Source: Planctomycetota bacterium (GTDB lineage: Bacteria > Planctomycetota > Planctomycetia > Pirellulales > PNKZ01). From it: DNA of 64,000 nt. Shown here piece after piece: positions 1-64,000 of this stretch. Under the pieces are notes generated by a model. That model was not told the DNA's origin. It did not search any database and worked only from the letters and a program-made list of their open reading frames with translations. The number at the start of each line of letters is the position of its first letter. Positions within the stretch are counted from its first letter, which is position 1. The position numbers were made by a program, and so were the translations under genes. The stretch covers positions 1-64,000 of the forward strand of contig JAFEBQ010000015.1 of assembly GCA_018242585.1 (NCBI GenBank), read 5' to 3'.

Positions 1-41
1 CCACAGGTTCCCGTGCCGTTCACTTGGGCGGGCGTGCTGAC

Positions 42-684
42 GTCGGCGAATTCGCCGTTCCAAAGGACACCGCGCACAGAAGCATCCGCACTCGCGCCCT
101 ACGCGGCGCGTTGCGTCGGCGAATTCGCCGACCCAATGATCAACCGACACTCCGGTGGCGAGGCGCATCACGAACTCGGGATAGAAGTCGGCGAATTCGC
201 CGACCCAATGATCAACCGACACGAACAGTTAGAGACATGCCGCGGTTGCGGCAGTTCAAGTCGGCGAATTCGCCGACCCAATGATCAACCGACACTGCCC
301 CAGTGTTTCCCACACCGCCAACCGCTCCAGCGTCGGCGAATTCGCCGACCCAATGATCAACCGACACCTATCTGGACGCGATGGAAGCGATGTTCGAGGT
401 CGAGTCGGCGAATTCGCCGACCCAATGATCAACCGACACTAATCACCGCATGGCTACCCCTCCCCGCCGACCCAATGATCAACCGACACACGAATCCGAC
501 CCTGTATTGTTTTTCGCCGACCCAATGATCAACCGACACTGTTCAGCAATCTCCATCTTGACCGAGCCATCAGGTCGGCGAATTCGCCGACCCAATGATC
601 AACCGACACACCACGTTATCGGATTGGTGCTGTTATGAGCGTCGCGACGTCGGCGAATTCGCCGACCCAATGATCAACCGACAC
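42..684. CRISPR. CRISPR array, 10 repeats of 36 nt and 9 spacers
   Basis: Repeats lie at 42-77, 115-150, 187-222, 260-295, 332-367, 404-439, about 465-489, about 513-539, 574-609 and 649-684. Complete repeats are 36 nt. The first 18 nt are a perfect palindrome (GTCGGCGAATTCGCCGAC); the second half can be read at 133-150. Full-length units have unrelated spacers of 34-39 nt. The repeat at 42-77 keeps the first 16 nt but matches only about 11 of the last 20. Such decay usually marks the leader-distal end, so transcription right to left is favoured; in that direction the hairpin directly abuts the following spacer. No cas gene is present, so the CRISPR type cannot be assigned. The array might continue left of the window edge. 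Confidence 0.95.
440..539. repeat. Two consecutive truncated CRISPR units of exactly 50 bp
   Basis: Units 440-489 and 490-539 are 50 bp each, against 70-75 bp for the others. In both, the first 9-11 nt of the repeat (the left half of the palindrome) are missing, while the remaining 25-27 nt (about 465-489 and 513-539) match the consensus exactly. The spacer parts are only about 25 and 23 nt and differ from each other, so this is not a simple duplication of one unit. Without the left half the repeat RNA cannot form its hairpin. Confidence 0.85.
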
Positions 685-731
685 CCATGAAGGCGGGGGC
701 GTCGGCCCTTGAAACGCCGAAGACGACGTGG

Positions 732-857
732 TCGGTTGCCCGGAATCGGTTGTCGATGATTTGCTGTGCGGCGGAACCTGCCCCGCCCGCCGCGGCAGCA
801 CCAATCGCTCCCTCGGCACTAACTCTCAATCATCGACAACCAATCACAGGCAACCGA
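732..857. repeat. 30-bp imperfect inverted repeat beside the CRISPR array
   Basis: Arms at 732-761 and 828-857 match at 26 of 30 positions, separated by 66 nt. The arms are built from GGTTGTCGATGATT-like phrases. The element fills most of the non-coding gap between the last CRISPR repeat (684) and the end of the thioredoxin-like gene (906). It could act as a hairpin terminator or be a small dispersed palindromic element. The remainder of 685-905 shows no gene and no A+T-rich stretch typical of a CRISPR leader. Confidence 0.7.
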
Positions 858-905
858 CGACACCGTCTCCTCTTGAAATGCGTTTTGGCTCGGCTCGCGG
901 TCGAA

Positions 906-1901
906 CTAGCGAATCGTGCCGCTGGCCGAGGTATAGCGATCGGGATTGGCGCGGAACTTGGCCAACGTGTCTGGGCTCTGAAACAAGTAAATCCGCTGCG
1001 AGTAGAACACCCCGCAAGCAATCGCGCCGGGAACTTGTTGCTGCTGGTCAATGGCCAAAACCGGGTCGTTGCCGGCCAGGGCCGGGCTGTAATGATCGGG
1101 CTGGGCCAAGAAGCGTTGCTGTTCGGCGGGACCGCTGAACAAGTACGTGCGCCCCTGGTGAATCGCGCCCCAGCGCGCGTCTCCAGGAACCCAGTTCTTG
1201 CGCTCGACGAGCGCCACCGGACAGTTTCCTTCCAACCCCAGCGGCGGCACGCCCGGCGGCAAGCCGACCGGACCCAAGGGCGCGGCAGGTGAGGCCGCGG
1301 CAGATTGATTTGATGTCGCAGCGGTTGGCGTCGCGGCGCCGTAGCCGGTTTGCATTGCTGCCGTGGCATGGGGAGTTGCGGCAGACGCGCTCGGCTGAGC
1401 GGGCGCGGCGGGCTGAGTTGTCGGCGCCGGAGGTTGCAACGGGCCGGCTGGCGTACCAGCCAGCAGGCCGGCGAGCGGGCCTTTGCTCTTGGCCCGCAGC
1501 GCGCCCTCGTAGATCGACGCGACATACCTCTCGGCGTTCTGCGGGCTTTGCACGCGCTCAACATATTTGCCGTACGAGGTCAGGATGACGTCGGCTGGAA
1601 TCGCCTTCACACCCCATTGCTGCGCCAGGTCGCGATGGGCGTCGAAATCGAGTTTCACGGCCACGAACGAGTTTTGCAGATCGCTGCCGAAGCCGGGCTT
1701 GTTGAAGACGTTTTGTTCAAGCTGCTTGCACGGCTTGCACCAGACAGCGCCGAAGTGAACGATGACCATCTTGTTGGACTGCACTGCTTTTTGCAGCGCG
1801 GTGTTCAGATCGGTTTCCCAGGTCAGGCCTTGGGCCCGGGCGGTGCCGGCGCAGGCGAGCGCGAGGATCAACGCGCTGCAGGTTTTCATGACCGATGACA
1901 T
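906..1901 (-). CDS. Exported thioredoxin-fold protein with two degenerate YHS-like repeats
   Basis: Predicted 331 aa. A signal peptide ends around ALACAGTARA-Q (residue 23). A thioredoxin fold follows, with the redox motif C55-K-P-C58 (AVWCKPCKQ) and a later AIPADV cis-proline region. A long Pro/Ala/Gln-rich linker leads to two related C-terminal repeats (NCPVALVE... and NDPVLAID...), each with a G/SQR-x-YLF core and ending in dPDxYxxA. These resemble YHS domains, but the Cys of the usual DPVCGM motif is absent. It probably acts in the periplasm in thiol-disulfide exchange or in binding a partner through the YHS-like units; substrate unknown. The start at 1901 has a weak GGA; the frame stays open to an ATG at 1934, and an ATG at 1889 is also possible. 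Confidence 0.8.
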   Translation of the reverse strand: MSSVMKTCSALILALACAGTARAQGLTWETDLNTALQKAVQSNKMVIVHFGAVWCKPCKQLEQNVFNKPGFGSDLQNSFVAVKLDFDAHRDLAQQWGVKAIPADVILTSYGKYVERVQSPQNAERYVASIYEGALRAKSKGPLAGLLAGTPAGPLQPPAPTTQPAAPAQPSASAATPHATAAMQTGYGAATPTAATSNQSAAASPAAPLGPVGLPPGVPPLGLEGNCPVALVERKNWVPGDARWGAIHQGRTYLFSGPAEQQRFLAQPDHYSPALAGNDPVLAIDQQQQVPGAIACGVFYSQRIYLFQSPDTLAKFRANPDRYTSASGTIR

Positions 1902-2085
1902 GGCAGTCGGTTCCGGGCTGAAACGAACGCTCATCGCTCGACGCTGTTGCTCCTATATCGGTCGTAGGGGTGGTGACGGTTGCGTAAAATTTGCGGTTCC
2001 TGGCTGCTGGCATGGCGGCCCAAGTGTCCGAGGCGAGGTTGCCCCAAGAGCACGGCAGCGCGACCTAAGTCCTTAAATAGTTGGC

Positions 2086-2113
2086 TTGACAAGGGCTAAT
2101 GGCCGGTTAAGAT
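2086..2113 (+). promoter_or_regulatory. Sigma-70-like promoter upstream of rho leader
   Basis: TTGACA at 2086-2091, a 16-nt spacer and TAAGAT at 2108-2113 (4 of 6 to TATAAT). Transcription would begin near 2120, giving a leader of about 0.9 kb before rho or a separate small RNA ending at one of the hairpins downstream. Confidence 0.5.
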
Positions 2114-2230
2114 TGACCAGCGTTACACGAGTTAATGCCTGCAGAAGGCACTCTCGGCCCGTGGTGGCCCCGAATTGCGGCTGGAAAAGCCAGCAGCGGT
2201 GCCAAGCCCGCGGGCCACTGGTTCAGCAAG

Positions 2231-2251
2231 CGTTTGGCCCCCAAGCGTTTT
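2231..2251 (+). terminator. Terminator-like hairpin in the rho leader
   Basis: CGTTTGG (2231-2237), loop CCC, CCAAGCG (2241-2247) followed by TTTT (2248-2251). A 7-bp stem with one G-T pair and a short U-run makes it a weak intrinsic terminator. With the promoter at 2086 it would end an RNA of about 130 nt. Confidence 0.35.
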
Positions 2252-2815
2252 AGCGTGGACTCCCGCAGGGTAGCGATCGGCGGATCAGGTTTGATTCGCA
2301 CACGGTCAGTTGCGGACGATACAGCGAGTTTTTCGCCATCGTGAGCTTTCGCGTCCCTGTTGGATGGGCTGGCCCCACACGTATTTTGCCTTTGGCGTTT
2401 CGCTAGCGGTGGACCCAGGACGGGTCATCACGCTAGTGCCCCTCCACAAGGCCGGCCAAGGTCCACACGCTTACTCGCCAAATGGTGTGTTTGGCCACAG
2501 GTTTTTTGGGGCATTCCGAGCAATCGGAGATGCGTCCACGGCAAGTTCGCATGGCAGGTATTGCCTGAGCGTTTCCGCTCGTCACGGCGTCATGGTGTGC
2601 GCGGTGCGAGTTGGTTCGCGGTAGGTCTCGGGTGCGACGAATTGGCATCCCGAGGTTCCCCAGGCATTCCGCCGCAAGTAAGCCGTGGTGTTGAAGCCAC
2701 GATCGATCGGCGCAGCGCCCGATGAACTGGCGCGAGCGCACGACCGTTGTGGGTCGTAAGTGATGCAATGTTCGCGCGGCACAAATGTGCGCCACGCGCA
2801 TTCCTGTTGGTTTCT

Positions 2816-2839
2816 GTCGCCTTAGCGACGGGTTTTTTT
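2816..2839 (+). terminator. Intrinsic terminator inside the rho leader
   Basis: GTCGC (2816-2820), loop CTTA, GCGAC (2825-2829), GGG, then seven T (2833-2839). It is a compact intrinsic terminator about 180 nt before the rho start codon. It could end a separate transcript, or act as an attenuator of rho. Confidence 0.6.
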
Positions 2840-3018
2840 CCGCCGCCGGCGCGCTGGTTGCCACTTTATGGCCAGCCCGCGTCCGTCGGTGTCGTCGAGT
2901 GCCGGATGATGCAATTGTCGAGCGAAGTCGACTCAGCGCGTGCGGGCCTTCGCGGGCCCAAGCTGGGCAGCCATCGACAGTCCCACGCCGGACTCTCTGT
3001 AGCAGGTAAGAAGTTGAT

Positions 3019-4350
3019 ATGACCAAGAAGAAGCGGGGACGCGGCCGTGGCCGCGGTCCGGGTGGTGGCGGCGGGGGTGGTGGTGGTTTTCATCACGGCG
3101 GCGGTCGGCCTCGACATCATCGCCGACATTTCGGTCAGGGCGGCGGAGGCGTGGGGGGCGGGATGCCACGCGGCGAAGGATACAACCCTTCGTATGAGCC
3201 CGAGACCACCGAAAATGGCGAACCGGTGCCGCTGATGCCCGTGGCCGGTGTGCTGGAATTGCACCCCAATGGCTATGGCTTTCTCCGCGACCCCAAAACG
3301 AACTACTCGCGCGAGCGTACCGACCCGTTCGTGCCGGGTACGATGATCGAGCGTTATGCCCTGCGCGAGGGCGTGCTGGTCAACGGCATGGCCGCCCATA
3401 CTCGCAAGCAGGAAGGTCCGCGCTTGCGCGAGATCACCGACGTCGACGGAATCAAGCCGGAAGAATATCCAAACATCAAAGGCTTCGACACGCGGACGCC
3501 GATCAATCCCGAATCGTGGCTGCAGTTGGAGATTGGCGCGACGCCGCTGAGCCCGCGCGTGATGGACCTGCTGACGCCGCTGGGCCGCGGGCAACGCGCG
3601 TTGATCGTGGCTCCGCCGCGCTCGGGCAAGACCGTGTTGCTCCAGCAGATCAGCCAGTCGATCTCGAAGAACTATCCCGAGGTCAAGCTGTTCGTGATGT
3701 TGATCGACGAACGGCCCGAAGAAGTCACCGACATGCAGCGGAGCGTCAATGGCGAAGTCATTGCCAGCAGCCTCGACCGCGATGTCGAAAACCACGTCCG
3801 CATTTCGCAACTGGTCGTCGAACGCTGCAAGCGGCTGGTCGAGCTGGGGCACGACGTGTTCTTGCTGATGGATTCGATCACCCGCATGGCTCGCGCCTTT
3901 AACAAGTGGGTCGGCAACAACGGCGCCACCATGAGCGGCGGCGTCAACATCAAGGCCCTCGACATCCCCAAGAAGCTGTTCGCCACGGCCCGCGCCTTTG
4001 AAGAAGGGGGCTCATTGACCGTCGTGGCCACCGCTCTGATCGACACGGGCAGCCGCATGGACGAGCTGATCTTCCAGGAGTTCAAGGGGACCGGCAACAT
4101 GGAACTGGTGCTCGATCGCAAGCTGGCTGACCGTCGTGTCTGGCCGGCGATCGACATCAGCCAGTCGGGCACGCGCCGCGAAGAGAAGCTGCTCGATCCG
4201 GATACCTTGCACGCCGTGACGATGTTGCGGCGGACCTTGTCGTCGATGCACCATGTCGACGCCATGGAACAGCTCACCAAGCAATTGGGCCGCTTCAAGG
4301 CCAATAAAGAGTTCATCAAGCTGATCGCCAGCTCGCGCTCGGACGATTGA
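3019..4350 (+). CDS. rho: Transcription termination factor Rho
   Basis: 443 aa. Hexameric RNA-dependent ATPase that ends transcription of untranslated RNA in the cytoplasm. Residues 1-53 form a Gly/Arg/His-rich low-complexity extension absent from E. coli Rho and probably an extra RNA-binding tail. An OB-fold RNA-binding domain follows (about 75-145, GVLELHPNGYGFLR). The RecA-like ATPase has Walker A APPRSGKT at 198-205, a Walker B-like VFLLMDSITRMARAFN and an R-loop region MSGGVNIKALDIPK. AGCAGGTAAGAAG just upstream supplies a ribosome-binding site. It stands alone, with its own long leader and a strong terminator downstream. Confidence 0.97.
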   Translation: MTKKKRGRGRGRGPGGGGGGGGGFHHGGGRPRHHRRHFGQGGGGVGGGMPRGEGYNPSYEPETTENGEPVPLMPVAGVLELHPNGYGFLRDPKTNYSRERTDPFVPGTMIERYALREGVLVNGMAAHTRKQEGPRLREITDVDGIKPEEYPNIKGFDTRTPINPESWLQLEIGATPLSPRVMDLLTPLGRGQRALIVAPPRSGKTVLLQQISQSISKNYPEVKLFVMLIDERPEEVTDMQRSVNGEVIASSLDRDVENHVRISQLVVERCKRLVELGHDVFLLMDSITRMARAFNKWVGNNGATMSGGVNIKALDIPKKLFATARAFEEGGSLTVVATALIDTGSRMDELIFQEFKGTGNMELVLDRKLADRRVWPAIDISQSGTRREEKLLDPDTLHAVTMLRRTLSSMHHVDAMEQLTKQLGRFKANKEFIKLIASSRSDD

Positions 4351-4406
4351 TCGCATCGGCGATGTCGTATTGAGCGTTGTGAGTTGCAATCACTTGAACA
4401 GACAAT

Positions 4407-4442
4407 GCCCCCGGCGAGCGTTCGCCGGGGGCGTCTTTTTTT
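4407..4442 (+). terminator. Strong intrinsic terminator after rho
   Basis: A perfect 11-bp stem, GCCCCCGGCGA (4407-4417) with TCGCCGGGGGC (4422-4432), a GCGT loop and seven T at 4436-4442. It separates rho from hrpB, whose start lies only 34 nt beyond. Confidence 0.9.
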
Positions 4443-4475
4443 CGGCGGCGGCTCTTTCCAGTAACGATCCTGCGC

Positions 4476-7007
4476 ATGGCGCTCGCTCCGCTGCCCATCG
4501 ACGAAGTGCTGCCGCAATTGATCGCGGCTCTGCGCGAGCGTCCGGCAGTGGTCCTTTGCGCGCCGACGGGCGCGGGCAAGACGACCCGCGTGCCGACCGC
4601 ACTTTGGCAGGCCGGGCTCGCTGGCCAAGGGCGCGTGGTGATGCTCGAACCGCGCCGGCTGGCGGCGCGCGCCGCGGCCACGCGGATGGCGACCGAAACG
4701 GGTTTGCAACTGGGCCGCGAGATCGGTTACCAGGTCCGTTTCGAGAATCGCTCATCGGCCGCCACCCGCGTGCTGGTGGCCACCGAGGGGATCGTGCTGC
4801 GCCAGGTCCAGGAAGACCCGCTGCTGCAACACGTCGGCGTGGTGATCTTCGACGAGTTCCACGAACGGAATCTGAACAGCGACCTGGCGCTGGCGATGAT
4901 TCGCCGCGTGCAGCAGGAAGTCCGCCCCGATCTCAAGATTCTGGTCATGTCGGCCACGTTGGCCGCCGAACCGGTCGCCCGCTGGCTGGGTGCCGAGGTG
5001 ATCGAAAGCCGCGGCCGCTTGTACCCCGTCGAGGTCGAATACACTCGGCACGAGCCGCAGGGGGATCTCGAAGACCTCGTCGCCGCGGGCGTGGGACGTG
5101 CGCTCGATGCAACGACGGGTGATGTATTGGCGTTTTTGCCTGGCGTCGGCGAGATTCGTCGCACGGGCGAGCGCTTGAATGGCGTCGCCGGTAAATATGA
5201 CTTCGACACGCTCGAATTGTTCGGCGATATGCCCCTTGAAGCGCAGCAACGCGTCTTGCAGCCCGGCGAGCGTCGGCGCGTGATCCTGGCCACTAATGTC
5301 GCCGAAACGTCGGTCACCGTGGTCGGCGTGACGGCCGTGGTCGACAGTGGTTACGCCCGAGTGCTGCGCCACGATCCGACGCTCGACATGAATCGGCTGC
5401 AACTCGAACGGATTTCGCAATCGTCGGCCGCCCAGCGCACCGGTCGCGCGGGTCGCACGGCGCCGGGGCGTAGTTACCGACTGTGGACCGAGCGCCAGCA
5501 ACAGGCTCTGGCGGCCGAGACGCCACCGGAAATCGAACGTGTCGACCTGGCCGGGGCGGCCCTCGAATTGCTCTGCTGGGGCGAGCGGGACTTGCAGACG
5601 TTCCCCTGGTACGAGCGGCCGCGCCCCGAATCGCTTGCCCGTGCGCTGGAGCTGTTAGAGCGCTTGGGGGCCACCGCCGATGGCGTGCCGACGGAACTGG
5701 GGCAGGCGATGGTGCGGCTGCCGGTCCATCCGCGCCTGGCCCGACTGTTGATCGACGGCCACCGGCACGGACACCCCGAGATCGCCGCCCGGGCAGCCGC
5801 GTTGCTTTCCGATCGTGACCCTTTTTTGCGCACTCGCGAGGCGGCCAGTCACGCCTCGGATTGCGATTTAACCGATCGGATCGCGGCCCTCGACGCCTTT
5901 GAACGCTCGGGCGCGCTGCAGCACGCCGCCGGCCGGCTCGATCGGGGGGGCGCGCGGAGCGCCCTGCAAGTGGCCGAACAGCTTGTTCGCAACGTCGGCG
6001 AATTGTTTGGCCGGCCGCAGCGGCCTGACCTTGACGCCGACGAGGCGCTGCGCCACGCGCTGTTGACGGCCTTTGCCGATCGGGTGGCGCGCCGCCGTGA
6101 GCCGGGTAGTCCTCGCGCCGTGATGGTTGGTGGCCGCGGCGTGCGACTCGATCGGTCGAGCGCCGTGACCCGGGCCGATATGTTCGTTTGCGTCGAACTA
6201 CAGGAACTCGGTCAGAGCGAAAGCGTCGTGCGTCTGGCCTCGGCCATTGAGCCCGACTGGCTACCGGCCGAGATGCTGTCGACACGAACCGTGGCCCGCT
6301 TCGATCGCGAGCGGCAAACGGTCGTGGCCTTCAAGCAGACCTGCTATGGCGACCTGGTGATTCGAGAAACGCCCACGGCGGTCAGCGATGCTGTCGACTC
6401 GTCGCAGCTCCTGGCGGCCGAGGCCGGCGAACGATTCGATCAACTGCTCGAAAACGACGACGCGGCCCGGCAATTCATCGCTCGCGTGAATAGCTTACGA
6501 ACCTGGATACCCGAGTTGGAAATCGCCGAGATCACTGGCGATTGGCTGCGCCAGGAAGTGTTGCCGCGCTGGTGTGAAGGAAAGCGTTCGCTCGACGAGT
6601 TGCGGCGCAGCTCGATGTTGCCGTTCATTCAAGCGACGCTCGATCGTGGCGCGCGGCCGGTGAATCTCGATCGGGACGCGCCGACGCACATTGCCGTGCC
6701 CAGCGGCAGCCGCATTGCCCTGCAGTACGAGGTGGGCAAGCCGCCGCTGTTGGCCGTGAGGATTCAAGAAGTCTTCGGTCTGCGCGAGACGCCCCGGGTG
6801 GCCGCCGGCCGCGTGCCGGTGCTGCTCCACCTGCTGGGACCAAACCTGCGCGTCGAGCAGATCACGAACGATCTGGCCAGCTTTTGGGCCAACACTTACC
6901 CGCAGGTGCGCAAGGAGTTGAAGCGGCGCTACCCCAAACACGCTTGGCCCGATGACCCTTACACCGCCCAAGCCGAACGCCGCCCACAAAGAAAGCCGCG
7001 CCGTTAG
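4476..7007 (+). CDS. hrpB: ATP-dependent RNA helicase HrpB
   Basis: 843 aa, the usual HrpB length. DEAH-type superfamily 2 helicase: Walker A APTGAGKTT at 29-37, DEFH (motif II) at 126-129, SAT (motif III, VMSATLA), and a C-terminal helicase half with ATNVAETSVT and QRTGRAGR (motif VI). The HA2-like region and HrpB-type C-terminal domain follow, ending in a basic tail RPQRKPRR. HrpB homologues are putative helicases whose RNA substrate is not well defined; some bacteria use the paralogue HrpA in mRNA processing. It lies immediately downstream of the rho terminator and needs its own promoter. Confidence 0.93.
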   Translation: MALAPLPIDEVLPQLIAALRERPAVVLCAPTGAGKTTRVPTALWQAGLAGQGRVVMLEPRRLAARAAATRMATETGLQLGREIGYQVRFENRSSAATRVLVATEGIVLRQVQEDPLLQHVGVVIFDEFHERNLNSDLALAMIRRVQQEVRPDLKILVMSATLAAEPVARWLGAEVIESRGRLYPVEVEYTRHEPQGDLEDLVAAGVGRALDATTGDVLAFLPGVGEIRRTGERLNGVAGKYDFDTLELFGDMPLEAQQRVLQPGERRRVILATNVAETSVTVVGVTAVVDSGYARVLRHDPTLDMNRLQLERISQSSAAQRTGRAGRTAPGRSYRLWTERQQQALAAETPPEIERVDLAGAALELLCWGERDLQTFPWYERPRPESLARALELLERLGATADGVPTELGQAMVRLPVHPRLARLLIDGHRHGHPEIAARAAALLSDRDPFLRTREAASHASDCDLTDRIAALDAFERSGALQHAAGRLDRGGARSALQVAEQLVRNVGELFGRPQRPDLDADEALRHALLTAFADRVARRREPGSPRAVMVGGRGVRLDRSSAVTRADMFVCVELQELGQSESVVRLASAIEPDWLPAEMLSTRTVARFDRERQTVVAFKQTCYGDLVIRETPTAVSDAVDSSQLLAAEAGERFDQLLENDDAARQFIARVNSLRTWIPELEIAEITGDWLRQEVLPRWCEGKRSLDELRRSSMLPFIQATLDRGARPVNLDRDAPTHIAVPSGSRIALQYEVGKPPLLAVRIQEVFGLRETPRVAAGRVPVLLHLLGPNLRVEQITNDLASFWANTYPQVRKELKRRYPKHAWPDDPYTAQAERRPQRKPRR

Positions 7008-7056
7008 AGCCGTCGAACGCCAACAGCGCCAAGTCCATCACCGAGCACGAAGCAAC

Positions 7057-7098
7057 CCTTCTCCCCCGGGGAGAAGGTGGCCGATAGGCCGGATGAGG
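7057..7098. repeat. Dispersed palindromic element (CCTTCTCCC / GGCC type)
   Basis: CCTTCTCCCC (7057-7066) pairs with GGGGAGAAGG (7068-7077), followed by a GGCCGATAGGCC palindrome and GGATGAGGGT. The layout matches the element at 33640-33691 (a CCCTCTCCC hairpin, a second hairpin, then GGGTGAGGGT), so this is a repeated intergenic family, here just downstream of hrpB. Confidence 0.6.
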
Positions 7099-7144
7099 GT
7101 CCACTCGCCATCGGCAAAGAGTTTGCCAAAGCGCGATTCACAAG

Positions 7145-7167
7145 GCCCCCGGTCATTGACCGGGGGC
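7145..7167. terminator. GCCCCCGG palindrome, probable bidirectional terminator
   Basis: GCCCCCGGTCA (7145-7155) pairs perfectly with TGACCGGGGGC (7157-7167) and is followed by TAA. A near-identical palindrome sits at 20489-20517 between convergent genes. It lies between hrpB (plus) and a minus-strand small ORF, where a two-way terminator is expected, but it has no T-run. Confidence 0.5.
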
Positions 7168-7187
7168 TAATGGCGTGTACCGCGGTG

Positions 7188-7277
7188 CTATTGCCCAAGC
7201 GTCATTCGCGCCGTCACGCCGACCGCCAAGATCACCAACACCGTAATCACCAGCACACCCAATAACGCCGACGCCAT
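7188..7277 (-). CDS. Putative 29-residue membrane peptide
   Basis: The frame encodes M-ASALLGVLVITVLVILAVG-VTARMTLGQ: one hydrophobic span and a short polar tail. AGAGG (minus strand, 7291-7287) stands 9 nt before the ATG at 7277, good spacing; an ATG at 7286 would be too close. It lies downstream of the Cys/Met enzyme gene on the same strand, in a 375-nt gap (7008-7382) with no other gene. It would be a single-pass inner-membrane peptide of unknown role. A chance ORF cannot be excluded, though the ribosome-binding site and hydrophobic span together argue for translation. Confidence 0.45.
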   Translation of the reverse strand: MASALLGVLVITVLVILAVGVTARMTLGQ

Positions 7278-7382
7278 TGTTCGCATCCTCTGATGGATTC
7301 CAAAATCTGCCCGATCACGAGTTCAATAATATAAGCCGCAATCGACGCTAAGGGAATTGCGTCGTTTCGCGGACAATCGGGC

Positions 7383-8570
7383 TCACACCGCAGCCAGGCC
7401 TTCGGCGATCGCCTGCTTGATTTCCTCGCACGACTCAATGCCGATCGACAGCCGCAGCGTTCCTCCTTCGATCCCCAGCGCCCGGCGCGCTTCGACCGAT
7501 AAGGTGCGATGACTGGTCGAGGCCGGATGCGATAGGGTCGTGCTCAATTCCCCCAGCGACGGGCAGAAGGGCACGCGCCGCGCCGCGGCAATGAACCGGT
7601 CGGCCGCTGGTGTGTCGCCGCCGAGCGTGATTGTGACCACCGTGCCGAACCGTTCGCCGAATTGTCGCTGGGCGAGCGCGTGATCGGGATGAGTTGTCAG
7701 TCCCGGGTAGTGGACCGCGGTCACTTCCTTGCGCCCGGTCAACCATTTCGCGATGGCCAGGGCGTTATCCGCCGCGCGCTCGAATCGCACGGCCAATGTC
7801 GCTAGCCCGCGCCAAGCCAGCCAGCAGTCGAACGGCGGCGCCGAAAGGCCCCAGGTGCCGATCGTGCCGGGAATCCGCTCGAACCACGCGGCCCGGCCGC
7901 ACAACATTCCCAAAAGCACATCGCTGTGCCCGTTCATCACTTTGGTCAGACTTTCGAGCACCAGGTCGGCGCCCAACTCCAGCGGCCGGCACAGGGCCGG
8001 CGAGGCAAAGGTGTTATCGACCAGAAGCGCCGCCCCGTGATCGTGGGCTACTTGGGCCAGCGCCCCAATATCGGCCACGCGCAGCACCGGGTTGCTGATT
8101 GTCTCGACGACGACGAGTTTCGTCTGCTTGGTACAGGCCGCACGCACCGCAGCCAGATCGCAGGTATCGACCACCGACGACGCGACACCCCAGCGGGTCA
8201 GTTCATCGACCAGCAATTTTAGGCTGCGGCCGTAAAGCTGATTGCTGGCCACCACGTGATCGCCCGGCTTAAGCACCCCCAGCGCCGCGGCCGCCAGCGC
8301 CGCCATGCCCGAACTGCACATCACCGCCCGTTCGGCCCCGTGCAGCTCGCGGCACTTTTCGGCCAACATCGCGCCGTTGGGATGGCCGTCGCGGCTGTAG
8401 ACAAAGCCCGCTTCTTCGCCGGCGAGTAACCGCTCGGCCTGGGACGTGCTTTCACAGCGATAGACGCTGGCCGGGTAGATCGGCGGGGCGTGCGAGTGAA
8501 TGTTTTCTGGAATCGAAGCCGGCCGCGGGCAAATGTCTTCGGCCTTGGGACGTGGCGAGGGGTCGGGCAT
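7383..8570 (-). CDS. Cys/Met metabolism PLP-dependent enzyme (cystathionine gamma-synthase/lyase family)
   Basis: 395 aa from the chosen ATG; the frame stays open to 8615. Fold-type I PLP enzyme of trans-sulfuration. The PLP lysine is K210 in SLTKVMNGHSD, the PLP-binding aspartate D185 in LVDNTFASP, and the Tyr-Arg pair Y58/R60 (VYSRDGHPN) binds the phosphate of the neighbouring subunit. These motifs fit cystathionine gamma-synthase, cystathionine gamma-lyase and methionine gamma-lyase alike; the precise reaction cannot be told. It acts in cytosolic methionine or cysteine metabolism. The glycosyltransferase-like gene lies just upstream on the same strand (51 nt), suggesting co-transcription. 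Confidence 0.88.
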   Translation of the reverse strand: MPDPSPRPKAEDICPRPASIPENIHSHAPPIYPASVYRCESTSQAERLLAGEEAGFVYSRDGHPNGAMLAEKCRELHGAERAVMCSSGMAALAAAALGVLKPGDHVVASNQLYGRSLKLLVDELTRWGVASSVVDTCDLAAVRAACTKQTKLVVVETISNPVLRVADIGALAQVAHDHGAALLVDNTFASPALCRPLELGADLVLESLTKVMNGHSDVLLGMLCGRAAWFERIPGTIGTWGLSAPPFDCWLAWRGLATLAVRFERAADNALAIAKWLTGRKEVTAVHYPGLTTHPDHALAQRQFGERFGTVVTITLGGDTPAADRFIAAARRVPFCPSLGELSTTLSHPASTSHRTLSVEARRALGIEGGTLRLSIGIESCEEIKQAIAEGLAAV

Positions 8571-8620
8571 GATACGTAGTCGTCGTTGGTTTAATGGCGC
8601 AAAGTTGATCGCCATTCATT

Positions 8621-9304
8621 CTAATCGAGCGGCACGTCGCCGCATCGCGCGCGGACGACGGCTCGGTAAACGTCGAGCAGCTTGTCGCGCCCGGCCGGTG
8701 TATTCACGTCGTCACGCGACGTCAGCGTGACCTCGGTTTCGAGTCCAGGAAACGTCTGATGCAGTTGCTGGGCAACGTCATTATTGGGGACCAATATCCG
8801 GCCAGCGTTCTCGGCCGTTTCGCGGGCATAGCGGAGCCAGCGCTTGTCGACCGCCAGCAGTTCCAACTCGGCTCCCCACGCTTCGACCACGTAGGGCACA
8901 CCTGCCTCCAAGGCCAAATGCCCCAGCAGCCAGACATGCTCAGCATGGACCAGATGCGGATTGAACTCCTGAATCTCGTCGTCGAAGACCGTGCGAAGTT
9001 GGTCGCGATATTGATCGACTTGCTGATCGGTCAGGCGCGCGAACGACTGGTGCTCGCTGGCCGCCACGAATCGCGGCGCGGCAAACGGTACCATCGCTGT
9101 CGTGTCGCCGGCTCGGCAGACCGCGTGACGCAGCGAAACGCCCGCCGACAGCGAGGCCGCGCGCCCTCCAGCCAACTCGCCTGAATCGACCACCAGCAGA
9201 CGCACCTGGTGCCCCGCCGCCGCTAGCTGCGAGGCCAGTTGCCCGACGCGCCGGCCGACCGGCGCATCGTCCCAGGGCTCGTGACTGGCGATCAGGATTC
9301 GCAT
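8621..9304 (-). CDS. Glycosyltransferase family 4 N-terminal-like protein, no donor domain
   Basis: 227 aa, starting MRILIASHEPW; the frame extends to 9334. The N-terminal half resembles the acceptor-side Rossmann domain of GT-B glycosyltransferases: the strand MRILIASHEPWDDAPVGRR, AGHQVRLLVV, then NPHLVHAEHVWLLG and VPYVVEAWGAELE. The C-terminal half with the nucleotide-sugar site (E-x7-E) is absent; the protein ends at GDVPLD* where a full GT4 would be nearly twice as long. It may be a stand-alone acceptor domain that pairs with another subunit, or a decayed enzyme, though the remaining frame is intact. It is upstream of the PLP enzyme. Confidence 0.6.
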   Translation of the reverse strand: MRILIASHEPWDDAPVGRRVGQLASQLAAAGHQVRLLVVDSGELAGGRAASLSAGVSLRHAVCRAGDTTAMVPFAAPRFVAASEHQSFARLTDQQVDQYRDQLRTVFDDEIQEFNPHLVHAEHVWLLGHLALEAGVPYVVEAWGAELELLAVDKRWLRYARETAENAGRILVPNNDVAQQLHQTFPGLETEVTLTSRDDVNTPAGRDKLLDVYRAVVRARCGDVPLD

Positions 9305-9595
9305 GGGGCAAGACTGAGACGAAATGGGGCTCAAATACTCGACCGTTGACGTGGCCGCTGGGTACGGCGTGCCATTAGATCACGTCCCCTTAGCTCTCGC
9401 TAGCAACCGGTCAGGGACGCACTGCCGGTGCTGGCATTTGGGCCGGCGGCAGTCGATCTAGGTCCGAACTGCCAGCCTCGCTAGAATGCCCCGCCATTTT
9501 AGGAAGTTGGCGCGGCAGGGCGAATCTGACTCGCCGCCAGTCTGCTCGCGCCGACGGTCTACTATCTTATCGTCGAATCAAAGCGAGACGCCACG

Positions 9596-12500
9596 ATGGC
9601 GACCAAAAAGGTCCGTCGCTCCGGTGAGGATGCCGTTCCGTTCACCCCAGTCAAGCGCAAGCCGCGCGGCGGCCGGCTCTGGCATTGCTTGATCGTGGCG
9701 GCGGTGCTGCTGGTGGTGTTTGCGGCCGCGTTTCCAACCGTGGTCTCGCGGACGCCGTTGGGGCAAAAGCTCATTCATCGCGCCACGTCCGACCTGGACG
9801 GCAAGTTGGCCGTCGGCAGCTTGTCGATTGGCTGGTGGTCGCCCCTCGCCGCGCGCGACATCGAACTGACCGACGCCAGCGGACAACTGGTGGCGCGTGT
9901 GCCGGCAGTGGAGGGCGACAAACGCCTATGGGACTTGCTTTGGTCGCCACATCAGCTGGGCCGCATTCGGGTCACCAATCCGCAACTGAACGTGGTGCTG
10001 GACGATCAGTCGAGCAACCTCGAGCAGATGTTCGCCAAGTACCTAACGCCCAGCGATCAGCCCTCGTCGTCGGCGAGCGTACATCTGCAACTTGAAGTGG
10101 TTGACGCCACGATCACGGTGAACGATGCCTTGGCACGTCGGCAATCAGAACTGTCGCAGCTCAATTTTCAAGTCATCGTCGACGGCGCTGATGGTGTGTC
10201 CGACATTGCCGCTCGCGGCCTGGCCCGTTCGGCTGACGGAGGCGGACCTTTCCAGGCTCAGGTCTCGCTACGCAGCGCCACCGACGCCCACGGTCGGCAA
10301 GTGCCGATGGGGCGTCTGGTCCTCCAGGCCCAGGACTTCCCGCTCGGCTTGCCCCAGGTTCTGTTGCGGCGCTTGCAAACCAACATCCAACTCGCCGGTC
10401 GGATGTCGAGCGACTTGAATTGTGAATGGGGTTTGGACCAGTCGGGCAATGTCCGCCAATCGGCCAAGGGACAGGTCAACTTTCGCCAACTCAGCATCCT
10501 GGTCCCGAAGCTCAGCGGCGAGCCTCTGCGGCTGGCCCAACTGGATATCCCCTGTGATCTGACGTGGGAGAACAACCAGGCCCGGGTCACACGATTGCAG
10601 GCCGTGTGCGACATTGGCAAACTGTCGCTGCAGGCCGACGTGGCCGAGGCGGACAAGCTGCTCGATCTGACGGATGCGCGCGAGATCGCGCGGCATCTGT
10701 CGCGCGGCAACAACGAACTGCAAATGCGGGTCGACCTGGCCCAGTTGGCCCGGCTGATGCCGCAAACCCTGCGGGTGCGCGACGACACGCAGGTGGCGTC
10801 GGGGCAGCTTGACGTCGAACTCAACACGCGGCGCGAGCCGGCGGGGTACACCTGGCTGGGGCGAATCGAAGCCAGCCGGCTGGTGGCCGTCCACGATGGT
10901 CGCGAGGTGAGTTGGGATCAGCCGTTGCGGATCGCGTTCGCCGCCCGTGACGAGCAACGCGGGCTGGTGGTCGATCGCTTGCAGTGCCAATCGAATTTCA
11001 TCCAGGTCGAAGGGGCCGGCACGGCCGACGCTTGCCAACTGAACAGTACGCTCGACCTGCAACGCCTGAGTCAAGAACTGGGCAAGTTCGTCGATCTGTC
11101 GAACATCCGCCTGGCGGGGCGCGGCACGGCCCAAATGGCCTGGCAGCGTCAACCCGACGGCGCGTTCCAGACCGGCGGGCAATTAACTGTCGACGGCTTT
11201 GAATTGGCGACGGCCGGCGCTGCGCCCTGGACCGAGCAGCAGTTGGTCTTCTCGTTTGGCGCCCGCGGGTCGTTGGACCAGCAGCAAAACCTGCAGCAAG
11301 TCGCGTCGGCCCAGGCAAAGCTGGTTTCGGGCACTGATTTAATGTTATTGAACCTATCCACGCCGGTCGCCCATCCGACGGTGGCCACCAGTTGGCCCGT
11401 CGAGCTAAGCATGCAAGGAAGCCTGGGCACCTGGCGGCGTCGCTTGACGCCGGCGATTGGGCCCTTGCCCGGGCTCAACGCCGAAGGGCAGATGCAGGTC
11501 ACGGGTGTGATGCAACTCTCGTCGTCAGTGGTCGATGTCGAAAAGTGCGAACTCTCGGTCACGCCGCTGCAAGTCAACGGGTGGTCGTTGTTCATCGATG
11601 AACCTGCGGCCAAGTGTCGGTTGGTCGGGCGCTGGGATCGCGCGCAGAACTTGCTCGATCTGAAAGAAGCGACACTTGAAACGTCGGTCGCGACGCTCCG
11701 TTCGCGCGACGCCCGACTGGGGTTGGCAGCCGCTTCGGCTCACCTGACCCAAGGCGAAATCACCGCCGATGCCAATCTGCACAAGCTGCTCGATTGGTTC
11801 CAAGACCCGCGCCAGCCGCGTTCGTGGGAAGTGAGTGGGGCGTTCAAGGGCCGGGCGGTATTCAACTACCAGTCGGGCAAGACCACGCTCACGGTCGACG
11901 CCAACGCCGAAAACGTGCTGGCCACGCCGCGCGGCAGCCGCCAGTGGCACGAGCCGAGCATTCGCTGGCTGGCCGCGGCGGAATACGACCGCGAGTCCGA
12001 CAAGATCGAAGTCAAGCAGTGCGAGCTGCAATCCGACATGCTGGCCTTGCAAGTCGCCGGCAAGCTCGAGGAACTGTCCGCGCGGCGGATGCTGCAAGTT
12101 GACGGCCGAATCAATTACGACCTAGCCAAGGTGCAACGAATTGTGGCTCCATACGTGGGGCCGAATTTGCAGTTGGCCGGCCAGCAATCGCGCACGTTTT
12201 CGTTCGTTGGCCCGTTGAACACGCCGACTGAACTGCTCGATCCCAAGGATCCGAACGCCTGGCTCAAGCCCTTCACCGGGAGGGCCGAGTTGGGTTGGGA
12301 TTGGATGAATCTGTACGGGCTGAAAATGAACAAGGCGCAGCTGACGTTCGATCTGCGCGAAGGTTGGCTTCGTTGCTTGCCCGTCGAGTTGCCGATTGGC
12401 GGCGGGCGCATGAACCTGGCCCCGGTGGCGCGTTTGTCGCCAGCGCCGGCTGAGTTGCAGCACGCGCCGGCGGTATTGCTCGACCACGTCGAGCTAAGTC

Positions 12501-13105
12501 CCGAGATGTGCGGCCAGGCGATCGCGTACGCCGCGCCGATGTTGGCTGGCGTGACTCACGCGCAAGGGCAGATTTCGCTAGCCATCAGCGACTGTCGCGT
12601 GCCGCTTGCCGCTCCGTCGAAGGGGGACCTGTCAGGCAAATTGACGCTGCACTCGGTCGATATTGCCGGCGGCCCGATCATGCAAGAGCTGGCGATGCTC
12701 GTGGGCGCGAACTCGGCGTTGCAATTCAAGCGTGAATCGGAAATGCAGTTCCGCATGGTCAATGGCCGCATCTTCCACCAGGGGCTCGAACTGGCCACGC
12801 CGACGATGAGCTTCCGTACCCAAGGTTCGGTCGGTCTCGATCAATCGTTGGCGTTGATGGTCGAAATGCCGGTGCCACAACAATGGCTGGGGAACAATCC
12901 GATGAGCTCGCCCTTGCGCAATCAATTGTTGCGCGTGCCGGTCGGCGGCACGATTACCCGGCCGGGACTTGACCGGCAAGAACTCGATCGCCAGGCCGGC
13001 GAGCTGTTCCGCAATTCGGCGGCCACGGCCGTGCAAGACGGGCTGAACCGCGGGCTCGATGCGCTGCTCGGCCCGGCGGCCCGCCGCGAAGGAAACACGC
13101 GGTAA
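9596..13105 (+). CDS. Large AsmA/TamB-like membrane-anchored protein
   Basis: 1169 aa. A basic N-terminus and one transmembrane segment (about residues 27-50, LWHCLIVAAVLLVVFAAAF) precede LGQKLIHRATSDLDGKLAVGSLSIGWWSPLAARDIELTDASG, the typical opening of AsmA-like proteins. The rest is a long beta-rich region with repeated 'LDGRINY', 'GQLTVDGF' phrases, ending with an AsmA-like C-terminal segment (GGTITRPGLD). Such proteins span the periplasm and are linked to lipid transport to, or assembly of, the outer membrane. It is transcribed away from the upstream minus-strand pair; the 290-nt intergenic region (9305-9595) holds a small inverted repeat near 9420-9453 but no clear promoter. Confidence 0.8.
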   Translation: MATKKVRRSGEDAVPFTPVKRKPRGGRLWHCLIVAAVLLVVFAAAFPTVVSRTPLGQKLIHRATSDLDGKLAVGSLSIGWWSPLAARDIELTDASGQLVARVPAVEGDKRLWDLLWSPHQLGRIRVTNPQLNVVLDDQSSNLEQMFAKYLTPSDQPSSSASVHLQLEVVDATITVNDALARRQSELSQLNFQVIVDGADGVSDIAARGLARSADGGGPFQAQVSLRSATDAHGRQVPMGRLVLQAQDFPLGLPQVLLRRLQTNIQLAGRMSSDLNCEWGLDQSGNVRQSAKGQVNFRQLSILVPKLSGEPLRLAQLDIPCDLTWENNQARVTRLQAVCDIGKLSLQADVAEADKLLDLTDAREIARHLSRGNNELQMRVDLAQLARLMPQTLRVRDDTQVASGQLDVELNTRREPAGYTWLGRIEASRLVAVHDGREVSWDQPLRIAFAARDEQRGLVVDRLQCQSNFIQVEGAGTADACQLNSTLDLQRLSQELGKFVDLSNIRLAGRGTAQMAWQRQPDGAFQTGGQLTVDGFELATAGAAPWTEQQLVFSFGARGSLDQQQNLQQVASAQAKLVSGTDLMLLNLSTPVAHPTVATSWPVELSMQGSLGTWRRRLTPAIGPLPGLNAEGQMQVTGVMQLSSSVVDVEKCELSVTPLQVNGWSLFIDEPAAKCRLVGRWDRAQNLLDLKEATLETSVATLRSRDARLGLAAASAHLTQGEITADANLHKLLDWFQDPRQPRSWEVSGAFKGRAVFNYQSGKTTLTVDANAENVLATPRGSRQWHEPSIRWLAAAEYDRESDKIEVKQCELQSDMLALQVAGKLEELSARRMLQVDGRINYDLAKVQRIVAPYVGPNLQLAGQQSRTFSFVGPLNTPTELLDPKDPNAWLKPFTGRAELGWDWMNLYGLKMNKAQLTFDLREGWLRCLPVELPIGGGRMNLAPVARLSPAPAELQHAPAVLLDHVELSPEMCGQAIAYAAPMLAGVTHAQGQISLAISDCRVPLAAPSKGDLSGKLTLHSVDIAGGPIMQELAMLVGANSALQFKRESEMQFRMVNGRIFHQGLELATPTMSFRTQGSVGLDQSLALMVEMPVPQQWLGNNPMSSPLRNQLLRVPVGGTITRPGLDRQELDRQAGELFRNSAATAVQDGLNRGLDALLGPAARREGNTR

Positions 13106-13171
13106 ATACTGTTCCCCGTTCGCGCTCGCCCGGCTAATCGCGCGACCGCCGGCCACGAATTTGATCACTCG

Positions 13172-14281
13172 CTACGCGCTGAACCGGTCGTCGAACGGCA
13201 GCTCGAACGTCTCGGCCACGGGCCGGTTCGTCACTCGGCCATCGATGATGTTGATCGCCCGCGCGAGGGGTCGCGAGCGTTCTGCCGCGGCCACGATTCC
13301 TCGCTTGGCAATCTGCAGCACCCAGGGGAGCGTTACGTTGCACAGGGCGTACGTGCTGGTGCGCCCGACGGCCCCGGGCATGTTGGTGACGCAGTAGTGG
13401 AGCACGTTGTCGACCATGTAGGTCGGCTCGCTGTGTGTGGTGGGGCGGCTGGTTTCGATGCAACCTCCCTGGTCGATCGCCACGTCGATAATCACGCTGC
13501 CTGGCTGCATCAGCTTTAGATCTTCGGCCTCGACCAACCGCGGTGCTTTGGCCCCGGGAATCAGAACGGCGCCAATGACAAGATCGGCTCGGCGCAGATG
13601 TTCGCGCACCGTGTGCCGGTCGCTGAACAAGCAATCGACATTCGGCGCGGTGATGTCGTCCAGGTAGCGCAGCCGGTCCATGTTCACGTCGAGCAAGGCG
13701 ATATTCGCGCCGAAGCCGGCCGCCACCTTGGCGGCGTTGGCGCCGACGACACCGGCACCCAGGATCAGGATGTTGGCCGGCGCGACGCCCGGCACGCCGC
13801 CCAGCAGAATGCCGCGACCCATTTGCGGCCGTTCGAGGTATTTGGCCCCTTCCTGGATGCTCATGCGCCCGGCCACTTCGCTCATCGGAGTCAGCAGGGG
13901 CAAGCGCCCTTGATCGTCGCTGAGCGTTTCATAGGCGACGGCGGTGATGCCGCTGTTAATGATCGCGTCGGTCAAGGCGCGACTGGCGGCGAAATGGAAG
14001 TAAGTAAAGACGATCTGCCCGCGGCGCAGACGCGGCCACTCGACCGGCAGCGGCTCCTTGACCTTGACGATCATTTCGGCCGCGGCGAACAGCTCGTCAG
14101 CCGTGGCGACGATGGTGGCCCCGTGAGCGGCGTAGTTCTCGTCGGGTATGCCCGAGCCCAGGCCGGCGCCGGCCTCGATCAGCACCTGGTGCCCGGCGCG
14201 GCGGAGTTCCTCGACGCCGACGGGCAGCATGGCCACACGATACTCGTCACGCTTAACTTCCTTGGGCACGCCGATGATCAT
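13172..14281 (-). CDS. ald: Alanine dehydrogenase
   Basis: 369 aa, full family length. NAD-dependent reversible deamination of L-alanine to pyruvate and ammonia. The N-terminus MIIGVPKEVKRDEYRVAMLP is diagnostic. Catalytic K75 (VKVKEPLP) and H96 (TYFHFAAS) fall at the known positions, and the NAD-binding Rossmann motif is ILGAGVVGANAAKVAAGFG. It follows der on the same strand with a 58-nt gap, so the two may be co-transcribed although unrelated in function. It converges on the AsmA-like gene with only 66 nt between, and no clear terminator was seen there. Confidence 0.96.
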   Translation of the reverse strand: MIIGVPKEVKRDEYRVAMLPVGVEELRRAGHQVLIEAGAGLGSGIPDENYAAHGATIVATADELFAAAEMIVKVKEPLPVEWPRLRRGQIVFTYFHFAASRALTDAIINSGITAVAYETLSDDQGRLPLLTPMSEVAGRMSIQEGAKYLERPQMGRGILLGGVPGVAPANILILGAGVVGANAAKVAAGFGANIALLDVNMDRLRYLDDITAPNVDCLFSDRHTVREHLRRADLVIGAVLIPGAKAPRLVEAEDLKLMQPGSVIIDVAIDQGGCIETSRPTTHSEPTYMVDNVLHYCVTNMPGAVGRTSTYALCNVTLPWVLQIAKRGIVAAAERSRPLARAINIIDGRVTNRPVAETFELPFDDRFSA

Positions 14282-14339
14282 GCGAGGCTCTCAGTCGTTG
14301 AGGGGGGGCGGTCAATGCGCGAAATGGCGATGCGGAGAA

Positions 14340-15821
14340 TCATTCCTCGTCGTCGGGCAATTCGTCGAAGTCCGCGTCAGCATCCTCTTGCCAGTCGGTC
14401 GGCAAGGGTATTTCCGCGTCGGCCGCTTCTCCTTTGCGTCGTTTGGCAACGGGGACGGCCTGGTCGTCGAACAGCGGCGGTTCCTTCGGCCGTTTCTCTG
14501 CTCCGTCGGCGCTGCGCGAGCGCGTGTAAAGCTTGATCGGCACCTCGGCATAGGGCAATCGCTCGCGCAGCGCGCCGATCAGGTATCGCTGATAGTTGGG
14601 ACTGATGGCCGACGGGTCGCTGCAAAACAGCACGATCGTCGGCGGCTCGATGCCGACTTGCGTGGCGTAATAAATCTTGGGCCGGCGGTTCTTATAGAGC
14701 GGCGGCGGGTTGCGCTCGATGACCGCGCGCAGCACTCGATTCAGTTCGCCAGTGGTCACGCGCGTGCGGGCTTGCTTGAACAACATTTGCCCGTGATTGA
14801 CCAGAGCCTTGATGTTCTTGCCCGTCTGGCCGGTGATGAAGGCGATCGGCACGTGCCGCATGGTGCGGAACTCGTCGTGCAGGTATTGCGCCCACTCCTC
14901 GGTCGAAACCTTGCCGGTGTACAAGTCCCACTTATTCACAACGAACACGCAGGGCTTGGAGTTTTCGTCAATGTACGCGCAAAGCTGCTGATCGACCTGG
15001 CTGACCGGCTCGGCGGCGTCGAAGAACATGAACACGACGTCGGCGCGGCGGATGCTGCGCTGGGCTCGATGCAGGCTGTAGTATTCCAGGTCGTTTGCCA
15101 GACTCTTTCGCTTGCGCAGCCCGGGCGTATCGATGGCCATCATCGCCTGGCCATCGAGTTCGAACCGAACGTCAACGCTATCGCGGGTGGTACCGGGCAC
15201 TTCGCTGACGATCATCCGCTCGGTCTGTGACAACGTGTTGACAAAGGTGCTTTTGCCGACGTTGCGACGGCCGACGATCGCCACCTTCATCACCGGGTCG
15301 GCCGGAGTTTCTTCGTCAACTTGCTTGGGCAAAGCAGCGAAGACCGCGCTCCACAACTCGTCACGGTTGCGCTTTTCCCGGGCGCTAACACGAATGATGG
15401 GATCGCGCCCCAGCTTGTAGAACTCGTCGGCTTGCACATCGAGCGACGGGGCGTCGGCCTTGTTGGCCACGCAGATCACCGGAGCCGGTACATTGCGCAG
15501 GCGTTGCGAAATATCGCTGTCCATGGGCGTCAGCCCCGCGCGCGTGTCAACCACGAACAGAATCACGTCGGCCGAATCGATGGCGATCTGAATCTGGCGT
15601 TCGACGTGTTCGGTCAGGTTGTCCGCGTCGACGATACCGATGCCGCCGGTGTCGACCAACTCGACAAACCGGTCGTCGTATTCGACTAGTTGCGTGACAC
15701 GGTCGCGGGTCACGCCGGCCCGGTCATCGACAATGGCCAAGCGGCGGCCGGCCAGCCAGTTGAACAGGCTGCTCTTGCCGACGTTGGGTCGACCGACGAT
15801 GACAACTTGAGGAACGCCCAT
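14340..15821 (-). CDS. der: Ribosome-assembly GTPase Der (EngA)
   Basis: 493 aa from the ATG at 15821 (MGVPQVVIVG); the frame continues upstream to 15920, but that extension is not Der-like. Two tandem GTPase domains are visible: GRPNVGKSS at 10-18 with DTGGIG, NKAD; and GRRNVGKST near 190 with DTPGLRKR, NKWD. A KH-like domain follows. The C-terminus has an extra tail of roughly 50 residues that goes from basic (AKRRKGEAAD) to strongly acidic (ADADFDELPDDEE). Der assists 50S ribosomal subunit assembly and is normally essential. The downstream neighbour on the same strand is ald. Confidence 0.96.
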   Translation of the reverse strand: MGVPQVVIVGRPNVGKSSLFNWLAGRRLAIVDDRAGVTRDRVTQLVEYDDRFVELVDTGGIGIVDADNLTEHVERQIQIAIDSADVILFVVDTRAGLTPMDSDISQRLRNVPAPVICVANKADAPSLDVQADEFYKLGRDPIIRVSAREKRNRDELWSAVFAALPKQVDEETPADPVMKVAIVGRRNVGKSTFVNTLSQTERMIVSEVPGTTRDSVDVRFELDGQAMMAIDTPGLRKRKSLANDLEYYSLHRAQRSIRRADVVFMFFDAAEPVSQVDQQLCAYIDENSKPCVFVVNKWDLYTGKVSTEEWAQYLHDEFRTMRHVPIAFITGQTGKNIKALVNHGQMLFKQARTRVTTGELNRVLRAVIERNPPPLYKNRRPKIYYATQVGIEPPTIVLFCSDPSAISPNYQRYLIGALRERLPYAEVPIKLYTRSRSADGAEKRPKEPPLFDDQAVPVAKRRKGEAADAEIPLPTDWQEDADADFDELPDDEE

Positions 15822-16083
15822 GACCGGAAAACCTGGCACGCTGGAGGAACGATCGAGCGGCGCTGCCGGCCGCGCTGCATGGCACTCGGCGCACGGGGGC
15901 GCGCGAGAAGCTCGCGCCAAAAGACGACCCCGCAGGAGTCATAGGCAGTTTCGCTGCCGTTCATCATAATGCAGCCGCCCCGAGTCCGGTAGGCATCGCG
16001 AAATGCCCCGAACTAGCGGCGTGAATGCACCGCTGGGCCGGCTGACAACGCACGGCCCGAGACACCACCAAGGATAACGCAGC

Positions 16084-16899
16084 ATGGCCAAGTCGGCATC
16101 GGCACGCAAAGCCGCCGTCCAAACACTCGAAGCGCTGCAGCGCGCCGGCGTGACCCATTTGCCCAAAGCGCGGCGCAAGGTTTCGATTCACCAGGCCGTG
16201 CCAACGGAAGAGCCTGCCGCATCGGAAGTGGCCGTGCCAGCGCCGGTAACTTCGCAATCGCCGATGGTAGCGAAAGCGCCCGCGCCGACGGCGAAAGCGC
16301 CCGAGAAAGTTGCTTCGCGCGCGACGACGCCGGCCGAAGCTCAGCAACTGCTGGAGGTCATCCGCCCTGAGGTCGTCGCCTGCACACGCTGCACCGAACT
16401 GGCCGAGACGCGGACCCAGACGGTGTTCGGCGTGGGAAACCCGCGAGCGCGGCTGGTGTTCATGGGTGAGGCACCTGGTGCCGACGAAGACAAGCAAGGC
16501 GAACCATTCGTTGGTCGCGCCGGTCAGTTGCTGACCAAGATCATCGAAGCGTGCAAGCTGCGGCGCGAGGATGTCTATATCTTGAACACGCTCAAGTGTC
16601 GCCCGCCGGGGAACCGCAACCCCGCGCCGGACGAAGTGGCCAATTGTCGGCATTTCTTCGAGCGGCAGTTGAGCATTATTCAGCCTGAGTTCCTGGTCTG
16701 CCTAGGCGCGATCGCGGCCCAGTCACTGCTCGAGACCGATGTGACCATCGGCCGGCTGCGCGGCACGTTTCACGAGTACCGGGGCATCCAGGTGGTCTGC
16801 ACTTATCACCCGGCCTACTTGCTGCGCAATCCCAACGCCAAGCGCGACGTCTGGGAAGACATGAAGATGGTGATGCAGCGAATGGGAGTCGAGCTCTAG
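16084..16899 (+). CDS. Family 4 uracil-DNA glycosylase
   Basis: 271 aa. Removes uracil from DNA in base-excision repair. The N-terminal 90 residues are a low-complexity Ala/Pro/Lys linker preceded by a short helical segment, longer than in typical family 4 enzymes. The core has Fe-S cysteines C100 and C103 (CTRC), the active-site motif GEAPGADED at 128-136, a third cysteine in [10 protein letters not shown], a fourth in VANCRHFF, and the C-terminal motif HPAYLLRNP. The start ATG follows ACGCAGC without a strong ribosome-binding site. It is divergent from der (263 nt apart). Confidence 0.92.
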
Positions 16900-16965
16900 G
16901 CTTGAACCAATCGCCGGACGCGAGAGGGATCGCGCCGGCGACTGGTGGGGAATAGCCTGGCGAGT

Positions 16966-17256
16966 TTACTCGGCGCTGTCGCCTTCGAGTTGCTGGCGGT
17001 ATTCATCGCGCTCGCGACGCGTGGCTTCCAGATCGAAGACCAGGTACTTCATGTCGAGCCGCAACTGGCCCAGCGCGTCTTGGACCAGGTTCATGATTTT
17101 GCGGCGGCGCTTGGTGCTTTCGACCACGCGACCGACGAGCGGTTCGAGCCGCACCCGGACTTCCAAAGGCATGGCCTCGATGGCGGCCTTGAGCTCGACC
17201 ACGTCGTAGGGGAGTTCTTCAACGGCGGGACGAGTGGTCGGGGTGACGGTGCTCAT
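16966..17256 (-). CDS. Conserved planctomycete 96-residue protein, coiled coil
   Basis: 96 aa starting MSTVTPTTRP; GAGGAG stands just before the ATG at 17256, while the open frame reaches 17331. The body, LPYDVVELKAAIEAMPLEVRVRLEPLVGRVVESTKRRRKIMNLVQDALGQLRLDMKYLVFDLEATRRERDEYR, is predicted all-helical with a heptad-like C-terminal half and a basic patch ESTKRRRK. From memory, closely similar proteins occur across planctomycetes and are sometimes named transcriptional regulators, but no DNA-binding fold is obvious. Function unknown. Confidence 0.75.
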   Translation of the reverse strand: MSTVTPTTRPAVEELPYDVVELKAAIEAMPLEVRVRLEPLVGRVVESTKRRRKIMNLVQDALGQLRLDMKYLVFDLEATRRERDEYRQQLEGDSAE

Positions 17257-17666
17257 GGTTCGCTCCTCGTGGTGTGGTCTCGGTTGCTGTGCAAGGAGGT
17301 AAATGCAGCCGCCGTGCCAGAACGTCGACACGGCGCGACTTGTTTTCGGTAACTCGTTGCCCAGCCACTGGTTACGTAAGCCGCCGAATTAACGAGTTGC
17401 GGGGCGCACGTGTTGCCGGAACGCCACAACTCGCCTGGAGGCAAACGCCAAGTGCTGATAAATTAACGCCTTACGTCGTTTCCGCCCGTCGCGGCAACGT
17501 GTTGCCAAAGGGCAACATCCGCCGACGAGTGAAGGCGCTCGGGCCAACCGGCCACGGAGATGAGCGCACTCGACTGACCGATGGATTGGTTTCCCGAACG
17601 ATTCGCGGCGGTGTGGCGCACGCGGTGCGCCGTGGTGTCGCGTTCCGCGCTCGCGGTGTTCACCTG
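17257..17666. other. Divergent intergenic region, no gene seen
   Basis: 410 nt between the starts of the minus-strand 96-residue protein and the plus-strand exported protein. An open frame runs through it into the latter (from 17274), but its residues are Arg-rich and unlike a signal peptide, so it is treated as non-coding. Repeated AACGTGTTGCC / ACGTGTTGCC phrases occur around 17409 and 17498. No confident promoter was found. Confidence 0.4.
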
Positions 17667-20474
17667 ATGCCTAACGCGACAACTCAAAGCCTTGCTGGCG
17701 CGATCATCGTCGCGATCGGACTATGCTGCGCGCCTGCGTTGGCCCAGCAAGCGCTGCGCGACGGCTTTGAAAGCGCCGAGTCAGCCTGGCGCGACGGCGG
17801 CGGCGACGCGCGGTATCGCTTTGACGTCATCGAGCGCGTCCAGCAAGGAGCCCACACGGGTAACGGCTGCGAGCACGTCGAGCTGTCGGCCGGTGGCAAT
17901 GGCCACTCGGCTTACCTGGTCTATCCGATCGGCAACGCGCCGGTGATCGCCGAATTGAAGCCGACGGTCTGGCTGCGCGGCGATCGTCCCGGGGCGCAAA
18001 TGTACTTACGGGCCGTGCTTCCCCGGGCCATCGATTCGCGGACGAATCAGCCGATGACGCTGCTGTTGCCGGGCAGCGGCTATTCAACCGTCGGCCAGTG
18101 GCAACAACTGCAAGTCGGCGACCCGGCGTCCGCGCTCAAGCAGCAGACCTGGAACCTGCGCGTGCAGCATCGAATGGTGATCGACACGCGCGAAGCGTAC
18201 ATCGATCAGGTCGTGCTGAACCTCTACGTCGGCGACGGCAAATCTCACATGTTCATTGATGATCTGGAAGTGCGCGGCGTCGTCACGCCAGCCAGCGAGC
18301 CGGCGTCTGGCACGCCCGCCACGCCGGTGACAATGACGGGGCAGGGGACGACGGACGCCGCGCGTCAGACGGCGGTAGAGTTGTCGAATGGCAGCTTGCT
18401 GATCGATGGCCGGCCATTCTTCCCGCGATTTGTCGAGTACCGCGGCGAGCCGCTCCGGCGCTTGCGCGATCTTGGATTCAATGGAGTCGTGTTCGAGACA
18501 CAACCTGCGGCCGAGCAGTTGCTCGAAGCGCGGCAACTAGGGTTGTGGCTCGTTGCTCCGCCGCCGATGGACGGCGGCGACGGCCCGGTCGGCCGCGACG
18601 GCGTATGGGGGGCCGAGTACGACGCGGTGGCGGCCTGGCATCTGGGCTCGGGTTTGACCGATGCCGACCTGGAAACCACGCGTAAGCTGGCCGAGTCGAT
18701 TCGCCGCCGTGACCGGCGGATGTTGCGACCGCTGGTCGGTATGCCGATCACGCAGCTCATGCCCTACAGCCGGGTGCTCGACGTGGTGGTGTTCGCGCGT
18801 GATCCGCTGGGCACGTCCTTCGAGCAGGCCGACTTCCGCGACTGGATTGAACAGCGGCTCCGCCTGGCCCGGCCGGGCACACCTTGTTGGGTAACGGTGC
18901 AAACCGAGCTAGCGCCGGAACTGTTCGAGCAAATGACGCTCCTTTCCCAGGGGCGCGCGCAGCCGCCGCGAGTGTCGGTCGAGCAAGCACGCGCGGTCGC
19001 CTTTTCGGCCATTGCCGCCGGGGCGCGTGGGGTGGTGTTCCGCTCGAACAATCGGTTGGATGCCAACGACGCGGCCACGCAGTATCGCGCGGCGCTGGTC
19101 GAGCTGATGAATCTGGAACTGCAATTGCTTGAACCGTGGACAGCGGGGGGAAGCCAGGTCACCACGGTGTCTGGCGTGCGCTATGACCCGCCCAATCTCA
19201 GCGGCGGCCCGCGCCAACTTCGCCCGATGGGCGATCCCAAGCAGATGATCAACCCAACGCTGACCATCAGCCCTGACGTGCAGGGGCTGATGCTCCAGAC
19301 CGAACGGGCTCGGCTGCTGCTGCCGGTCTGGCAGGGCAAGGGGGCGCAGTACGTTGCTGGTCAGAGCGCCGCCAACAACTTGTCGTTCATTCTGCCAGGC
19401 GTGCCCGAGTCGACCGAGGCGTACGAGCTGACGCCCGGTGGGTTGCGTCCGCCATTCAAGCGTCAACGTGTCACCGGGGGCGTGCGGGTCACGTTTGACG
19501 AAGCCGGCATGTCGTCGATGGCCGTGTTGACGCAAGACCCGCTGGTCGTGCGCTCGCTTTCGCAGCGCTTGGCCGAAACGGGACGCCGCACGACCGAGTT
19601 GCAGCGCTGGCTGGCCGGCGAGGCGTTGACCCAAGCGACCGAAATCGACATTCAACTCACGGCGGCCGGACGACCGGTCCCCGAGGCGACGCCGTACTTC
19701 AGCGCCGCCCGGGCGAACATGCAACTCTCCGATCAGCGGCTGGCCGAGAACGATTTGGCCGGCACTGTTCTGGCGGCCCGGCGGGCGCAGCGCCCCGTGC
19801 GGCTGGTCGAACGCGCCCATTGGCAGGCGGCCACGCGCTTGTTGCCTTCGCCCGCGTCGAGCCCGCTGGCGGCGTCGATTTCGACGCTGCCTGAACACCT
19901 GGTTTTCAGTTCGACCTTGGCGACGATACGATGGCAGCCCAATCGATTGCCCGAGGGAGATTTCGAGGACATTGGCCGGATGGTCAACGCCGGCTGGCAA
20001 CGGCTGCAATACCCTATCGATGGCGTCAAAGCCGAGGTTGATTTGTCGACGACCTTCCGGCACGGGGGCGTCGGTTGTCTGCACTTGTCGGCCACGCCCT
20101 CGGCCGAACGCGGCACCGCGCTGCTGGAAGTGCCGCCCGTCTGGATGACCAGTCCAGCGGTTCAGGTCGAACAGGGGAGCTGGCTGCGCATCTCGGGCTG
20201 GGTTTATGTGCCCGGTGCGATCGGCGGCTCATACGACGGCGTGATGATCTACGACTCGCAAACCGGGCCGGCATTGGCCGAGCGGATCGATCAGACCGCT
20301 CGCTGGCAGCAGTTTGTCTTGCTGCGTGCGGCCCGCTATTCGGGGCCGTTGACGATCACGATTGCGCTGACCGGGACGGGTGAAGCGTGGATCGATGACG
20401 TGATGATTGAAACCGCGCCGGGACCGGCAAGCGGGCCATCGCTCAGCACCGCGCCAAAATGGTCGCCGAGGTGA
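17667..20474 (+). CDS. Exported protein with TIM-barrel-like core flanked by beta-sandwich domains
   Basis: 935 aa from the ATG at 17667, where a signal peptide begins (AGAIIVAIGLCCAPALA-QQ). An N-terminal region (about 25-215) ends in FIDDLEVRG and a C-terminal region (about 770-925) ends in WIDDVMIE; both look like carbohydrate-binding jelly rolls (LRDGFESAE..., LPEGDFEDIG...). Between them lies a segment that opens like a glycoside-hydrolase barrel: NGSLLIDGRPFFPRFVEYRGEPLRRLRDLGFNGVVFET. No catalytic acid pair could be assigned. Likely periplasmic or surface-bound and involved in polysaccharide binding or breakdown (inference). Confidence 0.7.
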   Translation: MPNATTQSLAGAIIVAIGLCCAPALAQQALRDGFESAESAWRDGGGDARYRFDVIERVQQGAHTGNGCEHVELSAGGNGHSAYLVYPIGNAPVIAELKPTVWLRGDRPGAQMYLRAVLPRAIDSRTNQPMTLLLPGSGYSTVGQWQQLQVGDPASALKQQTWNLRVQHRMVIDTREAYIDQVVLNLYVGDGKSHMFIDDLEVRGVVTPASEPASGTPATPVTMTGQGTTDAARQTAVELSNGSLLIDGRPFFPRFVEYRGEPLRRLRDLGFNGVVFETQPAAEQLLEARQLGLWLVAPPPMDGGDGPVGRDGVWGAEYDAVAAWHLGSGLTDADLETTRKLAESIRRRDRRMLRPLVGMPITQLMPYSRVLDVVVFARDPLGTSFEQADFRDWIEQRLRLARPGTPCWVTVQTELAPELFEQMTLLSQGRAQPPRVSVEQARAVAFSAIAAGARGVVFRSNNRLDANDAATQYRAALVELMNLELQLLEPWTAGGSQVTTVSGVRYDPPNLSGGPRQLRPMGDPKQMINPTLTISPDVQGLMLQTERARLLLPVWQGKGAQYVAGQSAANNLSFILPGVPESTEAYELTPGGLRPPFKRQRVTGGVRVTFDEAGMSSMAVLTQDPLVVRSLSQRLAETGRRTTELQRWLAGEALTQATEIDIQLTAAGRPVPEATPYFSAARANMQLSDQRLAENDLAGTVLAARRAQRPVRLVERAHWQAATRLLPSPASSPLAASISTLPEHLVFSSTLATIRWQPNRLPEGDFEDIGRMVNAGWQRLQYPIDGVKAEVDLSTTFRHGGVGCLHLSATPSAERGTALLEVPPVWMTSPAVQVEQGSWLRISGWVYVPGAIGGSYDGVMIYDSQTGPALAERIDQTARWQQFVLLRAARYSGPLTITIALTGTGEAWIDDVMIETAPGPASGPSLSTAPKWSPR

Positions 20475-20488
20475 CTTCGGTTGCGCAC

Positions 20489-20517
20489 TTAGCCCCCGGT
20501 GACTCACCGGGGGCTAA
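20489..20517. terminator. Perfect 14-bp palindrome between convergent genes
   Basis: TTAGCCCCCGGTGA (20489-20502) and TCACCGGGGGCTAA (20504-20517) around a single C, between the plus gene ending at 20474 and the minus gene ending at 20536. It is the same family as 7145-7167; a half copy (CACCGGGGGCTGCC) appears near 28555. Probably a two-way terminator. Confidence 0.65.
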
Positions 20518-20535
20518 CGATCGTTTACCCTCAGC

Positions 20536-22257
20536 TTAGTCCCACCACCATTGGCGATTCTCGACCTTGGCGGGCACGATGTACTTGTGACGCGAGTCGA
20601 GTTGGCCATCGCGCTCGGTCTTGAGCGTGTCGGCGATTTCGGTGGGCTCGGCGCTGACGCCGCCGCTGATCGCCGCCAGGATGTCCTTCTGGTTGACCAC
20701 GCGGTGGTTCAACACGGTCTGCACGTTGCGCGGGGCCGGCTCCATCGAGACGGCGACCTGCTTGGGATCGCGGAACGTGACGGCGTGCCAATCGATGCGC
20801 TGATCCAGCTTCTCCTGCTTGACGATCGTCGCCACCAGGGCCAGATCGAACACGTTCTGCAGTTCGGCGTAGATCGGGTACTTGGCCGCCAAGGCGTTGA
20901 AGTGCTTGGTAAAGTTGTGGGCAAACTCGCGGTTCCACTGATTGGCCTGATCGGTGTGGACTCGCTGGCCTTCGTCGTCGAGCAGCTCATTCTCGCACTG
21001 CACGCGGACGCCCTGGCCGCGCCAGCCGTACGATTCGCGGGCCGCGTCGCATTGAACAGCGTCGTAGTTCATGGTGAACCACCAGCGCAGCACGTCGAGT
21101 GCCGGCGGGGCCTGGCCCGGGGCGACGCGAATCATGTCCAAATAGCTCGGCACGTCGGCCGTGCCCGGCTCGAGCCCGATGCCGACCAGTTTCATGCGGT
21201 AGTCCGCTTCGACCAACACGCGGGCCACGCGGGTCCGCGGGTCGATGCCCGACACGGTGATGTCCTGGGGGCCCAAGGTGTCACGCAGCTTGGCCAGCCA
21301 GGTTTCGCGGGCGGCTTTGCCCGGCTTGAGCGGTGTCTTGCTGCTGGCGGCCACGAACTCCTGGGTGCGGGCCAGCGATTCTTGCGAGGGGGTGATCGAG
21401 CAGCCGAACCGGCCGGCTTGCGAAGCATCGAGGTGCCGCAACATCACGACCAGGTCTTCCAGGCGCACGACCGGACGCCCCGATTCGTTGCCGACCATGC
21501 GACCTTCGACGTCAGTTCGCCAGCCATCAGCCGGACCAGCAATGACCAAATCGCCGGTGTCGGGATAGATGAACAAGTATTCAATTCGTTGGATGCCGGC
21601 CAACAGCATCATGGCATCGTCGATCGGCTTGCCGGCGGCGACGCGCAATTGAATCTCGCGCTCCAGACGCGTCAGCGAGACTTTGCGCAGGTTCGACGGG
21701 CTTTGCAGCCGGGTCGCACTACCGGTCTTGGCGCCGCTGCGCGCCGAGGCCAGCGTCTTGCTCTTGTCCGTGTCGAGCTTTCGCATCATGCCGCGAGTGT
21801 CGACCGAGACTCCGCCACGAAATTCCTTAACGGCGCCCGTGCCGCCGGTGTCGGCCCACGACTGGGGGGCGATGGTTTCCTTGAGCAGGGTGATCAGTGA
21901 GTCAAAGTCGGGTACCACGCCGGCCCCTTGCTGGCCGACGGGTGCTGACTGCATTTCGTTCAATGCTTCGCTGCGATAACGATCGTCGCGGACTTGGGCC
22001 ATGGTCGAAAGCGACGCCTGGCTGGCGCCGGCGTTCCGCTGGGCGGTGGCAACTTGGGCCAGCCAGCGATCCCGCGTGGCGCGGTCGGCCTGGCGGTTGG
22101 CCAACTCGATAGCCGAGGAAAACTCGCCGGCGGCGATTTGTTCGTTCAGCAGCTTGGCATCCGCCTCGCTGGCGGAAAGTCGGGCCGTCATCGCTCCGGT
22201 GACAAGACCAACGATCAGGGCCCCATGAAACGCGCGACGCCATGCAGCGCAAGCCAT
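20536..22257 (-). CDS. Exported DUF1598-like protein
   Basis: 573 aa from the ATG at 22257, preceded by GAGG at 10-nt spacing; an ATG at 22281 lacks this. Signal peptide: AFHGALIVGLVTGAMTARLSA. Next comes a helical stretch of about 80 residues (AKLLNEQIAAGEFSSAIELANRQ), a low-complexity middle, then a large C-terminal region with RKVSLTRLEREIQLRVAAGKPIDDAMMLLAGIQRIEYLFIYPDTGDLVIAGPADGW and GIGLEPGTADVPSYLDMI. These resemble my recollection of the planctomycete DUF1598 family; the assignment is from memory. Function unknown; likely periplasmic. Confidence 0.72.
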   Translation of the reverse strand: MACAAWRRAFHGALIVGLVTGAMTARLSASEADAKLLNEQIAAGEFSSAIELANRQADRATRDRWLAQVATAQRNAGASQASLSTMAQVRDDRYRSEALNEMQSAPVGQQGAGVVPDFDSLITLLKETIAPQSWADTGGTGAVKEFRGGVSVDTRGMMRKLDTDKSKTLASARSGAKTGSATRLQSPSNLRKVSLTRLEREIQLRVAAGKPIDDAMMLLAGIQRIEYLFIYPDTGDLVIAGPADGWRTDVEGRMVGNESGRPVVRLEDLVVMLRHLDASQAGRFGCSITPSQESLARTQEFVAASSKTPLKPGKAARETWLAKLRDTLGPQDITVSGIDPRTRVARVLVEADYRMKLVGIGLEPGTADVPSYLDMIRVAPGQAPPALDVLRWWFTMNYDAVQCDAARESYGWRGQGVRVQCENELLDDEGQRVHTDQANQWNREFAHNFTKHFNALAAKYPIYAELQNVFDLALVATIVKQEKLDQRIDWHAVTFRDPKQVAVSMEPAPRNVQTVLNHRVVNQKDILAAISGGVSAEPTEIADTLKTERDGQLDSRHKYIVPAKVENRQWWWD

Positions 22258-22448
22258 AACGATCTTTCCTCTCGACAACATTGACCTGTCAGCGGGTTAA
22301 CCGCGCGAACGCGCAGCCAGCGCCTCGGTGGGCAACACGGCCCGCGACCGCTCCGTGCCAATGACACCCTGGGCGTCGTGGCCGGCAAAAACAGCGAATC
22401 CCTTCCAGACTGTTAAGCGACAGGCCCGGAGTCAAGCTTTTTTGAGAG

Positions 22449-22538
22449 TTCCGGCCGGAAATAGCCAGGGAGACGACTGGTTTAGGCTTGCCAACGGCTT
22501 TTTAGACGCTGGGAGCCAAGAGAAAGTTCCGGCCGGAA
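22449..22538. repeat. Two copies of palindrome TTCCGGCCGGAA
   Basis: AGTTCCGGCCGGAA occurs at 22447-22460 and again at 22525-22538, so the 12-bp perfect palindrome TTCCGGCCGGAA is repeated with centres 78 bp apart. They lie 190-280 nt upstream of the DUF1598-like gene start. They could be paired operator sites or part of a dispersed element. Confidence 0.6.
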
Positions 22539-22544
22539 TGGTCC

Positions 22545-22645
22545 GTTGTCAGTGGTCCGTGGTCAGTGGTTGTCAGAGCGATTAGCGGCTAGCGATTAGC
22601 AGTTAGCCAGAAGCGGAGTGCAACTGACAACGGACCACTGACAAC
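22545..22645. repeat. Inverted repeat of GTCAGTGGTCCGT type
   Basis: GTTGTCAGTGGTCCGT (22545-22560) pairs perfectly with ACGGACCACTGACAAC (22630-22645), 16 bp, around a 69-nt loop. Additional GTCAGTGG and ACTGAC copies surround the arms. Intergenic dispersed-element type. Confidence 0.7.
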
Positions 22646-22655
22646 TGACTACCCC

Positions 22656-22699
22656 AAAAAACAGCGACCCCGGGTAGCGTTGGTCGCCACCCGGGGTCG
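22656..22699 (-). terminator. Intrinsic terminator of the cysteine-repeat gene
   Basis: On the minus strand a stem of up to 15 bp (22699-22685 with 22679-22665, CGACCCCGGGTGGCG / CGCTACCCGGGGTCG) is followed by six T (22661-22656). It lies about 50 nt after the stop codon at 22748. Confidence 0.85.
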
Positions 22700-22747
22700 T
22701 CTGGTTTAAGAGCTAGGCGTTCTGCTCAGCTCGTCGGTCAGCAAGGG

Positions 22748-23338
22748 TTACTTGCCGCACGACGGGGCGGCACAGCAGCTCGGCTCGCAAGCGGCCTTGC
22801 AGCTGGGCTCGCAGCACGACCCGCAGCCGCTGTTGCAGCAGCTCGAGCGGTGGAACGAGCACAGCGAACGCAGCCAGTCGCGAACCGGGGTGCCACGGCA
22901 GCAGCTGCCGCACGACGATTCGCAGCACGACGGGGCGGCGCAGCAGCTAGGTTCACAAGCGGCCTTGCAGCTAGGTTCGCAAGCAGCAGCGCAGCTCGGG
23001 GCGGCGCAGCAGCTCGGTTCGCAGCAGCTTGACTGGCAGCAGTGACGAGCGTGCAGGCGATCAAGCAGGTCGCGGATCGGAGTGCAATGCGACTTGCAGC
23101 ACGACGATTCGCAGCACGAAGGAGCAGCGCAGCAGCTCGGCTCACAAGCCTTGGCGCAGCAGCTGGGTTCGCACGCGGCCTTGCAGCTAGGTTCACAAGC
23201 GGCCTGGGCGCAACAAGTCGGCTCACAGCAGCTCGGCTTGCAGCAGCCGCCGCCGAGCATCCGTTCCATCAGCGTCGCAGCCTGAACATTGGCTGCAAGG
23301 CAGGCGATGGCAATCGCCAATGCAAAACGAGCTTTCAC
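22748..23338 (-). CDS. Exported cysteine-rich repeat protein
   Basis: 196 aa from a GTG at 23338, preceded by TTTAGGAG at good spacing; the frame is open to 23392. Signal peptide: ARFALAIAIACLAANVQA-ATL. The mature part carries 47 cysteines in about 175 residues, in units such as EPSCC, KAACEPSCC, AAPSCCESSCC. Two charged helical inserts, TPIRDLLDRLHARHCC and TPVRDWLRSLCSFHRSSCC, divide it into three similar Cys blocks. It has its own terminator. The pattern fits dense disulfide crosslinking or metal binding outside the cytoplasm; similar proteins seem characteristic of planctomycetes, whose envelopes are protein-rich, but the role is unknown. Blocks are repetitive at DNA level too (CAGCAGCTCGG-like phrases), so copy number may vary. 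Confidence 0.82.
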   Translation of the reverse strand: MKARFALAIAIACLAANVQAATLMERMLGGGCCKPSCCEPTCCAQAACEPSCKAACEPSCCAKACEPSCCAAPSCCESSCCKSHCTPIRDLLDRLHARHCCQSSCCEPSCCAAPSCAAACEPSCKAACEPSCCAAPSCCESSCGSCCRGTPVRDWLRSLCSFHRSSCCNSGCGSCCEPSCKAACEPSCCAAPSCGK

Positions 23339-23685
23339 GGGAAGTCTCCTAAAGGGGAGTCGCGAGTTCGATGTTTTGGGTCCGATGCCCAATGCTACCG
23401 AACGCTATCGACCCCCTTCGTGAACAACCTGGAATCGCAATAGCCCGAATTCCGGTGGTGCCGGTTGCGAAGACTCTGCCATGTACATGGCGCGGGGCGA
23501 CTAGTGAAACTTTGCGGGCGTCGCTGGTGACGAGTCTGCCGTTAAAGTCAACTTTGTCTCGCCAAAGCCAAGGTTCGTCCCTAAATCACTGCCAAATAAT
23601 TGATGCCAGATCACCAGCGCCAGCAACGCAGGCGCAACCTCGCGTCGCTTGTCGGCGCGATTAAATAGGCAAACCACCAGTGACT
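23339..23685. other. Intergenic region upstream of the cysteine-repeat gene
   Basis: 347 nt between the GTG start (23338) and the stop of the PGK-like gene (23686), both minus strand. It is less GC-rich than its surroundings around 23535-23670. A TTGACT occurs on the minus strand near 23554 without a convincing -10. No gene seen. Confidence 0.4.
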
Positions 23686-25071
23686 TTAACGCTTGGCGGC
23701 CGCCGACAGGGCCACCAAGTATGGTACGGGCGAACTGCCCAAAGCGTTCAACACGGTTCCGCCCGCCGTGAAGCAGTGGGTCACCCAGTCGTGCTGGCCG
23801 TACTTGTCGAGGGCCGCGCCCCCTTCGCCACCACCGACATAGACCTCGACGCCCGCGTCCTTCATCCGCTTGAGTTGCGCGATGAAGTTCTTGGTGCCGT
23901 TCTCGAAGCGAGGATCCTCGAACATGCCGAACACGCCGTTGTGAAAAGCCACTGGCTTGCGACCGCCAGCGGCCTCGGTCTTGATGAACTCGCCGACCGC
24001 CTCCGCGAACACGATGCTCGACTTGGGGCCGATGTCAAACTGCTGATCCGCGGGACCAATCGTATCCGACGCGCGGCCGTCTTGCAGAATCGAGTCGACC
24101 GGCAGCACAAAGCGAATACCCTTGGCCCGGCCATCGGTGAGCATCTTCTCGGCTTGCTTCACTCGCGACTCTTCGATGAAGTAGGGCTTGTCCTCGTGCC
24201 CGGCGGCTTCGGCCAAACCGATGCACAAGTTCTGTCCCTTCAGGCGCGCGTCGGCTTTGCGCAGCGCCATGGCCAGCGAGCCAGCCGTGAACACCCAGCG
24301 AATCGTGCCGCGCGCGATCATGGCGGACAGGTCGTCCAGCTTGTCGATTTTCAAGCCGCTGAAGACGACGAGCGTGGCCGCCTGGCAGCGGAGCATGGGC
24401 CCGTCGAACTCGCGGGCGACGTACTTGCCCAAGGCCACGCGCTTCATCGCGCTGGGGACGACGACGGTCGAGCTGTCGAGGCTGCCGGCTGATAGGGCTT
24501 CGTTCACGTAGACGCTCGCCACCTTGTCGGCCATCTGATTGGCGAACGCGACGAGTGGCTCGGCTACTTTGTCGGCATCGGCGGCCGACGCATCCCACAA
24601 CACGCGCTCGATTTTCCAGCGCCGTGTGTTTTCCAGCACCAGCACGCTGCCGGCCGGGGCCTGCTTGATCTTTTCCGTCACGCTGGCCTGCACGCCCGTG
24701 GCGTCGTCGTACCAATCCTCGATCAGCGGCACATCGGTACCCAGCAACTCGCCGATTCGCTTGGCAACGCTCTTGAGGCTCCCCTCGGGCTTGCGGCCGA
24801 TGTGGCCAAAGATCACCTGCTTCCAGCCGCGCTGTTGGCCGTACTTCAGTGTTTCGACCATCGACTGCAGGCGGATGTCGCCGTCGCCGACTTTTGGCCC
24901 CGGCTTGGCGTCAACGTCGCCGCGCACCAGCACCGGCGTGCCCGACGGCACGTCGGCCAACGATTCGAGCCGAGGAATGCTGGCCAGGTAGTCTTGCAGC
25001 GTTTTGCCGCCCGCTTCGCCGCTGAGCAGTGTCCGAATCAGCGATGCCATCTGAGTCGAGGTGACAGCCAT
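23686..25071 (-). CDS. Divergent phosphoglycerate kinase
   Basis: 461 aa, about 60 longer than usual PGK, with about 45 extra residues at the N-terminus. Family landmarks are recognisable but altered: VLVRGDVDAKPG (residues 47-58; usual R-x-D-x-N-V-P), FGHIGRKPEGS (88-98; usual GHLGRPKG), VLENTRRWKIE (usual LENLRF), VYVNEALSAGSLDSST (usual F-N-D-A-F-x-x-x-H-R), SGLKIDKL (usual GAKVxDKI, lysine kept) and GGGEGGAALDKYG (usual GGGxT/S). The key Arg and Lys are present, the His-Arg pair of the substrate loop is not. It may be a glycolytic kinase with an altered substrate pocket or a PGK-derived enzyme of other specificity. CGGAG sits 8 nt before the ATG. Confidence 0.75.
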   Translation of the reverse strand: MAVTSTQMASLIRTLLSGEAGGKTLQDYLASIPRLESLADVPSGTPVLVRGDVDAKPGPKVGDGDIRLQSMVETLKYGQQRGWKQVIFGHIGRKPEGSLKSVAKRIGELLGTDVPLIEDWYDDATGVQASVTEKIKQAPAGSVLVLENTRRWKIERVLWDASAADADKVAEPLVAFANQMADKVASVYVNEALSAGSLDSSTVVVPSAMKRVALGKYVAREFDGPMLRCQAATLVVFSGLKIDKLDDLSAMIARGTIRWVFTAGSLAMALRKADARLKGQNLCIGLAEAAGHEDKPYFIEESRVKQAEKMLTDGRAKGIRFVLPVDSILQDGRASDTIGPADQQFDIGPKSSIVFAEAVGEFIKTEAAGGRKPVAFHNGVFGMFEDPRFENGTKNFIAQLKRMKDAGVEVYVGGGEGGAALDKYGQHDWVTHCFTAGGTVLNALGSSPVPYLVALSAAAKR

Positions 25072-25230
25072 GAGTACAACTCCGTCGAATGCTGGGTAGA
25101 TGAGTAGTCCGGGACAGCTCGCGGCGTGCGGCGCGGCTGAGAATAGTTCGGTAGCAGGCCTGCCGTCCTGGCGGGCGCTTTCTGACTCCGAACGTAGCGT
25201 TGTGGCGGCGTTTTTCCTAGCCCCGGCCCG

Positions 25231-28200
25231 TTACTTACCGAACAGCGGATCCTGGGGGTTGCCGCGTGACAGCAGATAGGCCAGCAGGTCCAGCACCTCA
25301 TTCTGATTTAACACATTCAGCAAGTCCTTCGGCATCAGCGAGATGGGGGACGCGGCCTGGCTCTCGATGTCCTGCTTCTTCACCGTGGCGATCTTGGACG
25401 AGTCCTCGGGGTTGATCACCACGACCAGTGCGTCGTCGGTTTCGCTGACCACGCGGCCCGTGATTACCTGGCCATCGTTGGTTTGAATGATCGAGGCGCG
25501 ATATTGGTCGGAAACAATCTTGCTCGGGTCGACAATCGACTCGGTTAGGTCTTTCAAGTTGAACCGGCCGGCCAGTTGTGTCAGGTCGGGGCCCGTCGCG
25601 CCCCCTTCGCCCGCAAAACGGTGGCAAACGATGCACCGCGTGGCGGCGAACATCTTCTTGCCATTGTTGTAATTGCGGTTGGCCAGCTTGGGCTGCAAGG
25701 CGACGATTTCCGCGAGAGTCCAGGCTTGCCCCGGCCCCTTGGGCTTGGGCAATTCGGGGGGCACGTAAGGCTGGCGCGCGCCGGACGATTCGATCAGCAC
25801 GCGATCCTTCTCCGAGACATTGGCAAAGGCGTCGTTGTCAATGTTCGTCAGGAATTTTTGGAACGAGTTGCCGCCACTCCAGGTGTGGGCCTTGGTGAAC
25901 CAGCGGAAGTACTCCTTGTGCAGGTCGAGCGTCCAGCCGGTCTTCAGATTGCGCAAGGCAAACACGAATTGAATCTGTTGCGCGTCGGGCTTGTTGGCCT
26001 GCATGGCCGCAATCGCCCCGCCGTACCGCGGATTGCGGGCGATCAATTCATTCAGGTCATCGGCACGCACTTCGCCCGGCTTGTTCAACAGCGGCACCAG
26101 CTTTCGCGCGGCATGGGGCGATTCGAGATAGACCATCAAGTTGGCCAATTCACGATTGACCCAATCGCTCGCATGCGGAAACAAGTCTTCAAACTTGGTG
26201 CCCAGGGCCGCCCGCTCAGCTTCCGTCGGCGCGCCCAGTCGAATGAAGACCAACTCGTAAGCCCGTAAGAGTTCCAACGACTGAAACTCGTCGAGCCCCG
26301 ACATCGAGAACCGATCGAGCGCCGCTAGCAGCTTTGGCTGCAACGATCGGTCCCCGGCCCGCGCCAGGCCCAGCGCGCCGGTGACGACGGTTTCAAACTG
26401 GTTTGAGTTCAATACTTGGGCTTGCCATTTCTCGACCGGGTAGCGCTCCAGCGCCACCCGCGCGGCATAGCGGACAAAGCGATCATGGTGGGCCAGGTTC
26501 TCGACGAGCATCGGCAAGGCGTCGACACTTGGCGTGGCCGTGTGCTGTTGCTCGATCTTATGGCGCAACGCCCGCGTGTCCGCTTGGCGAGCGTCGCGAA
26601 CGTCAACCACGGACGTCGCTTCCTTGCCAACGTAGGTGGCGCGAAACAGTTCCGACTGGGTGCCGCGCCCGCCGACCGTGAAGTACAACGCTCCGTCACG
26701 TCCGACCACCGCATCGGTCAGCGGCAAGGCCCCGCGCGAGAGGAACTCCTCTTTCTGGCCAACGTAGGTCGAACCAGTTGGTTCCAGGTGAATGGCGTAC
26801 ATCGTGCCATAGGTCCAGTCGAGCAAGTACAGCGCTTTTTGATACTTGGATGGGAACTTGGCGCCGTAGCCGAACTCGACGCCCACCGGCGAACCGGGGC
26901 CAATGTTCACGACTGGCGGCAGGCTGTCGGCGAAATAAGCCGACCACTTGCCGGTGCCGCTGCGCCAGCCGAACTCGCTGCCGCTGGTGGCGTGACAGAC
27001 TCGGGTGGGCCGATACCAGGGGGCGCCGAAGTCCCACTCCATGTCGGCGTCATAGGCGAAGATTTCACCATCGGCGTTCAACGCCATGTCAAAGGCGTTG
27101 CGATAGCCGACGCTCAATAGCTCCCAATCCTTGGCTTCGGGGTCGATCTTGGCGATCCAGCCCCCCGGCGCCAGGATGCCGACGGCGTGGCCACCGGCGT
27201 CCCATTGGCGCGGCAGCAGCAAGTCCTCGTCCCAGTTCGGCGCGAGCCGGCTGGTGGCGTGCTCGGGCAGCGTGGCGCGCAATGGCTCGGTTCGCACGCC
27301 ACCCATCGTTTGCGGAGCGGCATTCCGCACAGGGTCGAACGGTGGTCGCGTGTGGTTGCCGGCCAGCACGTATATGCTCTTGCCATCCGGCGCAAGGCGC
27401 AACGCGTGTGGTCCGTGCTCGCCAGCGCCGCGAATCGAGAACAATTTCTCGACCGAGTCGAATTGATCGTCATTGTTCATATCGCGCAGCCGGTAGATGC
27501 CGCTGTCGCCGCCGGAATTGGCGCACACGTACAAGCTGCCAAAGGCGAACAATAGCCCGTGCGCGGCCGGCACTTTCACGTCCAAGTGCTCGACCTTGGT
27601 CTGGTCCTGGCTGCCGATGGCCGGCGGCGTGATGCGATACAGACCGAAGTTCTTCTCGTCGCTGGCGATCAGGCGGCCCTTCTCGTCAACGGTCAAATTA
27701 ACCCACGAGCCGGCCTGATCCTTGGGAACGGTGAACAGCTTTTCGACCTGAAAGCCTGGCAGCACGCTGAACACGTCGGACGGCGCTTCGGTGGGGCCGG
27801 CCGCTGGCTTCTTGGTCATCGGGTTGCCCCAAGGGCCGGTCCCTAGCTTGCCGATCACGCGCGCCGAGACCAGTTCCTTGTCGTCGCGCGATTCGCCAAC
27901 TTGCCATTTGTCGTCGGTAACCAGGTAATCGATCTTGCCGTCGGCGCGCGTGAGGACCAGCTTCAAGATGCAGGCCGCAATGCCGCCGTCGTTCTTCACT
28001 TCGAGCAACAGCTCGTTCGTGCCGGGGCGAATCTTGCTTTGCACATCGACATCAACCGGTTTGGCCCAGTCGTCGCTGTGCGCCACCTGCTGGCCGTTGA
28101 GCAACACGGTGACGTGATTGTCACAGCAGGTCTTCAGCCGCGCCGCTTTCGTGCCACCTTTGAACTTGGCGTGCAGAAAATAGCGCTTCCTATCCTTGGG

Positions 28201-28410
28201 CCCCCAAATCCAGGCCGGTGCCGGCCCGGCTTCCCAATCGACCGGCGCAAGCTCTGCGGCCGGCTCGGCTTTGACGTTCAAGCCGGCTTCGACCGAGCGC
28301 ATCACTGCGGGGGCCTGGGTAAAAAACTTCGGGCGCTCGGCTTCTTGAGCCAGGGCGGTCGAAGCAAAGGCGGCACACAGGAGACAGACCGATAGACTCG
28401 TCAATTTCAT
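25231..28410 (-). CDS. PVC-type exported dehydrogenase / HEAT / cytochrome c protein
   Basis: 1059 aa from the ATG at 28410 (MKLTSLSVCLLCAAFASTALA-QE signal peptide); the frame opens further to 28509. Order: an N-terminal sugar-binding-like beta-sandwich (about 30-200), a beta-propeller typical of planctomycete 'membrane-bound dehydrogenase' proteins (PGFQVEKLFTVP..., TYGTMYAIHLEPTGSTY), a helical HEAT-like region (about 620-880), and a C-terminal c-type haem domain with CIVCH near residue 926, distal GPDLTQLAGRFNLKDL and a Met-bearing SPISLMPKDLL. Such proteins are thought to oxidise sugars or glycans outside the cytoplasm and pass electrons to the chain. The substrate is unknown. It lies downstream of the PGK-like gene on the minus-strand map but is transcribed first. 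Confidence 0.85.
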   Translation of the reverse strand: MKLTSLSVCLLCAAFASTALAQEAERPKFFTQAPAVMRSVEAGLNVKAEPAAELAPVDWEAGPAPAWIWGPKDRKRYFLHAKFKGGTKAARLKTCCDNHVTVLLNGQQVAHSDDWAKPVDVDVQSKIRPGTNELLLEVKNDGGIAACILKLVLTRADGKIDYLVTDDKWQVGESRDDKELVSARVIGKLGTGPWGNPMTKKPAAGPTEAPSDVFSVLPGFQVEKLFTVPKDQAGSWVNLTVDEKGRLIASDEKNFGLYRITPPAIGSQDQTKVEHLDVKVPAAHGLLFAFGSLYVCANSGGDSGIYRLRDMNNDDQFDSVEKLFSIRGAGEHGPHALRLAPDGKSIYVLAGNHTRPPFDPVRNAAPQTMGGVRTEPLRATLPEHATSRLAPNWDEDLLLPRQWDAGGHAVGILAPGGWIAKIDPEAKDWELLSVGYRNAFDMALNADGEIFAYDADMEWDFGAPWYRPTRVCHATSGSEFGWRSGTGKWSAYFADSLPPVVNIGPGSPVGVEFGYGAKFPSKYQKALYLLDWTYGTMYAIHLEPTGSTYVGQKEEFLSRGALPLTDAVVGRDGALYFTVGGRGTQSELFRATYVGKEATSVVDVRDARQADTRALRHKIEQQHTATPSVDALPMLVENLAHHDRFVRYAARVALERYPVEKWQAQVLNSNQFETVVTGALGLARAGDRSLQPKLLAALDRFSMSGLDEFQSLELLRAYELVFIRLGAPTEAERAALGTKFEDLFPHASDWVNRELANLMVYLESPHAARKLVPLLNKPGEVRADDLNELIARNPRYGGAIAAMQANKPDAQQIQFVFALRNLKTGWTLDLHKEYFRWFTKAHTWSGGNSFQKFLTNIDNDAFANVSEKDRVLIESSGARQPYVPPELPKPKGPGQAWTLAEIVALQPKLANRNYNNGKKMFAATRCIVCHRFAGEGGATGPDLTQLAGRFNLKDLTESIVDPSKIVSDQYRASIIQTNDGQVITGRVVSETDDALVVVINPEDSSKIATVKKQDIESQAASPISLMPKDLLNVLNQNEVLDLLAYLLSRGNPQDPLFGK

Positions 28411-28830
28411 GGCTGGCAGGGGGAGCCGAGGGAGGTGGGAAGTTAGGTTGGACCTATAGACTACAACGAACCGGGGCCAAAACCTACTGGCCGCCTGAGA
28501 ACAGCCCACGGTACCCGAACAGACTGCGGGCTAACGAGATTTGCCGCTTGTTTCACCGGGGGCTGCCGAACCTGCGGGCAGTGGCTCGAATCATATGATT
28601 AGGTCCGGTTTGCCCCAGCATTTGGTTGAGCGTTTCCCTGCCGCATGGTGGTGTGCGTGACGAGCATCAGCAGCGGTCGATTGCAATAGAAGGAACAGTC
28701 ATAACGGCTGCGCCTATCTGTTGGGTTCGCGATTGCCAAGCATCGGCTTCGGTCGATTGACGCTTCGTTCTAAGCCATTTACAGTGAATGTTTTGAAGTC
28801 GTCGCCAGATCGTTTTTTCGAGGTCGGTCT
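28411..28830. other. Divergent promoter region of the cytochrome protein and argH
   Basis: 420 nt without a gene. It contains a half copy of the CACCGGGGGCT palindrome near 28555, a moderately A+T-rich stretch near 28590-28640 and the argH promoter (28757-28785). Confidence 0.5.
28757..28785 (+). promoter_or_regulatory. Sigma-70-like promoter of argH
   Basis: TTGACG (28757-28762), 17-nt spacer, TACAGT (28780-28785). Predicted start near 28792 gives a 5' leader of about 40 nt before the TTG start of argH. Confidence 0.6.
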
Positions 28831-30231
28831 TTGGCAGCCAAAGCATGGTCGGGCGTCTTTGATCAGCCCACCGATAAACGTGTCGAGCAGTTCACCGAGA
28901 GCATCAGCTTCGACCGCCGACTCTACGCGCACGACATCCGCTGCTCGACCGCCCATGCCCAGATGCTAGCCAAGGTCGGCCTGCTCTCGGCCGACGAATG
29001 CCGACAAATTGAGCAAGGGTTGCGTGACATCGGGCAGGAGATCGAAGCCGGTCGGTTCACCTTCCGAACCGAGTTGGAAGACATCCACATGCACATCGAA
29101 CGGGCGCTCATCGAGCGGCTGGGCGACGTGGGCCGCAAGCTACATACCGGCCGGAGCCGGAACGACCAGGTTTCGACCGACTTGCGGGTCTGGTGTCGCG
29201 AGGCGATCGACACCATCGACGCCCAGCTTGTGGAACTCCAAAAATCGTTCGTCGGTCGCTGTGCCCAGGACGCCGACCAGGTGGTCCCCGGCTACACCCA
29301 CATGCAGCGGGCCCAGCCCGTGCTGGCCGCCCATTACTGGCTGGCCTATTGCGAAAAGTTCGAACGCGATCGGGGCCGGCTGGCCGATTGTCGTCGGCGC
29401 ACGAATGTCCTAAGCCTGGGGGCGGCAGCCCTGGCTGGCACCAGCTTGCCGATCGATCGACACGACGTCGCCACGCGGCTGGGCTTTGACGCGGTGGCGG
29501 CCAACAGCATCGACGTATCGAGCGATCGGGACTTTGTCGTCGAACTGGCGTTCGCACTGTCGCTGATTGCGGAACACCTGAGCACGTGGGCCGAGGAGTG
29601 GATTCTCTGGAGCACGACGGAGTTTGGGTTTCTGACGCTGCCGCAAGCGTTCTGCACCGGCTCGTCGATCATGCCCCAGAAGATCAACCCCGACGTATTG
29701 GAGCTGACCCGCGGCAAGACCGCCCGCGTGGTTGGCAACCTGACGCGGCTGTTGGTGCTGATCAAAGGTTTGCCTCTGGCCTACAATCGCGACCTGCAAG
29801 AAGACAAAGAGCCGCTGTTCGATTCCGTCGACACGGTCTCGAACTGCCTGGCGGTGGCGGCGCCGCTGGTGGCCGGCGCGCACTTGAACACCGAGAGCAT
29901 CGCGGCGCGCTTGGACGATGGATACCTTGACGCGACGACGTTGATGGAATGGCTGATCCGCCGCGGCGTGCCGCAGCGCAGCGCCCATGAAGTGGTCGGC
30001 AAGCTGGTCGGCGAAGCGATCAAGCGCAAGGTTTCACTGGCCGGACTCAGCAGCCAGGACTTTCAGGCGGCCCACGCCAGCCTGACCGACGAAGTTTATC
30101 AGGTGCTCGGCCCGCGCCGCGCGGTCGAGGCGATGTGCAGTTACGGTTCCACGGCGCCCACGGAAGTCGCTCGCCAGGTTGCTGCATGGCGGCAGAAGCT
30201 CGGCTTGCCCGAGACCGGGGTGACGACATGA
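28831..30231 (+). CDS. argH: Argininosuccinate lyase
   Basis: 466 aa, normal length. Cleaves argininosuccinate to arginine and fumarate, the last step of arginine synthesis. TTG start with GAGG about 9 nt upstream; the family N-terminus [34 protein letters not shown] supports it. Conserved [30 protein letters not shown] (catalytic His region) and the signature loop [12 protein letters not shown] are all intact. It overlaps the next gene by 4 bases (ATGA at 30228-30231), implying translational coupling. Confidence 0.97.
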
Positions 30232-32405
30232 CCCGAATGGTTCGCCTTTGCTTGTGGCTTCCCGTGATTACGGCGTTGCTCGTGACGCCGGCCTTGGGGC
30301 AAGAGCCGGCCGCGCGACCTGCGCCGGTGATCACCAACCCAGCGGCGCGCGATCTGGTGGCCACCAATCCGACCGAGCCGTCGAACATCGCACGGGTGAT
30401 CAACTCGCTGATCGATTTGCGCGAAGCGCCCGCGGCGGCCCCGCTGCTGACGCGACTGGCCGGCATCGAAATGGACGACGCGGCGCTGCTGCGGTTTTAT
30501 CGTGAGTACGGCGCCGGCACGCTGATGAAATGGTCGGGACAGCCGGCGTTGAAGGCAATTGCCGACCCGTTCCAGGAGAAGATTCTGGAGGCGGTGAAGG
30601 CCAATGTTACCGATGCCGAGAAGATCAACCAACGAATCGCCAACCTGGCGAACTCTGCGCGCCCGGTGCGGTTAGCGGCCGCGGAAGAATTGACCTGGGG
30701 AGGCGAAGCGGCCTCGAAGGCGCTCGTGGGCGCGCTGGCCGATGATGCGCAAGCGGCGGCTCAGGCGGCGATGATCGATGCCCTGGTCGCAATGGGCGTC
30801 GACTGCTTGCCCGATCTGGCCGCGGCGCGCGACGGCGACAACTCGAATGTCCGCAAACTCGTCATCGGCGCGCTGGCCCGGCTGAAAGACGACGATGCCA
30901 ATCTGCTGGTCCTGGGCCCGGCATTTGGCGAAGGCGAACAGGACGACCAAGTCCGCGCGATTGCGCTGCGACAAGCGACCAAGCTATTTGGCGCCGAACT
31001 AACTTCGTCGCAAGCGGCTGGCCGACTTTACGCGCGTGCCGCGGAGCTGCGTCATGACGAGAATCGGCTGCCCTTGGCCGAACAGTTGGCCAGCGACGGC
31101 CTCGACATCTTGCCGCACAACACGGCGCTGCGCAATGTCTACCTGTCGATCCTGGCGAATGCCGGTGACAAGCAGACGGCCGAGAACTTCAACGAATACG
31201 ACGTCGCCACCTTCGAGAGTTTTCTGGCCGACGCTTTGAAGCGACAAGACCCGCGCAGCGCGGCCTTTGCGCTGGCTTATCTGGGCAATCATGGGACCGA
31301 GTCGTTGTTGCACCAGCGCGAGTCGCGCCCCAGCACCCTGGTCGAGGCGGCTCGTGCGGCTGACCCTCGCATTCGTATGCTGGCCCTCAACGCCATCGCC
31401 GCGATTGCCCCCACCCAGCCATTCGACGGCAGCAGCTACGTTGTCGAGTCGCTGGAATACTTCCTGCGCTGCCGGGGAAAACAGCAGGCCCTGGTCGTCG
31501 ATGGCCGCACGGCCGTGGCCCGCAGTCGGGCCGGCTTGCTGGTTGGACAGGGATACGAAGCCGAGATCGCGGTCGACCATCGCAGCGCGCTGGACGTGGC
31601 GATCAAGACACCTGACGTCGAATTCGTCCTGATCGACATCACGATGCTGGCCGATCAGTCCGCCCAGTTGATCACCGCTTTGCGGCGTGATAACCGCACG
31701 GCCAATCTCCCGGTCGGCATTCTGGCCCCATCTGACCGTTACGACGAAGCGATGTTGATGTCCAGTCGGCTGCCGCTGACCGTGGCGCTGATCGATGCCC
31801 CGACCGACCAGGCGGCCGAGTTCTGGGTTCGCCAGCTCAAGGAACTGCCACGCGAAAAGTACATTCCCACCGCCGCGCGCCGTTTGTTCCTGGCGAGCGC
31901 GCTTGAGTGGATCGCCACGACCGGGTTGCCAGCGCCCAAGGTGTACGACCTGAGCCGGTGCGAACCGCCGCTCGTCCAGGCGCTCCACTCGGCTGCGGTG
32001 CGCGGGCCGGCATTGCCCATCGCCGCTCAATTCACTTCGCCGCAGATGCAAGCCACCCTGGTCGAGTTGGCTAGTGCCGCGATTCATTCACCCGAGACGC
32101 GGGGGGCGGCGCTCGGCGCATTGACGGAAAGTTTGTCGCGGTATGGCATCCTGCTGACCGCGGTGCAGCTGCAATCGCTGTACGATCGCTACAACGCGCT
32201 GGGCGCGACTGACTCGGCCTTGCGCACTTCGATCGGCGCGGTCCTCGACATCGTCGAAGCCCGAGCCAGGTTTGATCGCGCCCGCGGCCCGCGCGTGGCC
32301 AATGACGCGACCGCCGAACTCGAATCGCCCAGCGAAGCTAGCGCGGCCCCCGTGGCGGCACCACTTCCCGAACAAGGAGCCCCCAGCAAAACCGACGGTA
32401 GCTAA
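30228..32405 (+). CDS. Exported HEAT-like repeat protein with receiver-like domain
   Basis: 725 aa from the ATG overlapping the argH stop; the frame also opens upstream inside argH (30135). Signal peptide: [22 protein letters not shown]. Residues about 80-400 are helical, Ala/Leu-rich HEAT-like repeats ([63 protein letters not shown]). About 418-530 reads like a response-regulator receiver: [50 protein letters not shown] (candidate phospho-Asp in LID) and LPVGILAP. The usual acidic pair is reduced to one Asp. A receiver behind a signal peptide would be periplasmic and is unlikely to be phosphorylated, so it is probably a structural pseudo-receiver. Function unknown; a sigma-54 activator follows at 130 nt. 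Confidence 0.7.
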
Positions 32406-32535
32406 TGCGTCGACCTTTGTTGACGGTGAACAAGCTGCGGGCCGTGGCGGCGGCTGGCGGTGGCGCGATGCGTCGCGCGATTCGCGGTCAATCGTTCAAG
32501 GAAGCGTATGCCGCACGTGGCGTGGGAATGGACTG

Positions 32536-33615
32536 ATGCCCCCGAGTAACCGACCCAGCAGCGCGAACACCTCTGGCCCGCCGATCATTGGCTTGATCGG
32601 TTCGAGTCCGGCCATGGAGCAGGTCTATAAGACCACGCGCAAGGTCGCCATGACCAACGCCACGGTCCTCTTGTTTGGTGAAACCGGCACCGGCAAGGAA
32701 ATGATCGCCAAGGCGGTCCATCAGCTTAGCCCTCGGGCTGGCGGGCCGTTCGTCCGCGTCAATTGCGGCGCGTTGGCTGAAAGTCTGTTGGAAAGCGAAC
32801 TATTTGGTCACGTGCGCGGCGCGTTCACCGGAGCGGTCGACAACCGCAGCGGTCGCTTCGAAGCGGCGCACACCGGGACCGTGTTTCTCGATGAAATCAA
32901 TTCCACGACGCCCAAGCTGCAAGTCAAGCTGTTGCGGGTGCTGCAAGAGCGCGAGTTTGAGCGCGTCGGCGACACTCAGACGATCCGCGTCGACACGCGC
33001 GTGATCGCGGCCACGAATCGCGATCTGCTCGAAGAAGTCGACGCCGAGCGGTTTCGCGAGGACTTGTACTATCGCTTGAACGTGGTGCCGATTCACATTC
33101 CGCCGCTGCGCGAGCGGCGCGAAGACGTGCCGGAGTTGGCCCACTACTTCCTGAACTTCTACAACGAGCGGAACGATCGTTACGTGACGCACGTTGACCC
33201 CAAGACGATGGAAGCCTTGCAGGATTATCACTGGCCTGGCAACGTGCGCGAGCTGCAGAACTACATCGAGCGTGCCGTCGTCATGGCGCCATCCGACGAG
33301 TTCACGGCCGACCTGCTGCCCGAGGCGGTGCTGGGGAACACGCGGCGGCGCAATCCTCGTTACCGCGAGCCGGATCTTGAGACGTTGACCTACGAGGTAG
33401 TGCAAAAGGGCCTGGCCGACGCTGGCCCCCAGGAAGACAACCTGCACGCCAAAATCGTTAATCGGGTCGAGCGCGAACTGATCGCCCAGGTGCTCACGCA
33501 ATGCAACCAGGTGCAGATCAAGGCTGCCGCCCGACTGGGCATTAACCGCAATACACTCCACAAGAAGCTGAAAGAATACGGCCTGGACGAGTCGGGCGAA
33601 GAACCGCCGGCGTAA
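32536..33615 (+). CDS. Sigma-54-dependent transcription activator without sensor domain
   Basis: 359 aa from the ATG at 32536; the frame opens far upstream inside the preceding gene, but that part is not domain-like. Only about 20 residues precede the AAA+ domain. Walker A GETGTGKE, the sigma-54-contacting GAFTGA loop ([11 protein letters not shown]), Walker B GTVFLDEI, the sensor region VIAATNRDL and arginine finger region [14 protein letters not shown] are all present. The C-terminus has a Fis-type helix-turn-helix ([25 protein letters not shown]). Activators lacking an N-terminal sensor are usually controlled by a partner protein or by their own level, as with PspF. The target promoter is unknown. 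Confidence 0.9.
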
Positions 33616-33639
33616 GCTTGGCCATCGGCGTGCATTTAC

Positions 33640-33691
33640 CCCTCTCCCGTCGAGGGAGAGGGTGGTTCGCGTAGCGAACCGGGTGAGGGTG
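33640..33691. repeat. Dispersed double-hairpin element (CCCTCTCCC type)
   Basis: CCCTCTCCC (33640-33648) pairs with GGGAGAGGG (33654-33662); GGTTCGC (33664-33670) pairs with GCGAACC (33674-33680); then GGGTGAGGGT. It has the same architecture as 7057-7098 and sits just after the sigma-54 activator, where it could end transcription. Confidence 0.7.
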
Positions 33692-33760
33692 AAAATGTTG
33701 CAAGCCAAAGGACGTAGCCTTGCTCAAATGCCGCTGATCGCTATGCCGATCACGCACCGA

Positions 33761-33805
33761 CGTCTTTACCCTCCCCCTTGCCCCTCCCTGTCAGGGAGGG
33801 GTGTT
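33761..33805. repeat. Dispersed hairpin element (CGTCTTTACCCT / CCCCTCCCT type)
   Basis: CGTCTTTACCCT, then CCCCTCCCT (33781-33789) pairing with AGGGAGGGG (33793-33801) and TGTTT. A second copy with the same lead-in and hairpin lies at 58112-58150, more than 24 kb away. Confidence 0.75.
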
Positions 33806-33919
33806 TGCCTTCCCTAGCGCGAAGCGATTGAATTGTTGAGTACAATGTCCTGATTGCTTCGTTGGCCTGCTTCGTCCCCGATTTCCAAGCGTCACGTCGC
33901 CCACCCTTCAATCGCACCC

Positions 33920-34795
33920 ATGCTTGCCGGAATCAGCATCACCTGCTTCGCCACCAGCTATGCGGTCGCGCTTGCGCTGGAGATCACCCGGCTCTTCTTT
34001 CGTAGCGGGGTGCGCGGCGCGCTGATGATCGGCTTTGCCGGCGCGGGCCTGTTTGCTCACACGCTCTACCTGACCTATCGGGCCCTGCAGGAACCTGCGG
34101 CGCCGCTGTCGAGCGAGTTTGACTGGTACTTGCTGGCTGCCTGGTTGCTGACGGCCATCTACCTTTACTTGACTTTCCATCGACAGACGATGTTCGGCGT
34201 GTTCTTGCTGCCGCTGGTGCTGGGGCTGATCGGTGTGGCGGCCTGGTCGGCCGATCGCGCGCCGCTGGTCTCTTCACATGCCGCGCGCGTGTGGGGGCAG
34301 ATTCACGGCGTGTTTCTGTTGGTGGGAACGGTGGCCGTGGCCATCGGTTTTGCCGGCGGCGCCATGTGCCTGGTCCAAGCCAATCGACTGAAACACAAGC
34401 GCTCGCTGAGCGAAGGGCTTCGCTTGCCCAGCTTGGAATGGCTCGAACGCCTGAACTCGCGCGCCATCTGGATTTCGGTCGTGATGATCGGGCTGGGGTT
34501 TCTGTCGGGCGTGGTGCTGAACCTGGTGAACCATCGACTCGAAATCAGTCGGCTCCCCTGGACCGATCCGATCATTTGGAGTTCGGCGCTGCTGCTCGGC
34601 TGGGTGATCGTGGCCGCTGGGTTCAGCAGCCTGTACCGCCCGGCCCGCACCGGTCGCAAGGTGGCGTATCTGACCACGGTCAGCTTTGTGTTCTTGTTGC
34701 TGATGGTGCTGGTTCGGGTGCTGTTGCCCAGTCAGCATGGCAACCTGAAGCCCGAGCCCTCGACGCCCACGGCGGCGCAGGAGGCGCGATCATGA
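33920..34795 (+). CDS. CcsA/HemX-like integral membrane protein
   Basis: 291 aa from the ATG at 33920 (MLAGISITCFATSYAVALALE), 8 or so transmembrane segments. The sequence FFLVGTVAVAIGFAGGAMCLVQ and a W-rich loop resemble the CcsA/CcmC/HemX haem-handling family. Genes of this kind commonly precede hemA; in other bacteria HemX helps control glutamyl-tRNA reductase level, while CcsA assembles cytochrome c. The stop codon overlaps the hemA start by 4 bases (ATGA at 34792-34795), so the pair is translationally coupled. Which of the two roles applies cannot be decided from the sequence. Confidence 0.82.
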   Translation: MLAGISITCFATSYAVALALEITRLFFRSGVRGALMIGFAGAGLFAHTLYLTYRALQEPAAPLSSEFDWYLLAAWLLTAIYLYLTFHRQTMFGVFLLPLVLGLIGVAAWSADRAPLVSSHAARVWGQIHGVFLLVGTVAVAIGFAGGAMCLVQANRLKHKRSLSEGLRLPSLEWLERLNSRAIWISVVMIGLGFLSGVVLNLVNHRLEISRLPWTDPIIWSSALLLGWVIVAAGFSSLYRPARTGRKVAYLTTVSFVFLLLMVLVRVLLPSQHGNLKPEPSTPTAAQEARS

Positions 34796-36066
34796 AGCTA
34801 CAAATGATCGGCCTCAGCCATCACACGTCCGACGTCGAGCAGCGCGAGCGCCTGGCCTTCAGCCCCACGCAAGTCGGCGCAGCGCTCGACCTGTTGCGAC
34901 AACGCTTTCCCCAGTCCGAAGCGGTGCTGCTGTCGACCTGTAATCGCGTGGAAGTCTACACCGCCAGTGATGAGCCCCTGGCCGCGCCGGACGAGCGGGC
35001 GATGGCCCAGTTTCTCGCCGAGTTTCACGGCCTGAAGACCGACGAATTCTTCGGCCAGTTGCTCACCTGTACGGGCGAAGAAGCGGTCGCTCACCTGTTC
35101 AACGTGGCGGCCAGCCTGGACAGCATGGTCGTCGGCGAGCCGCAGATTTCGGCCCAGGTGAAGCAGGCCTACGAAACGGCCGCTTCGCATCAAAGTGTCG
35201 GCCCGCTGACGCACCAGATTTTTCAGGCGGCCCTCCGCGTGGCCAAGCGCGTCTCGACCGAAACCTCGATCAACGAGAAACGCGTCAGCATTCCCAGCAT
35301 CGCCGTGGCCGAGTTGGCTCGCAGCATCTTTGAACGCTTCGACGACAAGCACGTGCTAGTGATCGGCGCCGGCGAAATGGCTGAAGAGACGCTCCGCTAT
35401 CTGCAGAACGAAGGGGCGCATCACGTCACGGTCGTGAACCGCAACTTCGAGCGAGCCCGGCAACTGGCCGAGCGTTGGCACGGAACCGCGCGGCCGTGGG
35501 GTGAACTGATGCCGGCGCTGGGCGAGGCCGACCTGGTGGTTAGCACCACCGGGGCCGACGAGCCGATTGTCACACTGGCCAGCTACCGCGCCATCGAAGC
35601 CGAGCGTTACCAACGCGACCTGTTCATTCTGGACCTGGCCGTGCCTCGCGATTTCGATCCGGCCCTGAGCGATTGTTTGAACGTCTATCTGTACTCGCTC
35701 GACGACTTACAGGCGGCCTGCGAGCGGAACCGCCGCGAGCGCCAGAAGGAATGGCCCCGCGCCACGGCCATTGTCCAAGAAGAAGCCAGCCAGTTCATGG
35801 CCGAGCTGAACCATCGAGCCACCGCGCCGATCATCCGCAGGCTGCGTGAAGGTTGGCAGCAGCCCAAGGAAGACGAACTGCGTCGCTTATTCAACAAGTT
35901 GCCAGCGCTCGACGAGCGCAGTCGCGAGGAGATTCGCCAATCGTACGATCGGCTGATCAACAAGCTGTTGCATCCGCCGCTCGAATCGCTGCGCGACGAG
36001 GCCAAGAAGGGCGTGCCGCACAACCTGCTGTCGGCCCTTAAGCAATTGTTCAAGCTGACCGATTAG
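34792..36066 (+). CDS. hemA: Glutamyl-tRNA reductase
   Basis: 424 aa. Reduces glutamyl-tRNA to glutamate-1-semialdehyde, the committed step of C5-pathway tetrapyrrole synthesis. The catalytic cysteine is C50 in LLSTCNRVEVY, the classic position. Family motifs GEPQISAQVKQAY, NEKRVSIPSIAV and the NADPH site VLVIGAGEMAEETLRYL follow, then a helical dimerisation domain. GGAGG stands 8 nt before the ATG. The start overlaps the hemX-like stop; the fkbM-like gene follows at 17 nt. Confidence 0.96.
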   Translation: MKLQMIGLSHHTSDVEQRERLAFSPTQVGAALDLLRQRFPQSEAVLLSTCNRVEVYTASDEPLAAPDERAMAQFLAEFHGLKTDEFFGQLLTCTGEEAVAHLFNVAASLDSMVVGEPQISAQVKQAYETAASHQSVGPLTHQIFQAALRVAKRVSTETSINEKRVSIPSIAVAELARSIFERFDDKHVLVIGAGEMAEETLRYLQNEGAHHVTVVNRNFERARQLAERWHGTARPWGELMPALGEADLVVSTTGADEPIVTLASYRAIEAERYQRDLFILDLAVPRDFDPALSDCLNVYLYSLDDLQAACERNRRERQKEWPRATAIVQEEASQFMAELNHRATAPIIRRLREGWQQPKEDELRRLFNKLPALDERSREEIRQSYDRLINKLLHPPLESLRDEAKKGVPHNLLSALKQLFKLTD

Positions 36067-36083
36067 CGCGAGCGAGACTAGGC

Positions 36084-36884
36084 ATGCTCAAACTTCCTGG
36101 GATATTGCGCTGGCTGCGGCGCTTCGGATTCCCTCGCAAATTGGGGATTCTCGATCGTTGTTATGGCCGCGTGTTGAGCCGGCAGGGCATCGTATGGGTT
36201 GAAGCTGCAAATGGGATTGTTTGGAAGCTCGATCTGGCCAATAGCACCCATCGTTGGATCGTGTACGGCTCCTACGAAGGGCCGGCGTTGCATCGCTGGG
36301 CCGCGGCGCATCTGCCCGCCGATGCGGTGATTGTCGACTCGGGCGCCAATATCGGGCAAATGTCGCTTTCTTTGGCGCCGCTCATTCCGCGCGGTCGGCT
36401 CCTGGCCTTTGAGCCGGGGCAGGAACAAGCAGACTGGCTGGCCGAATGTTTGAGCCGAAATCCTCAATTGCCGATCGAACTCATCCGGCTTGGTTTAAGT
36501 GACGCCAACAGAGCGGCTTTTCTGGCCGCTTGCGGCGCCGCGGAGAAACACGGCGCGCAAAACGCCGTGGACGAATCGCAGGGCGCACCCATTCAGCTGG
36601 CCAGGTTGGAAGACGAGCTTGCTCGACGGTCAATCGACCGGGTTCAGCTCTGGAAGCTCGACGTGGAGGGGCACGAACTAGCAGCGCTGGCTGGCGCGAA
36701 GTCGCTACTCGAACAGAAGCGGATTGGTGCCCTCTATATTGAACTCTACGGTGAAAATGGGGCCAGGATCGTCGAGTACCTCGAACGCCTCGATTACGGT
36801 TGTTCGATCCTCGACGAATCGGGGCGGCCGCATGGCGTCGCGCAACTTCCGGAATTCGTTAATGGCTTGTTTGTGCCAAAATGA
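36084..36884 (+). CDS. FkbM family methyltransferase
   Basis: 266 aa. SAM-dependent methyltransferase fold: VIVDSGANIGQMSLSLAPL is motif I with the SAM-binding Gly-rich loop, LLAFEPGQEQADWL the motif II acidic residue, and LWKLDVEGHELAALAGAKSLL the FkbM signature. Family members methylate hydroxyl groups of polyketides, glycans and other small molecules; the substrate here is unknown. It lies 17 nt after hemA, so it is probably in the same transcript although unrelated in function. A short hairpin (CCAAGCT 36904-36910 / AGCTTGG 36921-36927) follows it. Confidence 0.88.
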   Translation: MLKLPGILRWLRRFGFPRKLGILDRCYGRVLSRQGIVWVEAANGIVWKLDLANSTHRWIVYGSYEGPALHRWAAAHLPADAVIVDSGANIGQMSLSLAPLIPRGRLLAFEPGQEQADWLAECLSRNPQLPIELIRLGLSDANRAAFLAACGAAEKHGAQNAVDESQGAPIQLARLEDELARRSIDRVQLWKLDVEGHELAALAGAKSLLEQKRIGALYIELYGENGARIVEYLERLDYGCSILDESGRPHGVAQLPEFVNGLFVPK

Positions 36885-36987
36885 CGTCTTTAAGGAGTCG
36901 TGACCAAGCTTCATTCATTGAGCTTGGCGACCAAGGGCAGCGGCGTTCGCGAATTCCGGTGCAACGCTCACGGAAGGCATACGCAAA

Positions 36988-38040
36988 ATGCTCGATAGCT
37001 GGCTGCTGTATGGGGCGAATGGATACACCGGCAAGTTAATTGCCGAGGCGGTCGGCACGGCGCGCGCCAAGCCGATTCTGGCTGGCCGCTCGGCGGCGAA
37101 CATCGAACCGTTGGCGGCGCGGCTCGGTTGTGAAGCTCGGGTGTTCGATCTGACCGATGCAGTGGCCGTGCGTGAAGGCCTGCGCGATGTCGCGCTGGTC
37201 CTCAATTGCGCCGGGCCGTTCTCCAAGACGGCCACGCCGATGATGGCCGCGTGCCTGGACGCGGGCGTTCATTACTTGGACATCACCGGCGAGATCGACG
37301 TCATCGAGTATGCCGCCCATCTCGATTCGCGCGCCAAGCAGGCCGGCACGGTTCTGATGCCGGCGGTTGGCTTTGACGTGGTGCCGAGCGATTGTCTGGC
37401 GCGAGCGGTGGCCGAGTCGTTGCCCGGCGCGACGCACTTGACGCTGGCCTTCACCAGCAGCGGCGGCTTCAGCCGCGGCACCGCCAAGACGATGCTCGAA
37501 AGTCTGCCCGATGGGCCGCGTCACCGCTCGGCCGGGCGCATTGTTCAGGCACGCGACATCGCGCGTACGCGCAGGATCTCTTTTCCCAGTGGATTGCGCC
37601 AAGCACGTGCCGTGCCGTGGGGGGACGTGGCCAGCGCGTATTACACGACCGGCATCCCGAACATCGCCACCTATGTCGCCCTCGATCGAGCGGACGCCTG
37701 GCAGATGTCGATCCTGGGTGTGTTCGCCCCCTTGCTACGATCGAAGGGAATCTTGCGCTGGCTGCAAAGTCAAGTCGATCGTCGCCCGCCGGGGCCGAAT
37801 GACCAGGCGTTGCAAGACAGCCGGGCCGAGTTCTGGTGCGAGGTCCGCGATGACGAGGGGCATCAAAGCGTCGGCACCCTGCAAACGCCCGGCGGTTATG
37901 CTCTGACGATCCTGACCGCGCTGGCCGTGGTCGACGAGGTTCTTGCCGACCGCATCCCGCCAGGGTTTCACACCCCAGCCAAGCCCCTGGGCTGGCAATT
38001 CATCGAGCGGGTGGCAAGCACACAAGTAATGATGGCATAA
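36988..38040 (+). CDS. Saccharopine dehydrogenase-like NADP-binding protein
   Basis: 350 aa. An N-terminal Rossmann fold with LLYGANGYTGKLIAEAV, a variant G-x-x-G-x-x-G motif, then ALVLNCAGPFSKTATPMMAACLDAGVHYLDITGEIDV and VLMPAVGFDVVPSDCLA. This pattern matches the saccharopine dehydrogenase-like group that includes trans-acting enoyl reductases and many oxidoreductases of unknown substrate. Probably a cytosolic NAD(P)-dependent reductase. It starts 103 nt after the fkbM-like gene. Ribosome-binding site GGAAGG about 10 nt before the ATG. Confidence 0.85.
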   Translation: MLDSWLLYGANGYTGKLIAEAVGTARAKPILAGRSAANIEPLAARLGCEARVFDLTDAVAVREGLRDVALVLNCAGPFSKTATPMMAACLDAGVHYLDITGEIDVIEYAAHLDSRAKQAGTVLMPAVGFDVVPSDCLARAVAESLPGATHLTLAFTSSGGFSRGTAKTMLESLPDGPRHRSAGRIVQARDIARTRRISFPSGLRQARAVPWGDVASAYYTTGIPNIATYVALDRADAWQMSILGVFAPLLRSKGILRWLQSQVDRRPPGPNDQALQDSRAEFWCEVRDDEGHQSVGTLQTPGGYALTILTALAVVDEVLADRIPPGFHTPAKPLGWQFIERVASTQVMMA

Positions 38041-38100
38041 ATAGTTATGGCCACACTAATTGCTAATCATCCTCCTCAATTCCCCTCTCTTCCTTCTCGA

Positions 38101-38143
38101 TCTCTCCGTGCAAAACTCCGTGTCACTGTGCCTCCGTGGCGGC
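38101..38143. repeat. Dispersed CTCCGTG-repeat element
   Basis: A run of CTCCGTG phrases (TCTCCGTGC, ACTCCGTGTCACTGTG, CCTCCGTGGC). The reverse complement of the same element lies at 51471-51510 (CCACGGAGACACTGAGGCAC...). An imperfect tandem intergenic sequence of unknown role. Confidence 0.65.
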
Positions 38144-38199
38144 ATTTTTGGAAGATAGTTGTCTGGACGACGATTGTTTGAACATCTATATTCGTCGGT

Positions 38200-38715
38200 A
38201 TGGCAAGCACGATGAAAACCCGACCCAAGCCCCGGCATTTCGACTCGCTCGAGCAGGAAGCGTTCCTCAACCTGTGGCGGACCTACGACCGGTTGCGCAC
38301 GGCCGAGGGAGAGCTGTTCGAGCGGTTCGGACTGACACCTCAACAGTACAACGCGCTACGCTTGTTGCGTGGCAATCATCCGGAAAGTTGTCCGACCTTG
38401 GTGCTGCAGGCCCGGCTCGTCTCGCGAGCACCGGACATTACGCGGATGGTCGACCACTTGGAGTCGCGCGGCTGGATCGAGCGGCGCCGCGCCGGCGATC
38501 GCCGCGTGGTCCAAGTCGCCATCACCGACGCCGGACTGAAGCTGCTGACCGAAATGGACGAGCCGGTCCGCGAGTGTCACCATCGGCAACTAGGTCACTT
38601 GTCACGCGCGCAACTTGAACAACTAGTAACCCTCTTACAAGCCGCCCGCCAACCTCACGAACAATCGGAAAGTCACTGGTCCAACGGCGGAGCAACAGCC
38701 TCACCAAGCAGCTAA
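38200..38715 (+). CDS. MarR family transcription regulator
   Basis: 171 aa. Winged helix: FEQEAFLNLWRTYDRL-like N-terminal helix, GLTPQQYNALRLLRGNHP, LVLQARLVSRAPDITRMVDHLESRGWIERRRAGDRRVVQVAITDAGLKLL (recognition helix and wing). Typically a dimeric repressor responding to small phenolic or toxic compounds. The ATG at 38209 is an alternative start. The halogenase-like gene starts 45 nt downstream on the same strand and is the likely target, probably with autoregulation. Confidence 0.93.
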   Translation: MASTMKTRPKPRHFDSLEQEAFLNLWRTYDRLRTAEGELFERFGLTPQQYNALRLLRGNHPESCPTLVLQARLVSRAPDITRMVDHLESRGWIERRRAGDRRVVQVAITDAGLKLLTEMDEPVRECHHRQLGHLSRAQLEQLVTLLQAARQPHEQSESHWSNGGATASPSS

Positions 38716-38760
38716 CCAGACGACTGTCTTCTCACCCCCACCTCCCCAGCGAGACCCACC

Positions 38761-40011
38761 ATGACTCAAGCAGCAGACCAGCACACGCAAGTGATCGTCA
38801 TCGGCGGCGGCCCCAGCGGCGCCACCTGCTCGACGTTATTGGCTCAGCATGGCCTCAAGGTGGAACTCTTCGAGCGCGAGCACTTCCCGCGGTTTCACAT
38901 CGGCGAATCGCTGATTCCGGAGACCTATTGGGTGCTCCAGCGGCTGAACATGCTCGACAAGATGCGGGCTAGCCATTTCGTGCAAAAGCACAGCGTCCAG
39001 TTCGTCAGCGAGAGTGGCCGCATCTCGGAGCCGTTCTACTTCTGGGACAACAAGCCGCACGAATGTTCGCAAACCTGGCAGGTGCTGCGGAGCGAGTTCG
39101 ACACCATGATGTTGAACAACGCCCGGGAACATGGCGTGAACGCCCACGAAGGGGTCCGCGTGCTGGAAGTGCTGTTTGAAGGGACCAAGGCGTGCGGCGT
39201 GCGGATTCAGGAGGAAAACGGGACCGAGCGTGTGGTGACGGCCGACGTGGTGGTCGACGCCAGCGGCCAATCGGCGCTGATCTCCAATCGCTTGAAGACC
39301 CGGCGAGTGATCGAGGATTTGAAGAAGGGAGCGGTCTGGACCTATTGGCGCGGCGCTTATCGCGACCAGGGGCGCGACGAAGGGGCCACGATGGTCCTGC
39401 AGACCAAGGGAAAGCAGGGCTGGTTCTGGTACATCCCGCTGCACAACAACATGGTCAGCGTCGGCGTCGTGGCGGACTTCCGCTACTTGTTCGACGGCCG
39501 CGGCAGCCACGAGCAGATTTATCGCGAGGAATTGGAGAAATGCCCCGAGTGCCTGCGCCGCGTGTCAATGGGAGAGCAGTGTGCCGGGTTCTACGCCACC
39601 AAGGATTACTCGTATCGCTCGACCGAAGTGGCCGGCGACGGCTGGGTGTTGATCGGTGACGCGTATGGATTCCTGGACCCGCTGTATTCGTCGGGCGTGC
39701 TGCTGGCGCTGCGCAGCGGCATGCTCGCGGCCGACACGATTGCCGAAGCGTTCCAGCAGCGTGACTTCTCGGGGACGCTGTTGGGAAAGTGGGGGCCGGA
39801 CTACAACCGCGGCGTGGACCGGATGAAGCGGCTGGTCTGCGAATACTACGACGGCTTCAGCTTCGGCCGGTTCGTGAAGAAAAACCCCACGCTGAAGGGG
39901 CACCTGACCGACTTGCTGATCGGCGACTTGTTCGATACCAAGGTCGACGACGTCTTCCCGCCGATGGACGCCATGCGAGCCGAGTCGATGGCCAAAGCCG
40001 CACCGGAGTGA
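38761..40011 (+). CDS. Flavin-dependent halogenase-like FAD oxidoreductase
   Basis: 416 aa. FAD-binding GGGPSGATCSTLLAQHG at the N-terminus, FPRFHIGESLIPE, and GDAYGFLDPLYSSGVLLAL near 300, as in the flavin-dependent halogenase / geranylgeranyl reductase superfamily. GWFWYIPL at about 220-227 is the W-x-W-x-I-P motif considered characteristic of flavin-dependent halogenases. The lysine that carries the halogenating intermediate could not be placed with certainty. It may halogenate, hydroxylate or reduce a small molecule, and would need a flavin reductase, not seen nearby. It follows marR by 45 nt; ACCC ahead of the ATG gives no strong ribosome-binding site. Confidence 0.82.
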   Translation: MTQAADQHTQVIVIGGGPSGATCSTLLAQHGLKVELFEREHFPRFHIGESLIPETYWVLQRLNMLDKMRASHFVQKHSVQFVSESGRISEPFYFWDNKPHECSQTWQVLRSEFDTMMLNNAREHGVNAHEGVRVLEVLFEGTKACGVRIQEENGTERVVTADVVVDASGQSALISNRLKTRRVIEDLKKGAVWTYWRGAYRDQGRDEGATMVLQTKGKQGWFWYIPLHNNMVSVGVVADFRYLFDGRGSHEQIYREELEKCPECLRRVSMGEQCAGFYATKDYSYRSTEVAGDGWVLIGDAYGFLDPLYSSGVLLALRSGMLAADTIAEAFQQRDFSGTLLGKWGPDYNRGVDRMKRLVCEYYDGFSFGRFVKKNPTLKGHLTDLLIGDLFDTKVDDVFPPMDAMRAESMAKAAPE

Positions 40012-40020
40012 GCGGGCGTG

Positions 40021-40029
40021 TGCTACAAT
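40021..40029 (+). promoter_or_regulatory. Extended -10 promoter, possible leaderless start
   Basis: TGCTACAAT (TG-n-TACAAT). The ATG at 40036 is 7 nt downstream of the last T, where the transcript would begin, so the small gene could be read from a leaderless mRNA. No -35 match. Confidence 0.4.
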
Positions 40030-40035
40030 GCGTGC

Positions 40036-40206
40036 ATGGACGAGGGCCAGGCGAAAACGCGAAAGGTCGAAGAACGTGCCTCGCGGCGACTATTATTGTG
40101 GATCCTCATCGGCTCCATCTGGGGCACAATAATCACCGGAGCGATCGTCGCTCTCGGTCCCTCAGCAGAGCGAATGCAATGGTGGGGATTCCCGAATGCA
40201 CCATAA
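40036..40206 (+). CDS. Small single-pass membrane protein, 56 aa
   Basis: MDEGQAKTRKVEERASRR, a charged cytosolic head, then a hydrophobic span LLLWILIGSIWGTIITGAIVAL and a short tail ending WWGFPNAP. Positively charged residues before the span predict N-in orientation. No ribosome-binding site is seen, but an extended -10 sits just upstream. It starts 25 nt after the halogenase-like gene and may belong to that group. Unknown function. Confidence 0.55.
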   Translation: MDEGQAKTRKVEERASRRLLLWILIGSIWGTIITGAIVALGPSAERMQWWGFPNAP

Positions 40207-40213
40207 AGGGCAC

Positions 40214-40320
40214 GTTGGGTGGCACGTCCCAAGCGCAGCGCAGGGCGTGGGGGATCGCCGCTCGTACATTGGGGGCTGGTACTCGCTTCCCCACGCCCGA
40301 AGGACGGGCGTGCCACCCAC
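40214..40320. repeat. Long imperfect inverted repeat
   Basis: GGGTGGCACG near 40217-40226 pairs with CGTGCCACCC near 40309-40318, and AGGGCGTGGGGGA near 40242-40254 pairs with TTCCCCACGCCC near 40288-40299. The GGTGGCACG...CGTGCCACC arms recall those of the element at 54325-54441. Located between the small membrane protein and the MFS gene. Confidence 0.65.
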
Positions 40321-40446
40321 TTGCCAGAACATGCCGAGAAGCGGTCTAGCCCGCTAGCCCAAACGCCCCTTGCCGATTAGCATCGGTAGGCTCGGGCGCG
40401 CACCAGGCGTGCTCTCCGTCTGTCCCATCCCAGGTTCGGCATCGCC

Positions 40447-41766
40447 ATGCGCACCGGTTCGCTGCTGGTCATCTTTCTCACCGTCTTCATCGACTTGCTC
40501 GGCTTTGGCATCGTGTTGCCCCTGCTGCCGGTCTATGGCAAGCAATTCGCTCTGAGCGACGGACTGTCGGCCAAGGAAACGGGCTGGACGATTGGGCTGT
40601 TGATGTCGAGCTTCTCGGCCATGCAGTTTCTGTTCATGCCGCTGTGGGGGCGACTGTCCGATCGGATCGGCCGCCGGCCCGTGTTGATGATCGGCCTGAC
40701 AGGCTCGACCGCTTGCTACGCGCTGTTCGGCGTAGCCACGACGATGCATAGCCTGGTGCTGCTGTTCGTGGCCCGCATCGGCGCTGGCATTGCCGGGGCC
40801 ACGATCTCGACGGCCCAGGCCTACATTGCCGACACCACCACCAAGGAAAACCGCGCCAAGGGAATGGCCCTGATCGGCGCGGCCTTCGCGCTCGGCTTCA
40901 CGTTGGGGCCGATGTTGGGGGCCGTGTCGCTGGTGGTCGGAGGCGAAACATCGATGAGCCCCTGGCCCGGCTACGTGGCGGCGATCCTGTCGGGCGGGGC
41001 GCTGGCCCTGGCGATCTTTTTGTTGCCTGAGTCGCATCATCCCGGCGAGGCGAGCGAAGTTCGCGAACAAGCCGGCCTGGCGGGCCTGCGCACGGCGCTT
41101 TCCATTCCCACCATTGGCGCGCTGCTGCTGACATCGTTCATCGCGATCTTTTCGTTCGCGATCTTCGAGTCGAGTTTATCGCTGCAGATCGATCGCATCG
41201 TGGCCGATCATTTTAAGGACGGCAGCGTCAGCGGTGCTTTGCAATTCATCTTCACCAAGGCCAAAGGCTTCGGCTACTCGGGGCACGAGCAACTACGCGA
41301 GATCGCCATCTACTCGGCCTTCACCTACTTGGGGATCGTGCTGACCTTGGCCCAGGGATTCTTGGTCCGCCGACTGGCGGGCAAGTTACCCGAGACGACG
41401 CTGGCCCTTACTGGCGGCGTGATCGCGCTGGCGGGTTTTGTCGGGTTGGCCTGGAGCGCCTGGCGCGGCAGCTTCGACTGGCTGCTGGTGACGATGGCGG
41501 TCGAAGTGACCGGCTTTGCGATGGTCAACCCAGCGCTCCAGGCGCTGATCTCGCGGCGCAGCAGTCCGGAGCAGCAAGGGGGCATTTTGGGCGTGGTGCA
41601 AAGCGCCGCGTCGCTAGGGCGGATCTTGGGACCGGCTGTTGCCGTACCCCTCTTCACCGTCGCGCCAGCCGCGCCCTATGCGACGTCGATCGTCGTGCTA
41701 ACGCTCGCGCTGGGACTGCTCGTCACGGCGGCGCGCGGCGGGCAAGACTACGTCGCCCCAGCGTGA
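40447..41766 (+). CDS. MFS exporter, TetA-like
   Basis: 439 aa, about 12 transmembrane segments. The N-terminal helix LVIFLTVFIDLLGFGIVLPLLPVYG and motif A GRLSDRIGRRPV between helices 2 and 3 are typical of drug-proton antiporters of the TetA type, as is GIGAGIAGATISTAQAYIADTT. Helix 7-8 region has an insertion of about 40 residues (IDRIVADHFKDGSVSGALQFIFTKAKGFGYSGHEQL). Likely exports a toxic or made compound with proton antiport. Close to the MarR/halogenase genes on the same strand, but separated by the inverted repeat. Confidence 0.9.
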   Translation: MRTGSLLVIFLTVFIDLLGFGIVLPLLPVYGKQFALSDGLSAKETGWTIGLLMSSFSAMQFLFMPLWGRLSDRIGRRPVLMIGLTGSTACYALFGVATTMHSLVLLFVARIGAGIAGATISTAQAYIADTTTKENRAKGMALIGAAFALGFTLGPMLGAVSLVVGGETSMSPWPGYVAAILSGGALALAIFLLPESHHPGEASEVREQAGLAGLRTALSIPTIGALLLTSFIAIFSFAIFESSLSLQIDRIVADHFKDGSVSGALQFIFTKAKGFGYSGHEQLREIAIYSAFTYLGIVLTLAQGFLVRRLAGKLPETTLALTGGVIALAGFVGLAWSAWRGSFDWLLVTMAVEVTGFAMVNPALQALISRRSSPEQQGGILGVVQSAASLGRILGPAVAVPLFTVAPAAPYATSIVVLTLALGLLVTAARGGQDYVAPA

Positions 41767-41878
41767 GCCTGGCAAAATACCCAACAAGCATCCTCGGGTG
41801 AGCATACGATGTACCCGCGCTGAATGGAGAGCGCGTTGACGGATCATGACCTGAACCGCGATGGATGCGCCCGGGCGT

Positions 41879-42808
41879 TTAGTTCGGCTGCAACAAGAGC
41901 CAGCCGGCGGCAACCAACACGGCCAACGAGAACAGAGCCGCGATCTTGGATCGCCACCACGGGTTGCTGGACATTGCCAAGGGAGCGCCACCGTACTCGC
42001 CGTCGGCGTCCGGTGATGTTTCATCGTCGTCGCGGGCTTCGTAATTGCCGTCCACGCCGGCTTCGCGATCCGTGACCGGCGGGGCCGGCGCGGCGCTTGC
42101 CTGCCCATCGGCCGCCTCGTGACCTGGCACGAGGAAGCCTGAGTTCGGCGGTGGTGGCGAAGACAGCTTGGGCCAATCGCCCGAGCGAAGAAACTCGCTC
42201 GGGTCTTTCGCCTTTGGCTGAGGGGTCGCGCCGTCGCTGTTCGCGGCGACGTCAATCACCGCCGCCGGCCGAGCCGGCGCGCTTGGCGTGGCCGCATCTT
42301 CCTTCAAGTCGACACGGCGCGGCAGGTCGAACTCGGGGTTGATTCGGGGTAGGTGATGCTCTTCCCAGGGGGCCACCGGCACACGCTGTAACCGCTCGTG
42401 ATGCGATCGACGTCGGCCAGTCTCCGGCGCTGGTGCGGCCATCGGCGTGGCCGCGGTTGGCTCTACCGCCGTTGGCGCTGTTTCAAGGGTTAATGGCGAT
42501 TCGGCCGCGGCGAGGGCAATTACTGGGTCGACGACGGGCGCTGCCGGCTCAACAACTGGCGCCATGATCTCGGGAGTGACAGCCCGCACGACCAATGCTT
42601 CGGCGGGTGGCTGAGCCGCCGCTTCGCTCATTGCACATGACACGGCAACATGCGACTCGGCAACGACCTCGGCCACGTTCGCCGGCGCATCGACCGCCGG
42701 CACATCGACCACATGGCGACAACGCGGACAGCGCGCGCGCTTCCCCTGCAAGGCGTCGGGGGCCTTAAGATGGCGACCACATTCCGGACAAGCAACACTG
42801 ATCGGCAT
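41879..42808 (-). CDS. Zinc-ribbon protein with C-terminal membrane anchor
   Basis: 309 aa from the ATG at 42808; the frame opens to 42994. A zinc ribbon with C7-x2-C10 and C27-x2-C30 (MPISVACPECGRHLKAPDALQGKRARCPRCRHVVDVP) is followed by a long Ala/Pro-rich linker and a C-terminal transmembrane segment (IAALFSLAVLVAAGWLLL). This 'MJ0042-type' zinc-ribbon layout is common in planctomycetes and myxobacteria. The ribbon is cytosolic if the tail anchors it in the inner membrane. Function unknown. Confidence 0.75.
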   Translation of the reverse strand: MPISVACPECGRHLKAPDALQGKRARCPRCRHVVDVPAVDAPANVAEVVAESHVAVSCAMSEAAAQPPAEALVVRAVTPEIMAPVVEPAAPVVDPVIALAAAESPLTLETAPTAVEPTAATPMAAPAPETGRRRSHHERLQRVPVAPWEEHHLPRINPEFDLPRRVDLKEDAATPSAPARPAAVIDVAANSDGATPQPKAKDPSEFLRSGDWPKLSSPPPPNSGFLVPGHEAADGQASAAPAPPVTDREAGVDGNYEARDDDETSPDADGEYGGAPLAMSSNPWWRSKIAALFSLAVLVAAGWLLLQPN

Positions 42809-43028
42809 AACCACGTTTTCCCACTCGGCGGCAACCTGAACGCCTACATGAACTATAGCGGGTATGCGCTCTTTTTCCGCAAATTGTTCGTGAGAAAACC
42901 AAGTGGATAAAAACAGGCTCGCGCGGTTGATCGGCCAGTGCGCGTTGTGACGCCAAACGTGGACACATTTGGCGCGAATGCATTGATCGAACAATGCTAA
43001 TGATGGCTAGTGGAATATCACTAGCTGC

Positions 43029-46000
43029 TCACGACTTCGGCTTTCCATAACCACCGCCCCCCGGAGTATGGACCGTCAGTCTGTCGCACTTGCCAACACG
43101 CAGTTGAACCTTCGCCGGCAAGATTTCTTCGGGCGCTTCGATGCTCGCGCCAGCACGACGAAGTGAGTTCACGCCGAGTTGCCCAGGCTGGCCGCCAGCG
43201 ATGCCGTAAGGAGCGTACGGGCCACGACGTTCGGACAAGATCGAAACCTCCAGCGGGCGCAAGAATTCGATCTCGCGCAACACACCATCGCCGCCGCGAT
43301 TGGCCCCCGCGCCACCCGAACCATGGCGAATGGCAAAACGGCGCAAGCGGATCGGATAGCGCAACTCCAGAATCTCGGGGTCGGTCAGCCGCGTATTGGT
43401 CATATGGACCTGCACCGCGTCGGCGCCGGGGCCTTCGGCCGTCGCGCCGCTGCCTCCGCAAATCGTTTCGTAGTAGCCGAAAGTCTCGTCCCCAAACAAC
43501 AGATTGTTCATCGTCCCCTGGCTGGCCGCGGCGATGCCCAGCGCTCCCAAGACCACGTCGACTACGCGCTGCGATGTCTCGACGTTGCCACCCACCACGG
43601 CGGGGCTTTCGGCCGGGTCGACTCCCTCGGTCGGATTGAGGAGACAGTTGGGAATCGTGATACGAACCGGCTCCAGCACCCCCTGATTTAAGGGAATGTC
43701 CTCGTCGATCAGCAGGCGAAGTGAATACATCACGGCCGCGGTCACGATCGCCCGATTGGCGTTCAAGTTTCCCTGCAGCACCGGCCCGGTTCCGGCGAAA
43801 TCGAACAAGGCCAATGGCGCGTCGTCGGACGTCGCCTCTTGAATGGTCACGCATAGCGCGATCGGAGAGCCATCGTCCAGATGATCGACGAAGCGATGAT
43901 CCCCGCGGGGCAAACGCGCCAGGGCCGCGCGCATCTTTCGCGACGCCGCTTGCTGGATGTGACGCATGTAAGCCGACACGATGGGCCAACCATAGCGGGC
44001 CACCAATCGTTCGAGGTCGCGCACGCCTTGCCGATTGGCCGCCAGTTGCGCCGCGATGTCGGCCAGGTTGTCGTCGACCGCCCGCGAGGGATACCGCCCC
44101 GAGCGCAACAACTCGGCTAGTTGTTCCCAGCGTGGCTGTCCGCGCTCGAACAAGCGGAAGTTGCGGATCAACACTCCTTCTTCGCCGAGCGTGTGCGAGA
44201 ACGGGGGCATCGAGCCCGGCCGGCTGCCACCGATCTCGGCGTGATGGGCGCGACTGGCGACGACGAATTGCAGCTCGCGACCGTCGGCCGAGTGAATCGG
44301 CGTGACCACCGTCACGTCGGGCAGGTGCGAGCCGCCCCGATAAGGATCGTTGGTCACGATCACGTCGCCGGGCGCCAGGTCAGGATTGTCGGCCAGCGCG
44401 CGGCGAACCGTTTCGCTCATCGCCCCCAGGTGTACGGGAATATGCGGGGCATTGACGACCAGATCGCCGTCGCGCGTGAATATGGCGCAACTGAAATCGA
44501 GCCGTTCCTTGACGTTCACGCTCCGCGCGGTCTGGCGCAGCGTGATGCCCATCTGCTCGGCAATCGCGGCAAACTGGCGATTGAAAACTTCGAGCCAGAC
44601 CGGATCGGCAATCGCAGGGTCGATGGCCCCGTGGTTTTGCGAATCACCCGTCGCTTGCTTTCCACGAGCAGTCGAGTCCGCTTCCAGGATCAAGCCGCCA
44701 CGATCATGGACGCGCAACGTCCAGCCCGGTTCGACGACCGTGACCGTATGAACATCGACGACGAGCGCCGGCCCGGTGACGGTTGCGCCCGCGGCGAGTG
44801 TTTCGCGCCGGAAGATTGGCGTCGTGCCTCGATGACCGGCGAACCAGCCGTCAATCGACCCGCTGGGTGTCGCGGCCGTTGCAGATGCGCTAGCGGTCGG
44901 GGCTGGATCGTGCAGCAGGGTATGACCAATCACTTCGACGCGGGTGGCCACGATTTCAAACTGCGGTGACTGTTGCCGATAGCCGAACAGCCGTTCGTGG
45001 GCCGCTTCGTACGCCTCGGTCCAGCGGCCGTCGCCGGGCTCGTCGACCGTCAGGGCGGTGTCGAGTCCCCGATAGCGCAGATCGAGCGACCGCCGCACTT
45101 CGATCCGCTCGAATGCCTCGGCTTCGGCTTCGACCTCGGCTTGGGCCGCGCCGGCCAACTTGGCGAACTGCCGCTCCACGTCGGCCAGCGAGTCGGCGTT
45201 GAAGGGCTGATAGACTGGCGCGACCCGGTGCCGAGCGATTTGCGCGTGGCCGATGCCGTGGGCGCTGAGCAAGCTGGCGTCGTCGGGCACTTGCACGCGC
45301 GTCATCCCCAACTCGTGCGCCACGGCGCAGGCGTGTTGCCCGGCCGCGCCGCCAAACGCCACCAGCAGATACTCGCGCGGGTCATAGCCGCGAGCCAGCG
45401 AGATCGCCTGCACGGCCCGCGCCATGTTGCCGTTGGCCACGCGCAGGTATCCCTCGCACAGATCCTCGCGCGTGTACCGCGTGCCCGCCGCGGTCGCGAT
45501 GCGCTCGATCAACTCGTCCAGCCGCCGCGCGACGGCCACGCGATCGAGCGGAAACGGAAATGCCTCGGGGACGATGCGACCGAGAAACAGGTTTACATCG
45601 GTCACGCACAGCGGCCCGCCACGGCCGTAACAGGCCGGCCCGGGCTCGGCGCCGCCGCTTTGCGGGCCGACTGACAGCTTCACGCCGTCAAAGTCGCAGA
45701 TGCTCCCGCCGCCGGCGGCCACGGTATGCACGGCCAACATCGGCGCGACGATCCGCACGCCGGCTTTCTCGGTTTCGTATTCATAGTCGAAGTGGCCGTC
45801 GAACCGAGCCACGTCGGTGCTGGTTCCCCCCATGTCGAAACCGATCGCGCGCGTGAACCCAGCCCGCTGGGCCGCATGCGTAAAGCCGACCACTCCCCCT
45901 GCGGGCCCGGACAAAATCGCGTCCTTGCCCGAGAACTGCTCGGCCCGGACCAGGCTGCCGGCGCTGGTCATCAAGCGAAGCTGAACGACAGGGCCGAGTG

Positions 46001-46910
46001 ACGCGCGCAACCGTTCGACATAGTCGCGCAGCACTGGCGTCAGATAGGCGTCGACCACGGTGGTATCGCCACGGGCCACAATCCGCGCCAGCGGAGCGAC
46101 TTCGCTGCTCAGACTGATCTGGCGAAAGCCGACATCTCGCGCGACCTGTGCCACCAACTGCTCGTGGACCGGTTCGCGATAAGCGTGCAGCAGGCAAACG
46201 GCCAGCGATTCGACGCCGGAGTCTTGGAGGGCCTGCAACTGCTGACGCACCGCTTCGAGATCGGGGGCTTGCAACACACTGCCGTCGGCGGCCAGGCGCT
46301 CCTCGATCTCGACCACGGCGCTGAACAGCGGCTGATGCTTGCGGATGGTCCGCTCGAAAAGTTTGGGGCGGTTTTGGTAGCCAATGTGCAGGATGTCGCC
46401 CAGCCCCGCCGTGGTCACCAGAGCCGTTCGCGCCCCGCGGCGCGTGAGCAGCGCGTTGGTGCCGCGCGTGGTCCCCAAGCGAACCAGGCATGGCGGCACC
46501 GGCTGATCGAGACGCAGGCCGAGCAGCCGGCGAATCCCCAATAAGGGCGACTCTTCTCCGGCGGTCAACTCGTAGGCCTGTCCCACGGCCGGCGCGATCG
46601 ACAGCGGACTGGTCAAATGCAACGCGCCGGCAGTCGCGTCGAACTCGGCGACGTCGGCTTCGGCCACCGCAGCGCCCGACTGATCGAGCAGGCGCAGCCG
46701 ATAGCCGCGCCAAAAGTCCGCCGCTTCGCTCCTGCGCGAAGAATCGACAATGATCGCTTTCGTCGAGCCTGCGCAGGCCGAGCCTTTGGTGACGCCCGAA
46801 CTGAGCACCTTGGCCCGCTCGAGCCGGCCGTCGGGATGTTGCAGGAAGCAATCGGTGAAGGTGCCCCCGACGTCGAGCCAGAACTGGGGAAGCCGCTCGG
46901 GTCGAGTCAT
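43029..46910 (-). CDS. 5-oxoprolinase / hydantoinase A-B fusion
   Basis: 1293 aa from the ATG at 46910 ([23 protein letters not shown]). The N-terminal half (about 1-690) is HyuA-like: [38 protein letters not shown], a phosphate-binding ATPase core. The C-terminal half (about 750-1290) is HyuB-like: [59 protein letters not shown]. The fused form is that of ATP-dependent 5-oxoprolinase, which opens 5-oxoproline to glutamate, though acetone or N-methylhydantoin substrates of the family are possible. It is at the expected length. It stands alone between the zinc-ribbon and PQQ-like genes, all minus strand. Confidence 0.92.
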
Positions 46911-46973
46911 TGTTGCTGGGGAACCTTGCATCTCGACTGACGGCGCGTCGTGGTCGAATAGCGGGCGCGTCCT

Positions 46974-48248
46974 CTAGCGGGCGCTGAGGACTTTCTTGCC
47001 CCCCAGCGAGTACAAGTGCGAGACGGTGCGGAAGTAAATCCGCCCGTCGGCTACCGACGGCGTCGAACGCGCTTCTTCGCCCAAGGTAATCCGCGCCACT
47101 TGCTCGAAGTCGCGCGACGCTTTGATGACGACGACGGTGCCGTCATCGGCCAGACAGTACAAGTGATCGCGGACACAGATCGGTGAGCCGGAGTATTTGC
47201 CGTTGCAGCGCTCGCGCCAAATGATGTCGCCGGTGGCGGCGTCGGCGCAACTGACCACCCCTTGATCGCCCCACATGAACAGCAGCCCGTCTTTGGCCAA
47301 CAGCGTCGGCACATAGGGCGCCATCTTGGTGATCTTATACGCCAACTCGGGCGGGTTGCCCGGTCGCACGGCCGCCACGTAGTTCCCGCCGCCGCCGGAG
47401 CCCGTGCTGCCGAAGATCAGCCCGGCCGCCATGACGGGCGAGCTGACCGAGCGCTTGTCCAAGACCGGCAATTCCCAGCGCACCGCGCCGGTGTAGGGAT
47501 CGATGGCGGTGATGCCGTGGGCCTGGCTGTTAAAGATCATTTCCACTTTGCCGCCGGGCAAGCGCCGCACGCAGGGGGTCGAGTAACTGACGACCGCGTT
47601 CTCGCGCTTGGTGCGCCAGCGCTCGTGACCGTCTTTACAGTCGAGCGCGACCAGAAAGCTGACCCCGGCAACGGGGCTGTCCTTGCCGATGCCGTCCTGG
47701 TCGTTCCCGAGAATCACCATCCCGTCGAACACCACGGGCGAAACGGCGGTGCTGTGCTGACTGATTACCGGACCCAGGTTCACTCGCCAGACGTCGCGCC
47801 CGGCGTGGTCGAGCGCGAGGATCGTGTACTCTTCAGGCGACGACCAACTGCAGTAGAGGTGATCTTGGTCGACCGCCGGCGTGGCCGACGCGAAGCTATT
47901 GAGCAAATGCTTCTTGTGTACCGACGACGGGAAGCGGCGCTCCCAGAGGATTTTGCCTGACTCGGTGTCAACGCAAATCACGATTCGCTCGGCCGTTTCC
48001 TCGACCGAGTTGATCAGAAACACTCGCTGCCTCCAGATGACCGGCGACGAGTGCCCCACGCCCGGCAGGGTGGTCGTCCAGTTGTAGTCGGCGTCGGTCC
48101 AGGTGGTGGGAATGTCCTTGGCTTCGCTCAGGCCGGTGCCGTTGGGACCGCGAAAGCGCGTCCACTCGGGCTCGGCCGCGCTGGCGGGCGGATAGGATGC
48201 AAGGAGAGCAGCAAACATTGCGGCGCAAAGCGTGGCGGGGCGCATCAT
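46974..48248 (-). CDS. Exported PQQ-type beta-propeller protein
   Basis: 424 aa from the ATG at 48248, with AGGA 6 nt upstream; the frame opens to 48344. Signal peptide: RPATLCAAMFAALLASYPPASA-AEP. Propeller blades carry the W-x-W/A-G-k-x-x-W style repeats: SGKILWERRFP, HAGRDVWRVNLG, DGHERWRTKREN, YTGAVRWELP, ATGDIIWRERCNG. The opening EPEWTRFRGPNGTGLSEAKDIPTTW is typical of planctomycete 'PQQ-binding-like' proteins, which generally do not bind PQQ and whose function is unknown. It is the probable downstream neighbour of folD, 220 nt away. Confidence 0.85.
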   Translation of the reverse strand: MMRPATLCAAMFAALLASYPPASAAEPEWTRFRGPNGTGLSEAKDIPTTWTDADYNWTTTLPGVGHSSPVIWRQRVFLINSVEETAERIVICVDTESGKILWERRFPSSVHKKHLLNSFASATPAVDQDHLYCSWSSPEEYTILALDHAGRDVWRVNLGPVISQHSTAVSPVVFDGMVILGNDQDGIGKDSPVAGVSFLVALDCKDGHERWRTKRENAVVSYSTPCVRRLPGGKVEMIFNSQAHGITAIDPYTGAVRWELPVLDKRSVSSPVMAAGLIFGSTGSGGGGNYVAAVRPGNPPELAYKITKMAPYVPTLLAKDGLLFMWGDQGVVSCADAATGDIIWRERCNGKYSGSPICVRDHLYCLADDGTVVVIKASRDFEQVARITLGEEARSTPSVADGRIYFRTVSHLYSLGGKKVLSAR

Positions 48249-48468
48249 CGCAATTCCTGGTACGACAGGTTCAGATGCCGAAACGTAACGATGGGCGGGG
48301 CGAGGCATGCGGCGACCTTGGCACAGTGGCCACCGGCCGCGCAACCATCAAGGCGTGACTTATATGGTAACGGAGTGAATTCACCCGTGCCAGCGTCAAC
48401 CACCCTCGGGTCAGTAGTGATCGAAGTGACGAAGCGTCATTTCAGTCGCTGTGAGCAAGGGAGTGCCG

Positions 48469-49326
48469 CTATTCCTGCTGGATTTTCGCCGCTTCGAAGG
48501 TGTTGTGCAGCAGCATCGTCACGGTCAGCGGGCCGACACCGCCGGGGACGGGCGTGATGGCGCTGGCCACCTGGCTGACACCGGCGTAATCGACATCGCC
48601 GCACAGGCCGTCGGCCGCGCGGTTCATTCCCACGTCGATCACGACCGCGCCCGGGCGCACCATATCGGCGGTGACGAAACGAGCCTGGCCGATCGCCACC
48701 ACGAGAATGTCAGCCAGTCGTGTGACCGCTGGCAAATCGCGCGTGCGACTGTGGCAAATGGTGATCGTGGCGTCGATGCCGCGTTGGACCAGCATGTTGG
48801 CCAACGGCTTGCCCACGATGTCGCTGCGGCCGACGATTACGACGTGTTGACCGGCCAGCGGAATGTTGTTGCGCTGCAACAACTGCAACACCCCGTGCGG
48901 CGTGCATGGCAAGTAGCGGGCGTGGCCCTGGACCAGGAGGCCGACATTCTCGGGATGGAACGCGTCGACGTCTTTCAAGGGGTCGACCGCCTGCAACACC
49001 CGCTGGGTATCGATCTGTGCTGGGACAGGCAATTGAACGAGGATGCCGTTCACGCGCTCGTCGGTGTTGAGTCGGTAGATCAGATCGAGCAGCTCGTCTT
49101 GAGTGGCCGTGGCGGGCAGCCGGTGCAGTTGACTATCGATGCCCACCCGCTCGCAAGCCAGCCGCTTGTTGCGGACATAGACTTCGCTGGCGGGGTTCTC
49201 GCCGACCAGAACCGCGGCCAAGCAGGGGTGCAGCCCGTCTTCGTTGAGAAACTCGGTCACTTGGGCGGCCAATTCGGCCTGAATCTGCTGGGCCAGGGCC
49301 TTGCCGTCGAGAATGCGCGCTGCCAA
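48469..49326 (-). CDS. folD: Methylene-THF dehydrogenase / cyclohydrolase FolD
   Basis: 285 aa from a TTG at 49326: (M)AARILDGKALAQQIQAELAAQV matches the family start, and GAGG lies 8 nt upstream. The open frame reaches 49458, but that part contains an intergenic inverted repeat. Conserved SEVYVRNKRLACERVGI (catalytic Lys region), GILVQLPVP, PCTPHGVLQLL and GRSDIVGKPLANML (NADP site) are intact. It interconverts methylene-, methenyl- and formyl-tetrahydrofolate in the cytosol. It is divergent from the sulfite/nitrite reductase gene. Confidence 0.95.
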   Translation of the reverse strand: MAARILDGKALAQQIQAELAAQVTEFLNEDGLHPCLAAVLVGENPASEVYVRNKRLACERVGIDSQLHRLPATATQDELLDLIYRLNTDERVNGILVQLPVPAQIDTQRVLQAVDPLKDVDAFHPENVGLLVQGHARYLPCTPHGVLQLLQRNNIPLAGQHVVIVGRSDIVGKPLANMLVQRGIDATITICHSRTRDLPAVTRLADILVVAIGQARFVTADMVRPGAVVIDVGMNRAADGLCGDVDYAGVSQVASAITPVPGGVGPLTVTMLLHNTFEAAKIQQE

Positions 49327-49716
49327 TGCGGTTGCCTCGTTCGTTGATTCCGTTCGCTGGTGACCACGTCGGACGCGCATCGTACCGATTCGATGCGCGA
49401 CCTCACAAGGCACCGGAGGAATCGACCACGACGGCACGACGAACACGACGTAAGACAAACGGGGCGAAGAAAGAAAACCAATTCTCCTTTCCGACGTCGT
49501 GCCGTCGTGCCGTCGTGGTCGATTCCCGGATTTTTCCCAGCGGCGCTCGGTATTTTTGCCGGGTTTTCACGCATCGAGATGCCGTAGCCAGCTTGAAACG
49601 TCTCGCGTATACTTAGGTCAACTGCCGAATAGACTACCAATGCGGTCGTCTTTCTAATCATTCGCCGATCCTGCGTTACTGCAACCGTTTACGTCCTCTT
49701 ATTTGCGCGAGTTCCC
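49327..49716. other. Divergent intergenic region between folD and the reductase
   Basis: 390 nt with no gene. It contains the long inverted repeat at 49418-49526 and a TATACT box at 49608-49613 that could serve the reductase gene, though no -35 match at the right spacing was found. Confidence 0.5.
49418..49526. repeat. Long inverted repeat, 24-bp perfect core
   Basis: The arm at 49418-49441 (GGAATCGACCACGACGGCAC...) pairs perfectly over 24 bp with 49503-49526, and the pairing continues after a bulge for 8 bp (49444-49451 with 49494-49501). Loop about 42 nt, purine-rich on the left. The arms contain CGTCGTGC tandem phrases. It would form a very stable hairpin in RNA of either strand. Confidence 0.85.
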
Positions 49717-51465
49717 ATGTCCACCGAAGAACAGGAAAAACTCAGCCCTGTCGAGCACATGAAGGTCGGCAGCAACTTTCTCCGCGGAGAAATTAGCAGT
49801 GAGCTGATCGACGAAAACGACTTCTTCAGCAAGGACAGCATCCAACTGCTGAAGAACCACGGCACCTACCAGCAAGACAATCGCGACGCCCGGGCGGCCT
49901 CGCGCGCGGCCGGCGGTGGCAAGGCCGACAAGTCGTACATCTTCATGGTGCGGACCAAGGTTCCCGGCGGCAAGCTGACCAGCGCCCAGATGCTGGCCGA
50001 ACTGAGCATTGCCGACGAGCTGGCCAACGGGACGCTGCGCATCACCAGCCGGCAAGGGTTGCAACACCACGGCGTGCTGAAGTCGGACTTGAAGTCGACA
50101 ATCCAGCGGATACACGAAGTCAAATTGTCGACGTTGGCCGCCTGCGGCGACGTCGAGCGCAATGTGATGTGCTGCCCGGCACCCCACGCGCACGACACGA
50201 TTCACCAAGAGCTGCAAGCGTTGGCCGATCGGTTGGCCGAGCACCTGTGCCCGCGGACGCGCGCGTATTACGACATCTGGCTGCGCGATCTCGACAGCGG
50301 CGAGGAAGAGAAAGTCGGCGAATCCCCCGAAGCCGAGGTCGAGCCTATCTACGGCCCGACGTATTTGCCGCGCAAGTTCAAAACGGCCATCGGCCTGCCC
50401 GACGACAACTGCGTCGATCTGTACGCCAACGACTTGGGGCTGATGGCGGTCGTCGAGCACGGCAAGATCATTGGTTACAACTTCCTGGTCGGCGGCGGCA
50501 TGGGCGTGATCCCCAGCGCCAAGAAGACGTTCCCCGCCGTGGCCAAGCGAATGGCGTTCGTGCGCCCCGAGCACGTGGTCGACGTGGCCACCGCCGTGAT
50601 CATGGTCCAACGCGATTACGGCAACCGGGCCGATCGCAAGATCGCGCGGTTGAAATACCTGATCCACAACGAGGGGCTCGACTGGTTCAAAGCCAAGGTC
50701 GAGGAATACGCAGGTCTGACGCTCGATCCACCTCACCCGGCCGACGTCAAGCGCGTCGAAAACCACCTGGGCTGGCACGAACAAGGAGACGGCCGCTGGT
50801 ATTACGGCCTGAATGTCGAGAATGGCCGCATTCTGGACGGGCATCTGTCGAACGGGACGTACTTGGAGCTGAAAACCGCGCTGCGGGAAATCTGCACCAC
50901 GCTCAAGCCCGACATCCGCCTGACGGCGATCCAAAACATTCTGTTCACAAACGTCGCGGCCGCCGATCGCGAGAAGCTCGAAGCGATTCTCAAGCAGCAT
51001 CACGTCAAGCTCTCAAACGAATACAGCACCGTGCGCAGTTGGTCGATGGCGTGCGTCGCCTGGCCCACCTGCGGCTTGGCGATCACCGAAAGCGAACGCG
51101 CGCTGCCCGGCGTGATCGATCAGCTTGATGCCGAACTCGCCAAGCTGGGCCTCTCGGACGAAGTTTTTTCCGTCCACATGACCGGCTGCCCCAACGGCTG
51201 TGCGAGGCCTTACAATTGTGACGTCGGCCTGGTCGGCAAGACGGCTGGCAAGTACACGATCCTTGTCGGTGGCCGCACGCTCGGCGATCGGTTGAACTTC
51301 ATCTACAAGGATCTCGTGCCGGGCGAAGAGATCGTCCAGGAGCTGACACCGCTGTTGACGTTCTTCAAGCAAGAGCGTCAGCCAGGGGAAGTGTTCGGCG
51401 ACTTCTGCCAACGCCAAGGGGCCGAGAAGCTCGCCGCCTGGGCCGCCGACTTCGTGGCCGGCTAA
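49717..51465 (+). CDS. Sirohaem-dependent sulfite/nitrite reductase
   Basis: 582 aa. Two ferredoxin-like half-domains with the [4Fe-4S]-sirohaem cysteines C-x5-C (ACVAWPTCGLAITESER) and C-x3-C (TGCPNGCARPYNCDVGLVGK) near residues 445 and 490. The first half carries LRITSRQGLQHHGV and GDVERNVMCCPAP typical of assimilatory sulfite reductase haemoprotein (CysI) and ferredoxin-nitrite reductase (NirA). The residues around the second Cys pair and the TLAACGD motif suit sulfite reductase somewhat better. It catalyses the six-electron reduction of sulfite to sulfide (or nitrite to ammonia) in the cytosol. No flavoprotein partner is nearby, so ferredoxin is the likely donor. Confidence 0.9.
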   Translation: MSTEEQEKLSPVEHMKVGSNFLRGEISSELIDENDFFSKDSIQLLKNHGTYQQDNRDARAASRAAGGGKADKSYIFMVRTKVPGGKLTSAQMLAELSIADELANGTLRITSRQGLQHHGVLKSDLKSTIQRIHEVKLSTLAACGDVERNVMCCPAPHAHDTIHQELQALADRLAEHLCPRTRAYYDIWLRDLDSGEEEKVGESPEAEVEPIYGPTYLPRKFKTAIGLPDDNCVDLYANDLGLMAVVEHGKIIGYNFLVGGGMGVIPSAKKTFPAVAKRMAFVRPEHVVDVATAVIMVQRDYGNRADRKIARLKYLIHNEGLDWFKAKVEEYAGLTLDPPHPADVKRVENHLGWHEQGDGRWYYGLNVENGRILDGHLSNGTYLELKTALREICTTLKPDIRLTAIQNILFTNVAAADREKLEAILKQHHVKLSNEYSTVRSWSMACVAWPTCGLAITESERALPGVIDQLDAELAKLGLSDEVFSVHMTGCPNGCARPYNCDVGLVGKTAGKYTILVGGRTLGDRLNFIYKDLVPGEEIVQELTPLLTFFKQERQPGEVFGDFCQRQGAEKLAAWAADFVAG

Positions 51466-51470
51466 AGCCT

Positions 51471-51510
51471 AGCCACGGAGACACTGAGGCACGGAGGTTG
51501 GCACGGAGAT
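51471..51510. repeat. Dispersed CACGGAG-repeat element
   Basis: CCACGGAGACACTGAGGCACGGAGGTTGGCACGGAG-like sequence read in pieces: three CACGGAG phrases. It is the inverted form of the element at 38101-38143. Immediately after the reductase stop codon. Confidence 0.65.
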
Positions 51511-51574
51511 GACGTAGAGGGGGACGAGGAAGAGAATCGCAACTTGCGATTGCACCCACCGCTTCGGTTCCCTA

Positions 51575-51606
51575 ACTAGCAACTAGGAACCAGCAACTAG
51601 CAACTT
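51575..51606. repeat. Low-complexity CTAGCAACT repeat
   Basis: Tandem AACTAGCAACT / AACCAGCAACT phrases. The same intergenic type recurs at 55870-55910, 55952-55988, 59625-59646 and 59707-59738 and, as TCGCTAAT phrases, at 58175-58210. It sits at gene ends or starts in each case. Confidence 0.7.
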
Positions 51607-52157
51607 TTCCCCCACAATCCCAACCAGGGTCTCACCCCGAGCGGATCGGTCGGCTCCCAGGCCAGTAGCTGCCGCACGACTTCTAGCGCTAGCGTGTCGT
51701 TTTGCAAGTGATGCAGCGACCAGCCCAGCCCTTTGCCCGACTCGTGTACCGACTGGTTTTCGATCATTCGATAAGGCAGCGTCCCCCGCGCGCCGGCCCG
51801 TTCCCAAACTTTGCGGGCCAGGTCGAAGACGTAGCCAAAATGTCCGCGGGCCAGCGCGAAGTCTTCCGCTTCCAGGGCGATCTGTCCCAGAGTCTGGTGC
51901 GCAACCAGGAAGTCGGGACATTCCTGCAGCAAGAATCGCAGCTCGTCGGCCGCGATTTCCGGCTCGCCGGCCGCGATCATCGCATCGACTTCTTCCATGT
52001 CTTCGGCTCGCTGCTGGGCGCAGCGCGGCAACACCAGTTGCCACTCGTCACCGGCCGCGCGGCGGATCGAAACCGCCGTCGGCGAGGTTTCGCGCGGCGC
52101 AGGTTGCGACGGCTTTTTAGCCGGGCCTTGCCGGCCGCTGGGACGTTTCGGAGTCAT
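51597..52157 (-). CDS. Tetratricopeptide-like protein
   Basis: 186 aa from the ATG at 52157 (MTPKRPSGRQGPAKK, basic and disordered). From about residue 60, EEVDAMIAAGEPEIAADELRFLLQECPDFLVAHQTLGQIALEAEDFALARGHFGYVFDLARKVWERAG forms two TPR-like helix pairs, followed by a conserved-looking C-terminus with WSLHHLQNDTLALEVVRQLLAWEPTDPLGVRPW. It probably mediates protein contacts in the cytoplasm. It follows the ceramidase-SGNH gene by 31 nt on the same strand. The stop codon sits inside the CTAGCAACT repeat. Confidence 0.7.
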   Translation of the reverse strand: MTPKRPSGRQGPAKKPSQPAPRETSPTAVSIRRAAGDEWQLVLPRCAQQRAEDMEEVDAMIAAGEPEIAADELRFLLQECPDFLVAHQTLGQIALEAEDFALARGHFGYVFDLARKVWERAGARGTLPYRMIENQSVHESGKGLGWSLHHLQNDTLALEVVRQLLAWEPTDPLGVRPWLGLWGKSC

Positions 52158-52188
52158 GCGCGCGGCTCCATCCATTCATCAGCCACGT

Positions 52189-54228
52189 TCATTTCCCCAC
52201 TTTCCCGTCCAATACTGTTTTCCCGTCCAATACTGTCCCGCTCGAATCGTCCAGCAAATAGGGACGAAGCACTTCGACCCACCGGGCGTAGCCGGCGTCG
52301 GTCATGTGGACCCCGTCGGCCACATAGCAATCGGGGCGCGGCATGCCGTCGTCCCCCAACAGCGTTGACGACACGTCCACCCACAATAGCCGGCGATCGC
52401 CAGAGTTCTTGATGTAATAGCTGAGCATCTGGTTCGCGCGCTGAACTGCGCCGTAATTCCGCCAACGCTTCGGGCAGGGCTTGATCGAAAGGGTCACGAT
52501 CCGCGCCTCGGGCAGGGACTTGCGCACCTTGCGGATCAGCGACACGCCGTCGTTGGCGACTTGCTCGGGAGACTTGCCTGAGTTGATGTCGTTGTCCCCC
52601 GAGTAGATCACCACCGTCTTGGGGCGATAATCGGCGAGCAACCGATCGGAGAAGAAAATGGCGTCGCGATATTCCGAGCCGCCAAACCCGTGGTTCACCA
52701 CCGGCAAATCGGGGAACGACTTGGTCAGATCCCAACGGCGAATGCTCGAGCTGCCGATGAAGACGATCTTGCCTTGGGTCGTTTGCTGGTCGTCGCGGGC
52801 GATCAGCTTGTTGATCTCGCCTTGCCACGTGTCGGCCCCTTTGGCCTCGGCCGCACGATAGTCGGCCGGCAGAATTTCCTTCACCGCCGCCACAATCTGG
52901 TCCTCGATCGTGGGCGCGAAGTGGGTGGGCCAGTCGTAGTAGTACATCGAGCTGTCGACTTCGTAGCCCCCTTCGCCGAGCACCCGCTCCGAGGCGATGT
53001 AGCACGGCTCGTCGTTGGCATAGGCCGTAATCCAAAGCCGACGGCTGTCGCACTCGCGCTTCAGTCGCAAGGCGTAATCGACCGTCACCTCCCCCGGCAT
53101 AAAGACCATCGCCAACTCGTCGCCGAACATCCAGGTTTGCAGCCGATAGCCCAAGAACGTCGCCAGCGCTTTGCCGGCGTCGAGTCGTGCCAACTGGGCC
53201 TGGGCATGCTTGGCAATCGGGCCTTTCTGTTGGGCCCGGGCTTCATATTCGGCCCGTGACGGCAAGGTATCGAACGGCAGGTCGATCTCCTTCGAGACCG
53301 CCGATGTGACGCGCCCCAGCGGCAATTGCCTCTCGCCGACCAGTCTTTTCACCTCGCGGGCCACCGCTTCGCCGTGCTGGACGGCCATGCTCACTTCGCC
53401 GCGTGGCTCGGGGTTGGCATCGGCGCCGCAGCCAACGGCGATCATCGCCATGGCGCCGGGCAGCTCGCGCTCGATCGCTTCCTGGGCGCAGCCGGCCCAG
53501 TCGGCGAAGTATTCGTTGAAGTTGCCACCGAGCGTCGTGCAATGGCAGGCGTAGTTGACCAGAATCCCGCGCAGCTTCCCGTCCGGATCGGTCACGCGGA
53601 GCATCGGCAAGCTGTGATCGATCATGCCCCCTGGCTCGACGCCAAAACGGGTCCAGCGCCCGTTGACGATCACGCGGCGATTCATGGCAAAGTCGACGCG
53701 TCCTTCGCTGTACGAAAGCTGCGCCGGGCGCCGATCGGCCAAGGCCGCCAGGGCCACGCGTTCGAGCGCGTCGGTCAGTTCGTCGGAGTATTGCTCGATA
53801 TGCTTCCGCTGTTCGTCGGTCAGTTCATTCAAGATCAACCCGGCGGTGCCGCTGAGGGCCGGGGCGCAATGCGTGTGCGACGCGCAAATCGCCAGCCGTT
53901 CCAACTCGATGCCGGCCCGCTTCATCAGCCGATCCGACACTTCTTCGGTCATCGCGGCCGGAATGCCCAGGTTGTCGACCGTGATGATCACGGCCGGCTT
54001 CTGGTCGTCGGCCCCAAGGGCCATCGCTTTGGCATAGAGCTTCTGCTTCGCGCCGGTCGCTTCGGCGGTGCGGTTGTTGTAGCCGGTCATGCGTACGCCG
54101 TACTTGGGCGTAATGTCTTCGCGGGCCAGCCCGATCGGAAGGATCGGCGCGTCGGCCGCCGCGGCCACACCGGTCAACAGGAACCAGCCGCACAGCAACC
54201 AACCGGCGAATCGAGTCATTGTCTTCAT
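52189..54228 (-). CDS. Exported neutral ceramidase-like / SGNH hydrolase fusion
   Basis: 679 aa with signal peptide FAGWLLCGWFLLTGVAAA-ADA. The first 450 residues resemble the N-terminal domain of neutral/alkaline ceramidases: LPIGLAREDITPKYGVRMTGY, CASHTHCAPALSG (metal-binding HTH) and NYACHCTTLGGNFNEYFADWAG. A distinct SGNH/GDSL esterase follows (about 480-665): FIGSSSIRRWD (catalytic Ser), GFGGSEYRD, YSGDNDIN (Asn) and DGVHMTDAGY (Asp-His). The enzyme may cut an amide- or ester-linked lipid or glycan outside the cytoplasm. The extreme C-terminus shows a tandem TVLDGK-TVLDGK from an 18-nt duplication at 52200-52235. Confidence 0.87.
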   Translation of the reverse strand: MKTMTRFAGWLLCGWFLLTGVAAAADAPILPIGLAREDITPKYGVRMTGYNNRTAEATGAKQKLYAKAMALGADDQKPAVIITVDNLGIPAAMTEEVSDRLMKRAGIELERLAICASHTHCAPALSGTAGLILNELTDEQRKHIEQYSDELTDALERVALAALADRRPAQLSYSEGRVDFAMNRRVIVNGRWTRFGVEPGGMIDHSLPMLRVTDPDGKLRGILVNYACHCTTLGGNFNEYFADWAGCAQEAIERELPGAMAMIAVGCGADANPEPRGEVSMAVQHGEAVAREVKRLVGERQLPLGRVTSAVSKEIDLPFDTLPSRAEYEARAQQKGPIAKHAQAQLARLDAGKALATFLGYRLQTWMFGDELAMVFMPGEVTVDYALRLKRECDSRRLWITAYANDEPCYIASERVLGEGGYEVDSSMYYYDWPTHFAPTIEDQIVAAVKEILPADYRAAEAKGADTWQGEINKLIARDDQQTTQGKIVFIGSSSIRRWDLTKSFPDLPVVNHGFGGSEYRDAIFFSDRLLADYRPKTVVIYSGDNDINSGKSPEQVANDGVSLIRKVRKSLPEARIVTLSIKPCPKRWRNYGAVQRANQMLSYYIKNSGDRRLLWVDVSSTLLGDDGMPRPDCYVADGVHMTDAGYARWVEVLRPYLLDDSSGTVLDGKTVLDGKVGK
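52200..52235. repeat. 18-nt tandem duplication at a gene's 3' end
   Basis: TTTCCCGTCCAATACTGT occurs twice in direct tandem and is translated in the ceramidase-SGNH C-terminus as TVLDGK repeated. In frame, so the gene is kept; a recent slippage product. Confidence 0.75.
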
Positions 54229-54324
54229 AGTTCACTCTTGCCCTGAAAGGAAAACGTCTCGGCGATCATAACACACGGCGCGGCCGATTGCTCGCAGTTG
54301 GGATTGCGATTCGACGTGGGATGT

Positions 54325-54441
54325 GGGTGGCCCAGCCGCTTGCGGCTGGGTCGCGCAGCGACAAGAAGAATCATGCGATCGCCAACCGGAAGAATTCTTC
54401 TCGTTGCTGCGCAACACGGCCGACAAGCGGCCGTGCCACCC
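54325..54441. repeat. Large inverted repeat with nested hairpins
   Basis: The left arm 54325-54371 pairs imperfectly with the right arm 54394-54441. Each arm contains its own palindrome (CCCAGCCGCTTGCGGCTGGG and ACGGCCGACAAGCGGCCGT), so the RNA could fold as two hairpins or one long stem. AGAAGAAT/ATTCTTCT sits at the centre. It lies between two minus-strand genes, just downstream of the glycerate-kinase gene. Confidence 0.8.
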
Positions 54442-54496
54442 GACGGCATCCTGCAAGCGAGACGTAAGTTTCTCGGCCAATGCGTGCGCCTGTCGC

Positions 54497-55861
54497 TCAG
54501 CGTGGCACCGGTGCATCCTGCTGGTCGACGACCACCACGCGCAGGTCGCACACATTGGTGTGCGTCGGACCAGTGCGGATCAGCCCATCCAACTGGTCAA
54601 AGAAGGGATAGGCGTCGTTGCGGCGCAGGTGTTCGCGCCAGTCGAGGCCGCGCGCTCGGGCTGCCGCGACCAGCGACGGGGTCACGATCGCGCCGGCGGC
54701 GTCGGTCGGGCCATCTTCGCCATCCGTCCCTCCGGAGAGCAGGACGATGTCGCGTGGATCATCGGCCAGCACGTCCAGCGCGGCCAGCGCCAACTGCTGA
54801 TTGCGACCGCCGCGGCCCCGCAACTCGGGCGGGGCCAGCTTGACGGTTGGCTCGCCACCGAAGATCAGGCAATCGGGCCCCGGTTCGTCGCGCATCTGCC
54901 GGGCCATTTGCGCCAGGTGAACGCCAATCTGCTCGGCTGGACCTTCCAATTCCCGCGCCGACTCCATCGCCATCGAGTAACCCCGCCGCTCAGCTTCGAC
55001 CCCCGCGGCGTCGACCGCGGTGGCGTTGTTGCCGATGATTTCTGTGCGCGCTTGCGTGGTCGGCGCGGCCGGGGGATTGGCGGTCTGTCGCGCTTGCAAC
55101 ACGGCGGCCACTGCGGGGAATCGAGCGAGCGCGTCGTAGCAGGCCAGAATGTCCAGCGCCTCGCGTGGCGTCGAACTGTCAGTCACCGTCGGCCCTGAAC
55201 CGATCAAATCCAGCGGATCGCCCAGCACGTCCGAGATCACCAACGTCAGCAACCAGCCAGCGCGACAGGCCCGGAGCAGACCGCCCCCTTTGATCCGGCT
55301 GAGCTGTTTGCGGACGGTGTTCAATTCGGCGATGTTGGCCCCCGCGCCGCTCAGGTGCCGCGTGATTGCCAGCTTGTCGGCTAGCGAAACTCCCTCGGCC
55401 GGCGCTGGCAGCAGGGCGCTCGCGCCGCCCGAGATGACGGCAATGCAGATGTCGTTCTCTTGCAGGGCAGCCACGCGGCGGAGAATCTCCTCAGAGCCAA
55501 ACACTCCCTCGGGCGTTGGCTCGTTCACGCCCGGCGGGCGGGCCGCGTGGGTGTGAATCGTCTCAAGCTGTCGTACACAATCGGCCGGCACGTTGACCCA
55601 GCCGGTGACCCATTTCGAGGCGACAATGCCGGGGCCGAGCGCCCGTTCGACGCCGGCGGCCATGCCGGTGCCGGCCTTGCCAGCGCCGATGACTTCGATG
55701 TGCCGGACGCCGGCGAGCGGAATCTCGACGTCGGCGAACCGCAGCGTGAACCCGTCGCAGTGGAGCGCCTCTTCGACGAGCCGATCGCTGCGCACGGCGT
55801 CAACGCCCGCTTGCCAGATGGCCAACGCGTCGGTTCGCAGGGTAGCTTCGGTGCGGGGCAT
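54497..55861 (-). CDS. Glycerate 2-kinase (MOFRL family)
   Basis: 454 aa from the ATG at 55861 (MPRTEATLRTDALAIWQAGVDAVRS); the frame opens to 55933. ATP-dependent phosphorylation of D-glycerate to 2-phosphoglycerate, feeding lower glycolysis. Conserved blocks: HIEVIGAGKAGTGMAAGVE, AVISGGASALLPAPAEGVSLADK, LNTVRKQLSRIKGGGL (catalytic Lys region), LVISDVLGDPLDLIGSGPT, and the C-terminal MOFRL-type FGGEPTVKL...GRGGRNQQLALAA and LSGGTDGEDGPTDAAGA. It is divergent from the YyaL-like gene; both starts are flanked by CTAGCAACT-type repeats. Confidence 0.94.
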   Translation of the reverse strand: MPRTEATLRTDALAIWQAGVDAVRSDRLVEEALHCDGFTLRFADVEIPLAGVRHIEVIGAGKAGTGMAAGVERALGPGIVASKWVTGWVNVPADCVRQLETIHTHAARPPGVNEPTPEGVFGSEEILRRVAALQENDICIAVISGGASALLPAPAEGVSLADKLAITRHLSGAGANIAELNTVRKQLSRIKGGGLLRACRAGWLLTLVISDVLGDPLDLIGSGPTVTDSSTPREALDILACYDALARFPAVAAVLQARQTANPPAAPTTQARTEIIGNNATAVDAAGVEAERRGYSMAMESARELEGPAEQIGVHLAQMARQMRDEPGPDCLIFGGEPTVKLAPPELRGRGGRNQQLALAALDVLADDPRDIVLLSGGTDGEDGPTDAAGAIVTPSLVAAARARGLDWREHLRRNDAYPFFDQLDGLIRTGPTHTNVCDLRVVVVDQQDAPVPR

Positions 55862-55869
55862 GGGGTGGG

Positions 55870-55988
55870 GGAGGGAAGTTGCTAGTTGCGGGTTGTTAGT
55901 TGCTAGTTTAAGAAAAGAAGTGACGAACGCCATCCATTTTCAAAGGTCTGTTTTAACTCGCAACTAGAAACCAGCAACTAGCAACTTC
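55870..55988. repeat. Two facing copies of the CTAGCAACT repeat
   Basis: GTTGCTAGTTGCGGGTTGTTAG-like phrases at 55870-55910 face AACTCGCAACTAGAAACCAG-like phrases at 55952-55988. They are reverse complements, so together they form an imperfect inverted repeat between the divergent glycerate-kinase and YyaL-like genes. Confidence 0.75.
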
Positions 55989-55992
55989 CTTT

Positions 55993-58086
55993 ATGCCCAA
56001 TCGCCTGGCTCATGAATCGAGTCCTTATCTGCTGCAGCACGCCCACAACCCGGTGGATTGGTATCCGTGGGGGGACGAGGCATTGCAGGCGGCGCGGGCG
56101 CTTGATCGGCCGATTTTCCTGTCGATCGGTTACTCGGCCTGTCACTGGTGCCACGTGATGGAGCACGAAAGCTTCGAGAACGAAGCGCTGGCCGCCCAGA
56201 TGAACGCCTCGTTCATCAATATCAAGGTCGACCGGGAAGAGCGTCCCGACTTGGACCAGGTCTACATGCAAGCGGTCCAGATGCTGACCGGCCGCGGCGG
56301 CTGGCCGATGTCGGTCTTTCTGACGCCGGAGTTGAAGCCGTTCTATGGCGGAACCTATTGGCCGCCGACAGGGCGGATGGGGATGCCAGGCTTTGATCAG
56401 ATCATTGTCGCGGTGACCGACGCCTGGCGCTCGCGCCGCGACGCGGTGCATGAGCAGGCCGACGAACTGACGCGGCATCTTGCCGAGTCGGCCAGCGTTG
56501 AACGCTTGCAAACGTCGCCGGTCAAGGCCGACGCTCCCGACGCGACCCTCGCGCCGGACACAATCGTGGGCTACTTGCGCGGAGCGGCCGGGGCGCTGGA
56601 GCGGAGCTTCGACTTCCGTTACGGCGGGTTCGGCAGCGAGCCGAAGTTTCCTCATCCGGTCGATCTGCGCGTTTTGCTCCGCTGCTGGCGACGATTCAAG
56701 AACGACGGCTTGTTGCAGATGGTCACGCACACGCTCGACCGGATGGCGGCCGGCGGAATGTACGATCAGCTCGGCGGCGGCTTTCATCGCTATTCGGTCG
56801 ACGCCCGCTGGCTGGTCCCCCACTTCGAGAAGATGCTCTACGACAACGCGTTGCTCCTGTCGGCCTACACCGAAGCGTGGCAAGCCAGTGGGCGCGACGA
56901 CTTGGCCCGAGTGGTGCGCGAAGTGGCCGATTATGTCCTGCGCGACATGACCGATCCGGCCGGCGGCTTTTACAGCACGCTCGACGCCGATAGCGAAGGA
57001 GTCGAGGGGAAGTACTACGTCTGGACGCCGGCCGAAGCCGAGCAACTGCTGGGCCCCGAGCGGGCCGACAGTTTCTGCCGCGTGTACGACGTCAGCGAGC
57101 ACGGCAACTTTGAAGAGACGAACATTCTCAATCTGCCCAAGTCGATTGCCGATTGCGCCAAGCTAATGGAGCGCGATCCGGCTGAGTTGCAAGCCGAACT
57201 GGCGGCCAGTCGCGCCGTGTTGCTGGCGGCCCGGGCCAAGCGCGTGCCGCCCGGGCTCGACGACAAAGTGCTCGTGGCCTGGAACGGATTGATGATCGAC
57301 GGCCTCGCCCAGGCCGGAGCGGCATTGGCCGAGCCGCGCTATGTGGAAGCGGCCGCCCGAGCAGCGGAGTTTCTATGGACCTCGCTGCGCGATGAGCGAG
57401 GCCGGCTGTTGCACACCTGGCGGCATGGCAAGGCTCGGCTGGCCGGATACCTGGACGATTACGCCTGCCTGGGCTGCGGATTGGTCAGCTTGTATCAGGC
57501 CACGTTCGACGAGCGCTGGATCGAGCGCGCCGCCACGCTGGCCGATGCGCTGTTGAAACACTTTGCCGACGCCGAGCAGGGAGGCTTTTACTACACGGCC
57601 GACGATGCCGAGGCGCTGTTGGTCCGCCAGCGCGATCTGTACGACAGCGCCACCCCCAGCGGCAATGGCATGGCGGCGACGCTGTTGGCCCAGCTAGGAC
57701 GCCTGCTCGGGCGGAGCGATTACTTGGAAGCGTGCGAACGAACTTTGCGGATGGTCGCGCCGATCGTCGAACGCGCGCCCGGCGCGGCAGGGCAGTTCTT
57801 GTTGGTGCTCGACGGCTGGCTGGGGCCGGCATACGAGTTGGTGGCCGTGGGACGCGATGCGGACACAGCGGCCGCCGCTTTCGGTTCGCTACGCACGCGG
57901 TTCTGGCCGAATAAGCTGCTGGCCGCGCGCCCGACGAAGTCGCAGAGCGCCGCGCTCGATGAACTCTTTGCGGGTCGCAGTGCTCCCGACGACGTCACGC
58001 TCTTCGTATGTCAGCAGTCGACATGCGAAGCGCCGGTTAGGGGGCAAACAGCGATCGACGCGAAGCTGGAACCGTTGAGCAAATGA
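55993..58086 (+). CDS. YyaL / SSP411-like thioredoxin-domain protein
   Basis: 697 aa. The N-terminal DUF255-type thioredoxin-like domain is diagnostic: [61 protein letters not shown] and [16 protein letters not shown] long helical (alpha/alpha toroid-like) region follows with [16 protein letters not shown] and [20 protein letters not shown], resembling glycan epimerase folds. The enzymatic role of this widespread family is not established. ATG directly follows the CTAGCAACT repeat, with no clear ribosome-binding site. Confidence 0.92.
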
Positions 58087-58111
58087 TGGTCGGGGCGTGA
58101 ATGGCTGGGAG

Positions 58112-58150
58112 CGTCTTTACCCTGCCCCTCCCTGGAAGGAAGGGGTGTTC
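58112..58150. repeat. Dispersed hairpin element, second copy
   Basis: CGTCTTTACCCTGCCCCTCCCTGGAAGGAAGGGGTGTT read in parts: same lead-in CGTCTTTACCCT and CCCCTCCCT-type hairpin as 33761-33805. Downstream of the YyaL-like gene. Confidence 0.75.
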
Positions 58151-58174
58151 ATCGCTCGCGCTTTGGCGCATTTG

Positions 58175-58210
58175 TCTAATCGCTAATTGCTAGTCGCTAA
58201 TCGCTAGCTA
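58175..58210. repeat. Low-complexity TCGCTAAT repeat
   Basis: Phrases TAATCGCTAATTGCTAG, TCGCTAATCGCTAGC in tandem, between convergent genes (58086 plus, 58212 minus). Related to GATTAGCGGCTAGCGATTAGC around 22585-22605. Confidence 0.65.
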
Positions 58211-58211
58211 C

Positions 58212-59612
58212 TCAATCCTCCGCTTTGCTCCCGTCGCCGCACATTTTCACGACCTTGGGGTCGAAGCGTGCGACGACGTCGACCAGGTCGCGCTGGGCGG
58301 CCATCACCGACTCGATGTTCTTGTAGACGCCGGGCACTTCGTCGGCGCCGGCCGAAAGGACCCGGACGCCGCGTTGGGCCAGGTCGCGCTTGACCGCGTT
58401 CCAGGTGAACTTCTGCTTGGCGGCAGTCCGCGACATGCAGCGACCAGCGCCGTGCGACGCCGAGTGCAGGCTTTCAGCATTGCCCAGTCCGCGCACGACG
58501 AAGGCCGGGTCGGCCATCGAGCCGGGAATGACTCCCAGCACGCCGACACCCGCGGGCGTGGCCCCTTTGCGGTGGACGACGACCTGCCGGCCGCCGTGCT
58601 CTTCGAGCCAGGCGAAGTTGTGGTGGTTCTCAACACCGGCGACGATCCGCGCGCCGAGCAGCTTGCTCACCTGGCGGTGAATCACGTCGTGGTTGGCGGC
58701 GGCGTAATCCCCCATCAGGTTCATAGCGGCCCAGTACTCCTGGCCTGCTTCGCTGGCCAGATCAAGCCACGCCAACCGGCCCGCCCACTCGTGCTGCTTG
58801 GGAAGTTTGGCCCGGGCGATCGCGCTGTAGGTCGAGCAGACGGCCGCGCCGGTGCCGCGGCTGCCGCTGTGGCTGAGCAGCGCCACATACTCGCCGCCGT
58901 CGAGACCCAACTCGGCGTCGGGGGCGGCCAGTGTCAGCACGCCGAACTCGACGAAATGGTTTCCCGAACCCGAGGTGCCAAGCTGCTTGGCCGCCTTGTC
59001 GCGATGCTCGCGGGTGATTCGCGTGATGGTCCAATCGGCGTCGAGGACCGGGTGGTCCATGGGCGTCTGGTAAGCCGAGCCAACACCAAAGCGAGTGCCC
59101 CGCTCGAGCGCACCATCAAAGCGATCTGCTTGCCGGGCTTCGCCCAGTGCCGCGGCTGGCACGTCGAGGACCGACAGCTTCATGCGGCAAGCGATGTCGA
59201 CACCGACCGCGTAAGGGACCACCGCGTTATCGAGCGCCAACACGCCGCCGATGGGCAAACCATAGCCCACGTGGGCGTCAGGCATCAAAGCCGCGCCGGT
59301 GGCCATGGGGAGCGAGCAAGCGTCGCGCATCTGGACGTGCGAAGCCGGGTCGATGTCGGCCTCGCCCCAAGTGCGATAGGCGATCGGTTCGCGCGGGCCG
59401 GCTGCGACGCCGGTGTCGAGGATTTCCGTCGCCAGCGGGCCGAAGATCGAATCGCCGACGAACAGCTTGGGCTCGGTCAGCAGCGATTGAATCCGCGCGC
59501 GCAGGTCGACCCCTTCGAGCGCGCGGTCGTTCGCCGCCCGGCCAATGCACTGCACCGCCGTCCGCAAGCAATGGCCAGGCACGCCAAGTTTTTCCAGCTG
59601 CTTGGAGTTCAT
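58212..59612 (-). CDS. rtcB: RtcB family RNA ligase
   Basis: 466 aa. GTP-dependent ligation of 2',3'-cyclic phosphate or 3'-phosphate RNA ends to 5'-OH ends. Metal and catalytic motifs: LMPDAHVGYGLPIGGVLA, VGVDIACRMKLSV (the metal-binding Cys), GTSGSGNHFVEFG, LSHSGSRGTGAAV, NHHNFAW and SASHGAGRCMSR, which is expected to bear the guanylylated His. No archease gene is adjacent. It may serve RNA repair or tRNA splicing; bacteria usually use it for repair. Lies between low-complexity repeats on both sides. Confidence 0.93.
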   Translation of the reverse strand: MNSKQLEKLGVPGHCLRTAVQCIGRAANDRALEGVDLRARIQSLLTEPKLFVGDSIFGPLATEILDTGVAAGPREPIAYRTWGEADIDPASHVQMRDACSLPMATGAALMPDAHVGYGLPIGGVLALDNAVVPYAVGVDIACRMKLSVLDVPAAALGEARQADRFDGALERGTRFGVGSAYQTPMDHPVLDADWTITRITREHRDKAAKQLGTSGSGNHFVEFGVLTLAAPDAELGLDGGEYVALLSHSGSRGTGAAVCSTYSAIARAKLPKQHEWAGRLAWLDLASEAGQEYWAAMNLMGDYAAANHDVIHRQVSKLLGARIVAGVENHHNFAWLEEHGGRQVVVHRKGATPAGVGVLGVIPGSMADPAFVVRGLGNAESLHSASHGAGRCMSRTAAKQKFTWNAVKRDLAQRGVRVLSAGADEVPGVYKNIESVMAAQRDLVDVVARFDPKVVKMCGDGSKAED

Positions 59613-59624
59613 GGGGGAAGAAAA

Positions 59625-59738
59625 AGTTGCTGGTTGCGGGTTGCTAGAGGAGAAGGGGAGAGCCTAGCTGGTTCGCGCTGTCCATGATTGTCTTCCGTTC
59701 TCTTTCGCTAGCAACTCGCAACCAGCAGCTCGCAACTT
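59625..59738. repeat. Facing CTAGCAACT-type repeats between rtcB and uvrC
   Basis: GTTGCTGGTTGCGGGTTGC near 59630-59648 faces CTAGCAACTCGCAACCAGC near 59709-59728. They form an imperfect inverted repeat in the 130-nt gap between two minus-strand genes. Confidence 0.65.
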
Positions 59739-59742
59739 TCCC

Positions 59743-61281
59743 TCACTCGTCAAACGTCGTCCGCTTGCGGAGCAGGTGGTGATAGTGCTGGGCAAAGCGG
59801 TGGGCTTCGTCGCGGACGTACTGCAACAGCCGCAGCGAGTAGGCGTGCCGGCTCGGCCTAAGCGGCTCGTCACGGTCGGGCAGGTAAACCTCTTCCTCGC
59901 GCTTGGCCAGCGAAATCACCGCCGGGGGCGTGATGTCCAGTTGCTTGAACGCGGCGAGCCCAGCGTTCAACTGTCCGCGGCCGCCGTCGATGAGCAAAAT
60001 ATCCGGCGCCTTGTCGCCACGCTGTTGCAACCCTTGGAACCGACGGGCGACGACTTCGTGAATGCTCGAAAAGTCGTCGATTCCTTGCACGCCACGAATC
60101 TTGTAGCGGCGATAGCCCGGCTTGAACGGCACGCCGTCGATGAACTGGACCAGGCTGGCGACCGTTTCGTCTCCGCCCAGGTGGGCAATGTCGACCCCTT
60201 CGATGGTTCGCGGCACGTGCGGGAGGTTCAGCAGTTTTTTCAGCCCCGCCAGGCCGCGCTTGGGATCGATGTAAAACACCTCGGGCTGCGCATGGGTGTC
60301 AAGCCGGCCACGGCGGTCGATCGTTTCGAGCATTTGAATGTCGTCGCGCAGCCGGGCCGCCTTTTCAAAATGGCGGGCCGCGGCGGCTTGCTGCATCTCG
60401 CCGCGCATCTCGTCGAGCAGCTTCTTCTTGTTGCCGTCGAGGAACATTCGCAGTCGGGCGATGTCTTGCTTGTACTGTTCCTTCGAGATGCGCAAGTTGC
60501 ACGGCGCGGTGCATTGATTGATGCTGGCCAGCAGGCACGGCCGGAACCAGCGCCACCGCTGATCGCCGTCTTCGATGTCCAGCGAGCAGGTGCGGAACTT
60601 GAAGATCTTTTGCAGCACCTGAATCGCTCCGCGCAGGGTGCCGGCGCTGGGGAACGGGCCATACAGCTTCGCGCCGCGCACTGGCTGGCGCGTGAACTCG
60701 ACGCGGGGGAAGTCCTCGCGAATGTGAATCTGCAGATAGGGGAACGACTTGCCGTCTTTCAGGCTGCGGTTGTATTTCGGCTGGACATCTTTGACGAGCC
60801 GGGCTTCGGCCAACAGGGCGTCGACTTCGCTGTCGCAGGGCAAGAAATCGATGTCGGCGATCTCGCGCACCAGTTCCGCCGTGCGGCGGTCCTCGGCGGC
60901 GGCTCGCAGGAAGTAACTGCCGGCCCGGTTGCGCAGATTGACCGCCTTGCCGATGTAAATCACGACGCCGGCGGCGTCTTTCATCAGGTACACGCCAGGC
61001 GTGTGGGGGAACTTGCGAACCTTTTCGGCGGCGGCGCGAAAGCCAGGGCTGCGGCCGCGCAGGTCTTCGTCGGTAACTTCGACCGGCGTTTCGGACTCGG
61101 GAGGTTCAAGTTCGGCCTCGGCGGCTCGGTCAGCGGCGACCTCGGCGAACGGATCGTCGTTCTCCAGTGAATCGGCTTCGCCCAGCGCTTCATCGCCCAA
61201 CGCCCCTGCGGCGAGCGGATCGGCACGCTCGGCGTCCGAGTCGTCGGGATCGAAAGCATCGGGGCCCGAATTGTCAGCCAT
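59743..61281 (-). CDS. uvrC: Excinuclease UvrC, lacking C-terminal helix-hairpin-helix
   Basis: 512 aa (typical UvrC about 600). Residues 1-80 are an acidic Asp/Glu/Ala-rich extension. Then GIY-YIG nuclease (GVYLMKDAAGVVIYIGKAVNLRNR), a Cys-bearing region (ASINQCTAPCNLRIS), the UVR motif (EKAARLRDDIQMLETI), and the RNase H-like nuclease with acidic residues in EGVDIAHLGGDE and LLIDGGRGQLNAG and a His in DEAHRFAQHYH. The protein stops at LLRKRTTFDE, just where the double helix-hairpin-helix DNA-binding domain normally begins. Both incision domains seem intact. It makes the dual incision in nucleotide excision repair. Confidence 0.93.
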   Translation of the reverse strand: MADNSGPDAFDPDDSDAERADPLAAGALGDEALGEADSLENDDPFAEVAADRAAEAELEPPESETPVEVTDEDLRGRSPGFRAAAEKVRKFPHTPGVYLMKDAAGVVIYIGKAVNLRNRAGSYFLRAAAEDRRTAELVREIADIDFLPCDSEVDALLAEARLVKDVQPKYNRSLKDGKSFPYLQIHIREDFPRVEFTRQPVRGAKLYGPFPSAGTLRGAIQVLQKIFKFRTCSLDIEDGDQRWRWFRPCLLASINQCTAPCNLRISKEQYKQDIARLRMFLDGNKKKLLDEMRGEMQQAAAARHFEKAARLRDDIQMLETIDRRGRLDTHAQPEVFYIDPKRGLAGLKKLLNLPHVPRTIEGVDIAHLGGDETVASLVQFIDGVPFKPGYRRYKIRGVQGIDDFSSIHEVVARRFQGLQQRGDKAPDILLIDGGRGQLNAGLAAFKQLDITPPAVISLAKREEEVYLPDRDEPLRPSRHAYSLRLLQYVRDEAHRFAQHYHHLLRKRTTFDE

Positions 61282-61429
61282 GCGCCGCCGCGTTGCTGGA
61301 AAAGGGAAGATTCAGCTTGTATTCTAGCGGCAGCCCACGGGGCGGACAGACCCGCCATCCGGTATCGGCGCATCGTGTCGCGCACCGGCAACGCTGCCAG
61401 CTTTCACTCGCTAACCAGGAGTTTTGACC

Positions 61430-62263
61430 ATGCTACGCACCCTTGATCGTCGTCGTTTTCTTGGCGTGTCGGCCGGCGCTGCCGCGGCCGCTTGCCTGAC
61501 CAGCCAGCGTGCGGTGTTGGCCGCCGCCGCGGCGTCGGACCTGAAAGTCGGCATTCAGATGTACTCGCTGCGTGGCTTTCCAGTGGCCGAGGCGATGCAG
61601 CACGCCCACGACCTGGGCTTTCGCGTGATCGAGATGTACCCGGGCATGTTCCCGATCAGCACCGATTCGAGTGAGATTCAAGCGACGCTCGACAAGATGA
61701 AGGGACTCGAGCTGACCTGCCTGGCCCACGGCGTGAATCGCTTTACCAAAGATCACGACAAGAACAAGCGGATGTTCGAGTTCGCCAAGCTGGCGGGCAT
61801 TCGCAATCTGTCGGCCGACCCGGACCCCGATTCGTTCGACAGCCTGGACAAGTTGGTCGAGGAGTTCGACGTGCGGATCGGCATTCACAACCACGGGCCG
61901 AAGCACCGCTACAACAAAGTGGTCGACGTGCTCGACGCCATCAAGGACCATCACAAGAACATCGGCGCGTGCGCCGACCTGGGTCACTTTATCCGCTCGG
62001 CCGAAGACCCGGTCCACGTCATCCGCTCGCTGCAAGGTCGCTTGTTCGGCGTCCACCTGAAGGACTTCGCCGAGCAGGCCGACAAGACCAAGGGCGTGAT
62101 CCTGGGCAAAGGTCATCTGAACGTGGCGGCGGTGTTCGACGCGCTGCGCCAGGTGAACTTCCCCGCCGACGGGGTGATCGCCCTGGAATACGAAGAGAAC
62201 CCCAAGGACCCGATCGACGAGATTCGCCAATGCCGCGAAGTGGCGATCAAGGCGCTGGGATAG
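61430..62263 (+). CDS. Tat-exported sugar isomerase/epimerase
   Basis: 277 aa from the ATG at 61430, with AGGAG 8 nt upstream; a TTG two codons earlier is in frame. Twin-arginine signal: LDRRRFLGVSAGAAAAACLTSQRAVLA. TIM-barrel of the xylose isomerase-like family: VGIQMYSLRGFPVAEAMQHAHDLGFRVIEMY, GIHNHGPKHRYN, GACADLGHFIRSAEDP, GVHLKDFAEQ, GVIALEYEENPKDP (metal-binding Glu/Asp/His at strand ends). Probably isomerises or epimerises a sugar or sugar acid in the periplasm. It converges on the FAD oxidoreductase. Confidence 0.88.
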   Translation: MLRTLDRRRFLGVSAGAAAAACLTSQRAVLAAAAASDLKVGIQMYSLRGFPVAEAMQHAHDLGFRVIEMYPGMFPISTDSSEIQATLDKMKGLELTCLAHGVNRFTKDHDKNKRMFEFAKLAGIRNLSADPDPDSFDSLDKLVEEFDVRIGIHNHGPKHRYNKVVDVLDAIKDHHKNIGACADLGHFIRSAEDPVHVIRSLQGRLFGVHLKDFAEQADKTKGVILGKGHLNVAAVFDALRQVNFPADGVIALEYEENPKDPIDEIRQCREVAIKALG

Positions 62264-62313
62264 AGCGCTGCGGGAGGCGCGGGCTTCCATGCTAAGCCCC
62301 AATGTCCAAATCC

Positions 62314-62376
62314 CAATGACCAATGAAAAGGGGATGTGTTGCGGCGTGATGCTGTGGCACATCCCCTTGGTCATTG
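62314..62376. repeat. Inverted repeat between convergent genes
   Basis: CAATGACCAA (62314-62323) pairs with TTGGTCATTG (62367-62376) and GGGGATGTG (62330-62338) with CACATCCCC (62358-62366); the left arm has a 6-nt bulge. CAATGTCCAAATCCCAATG precedes it. It overlaps the last codons of the FAD oxidoreductase and could terminate both genes. Confidence 0.7.
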
Positions 62377-64000
62377 AGGCTTCTCAGCCGCAGGCAAATC
62401 CAGCACTTGGCGCTGAGCCAGAAGTCGCTTGCGCAGCGCGGCGTAGTCGAGTTCTTGCACCGCTGTCTTTTGCTTGGAAGCCAGCGCGGCGGCGACGCCG
62501 GCGCTGTGGCCGATGGTCATCCAGGCCGGCTCGACGCGGATTGAGCTATATGCCACGTGAGTCGCTGACAGCGCCACGGGGACCAGTAGATTGCCGCATT
62601 CAGCGGCCTTCGGCGTGATGGCCCGGTAGGGCACCTGATAGGCGTAGCCGTGCCGCTTGCCCGGGATGCGAACCGGGAAGATCGTCCCTTCGTTGATCAC
62701 TTCAGTCGTGCCGCGAGCGACGCGCTGGCAATCGTGGGAATCGATCGGGAACGACACCACGGCAATCGAGTCGGGCTTCGCGCCGGTGGTCAGGATGTCG
62801 GCCTGGGTCATCACGGCCGCGCCGCGCATTCGCCGCCCTTCGCGCACATAGAGCTGGGGCGACCAATGGTCGTAGCTGGCGAACTCGTCGCGGCAGAGTC
62901 CCAGTTTCGCCAGTTGCTCGCGCAGCTCGCTCGGCACGGCCGGATCGGTCGTCAGAAACTGGTACAGTTCAAGGGTGTACTGCTTGTGCGCTTCCCAAAT
63001 CGCTGCGCGCTCGGCGGGGCTCGCCTCGCACCAGCGGTTACCAGCGCCGATCAGTCCCATCGAGAACTGCTTGCCAATCCCGTTGTTGGCGTCGATCTTG
63101 CCGTTCGGCAACGGATACAAATCCCACAACAGGATCGGCTTCTTCTCCTGGGCGAAGTAGCGACGAACCGCTTCGAACCGCGCCGGGTCGTAGTGCTGGG
63201 GCTTGGGGAACGACACGCGGTTCTCCGGCGTCGTCGTCAGGCAGAGCCGAAAGCTGTAAACCATCACGTTCTTGTCGCCGGCCGCGGCGTCGCCGGCGTC
63301 GGTCGTCGTCAACAGCGGCAGCAATTTGCCGCTGGCGTCAAGCCCCGACATGGCCATCGCTGGCTTGGGATATTGCTTGCCGGCTAGCGACTCGCCGTAC
63401 TCGTCGCGCCCCTCGCGGCCGATCGTCCAACTGACTCCGGCCCCGGCCAGCAGGTCGCCTTCGTAGGTGGCGTCAACGAAGACCGGGGCCTCGAACTTTT
63501 TTCCGTCAATCGTGGCCAGGGTGGTGATCCGCGCGTCTTGCTTTTCCACGCGCGCTAGGACGGCGCTCGTGACGATCTTCACACCGGCTTCTTTAAGCAT
63601 GGCCAGGGCCACGCGCTCGGCCACGTGCGGCTCGTAAGTCCACTTGCTCTGGTCCTTCTCGGCCACGCGGTAGGGAAGAGTGATGCCGCGCCGAGTGTAA
63701 TCGTCCTCGATCCGCTGATGGAACTCCTCGAACAAACCGCGTAGCGCGCTGCGCACCATCTGGTTCGAGTCGCTGAAACAGAGGCCGCCGCTGTTGACGC
63801 CGCCGATCAACTGGCTCGGTTCGACGAGGACCGTCTGGGCCCCTTCGCGCGCGGCGCCAATGGCCGCGCACACACCGGCCGGCGTCGCCCCATAGACCAC
63901 CACGTCGGCCTGCACGACGCCCGCGGCGTGCAGTGGCGAATGAACTGCAAATGTGAGATAGACAGCGGCGGCTAAACCGCAAGCGGAGAAGAAACGCGCA
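62371..64000 (-). CDS. Exported FAD-dependent oxidoreductase, N-terminus beyond window
   Basis: At least 542 codons; a GTG at 63915 is in frame, but the same frame stays open to the window edge and encodes a signal-peptide-like stretch (RFFSACGLAAAVYLTFAVHSPLHA-A), so the true start is outside. The FAD-binding motif is VVVYGATPAGVCAAIGAAREG, followed by LIGGVNSGG and, near the C-terminus, LLVPVALSATHVAYSSIRVEPAWMTIGHSAGVAAALA. This is the FAD-dependent oxidoreductase family abundant in planctomycetes, of unknown substrate, possibly acting on sugars. The inverted repeat at 62314-62376 lies at its 3' end. Confidence 0.87.
   Translation of the reverse strand, partial: ARFFSACGLAAAVYLTFAVHSPLHAAGVVQADVVVYGATPAGVCAAIGAAREGAQTVLVEPSQLIGGVNSGGLCFSDSNQMVRSALRGLFEEFHQRIEDDYTRRGITLPYRVAEKDQSKWTYEPHVAERVALAMLKEAGVKIVTSAVLARVEKQDARITTLATIDGKKFEAPVFVDATYEGDLLAGAGVSWTIGREGRDEYGESLAGKQYPKPAMAMSGLDASGKLLPLLTTTDAGDAAAGDKNVMVYSFRLCLTTTPENRVSFPKPQHYDPARFEAVRRYFAQEKKPILLWDLYPLPNGKIDANNGIGKQFSMGLIGAGNRWCEASPAERAAIWEAHKQYTLELYQFLTTDPAVPSELREQLAKLGLCRDEFASYDHWSPQLYVREGRRMRGAAVMTQADILTTGAKPDSIAVVSFPIDSHDCQRVARGTTEVINEGTIFPVRIPGKRHGYAYQVPYRAITPKAAECGNLLVPVALSATHVAYSSIRVEPAWMTIGHSAGVAAALASKQKTAVQELDYAALRKRLLAQRQVLDLPAAEKPQ

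Follow-up and report, generated by a model that had tools for sequence, protein, structure and literature searches.

Type I-G (Dpsyc) arrays in genomes of the same order (e.g. L298 and L297) have 36-nt repeats with a strong, near-palindromic hairpin of 7-8 bp near one end, and spacers of 34-39 nt. Type I-B arrays with a Cas4-Cas1 fusion (e.g. L275) combine 36-nt repeats ending in ...CAC with spacers of 34-40 nt and a weaker hairpin inset from the repeat ends, and the II-C-like arrays of the order mostly have spacers of 29-30 nt. These comparison arrays were taken from cas1 loci of same-order genomes. Within type V, an adaptation study gives modal spacer lengths of 35 nt (V-B) and 29 nt (V-A) (PMC9419969), and this type is comparatively prominent in Planctomycetota (PMC12669027). 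In the 36-nt repeat of type V-J (CasPhi/Cas12j), the 5' half is largely without structure and the hairpin is on the spacer side; the repeat of CasPhi-2 (Cas12j), GTCGGAACGCTCAACGATTGCCCCTCACGAGGGGAC, ends in a hairpin (sequence from PMC11048056; fold computed). Among order relatives, we also observed an array with the repeat GTCGGACAATTGCCCCGCAACTTAGGGGATTAAGAC beside a 312-aa Cas1 (L312:3995-4770).

The locus at positions 42-684 of the window (the whole stretch of DNA analysed, 64,000 nt) is a CRISPR array whose repeat has no relative in the collections searched. It shares with type I-G the repeat length, the strong hairpin near one end and the spacer range, but the hairpin lies 0 nt from the spacer instead of 4-5 nt and the sequence similarity is insignificant; no I-G cas genes were seen in the genome, in searches that covered Cas1, Cas3 HD and RAMP proteins. 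With type I-B it has in common the repeat length, the ...CAC terminus and the spacer range, but neither the inset, weaker hairpin nor the sequence, and no Cas3 exceeded the threshold in this genome. The type II-C locus of the same genome also has a 36-nt repeat, but of different sequence (GTTGCGGGTTGGTCGCAGGCAGGGATCAGTTACACT), with spacers of 29-30 nt against 34-39 nt in the window and a complete cas9-cas1-cas2 set. The window array resembles type V-J if it is reversed, but zinc-ribbon and RuvC-III searches of the assembly detected no effector, and sequence similarity was again insignificant. Repeat comparisons with the I-G, I-B and II-C sets and CasPhi-2 returned nothing significant and, judging by these comparisons, the CRISPR type cannot be assigned from the repeat sequence. 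An apparent likeness to the V-B repeat of Alicyclobacillus was weak, differed between tests and was not used. A palindromic hairpin near the repeat end is ordinary in this order, and does not by itself indicate a single effector, since the I-G order-mates carry theirs 4-5 nt from the spacer. The preliminary description had argued from a hairpin abutting the spacer to a single-effector crRNA, a step that loses its force where strong hairpins touching or near the spacer are common.

Architecture of the array

The array consists of seven full repeats of 36 nt, all identical, a pair of identical repeats truncated to 25 nt, and a single decayed copy (Table 1). The regular spacers (34, 36, 36, 36, 37, 37 and 39 nt; n = 7) are all different. 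Identical direct repeats that alternate with unique, regularly sized spacers show this to be a genuine, if short, CRISPR array. The full repeat, GTCGGCGAATTCGCCGACCCAATGATCAACCGACAC, is exact at each of its seven positions, and all nine copies (seven full and two of 25 nt) are without any substitution. The first half of the repeat, 18 nt long, is a perfect palindrome, GTCGGCGAATTCGCCGAC; this feature had been pointed out previously and is borne out by the exact copies and by the predicted RNA fold, a 7-bp stem with an AATT loop (forward direction, -12.8 kcal/mol with z -3.5; reverse, -12.0 kcal/mol with z -1.0). The 64 kb contain no perfect 18-nt palindromes other than the seven in the full repeats, and GTCGGCGAATTCGCCGAC has no further copy elsewhere in the genome.

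The left-most copy has kept 16 nt, matches the repeat at 11/20 of the remaining positions and stands in register. In all likelihood this is a real repeat that has decayed and not a chance match, because only 247 of ~63,280 window 20-mers (0.4%) match the second half of the repeat equally well, and because of its register. The two exact 25-nt repeats (465-489 and 515-539) were missing from the first list of repeats.

Table 1. Units of the CRISPR array (window positions) and the type II-C locus of the same assembly
Feature	Position	Strand	Remark
Decayed repeat	42..77	.	first 16 nt intact, 27/36 overall
Full 36-nt repeat	115..150	.	exact
Full 36-nt repeat	187..222	.	exact
Full 36-nt repeat	260..295	.	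exact
Full 36-nt repeat	332..367	.	exact
Full 36-nt repeat	404..439	.	exact
Short spacer, 25 nt	440..464	.	ahead of truncated repeat
Truncated repeat, 25 nt	465..489	.	exact, without GTCGGCGAATT (5' stem arm and loop)
Short spacer, 25 nt	490..514	.	ahead of truncated repeat
Second truncated repeat	515..539	.	identical 11-nt loss
Full 36-nt repeat	574..609	.	exact
Full 36-nt repeat	649..684	.	exact, right end of array
Complete type II-C locus	L270:3800-8293 (contig C35)		cas9, cas1, cas2, 32-repeat array

Contig edge, cas genes and related repeats

The left neighbours of the array are invisible because the window begins at base 1 of its contig (C15): the contig ends 41 bp beyond the array, which thus borders an assembly break. 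The assembly comprises 5.57 Mb in 56 contigs and is 99.9% complete; its gene content suggests a planctomycete-like organism. No cas genes were found near the array in the visible window, in agreement with the preliminary description, which had considered an orphan system possible; as far as can be seen, the array is an orphan. At a contig edge such an absence is uninformative, and it points to the assembly edge rather than to a demonstrated orphan system. Contig ends were examined over up to 20 kb each for repeat copies and overlaps; the repeat occurs at no other contig end, and a leftward extension of the array was abandoned, there being no overlapping contig end.

The only cas1 of the assembly (C35:28294-29013, typed Cas1_II) belongs to the complete type II-C locus, together with Cas2_II, a 1047-aa Cas9 and an array of 32 repeat copies (GTTGCGGG...ACACT) with spacers of 29-30 nt. 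A second Cas1 was not found in the assembly. RAMP proteins, the mark of type III, gave no match at E 0.1, and Cas3 HD gave nothing over the cut-off. There is no second full Cas9 in the assembly; an HNH domain on C40 lies within a 220-aa frame. The Cas12f/TnpB-type zinc ribbon (PF07282), the profile with which Cas12 effectors were sought genome-wide, gave a best E of 0.04, below the cut-off. Matches to the RuvC-III motif D-x-N-A-A-x-N in the assembly were not in nucleases, and a heuristic ranking brought no large K/R-rich unknown protein to prominence at the contig ends. Judging by Cas1 and Cas3 HD, the assembly contains no operon of type I-B or I-G with cas4-cas1, cas3 and cas8/cas7; the gap could hold one.

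The exact repeat is absent from GTDB contigs and IMG/VR, and no copy within 3 mismatches occurs in 296 genomes of the order. The 397 genomes of the class yielded three isolated single matches to a 25-nt core and no array. A gapped repeat pattern gave, among the matches listed for GTDB contigs, only chance hits and no array of the window repeat. It had been suggested that relatives be searched for the same 36-nt repeat; no relative in these collections carries it. Nothing useful came of looking for protospacers, whether four of the spacers were compared with IMG/VR or the array with records of phages and plasmids.

Direction of transcription and the truncated units

The hairpin lies immediately 5' of each spacer only if the array is transcribed from right to left. 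Mutated repeats build up at the leader-distal end (PMC4869251), and the decayed repeat at the left end therefore favours a leader on the right. The truncated repeats are simply made only with a leader on the left, and the right side offers scant room for a leader, with 36 bp (685-720; 69% GC) up to a long hairpin element and no promoter-like site detected there. The left flank is visible for 41 bp (68% GC). Both visible flanks are GC-rich; an AT-rich leader could lie left of contig base 1, outside the contig. The right-to-left reading of the preliminary description keeps the support of the decayed repeat, but the truncated repeats and the short right flank favour the opposite reading. The evidence on direction conflicts. 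Guides starting with the hairpin and continuing into the spacer would speak for right-to-left transcription, and guides starting within ...GATCAACCGACAC and continuing into the spacer for left-to-right transcription.

The oddest detail of the array is the pair of truncated units with 25-nt spacers at 440-539. In both of these adjacent units the repeat is reduced from 36 to 25 nt and the preceding spacer from about 36 to 25 nt, each being 11 nt short, or about one helical turn. The truncation points are identical, at the boundary between the loop and the 3' stem arm, and the units are arranged as full-(25)-short-(25)-short-(34)-full. Rulers that set the second integration site have been documented (PMC6895254). 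If units entered from the left and the integration point lay 11 nt within the repeat, the copy next to the leader would stay full and the one on the older side would become short. If the leader were on the right, a truncation of the repeat next to it would be expected to pass to every unit added afterwards, but the last two repeats at the right end are of full length. Alternatively, independent 22-nt deletions at the two junctions are possible. If the truncated units hold in reads, they would be a natural record of a register error of Cas1-Cas2 integration, and would also give the direction of the array.

Origin of the array

We consider it probable (about 0.6) that this is an ordinary array of a system separate from the type II-C locus, probably one whose adaptation module is of the Cas4-Cas1 type (I-B, I-G or V-B); its cas genes would either fall in the assembly gap or have disappeared. 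This is supported by the exact periodicity of the array, its position at the contig edge, the single and unrelated cas1, and the mismatch of both repeat and spacers with II-C. The nine error-free repeat copies suggest recent activity. The assignment of the adaptation module is suggested by spacer length, as spacers of same-order arrays measure 34-40 nt in type I-B and 34-39 nt in type I-G. The corresponding cas genes would lie beyond the contig break left of the array, unless lost; if the system is functional, the array would be transcribed and processed around the hairpin, and the products would guide an effector. Against this explanation, no cas gene has been seen with this repeat and no relative has it, a cas1 module would be expected in a 99.9%-complete assembly unless it falls in a gap, seven regular spacers are few for assigning the kind of system, and the repeat is not significantly similar to those of the I-G, I-B and II-C sets. 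A true orphan or relic, in which the strain has lost its cas genes and the array has stayed behind with no function, is unlikely: it would account for the lack of fitting cas genes in so complete an assembly, and for the decayed and the two truncated repeats. Any decay would have to be very recent, however, given that seven full and two truncated repeats are without substitution, and with the contig break 41 bp beyond the array the cas genes may simply be out of sight.

The preliminary description had raised the possibility of an uncharacterised or orphan system, with a hairpin arrangement known from some single-effector crRNAs. A reading along these lines is a type V or VI-like system without cas1, read from right to left, in which, as in Cas12a or CasPhi, the hairpin immediately precedes the spacer on its 5' side. 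In the reversed array the 18-nt hairpin indeed makes up the second (3') half of the repeat and adjoins every spacer, and the CasPhi-2 repeat likewise ends in a hairpin; the decayed left repeat is compatible with a right-side leader, and the prominence of type V in Planctomycetota fits as well. We nevertheless regard such a system as improbable. Neither a zinc ribbon (Cas12f/TnpB-type) over the cut-off, nor the D-x-N-A-A-x-N motif in a nuclease, nor a prominent K/R-rich candidate in the heuristic ranking of contig ends was found, the repeat has no significant similarity to that of CasPhi-2, the spacers exceed the 29-nt mode of V-A, and the right flank has only 36 bp without a promoter-like site. 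In view also of the edge position, the conflicting direction, the commonness of the geometry and the Cas4-Cas1-like spacer length, an uncharacterised single-effector system is not supported. More specifically, a type V-like single effector might lie beyond the contig break and use a self-palindromic, spacer-abutting crRNA hairpin unlike those in the genomes searched, with an integrase that sometimes stops one helical turn short and so leaves paired 25-nt repeats and spacers; we think this very improbable. Finally, the type II-C Cas9 might use the array in trans as an accessory array, its locus being the only CRISPR-Cas locus found and the two repeats aligning weakly in a global comparison (p about 0.006 against shuffles). 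Nearly all of the repeat sequence differs, though, and a stricter local test gave p about 0.5; as the spacers are 34-39 nt long against 29-30 nt, an integrase other than that of II-C probably built the array, and we give use in trans hardly any credence.

Long inverted repeats near the array and elsewhere

The element to the right of the array is an inverted repeat at 721-868 with 41-nt arms and a predicted RNA fold of z about -7 to -8, situated just downstream of a thioredoxin-like gene at 906-1934(-). It was considered as a tracrRNA or leader and rejected; its antirepeat-like duplex (-19.3 kcal/mol) was bettered by 1/400 random window 50-mers. Because the intergenic regions of this genome are rich in long inverted repeats, with 63 comparable ones in the 2.07 Mb examined, the hairpin was set aside and treated as unrelated to the CRISPR system. 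A further long inverted repeat, of the GTTGCTAGTTGC type, is located at 55872-55991 of the window, and similar sequences occur at many other sites in the genome.
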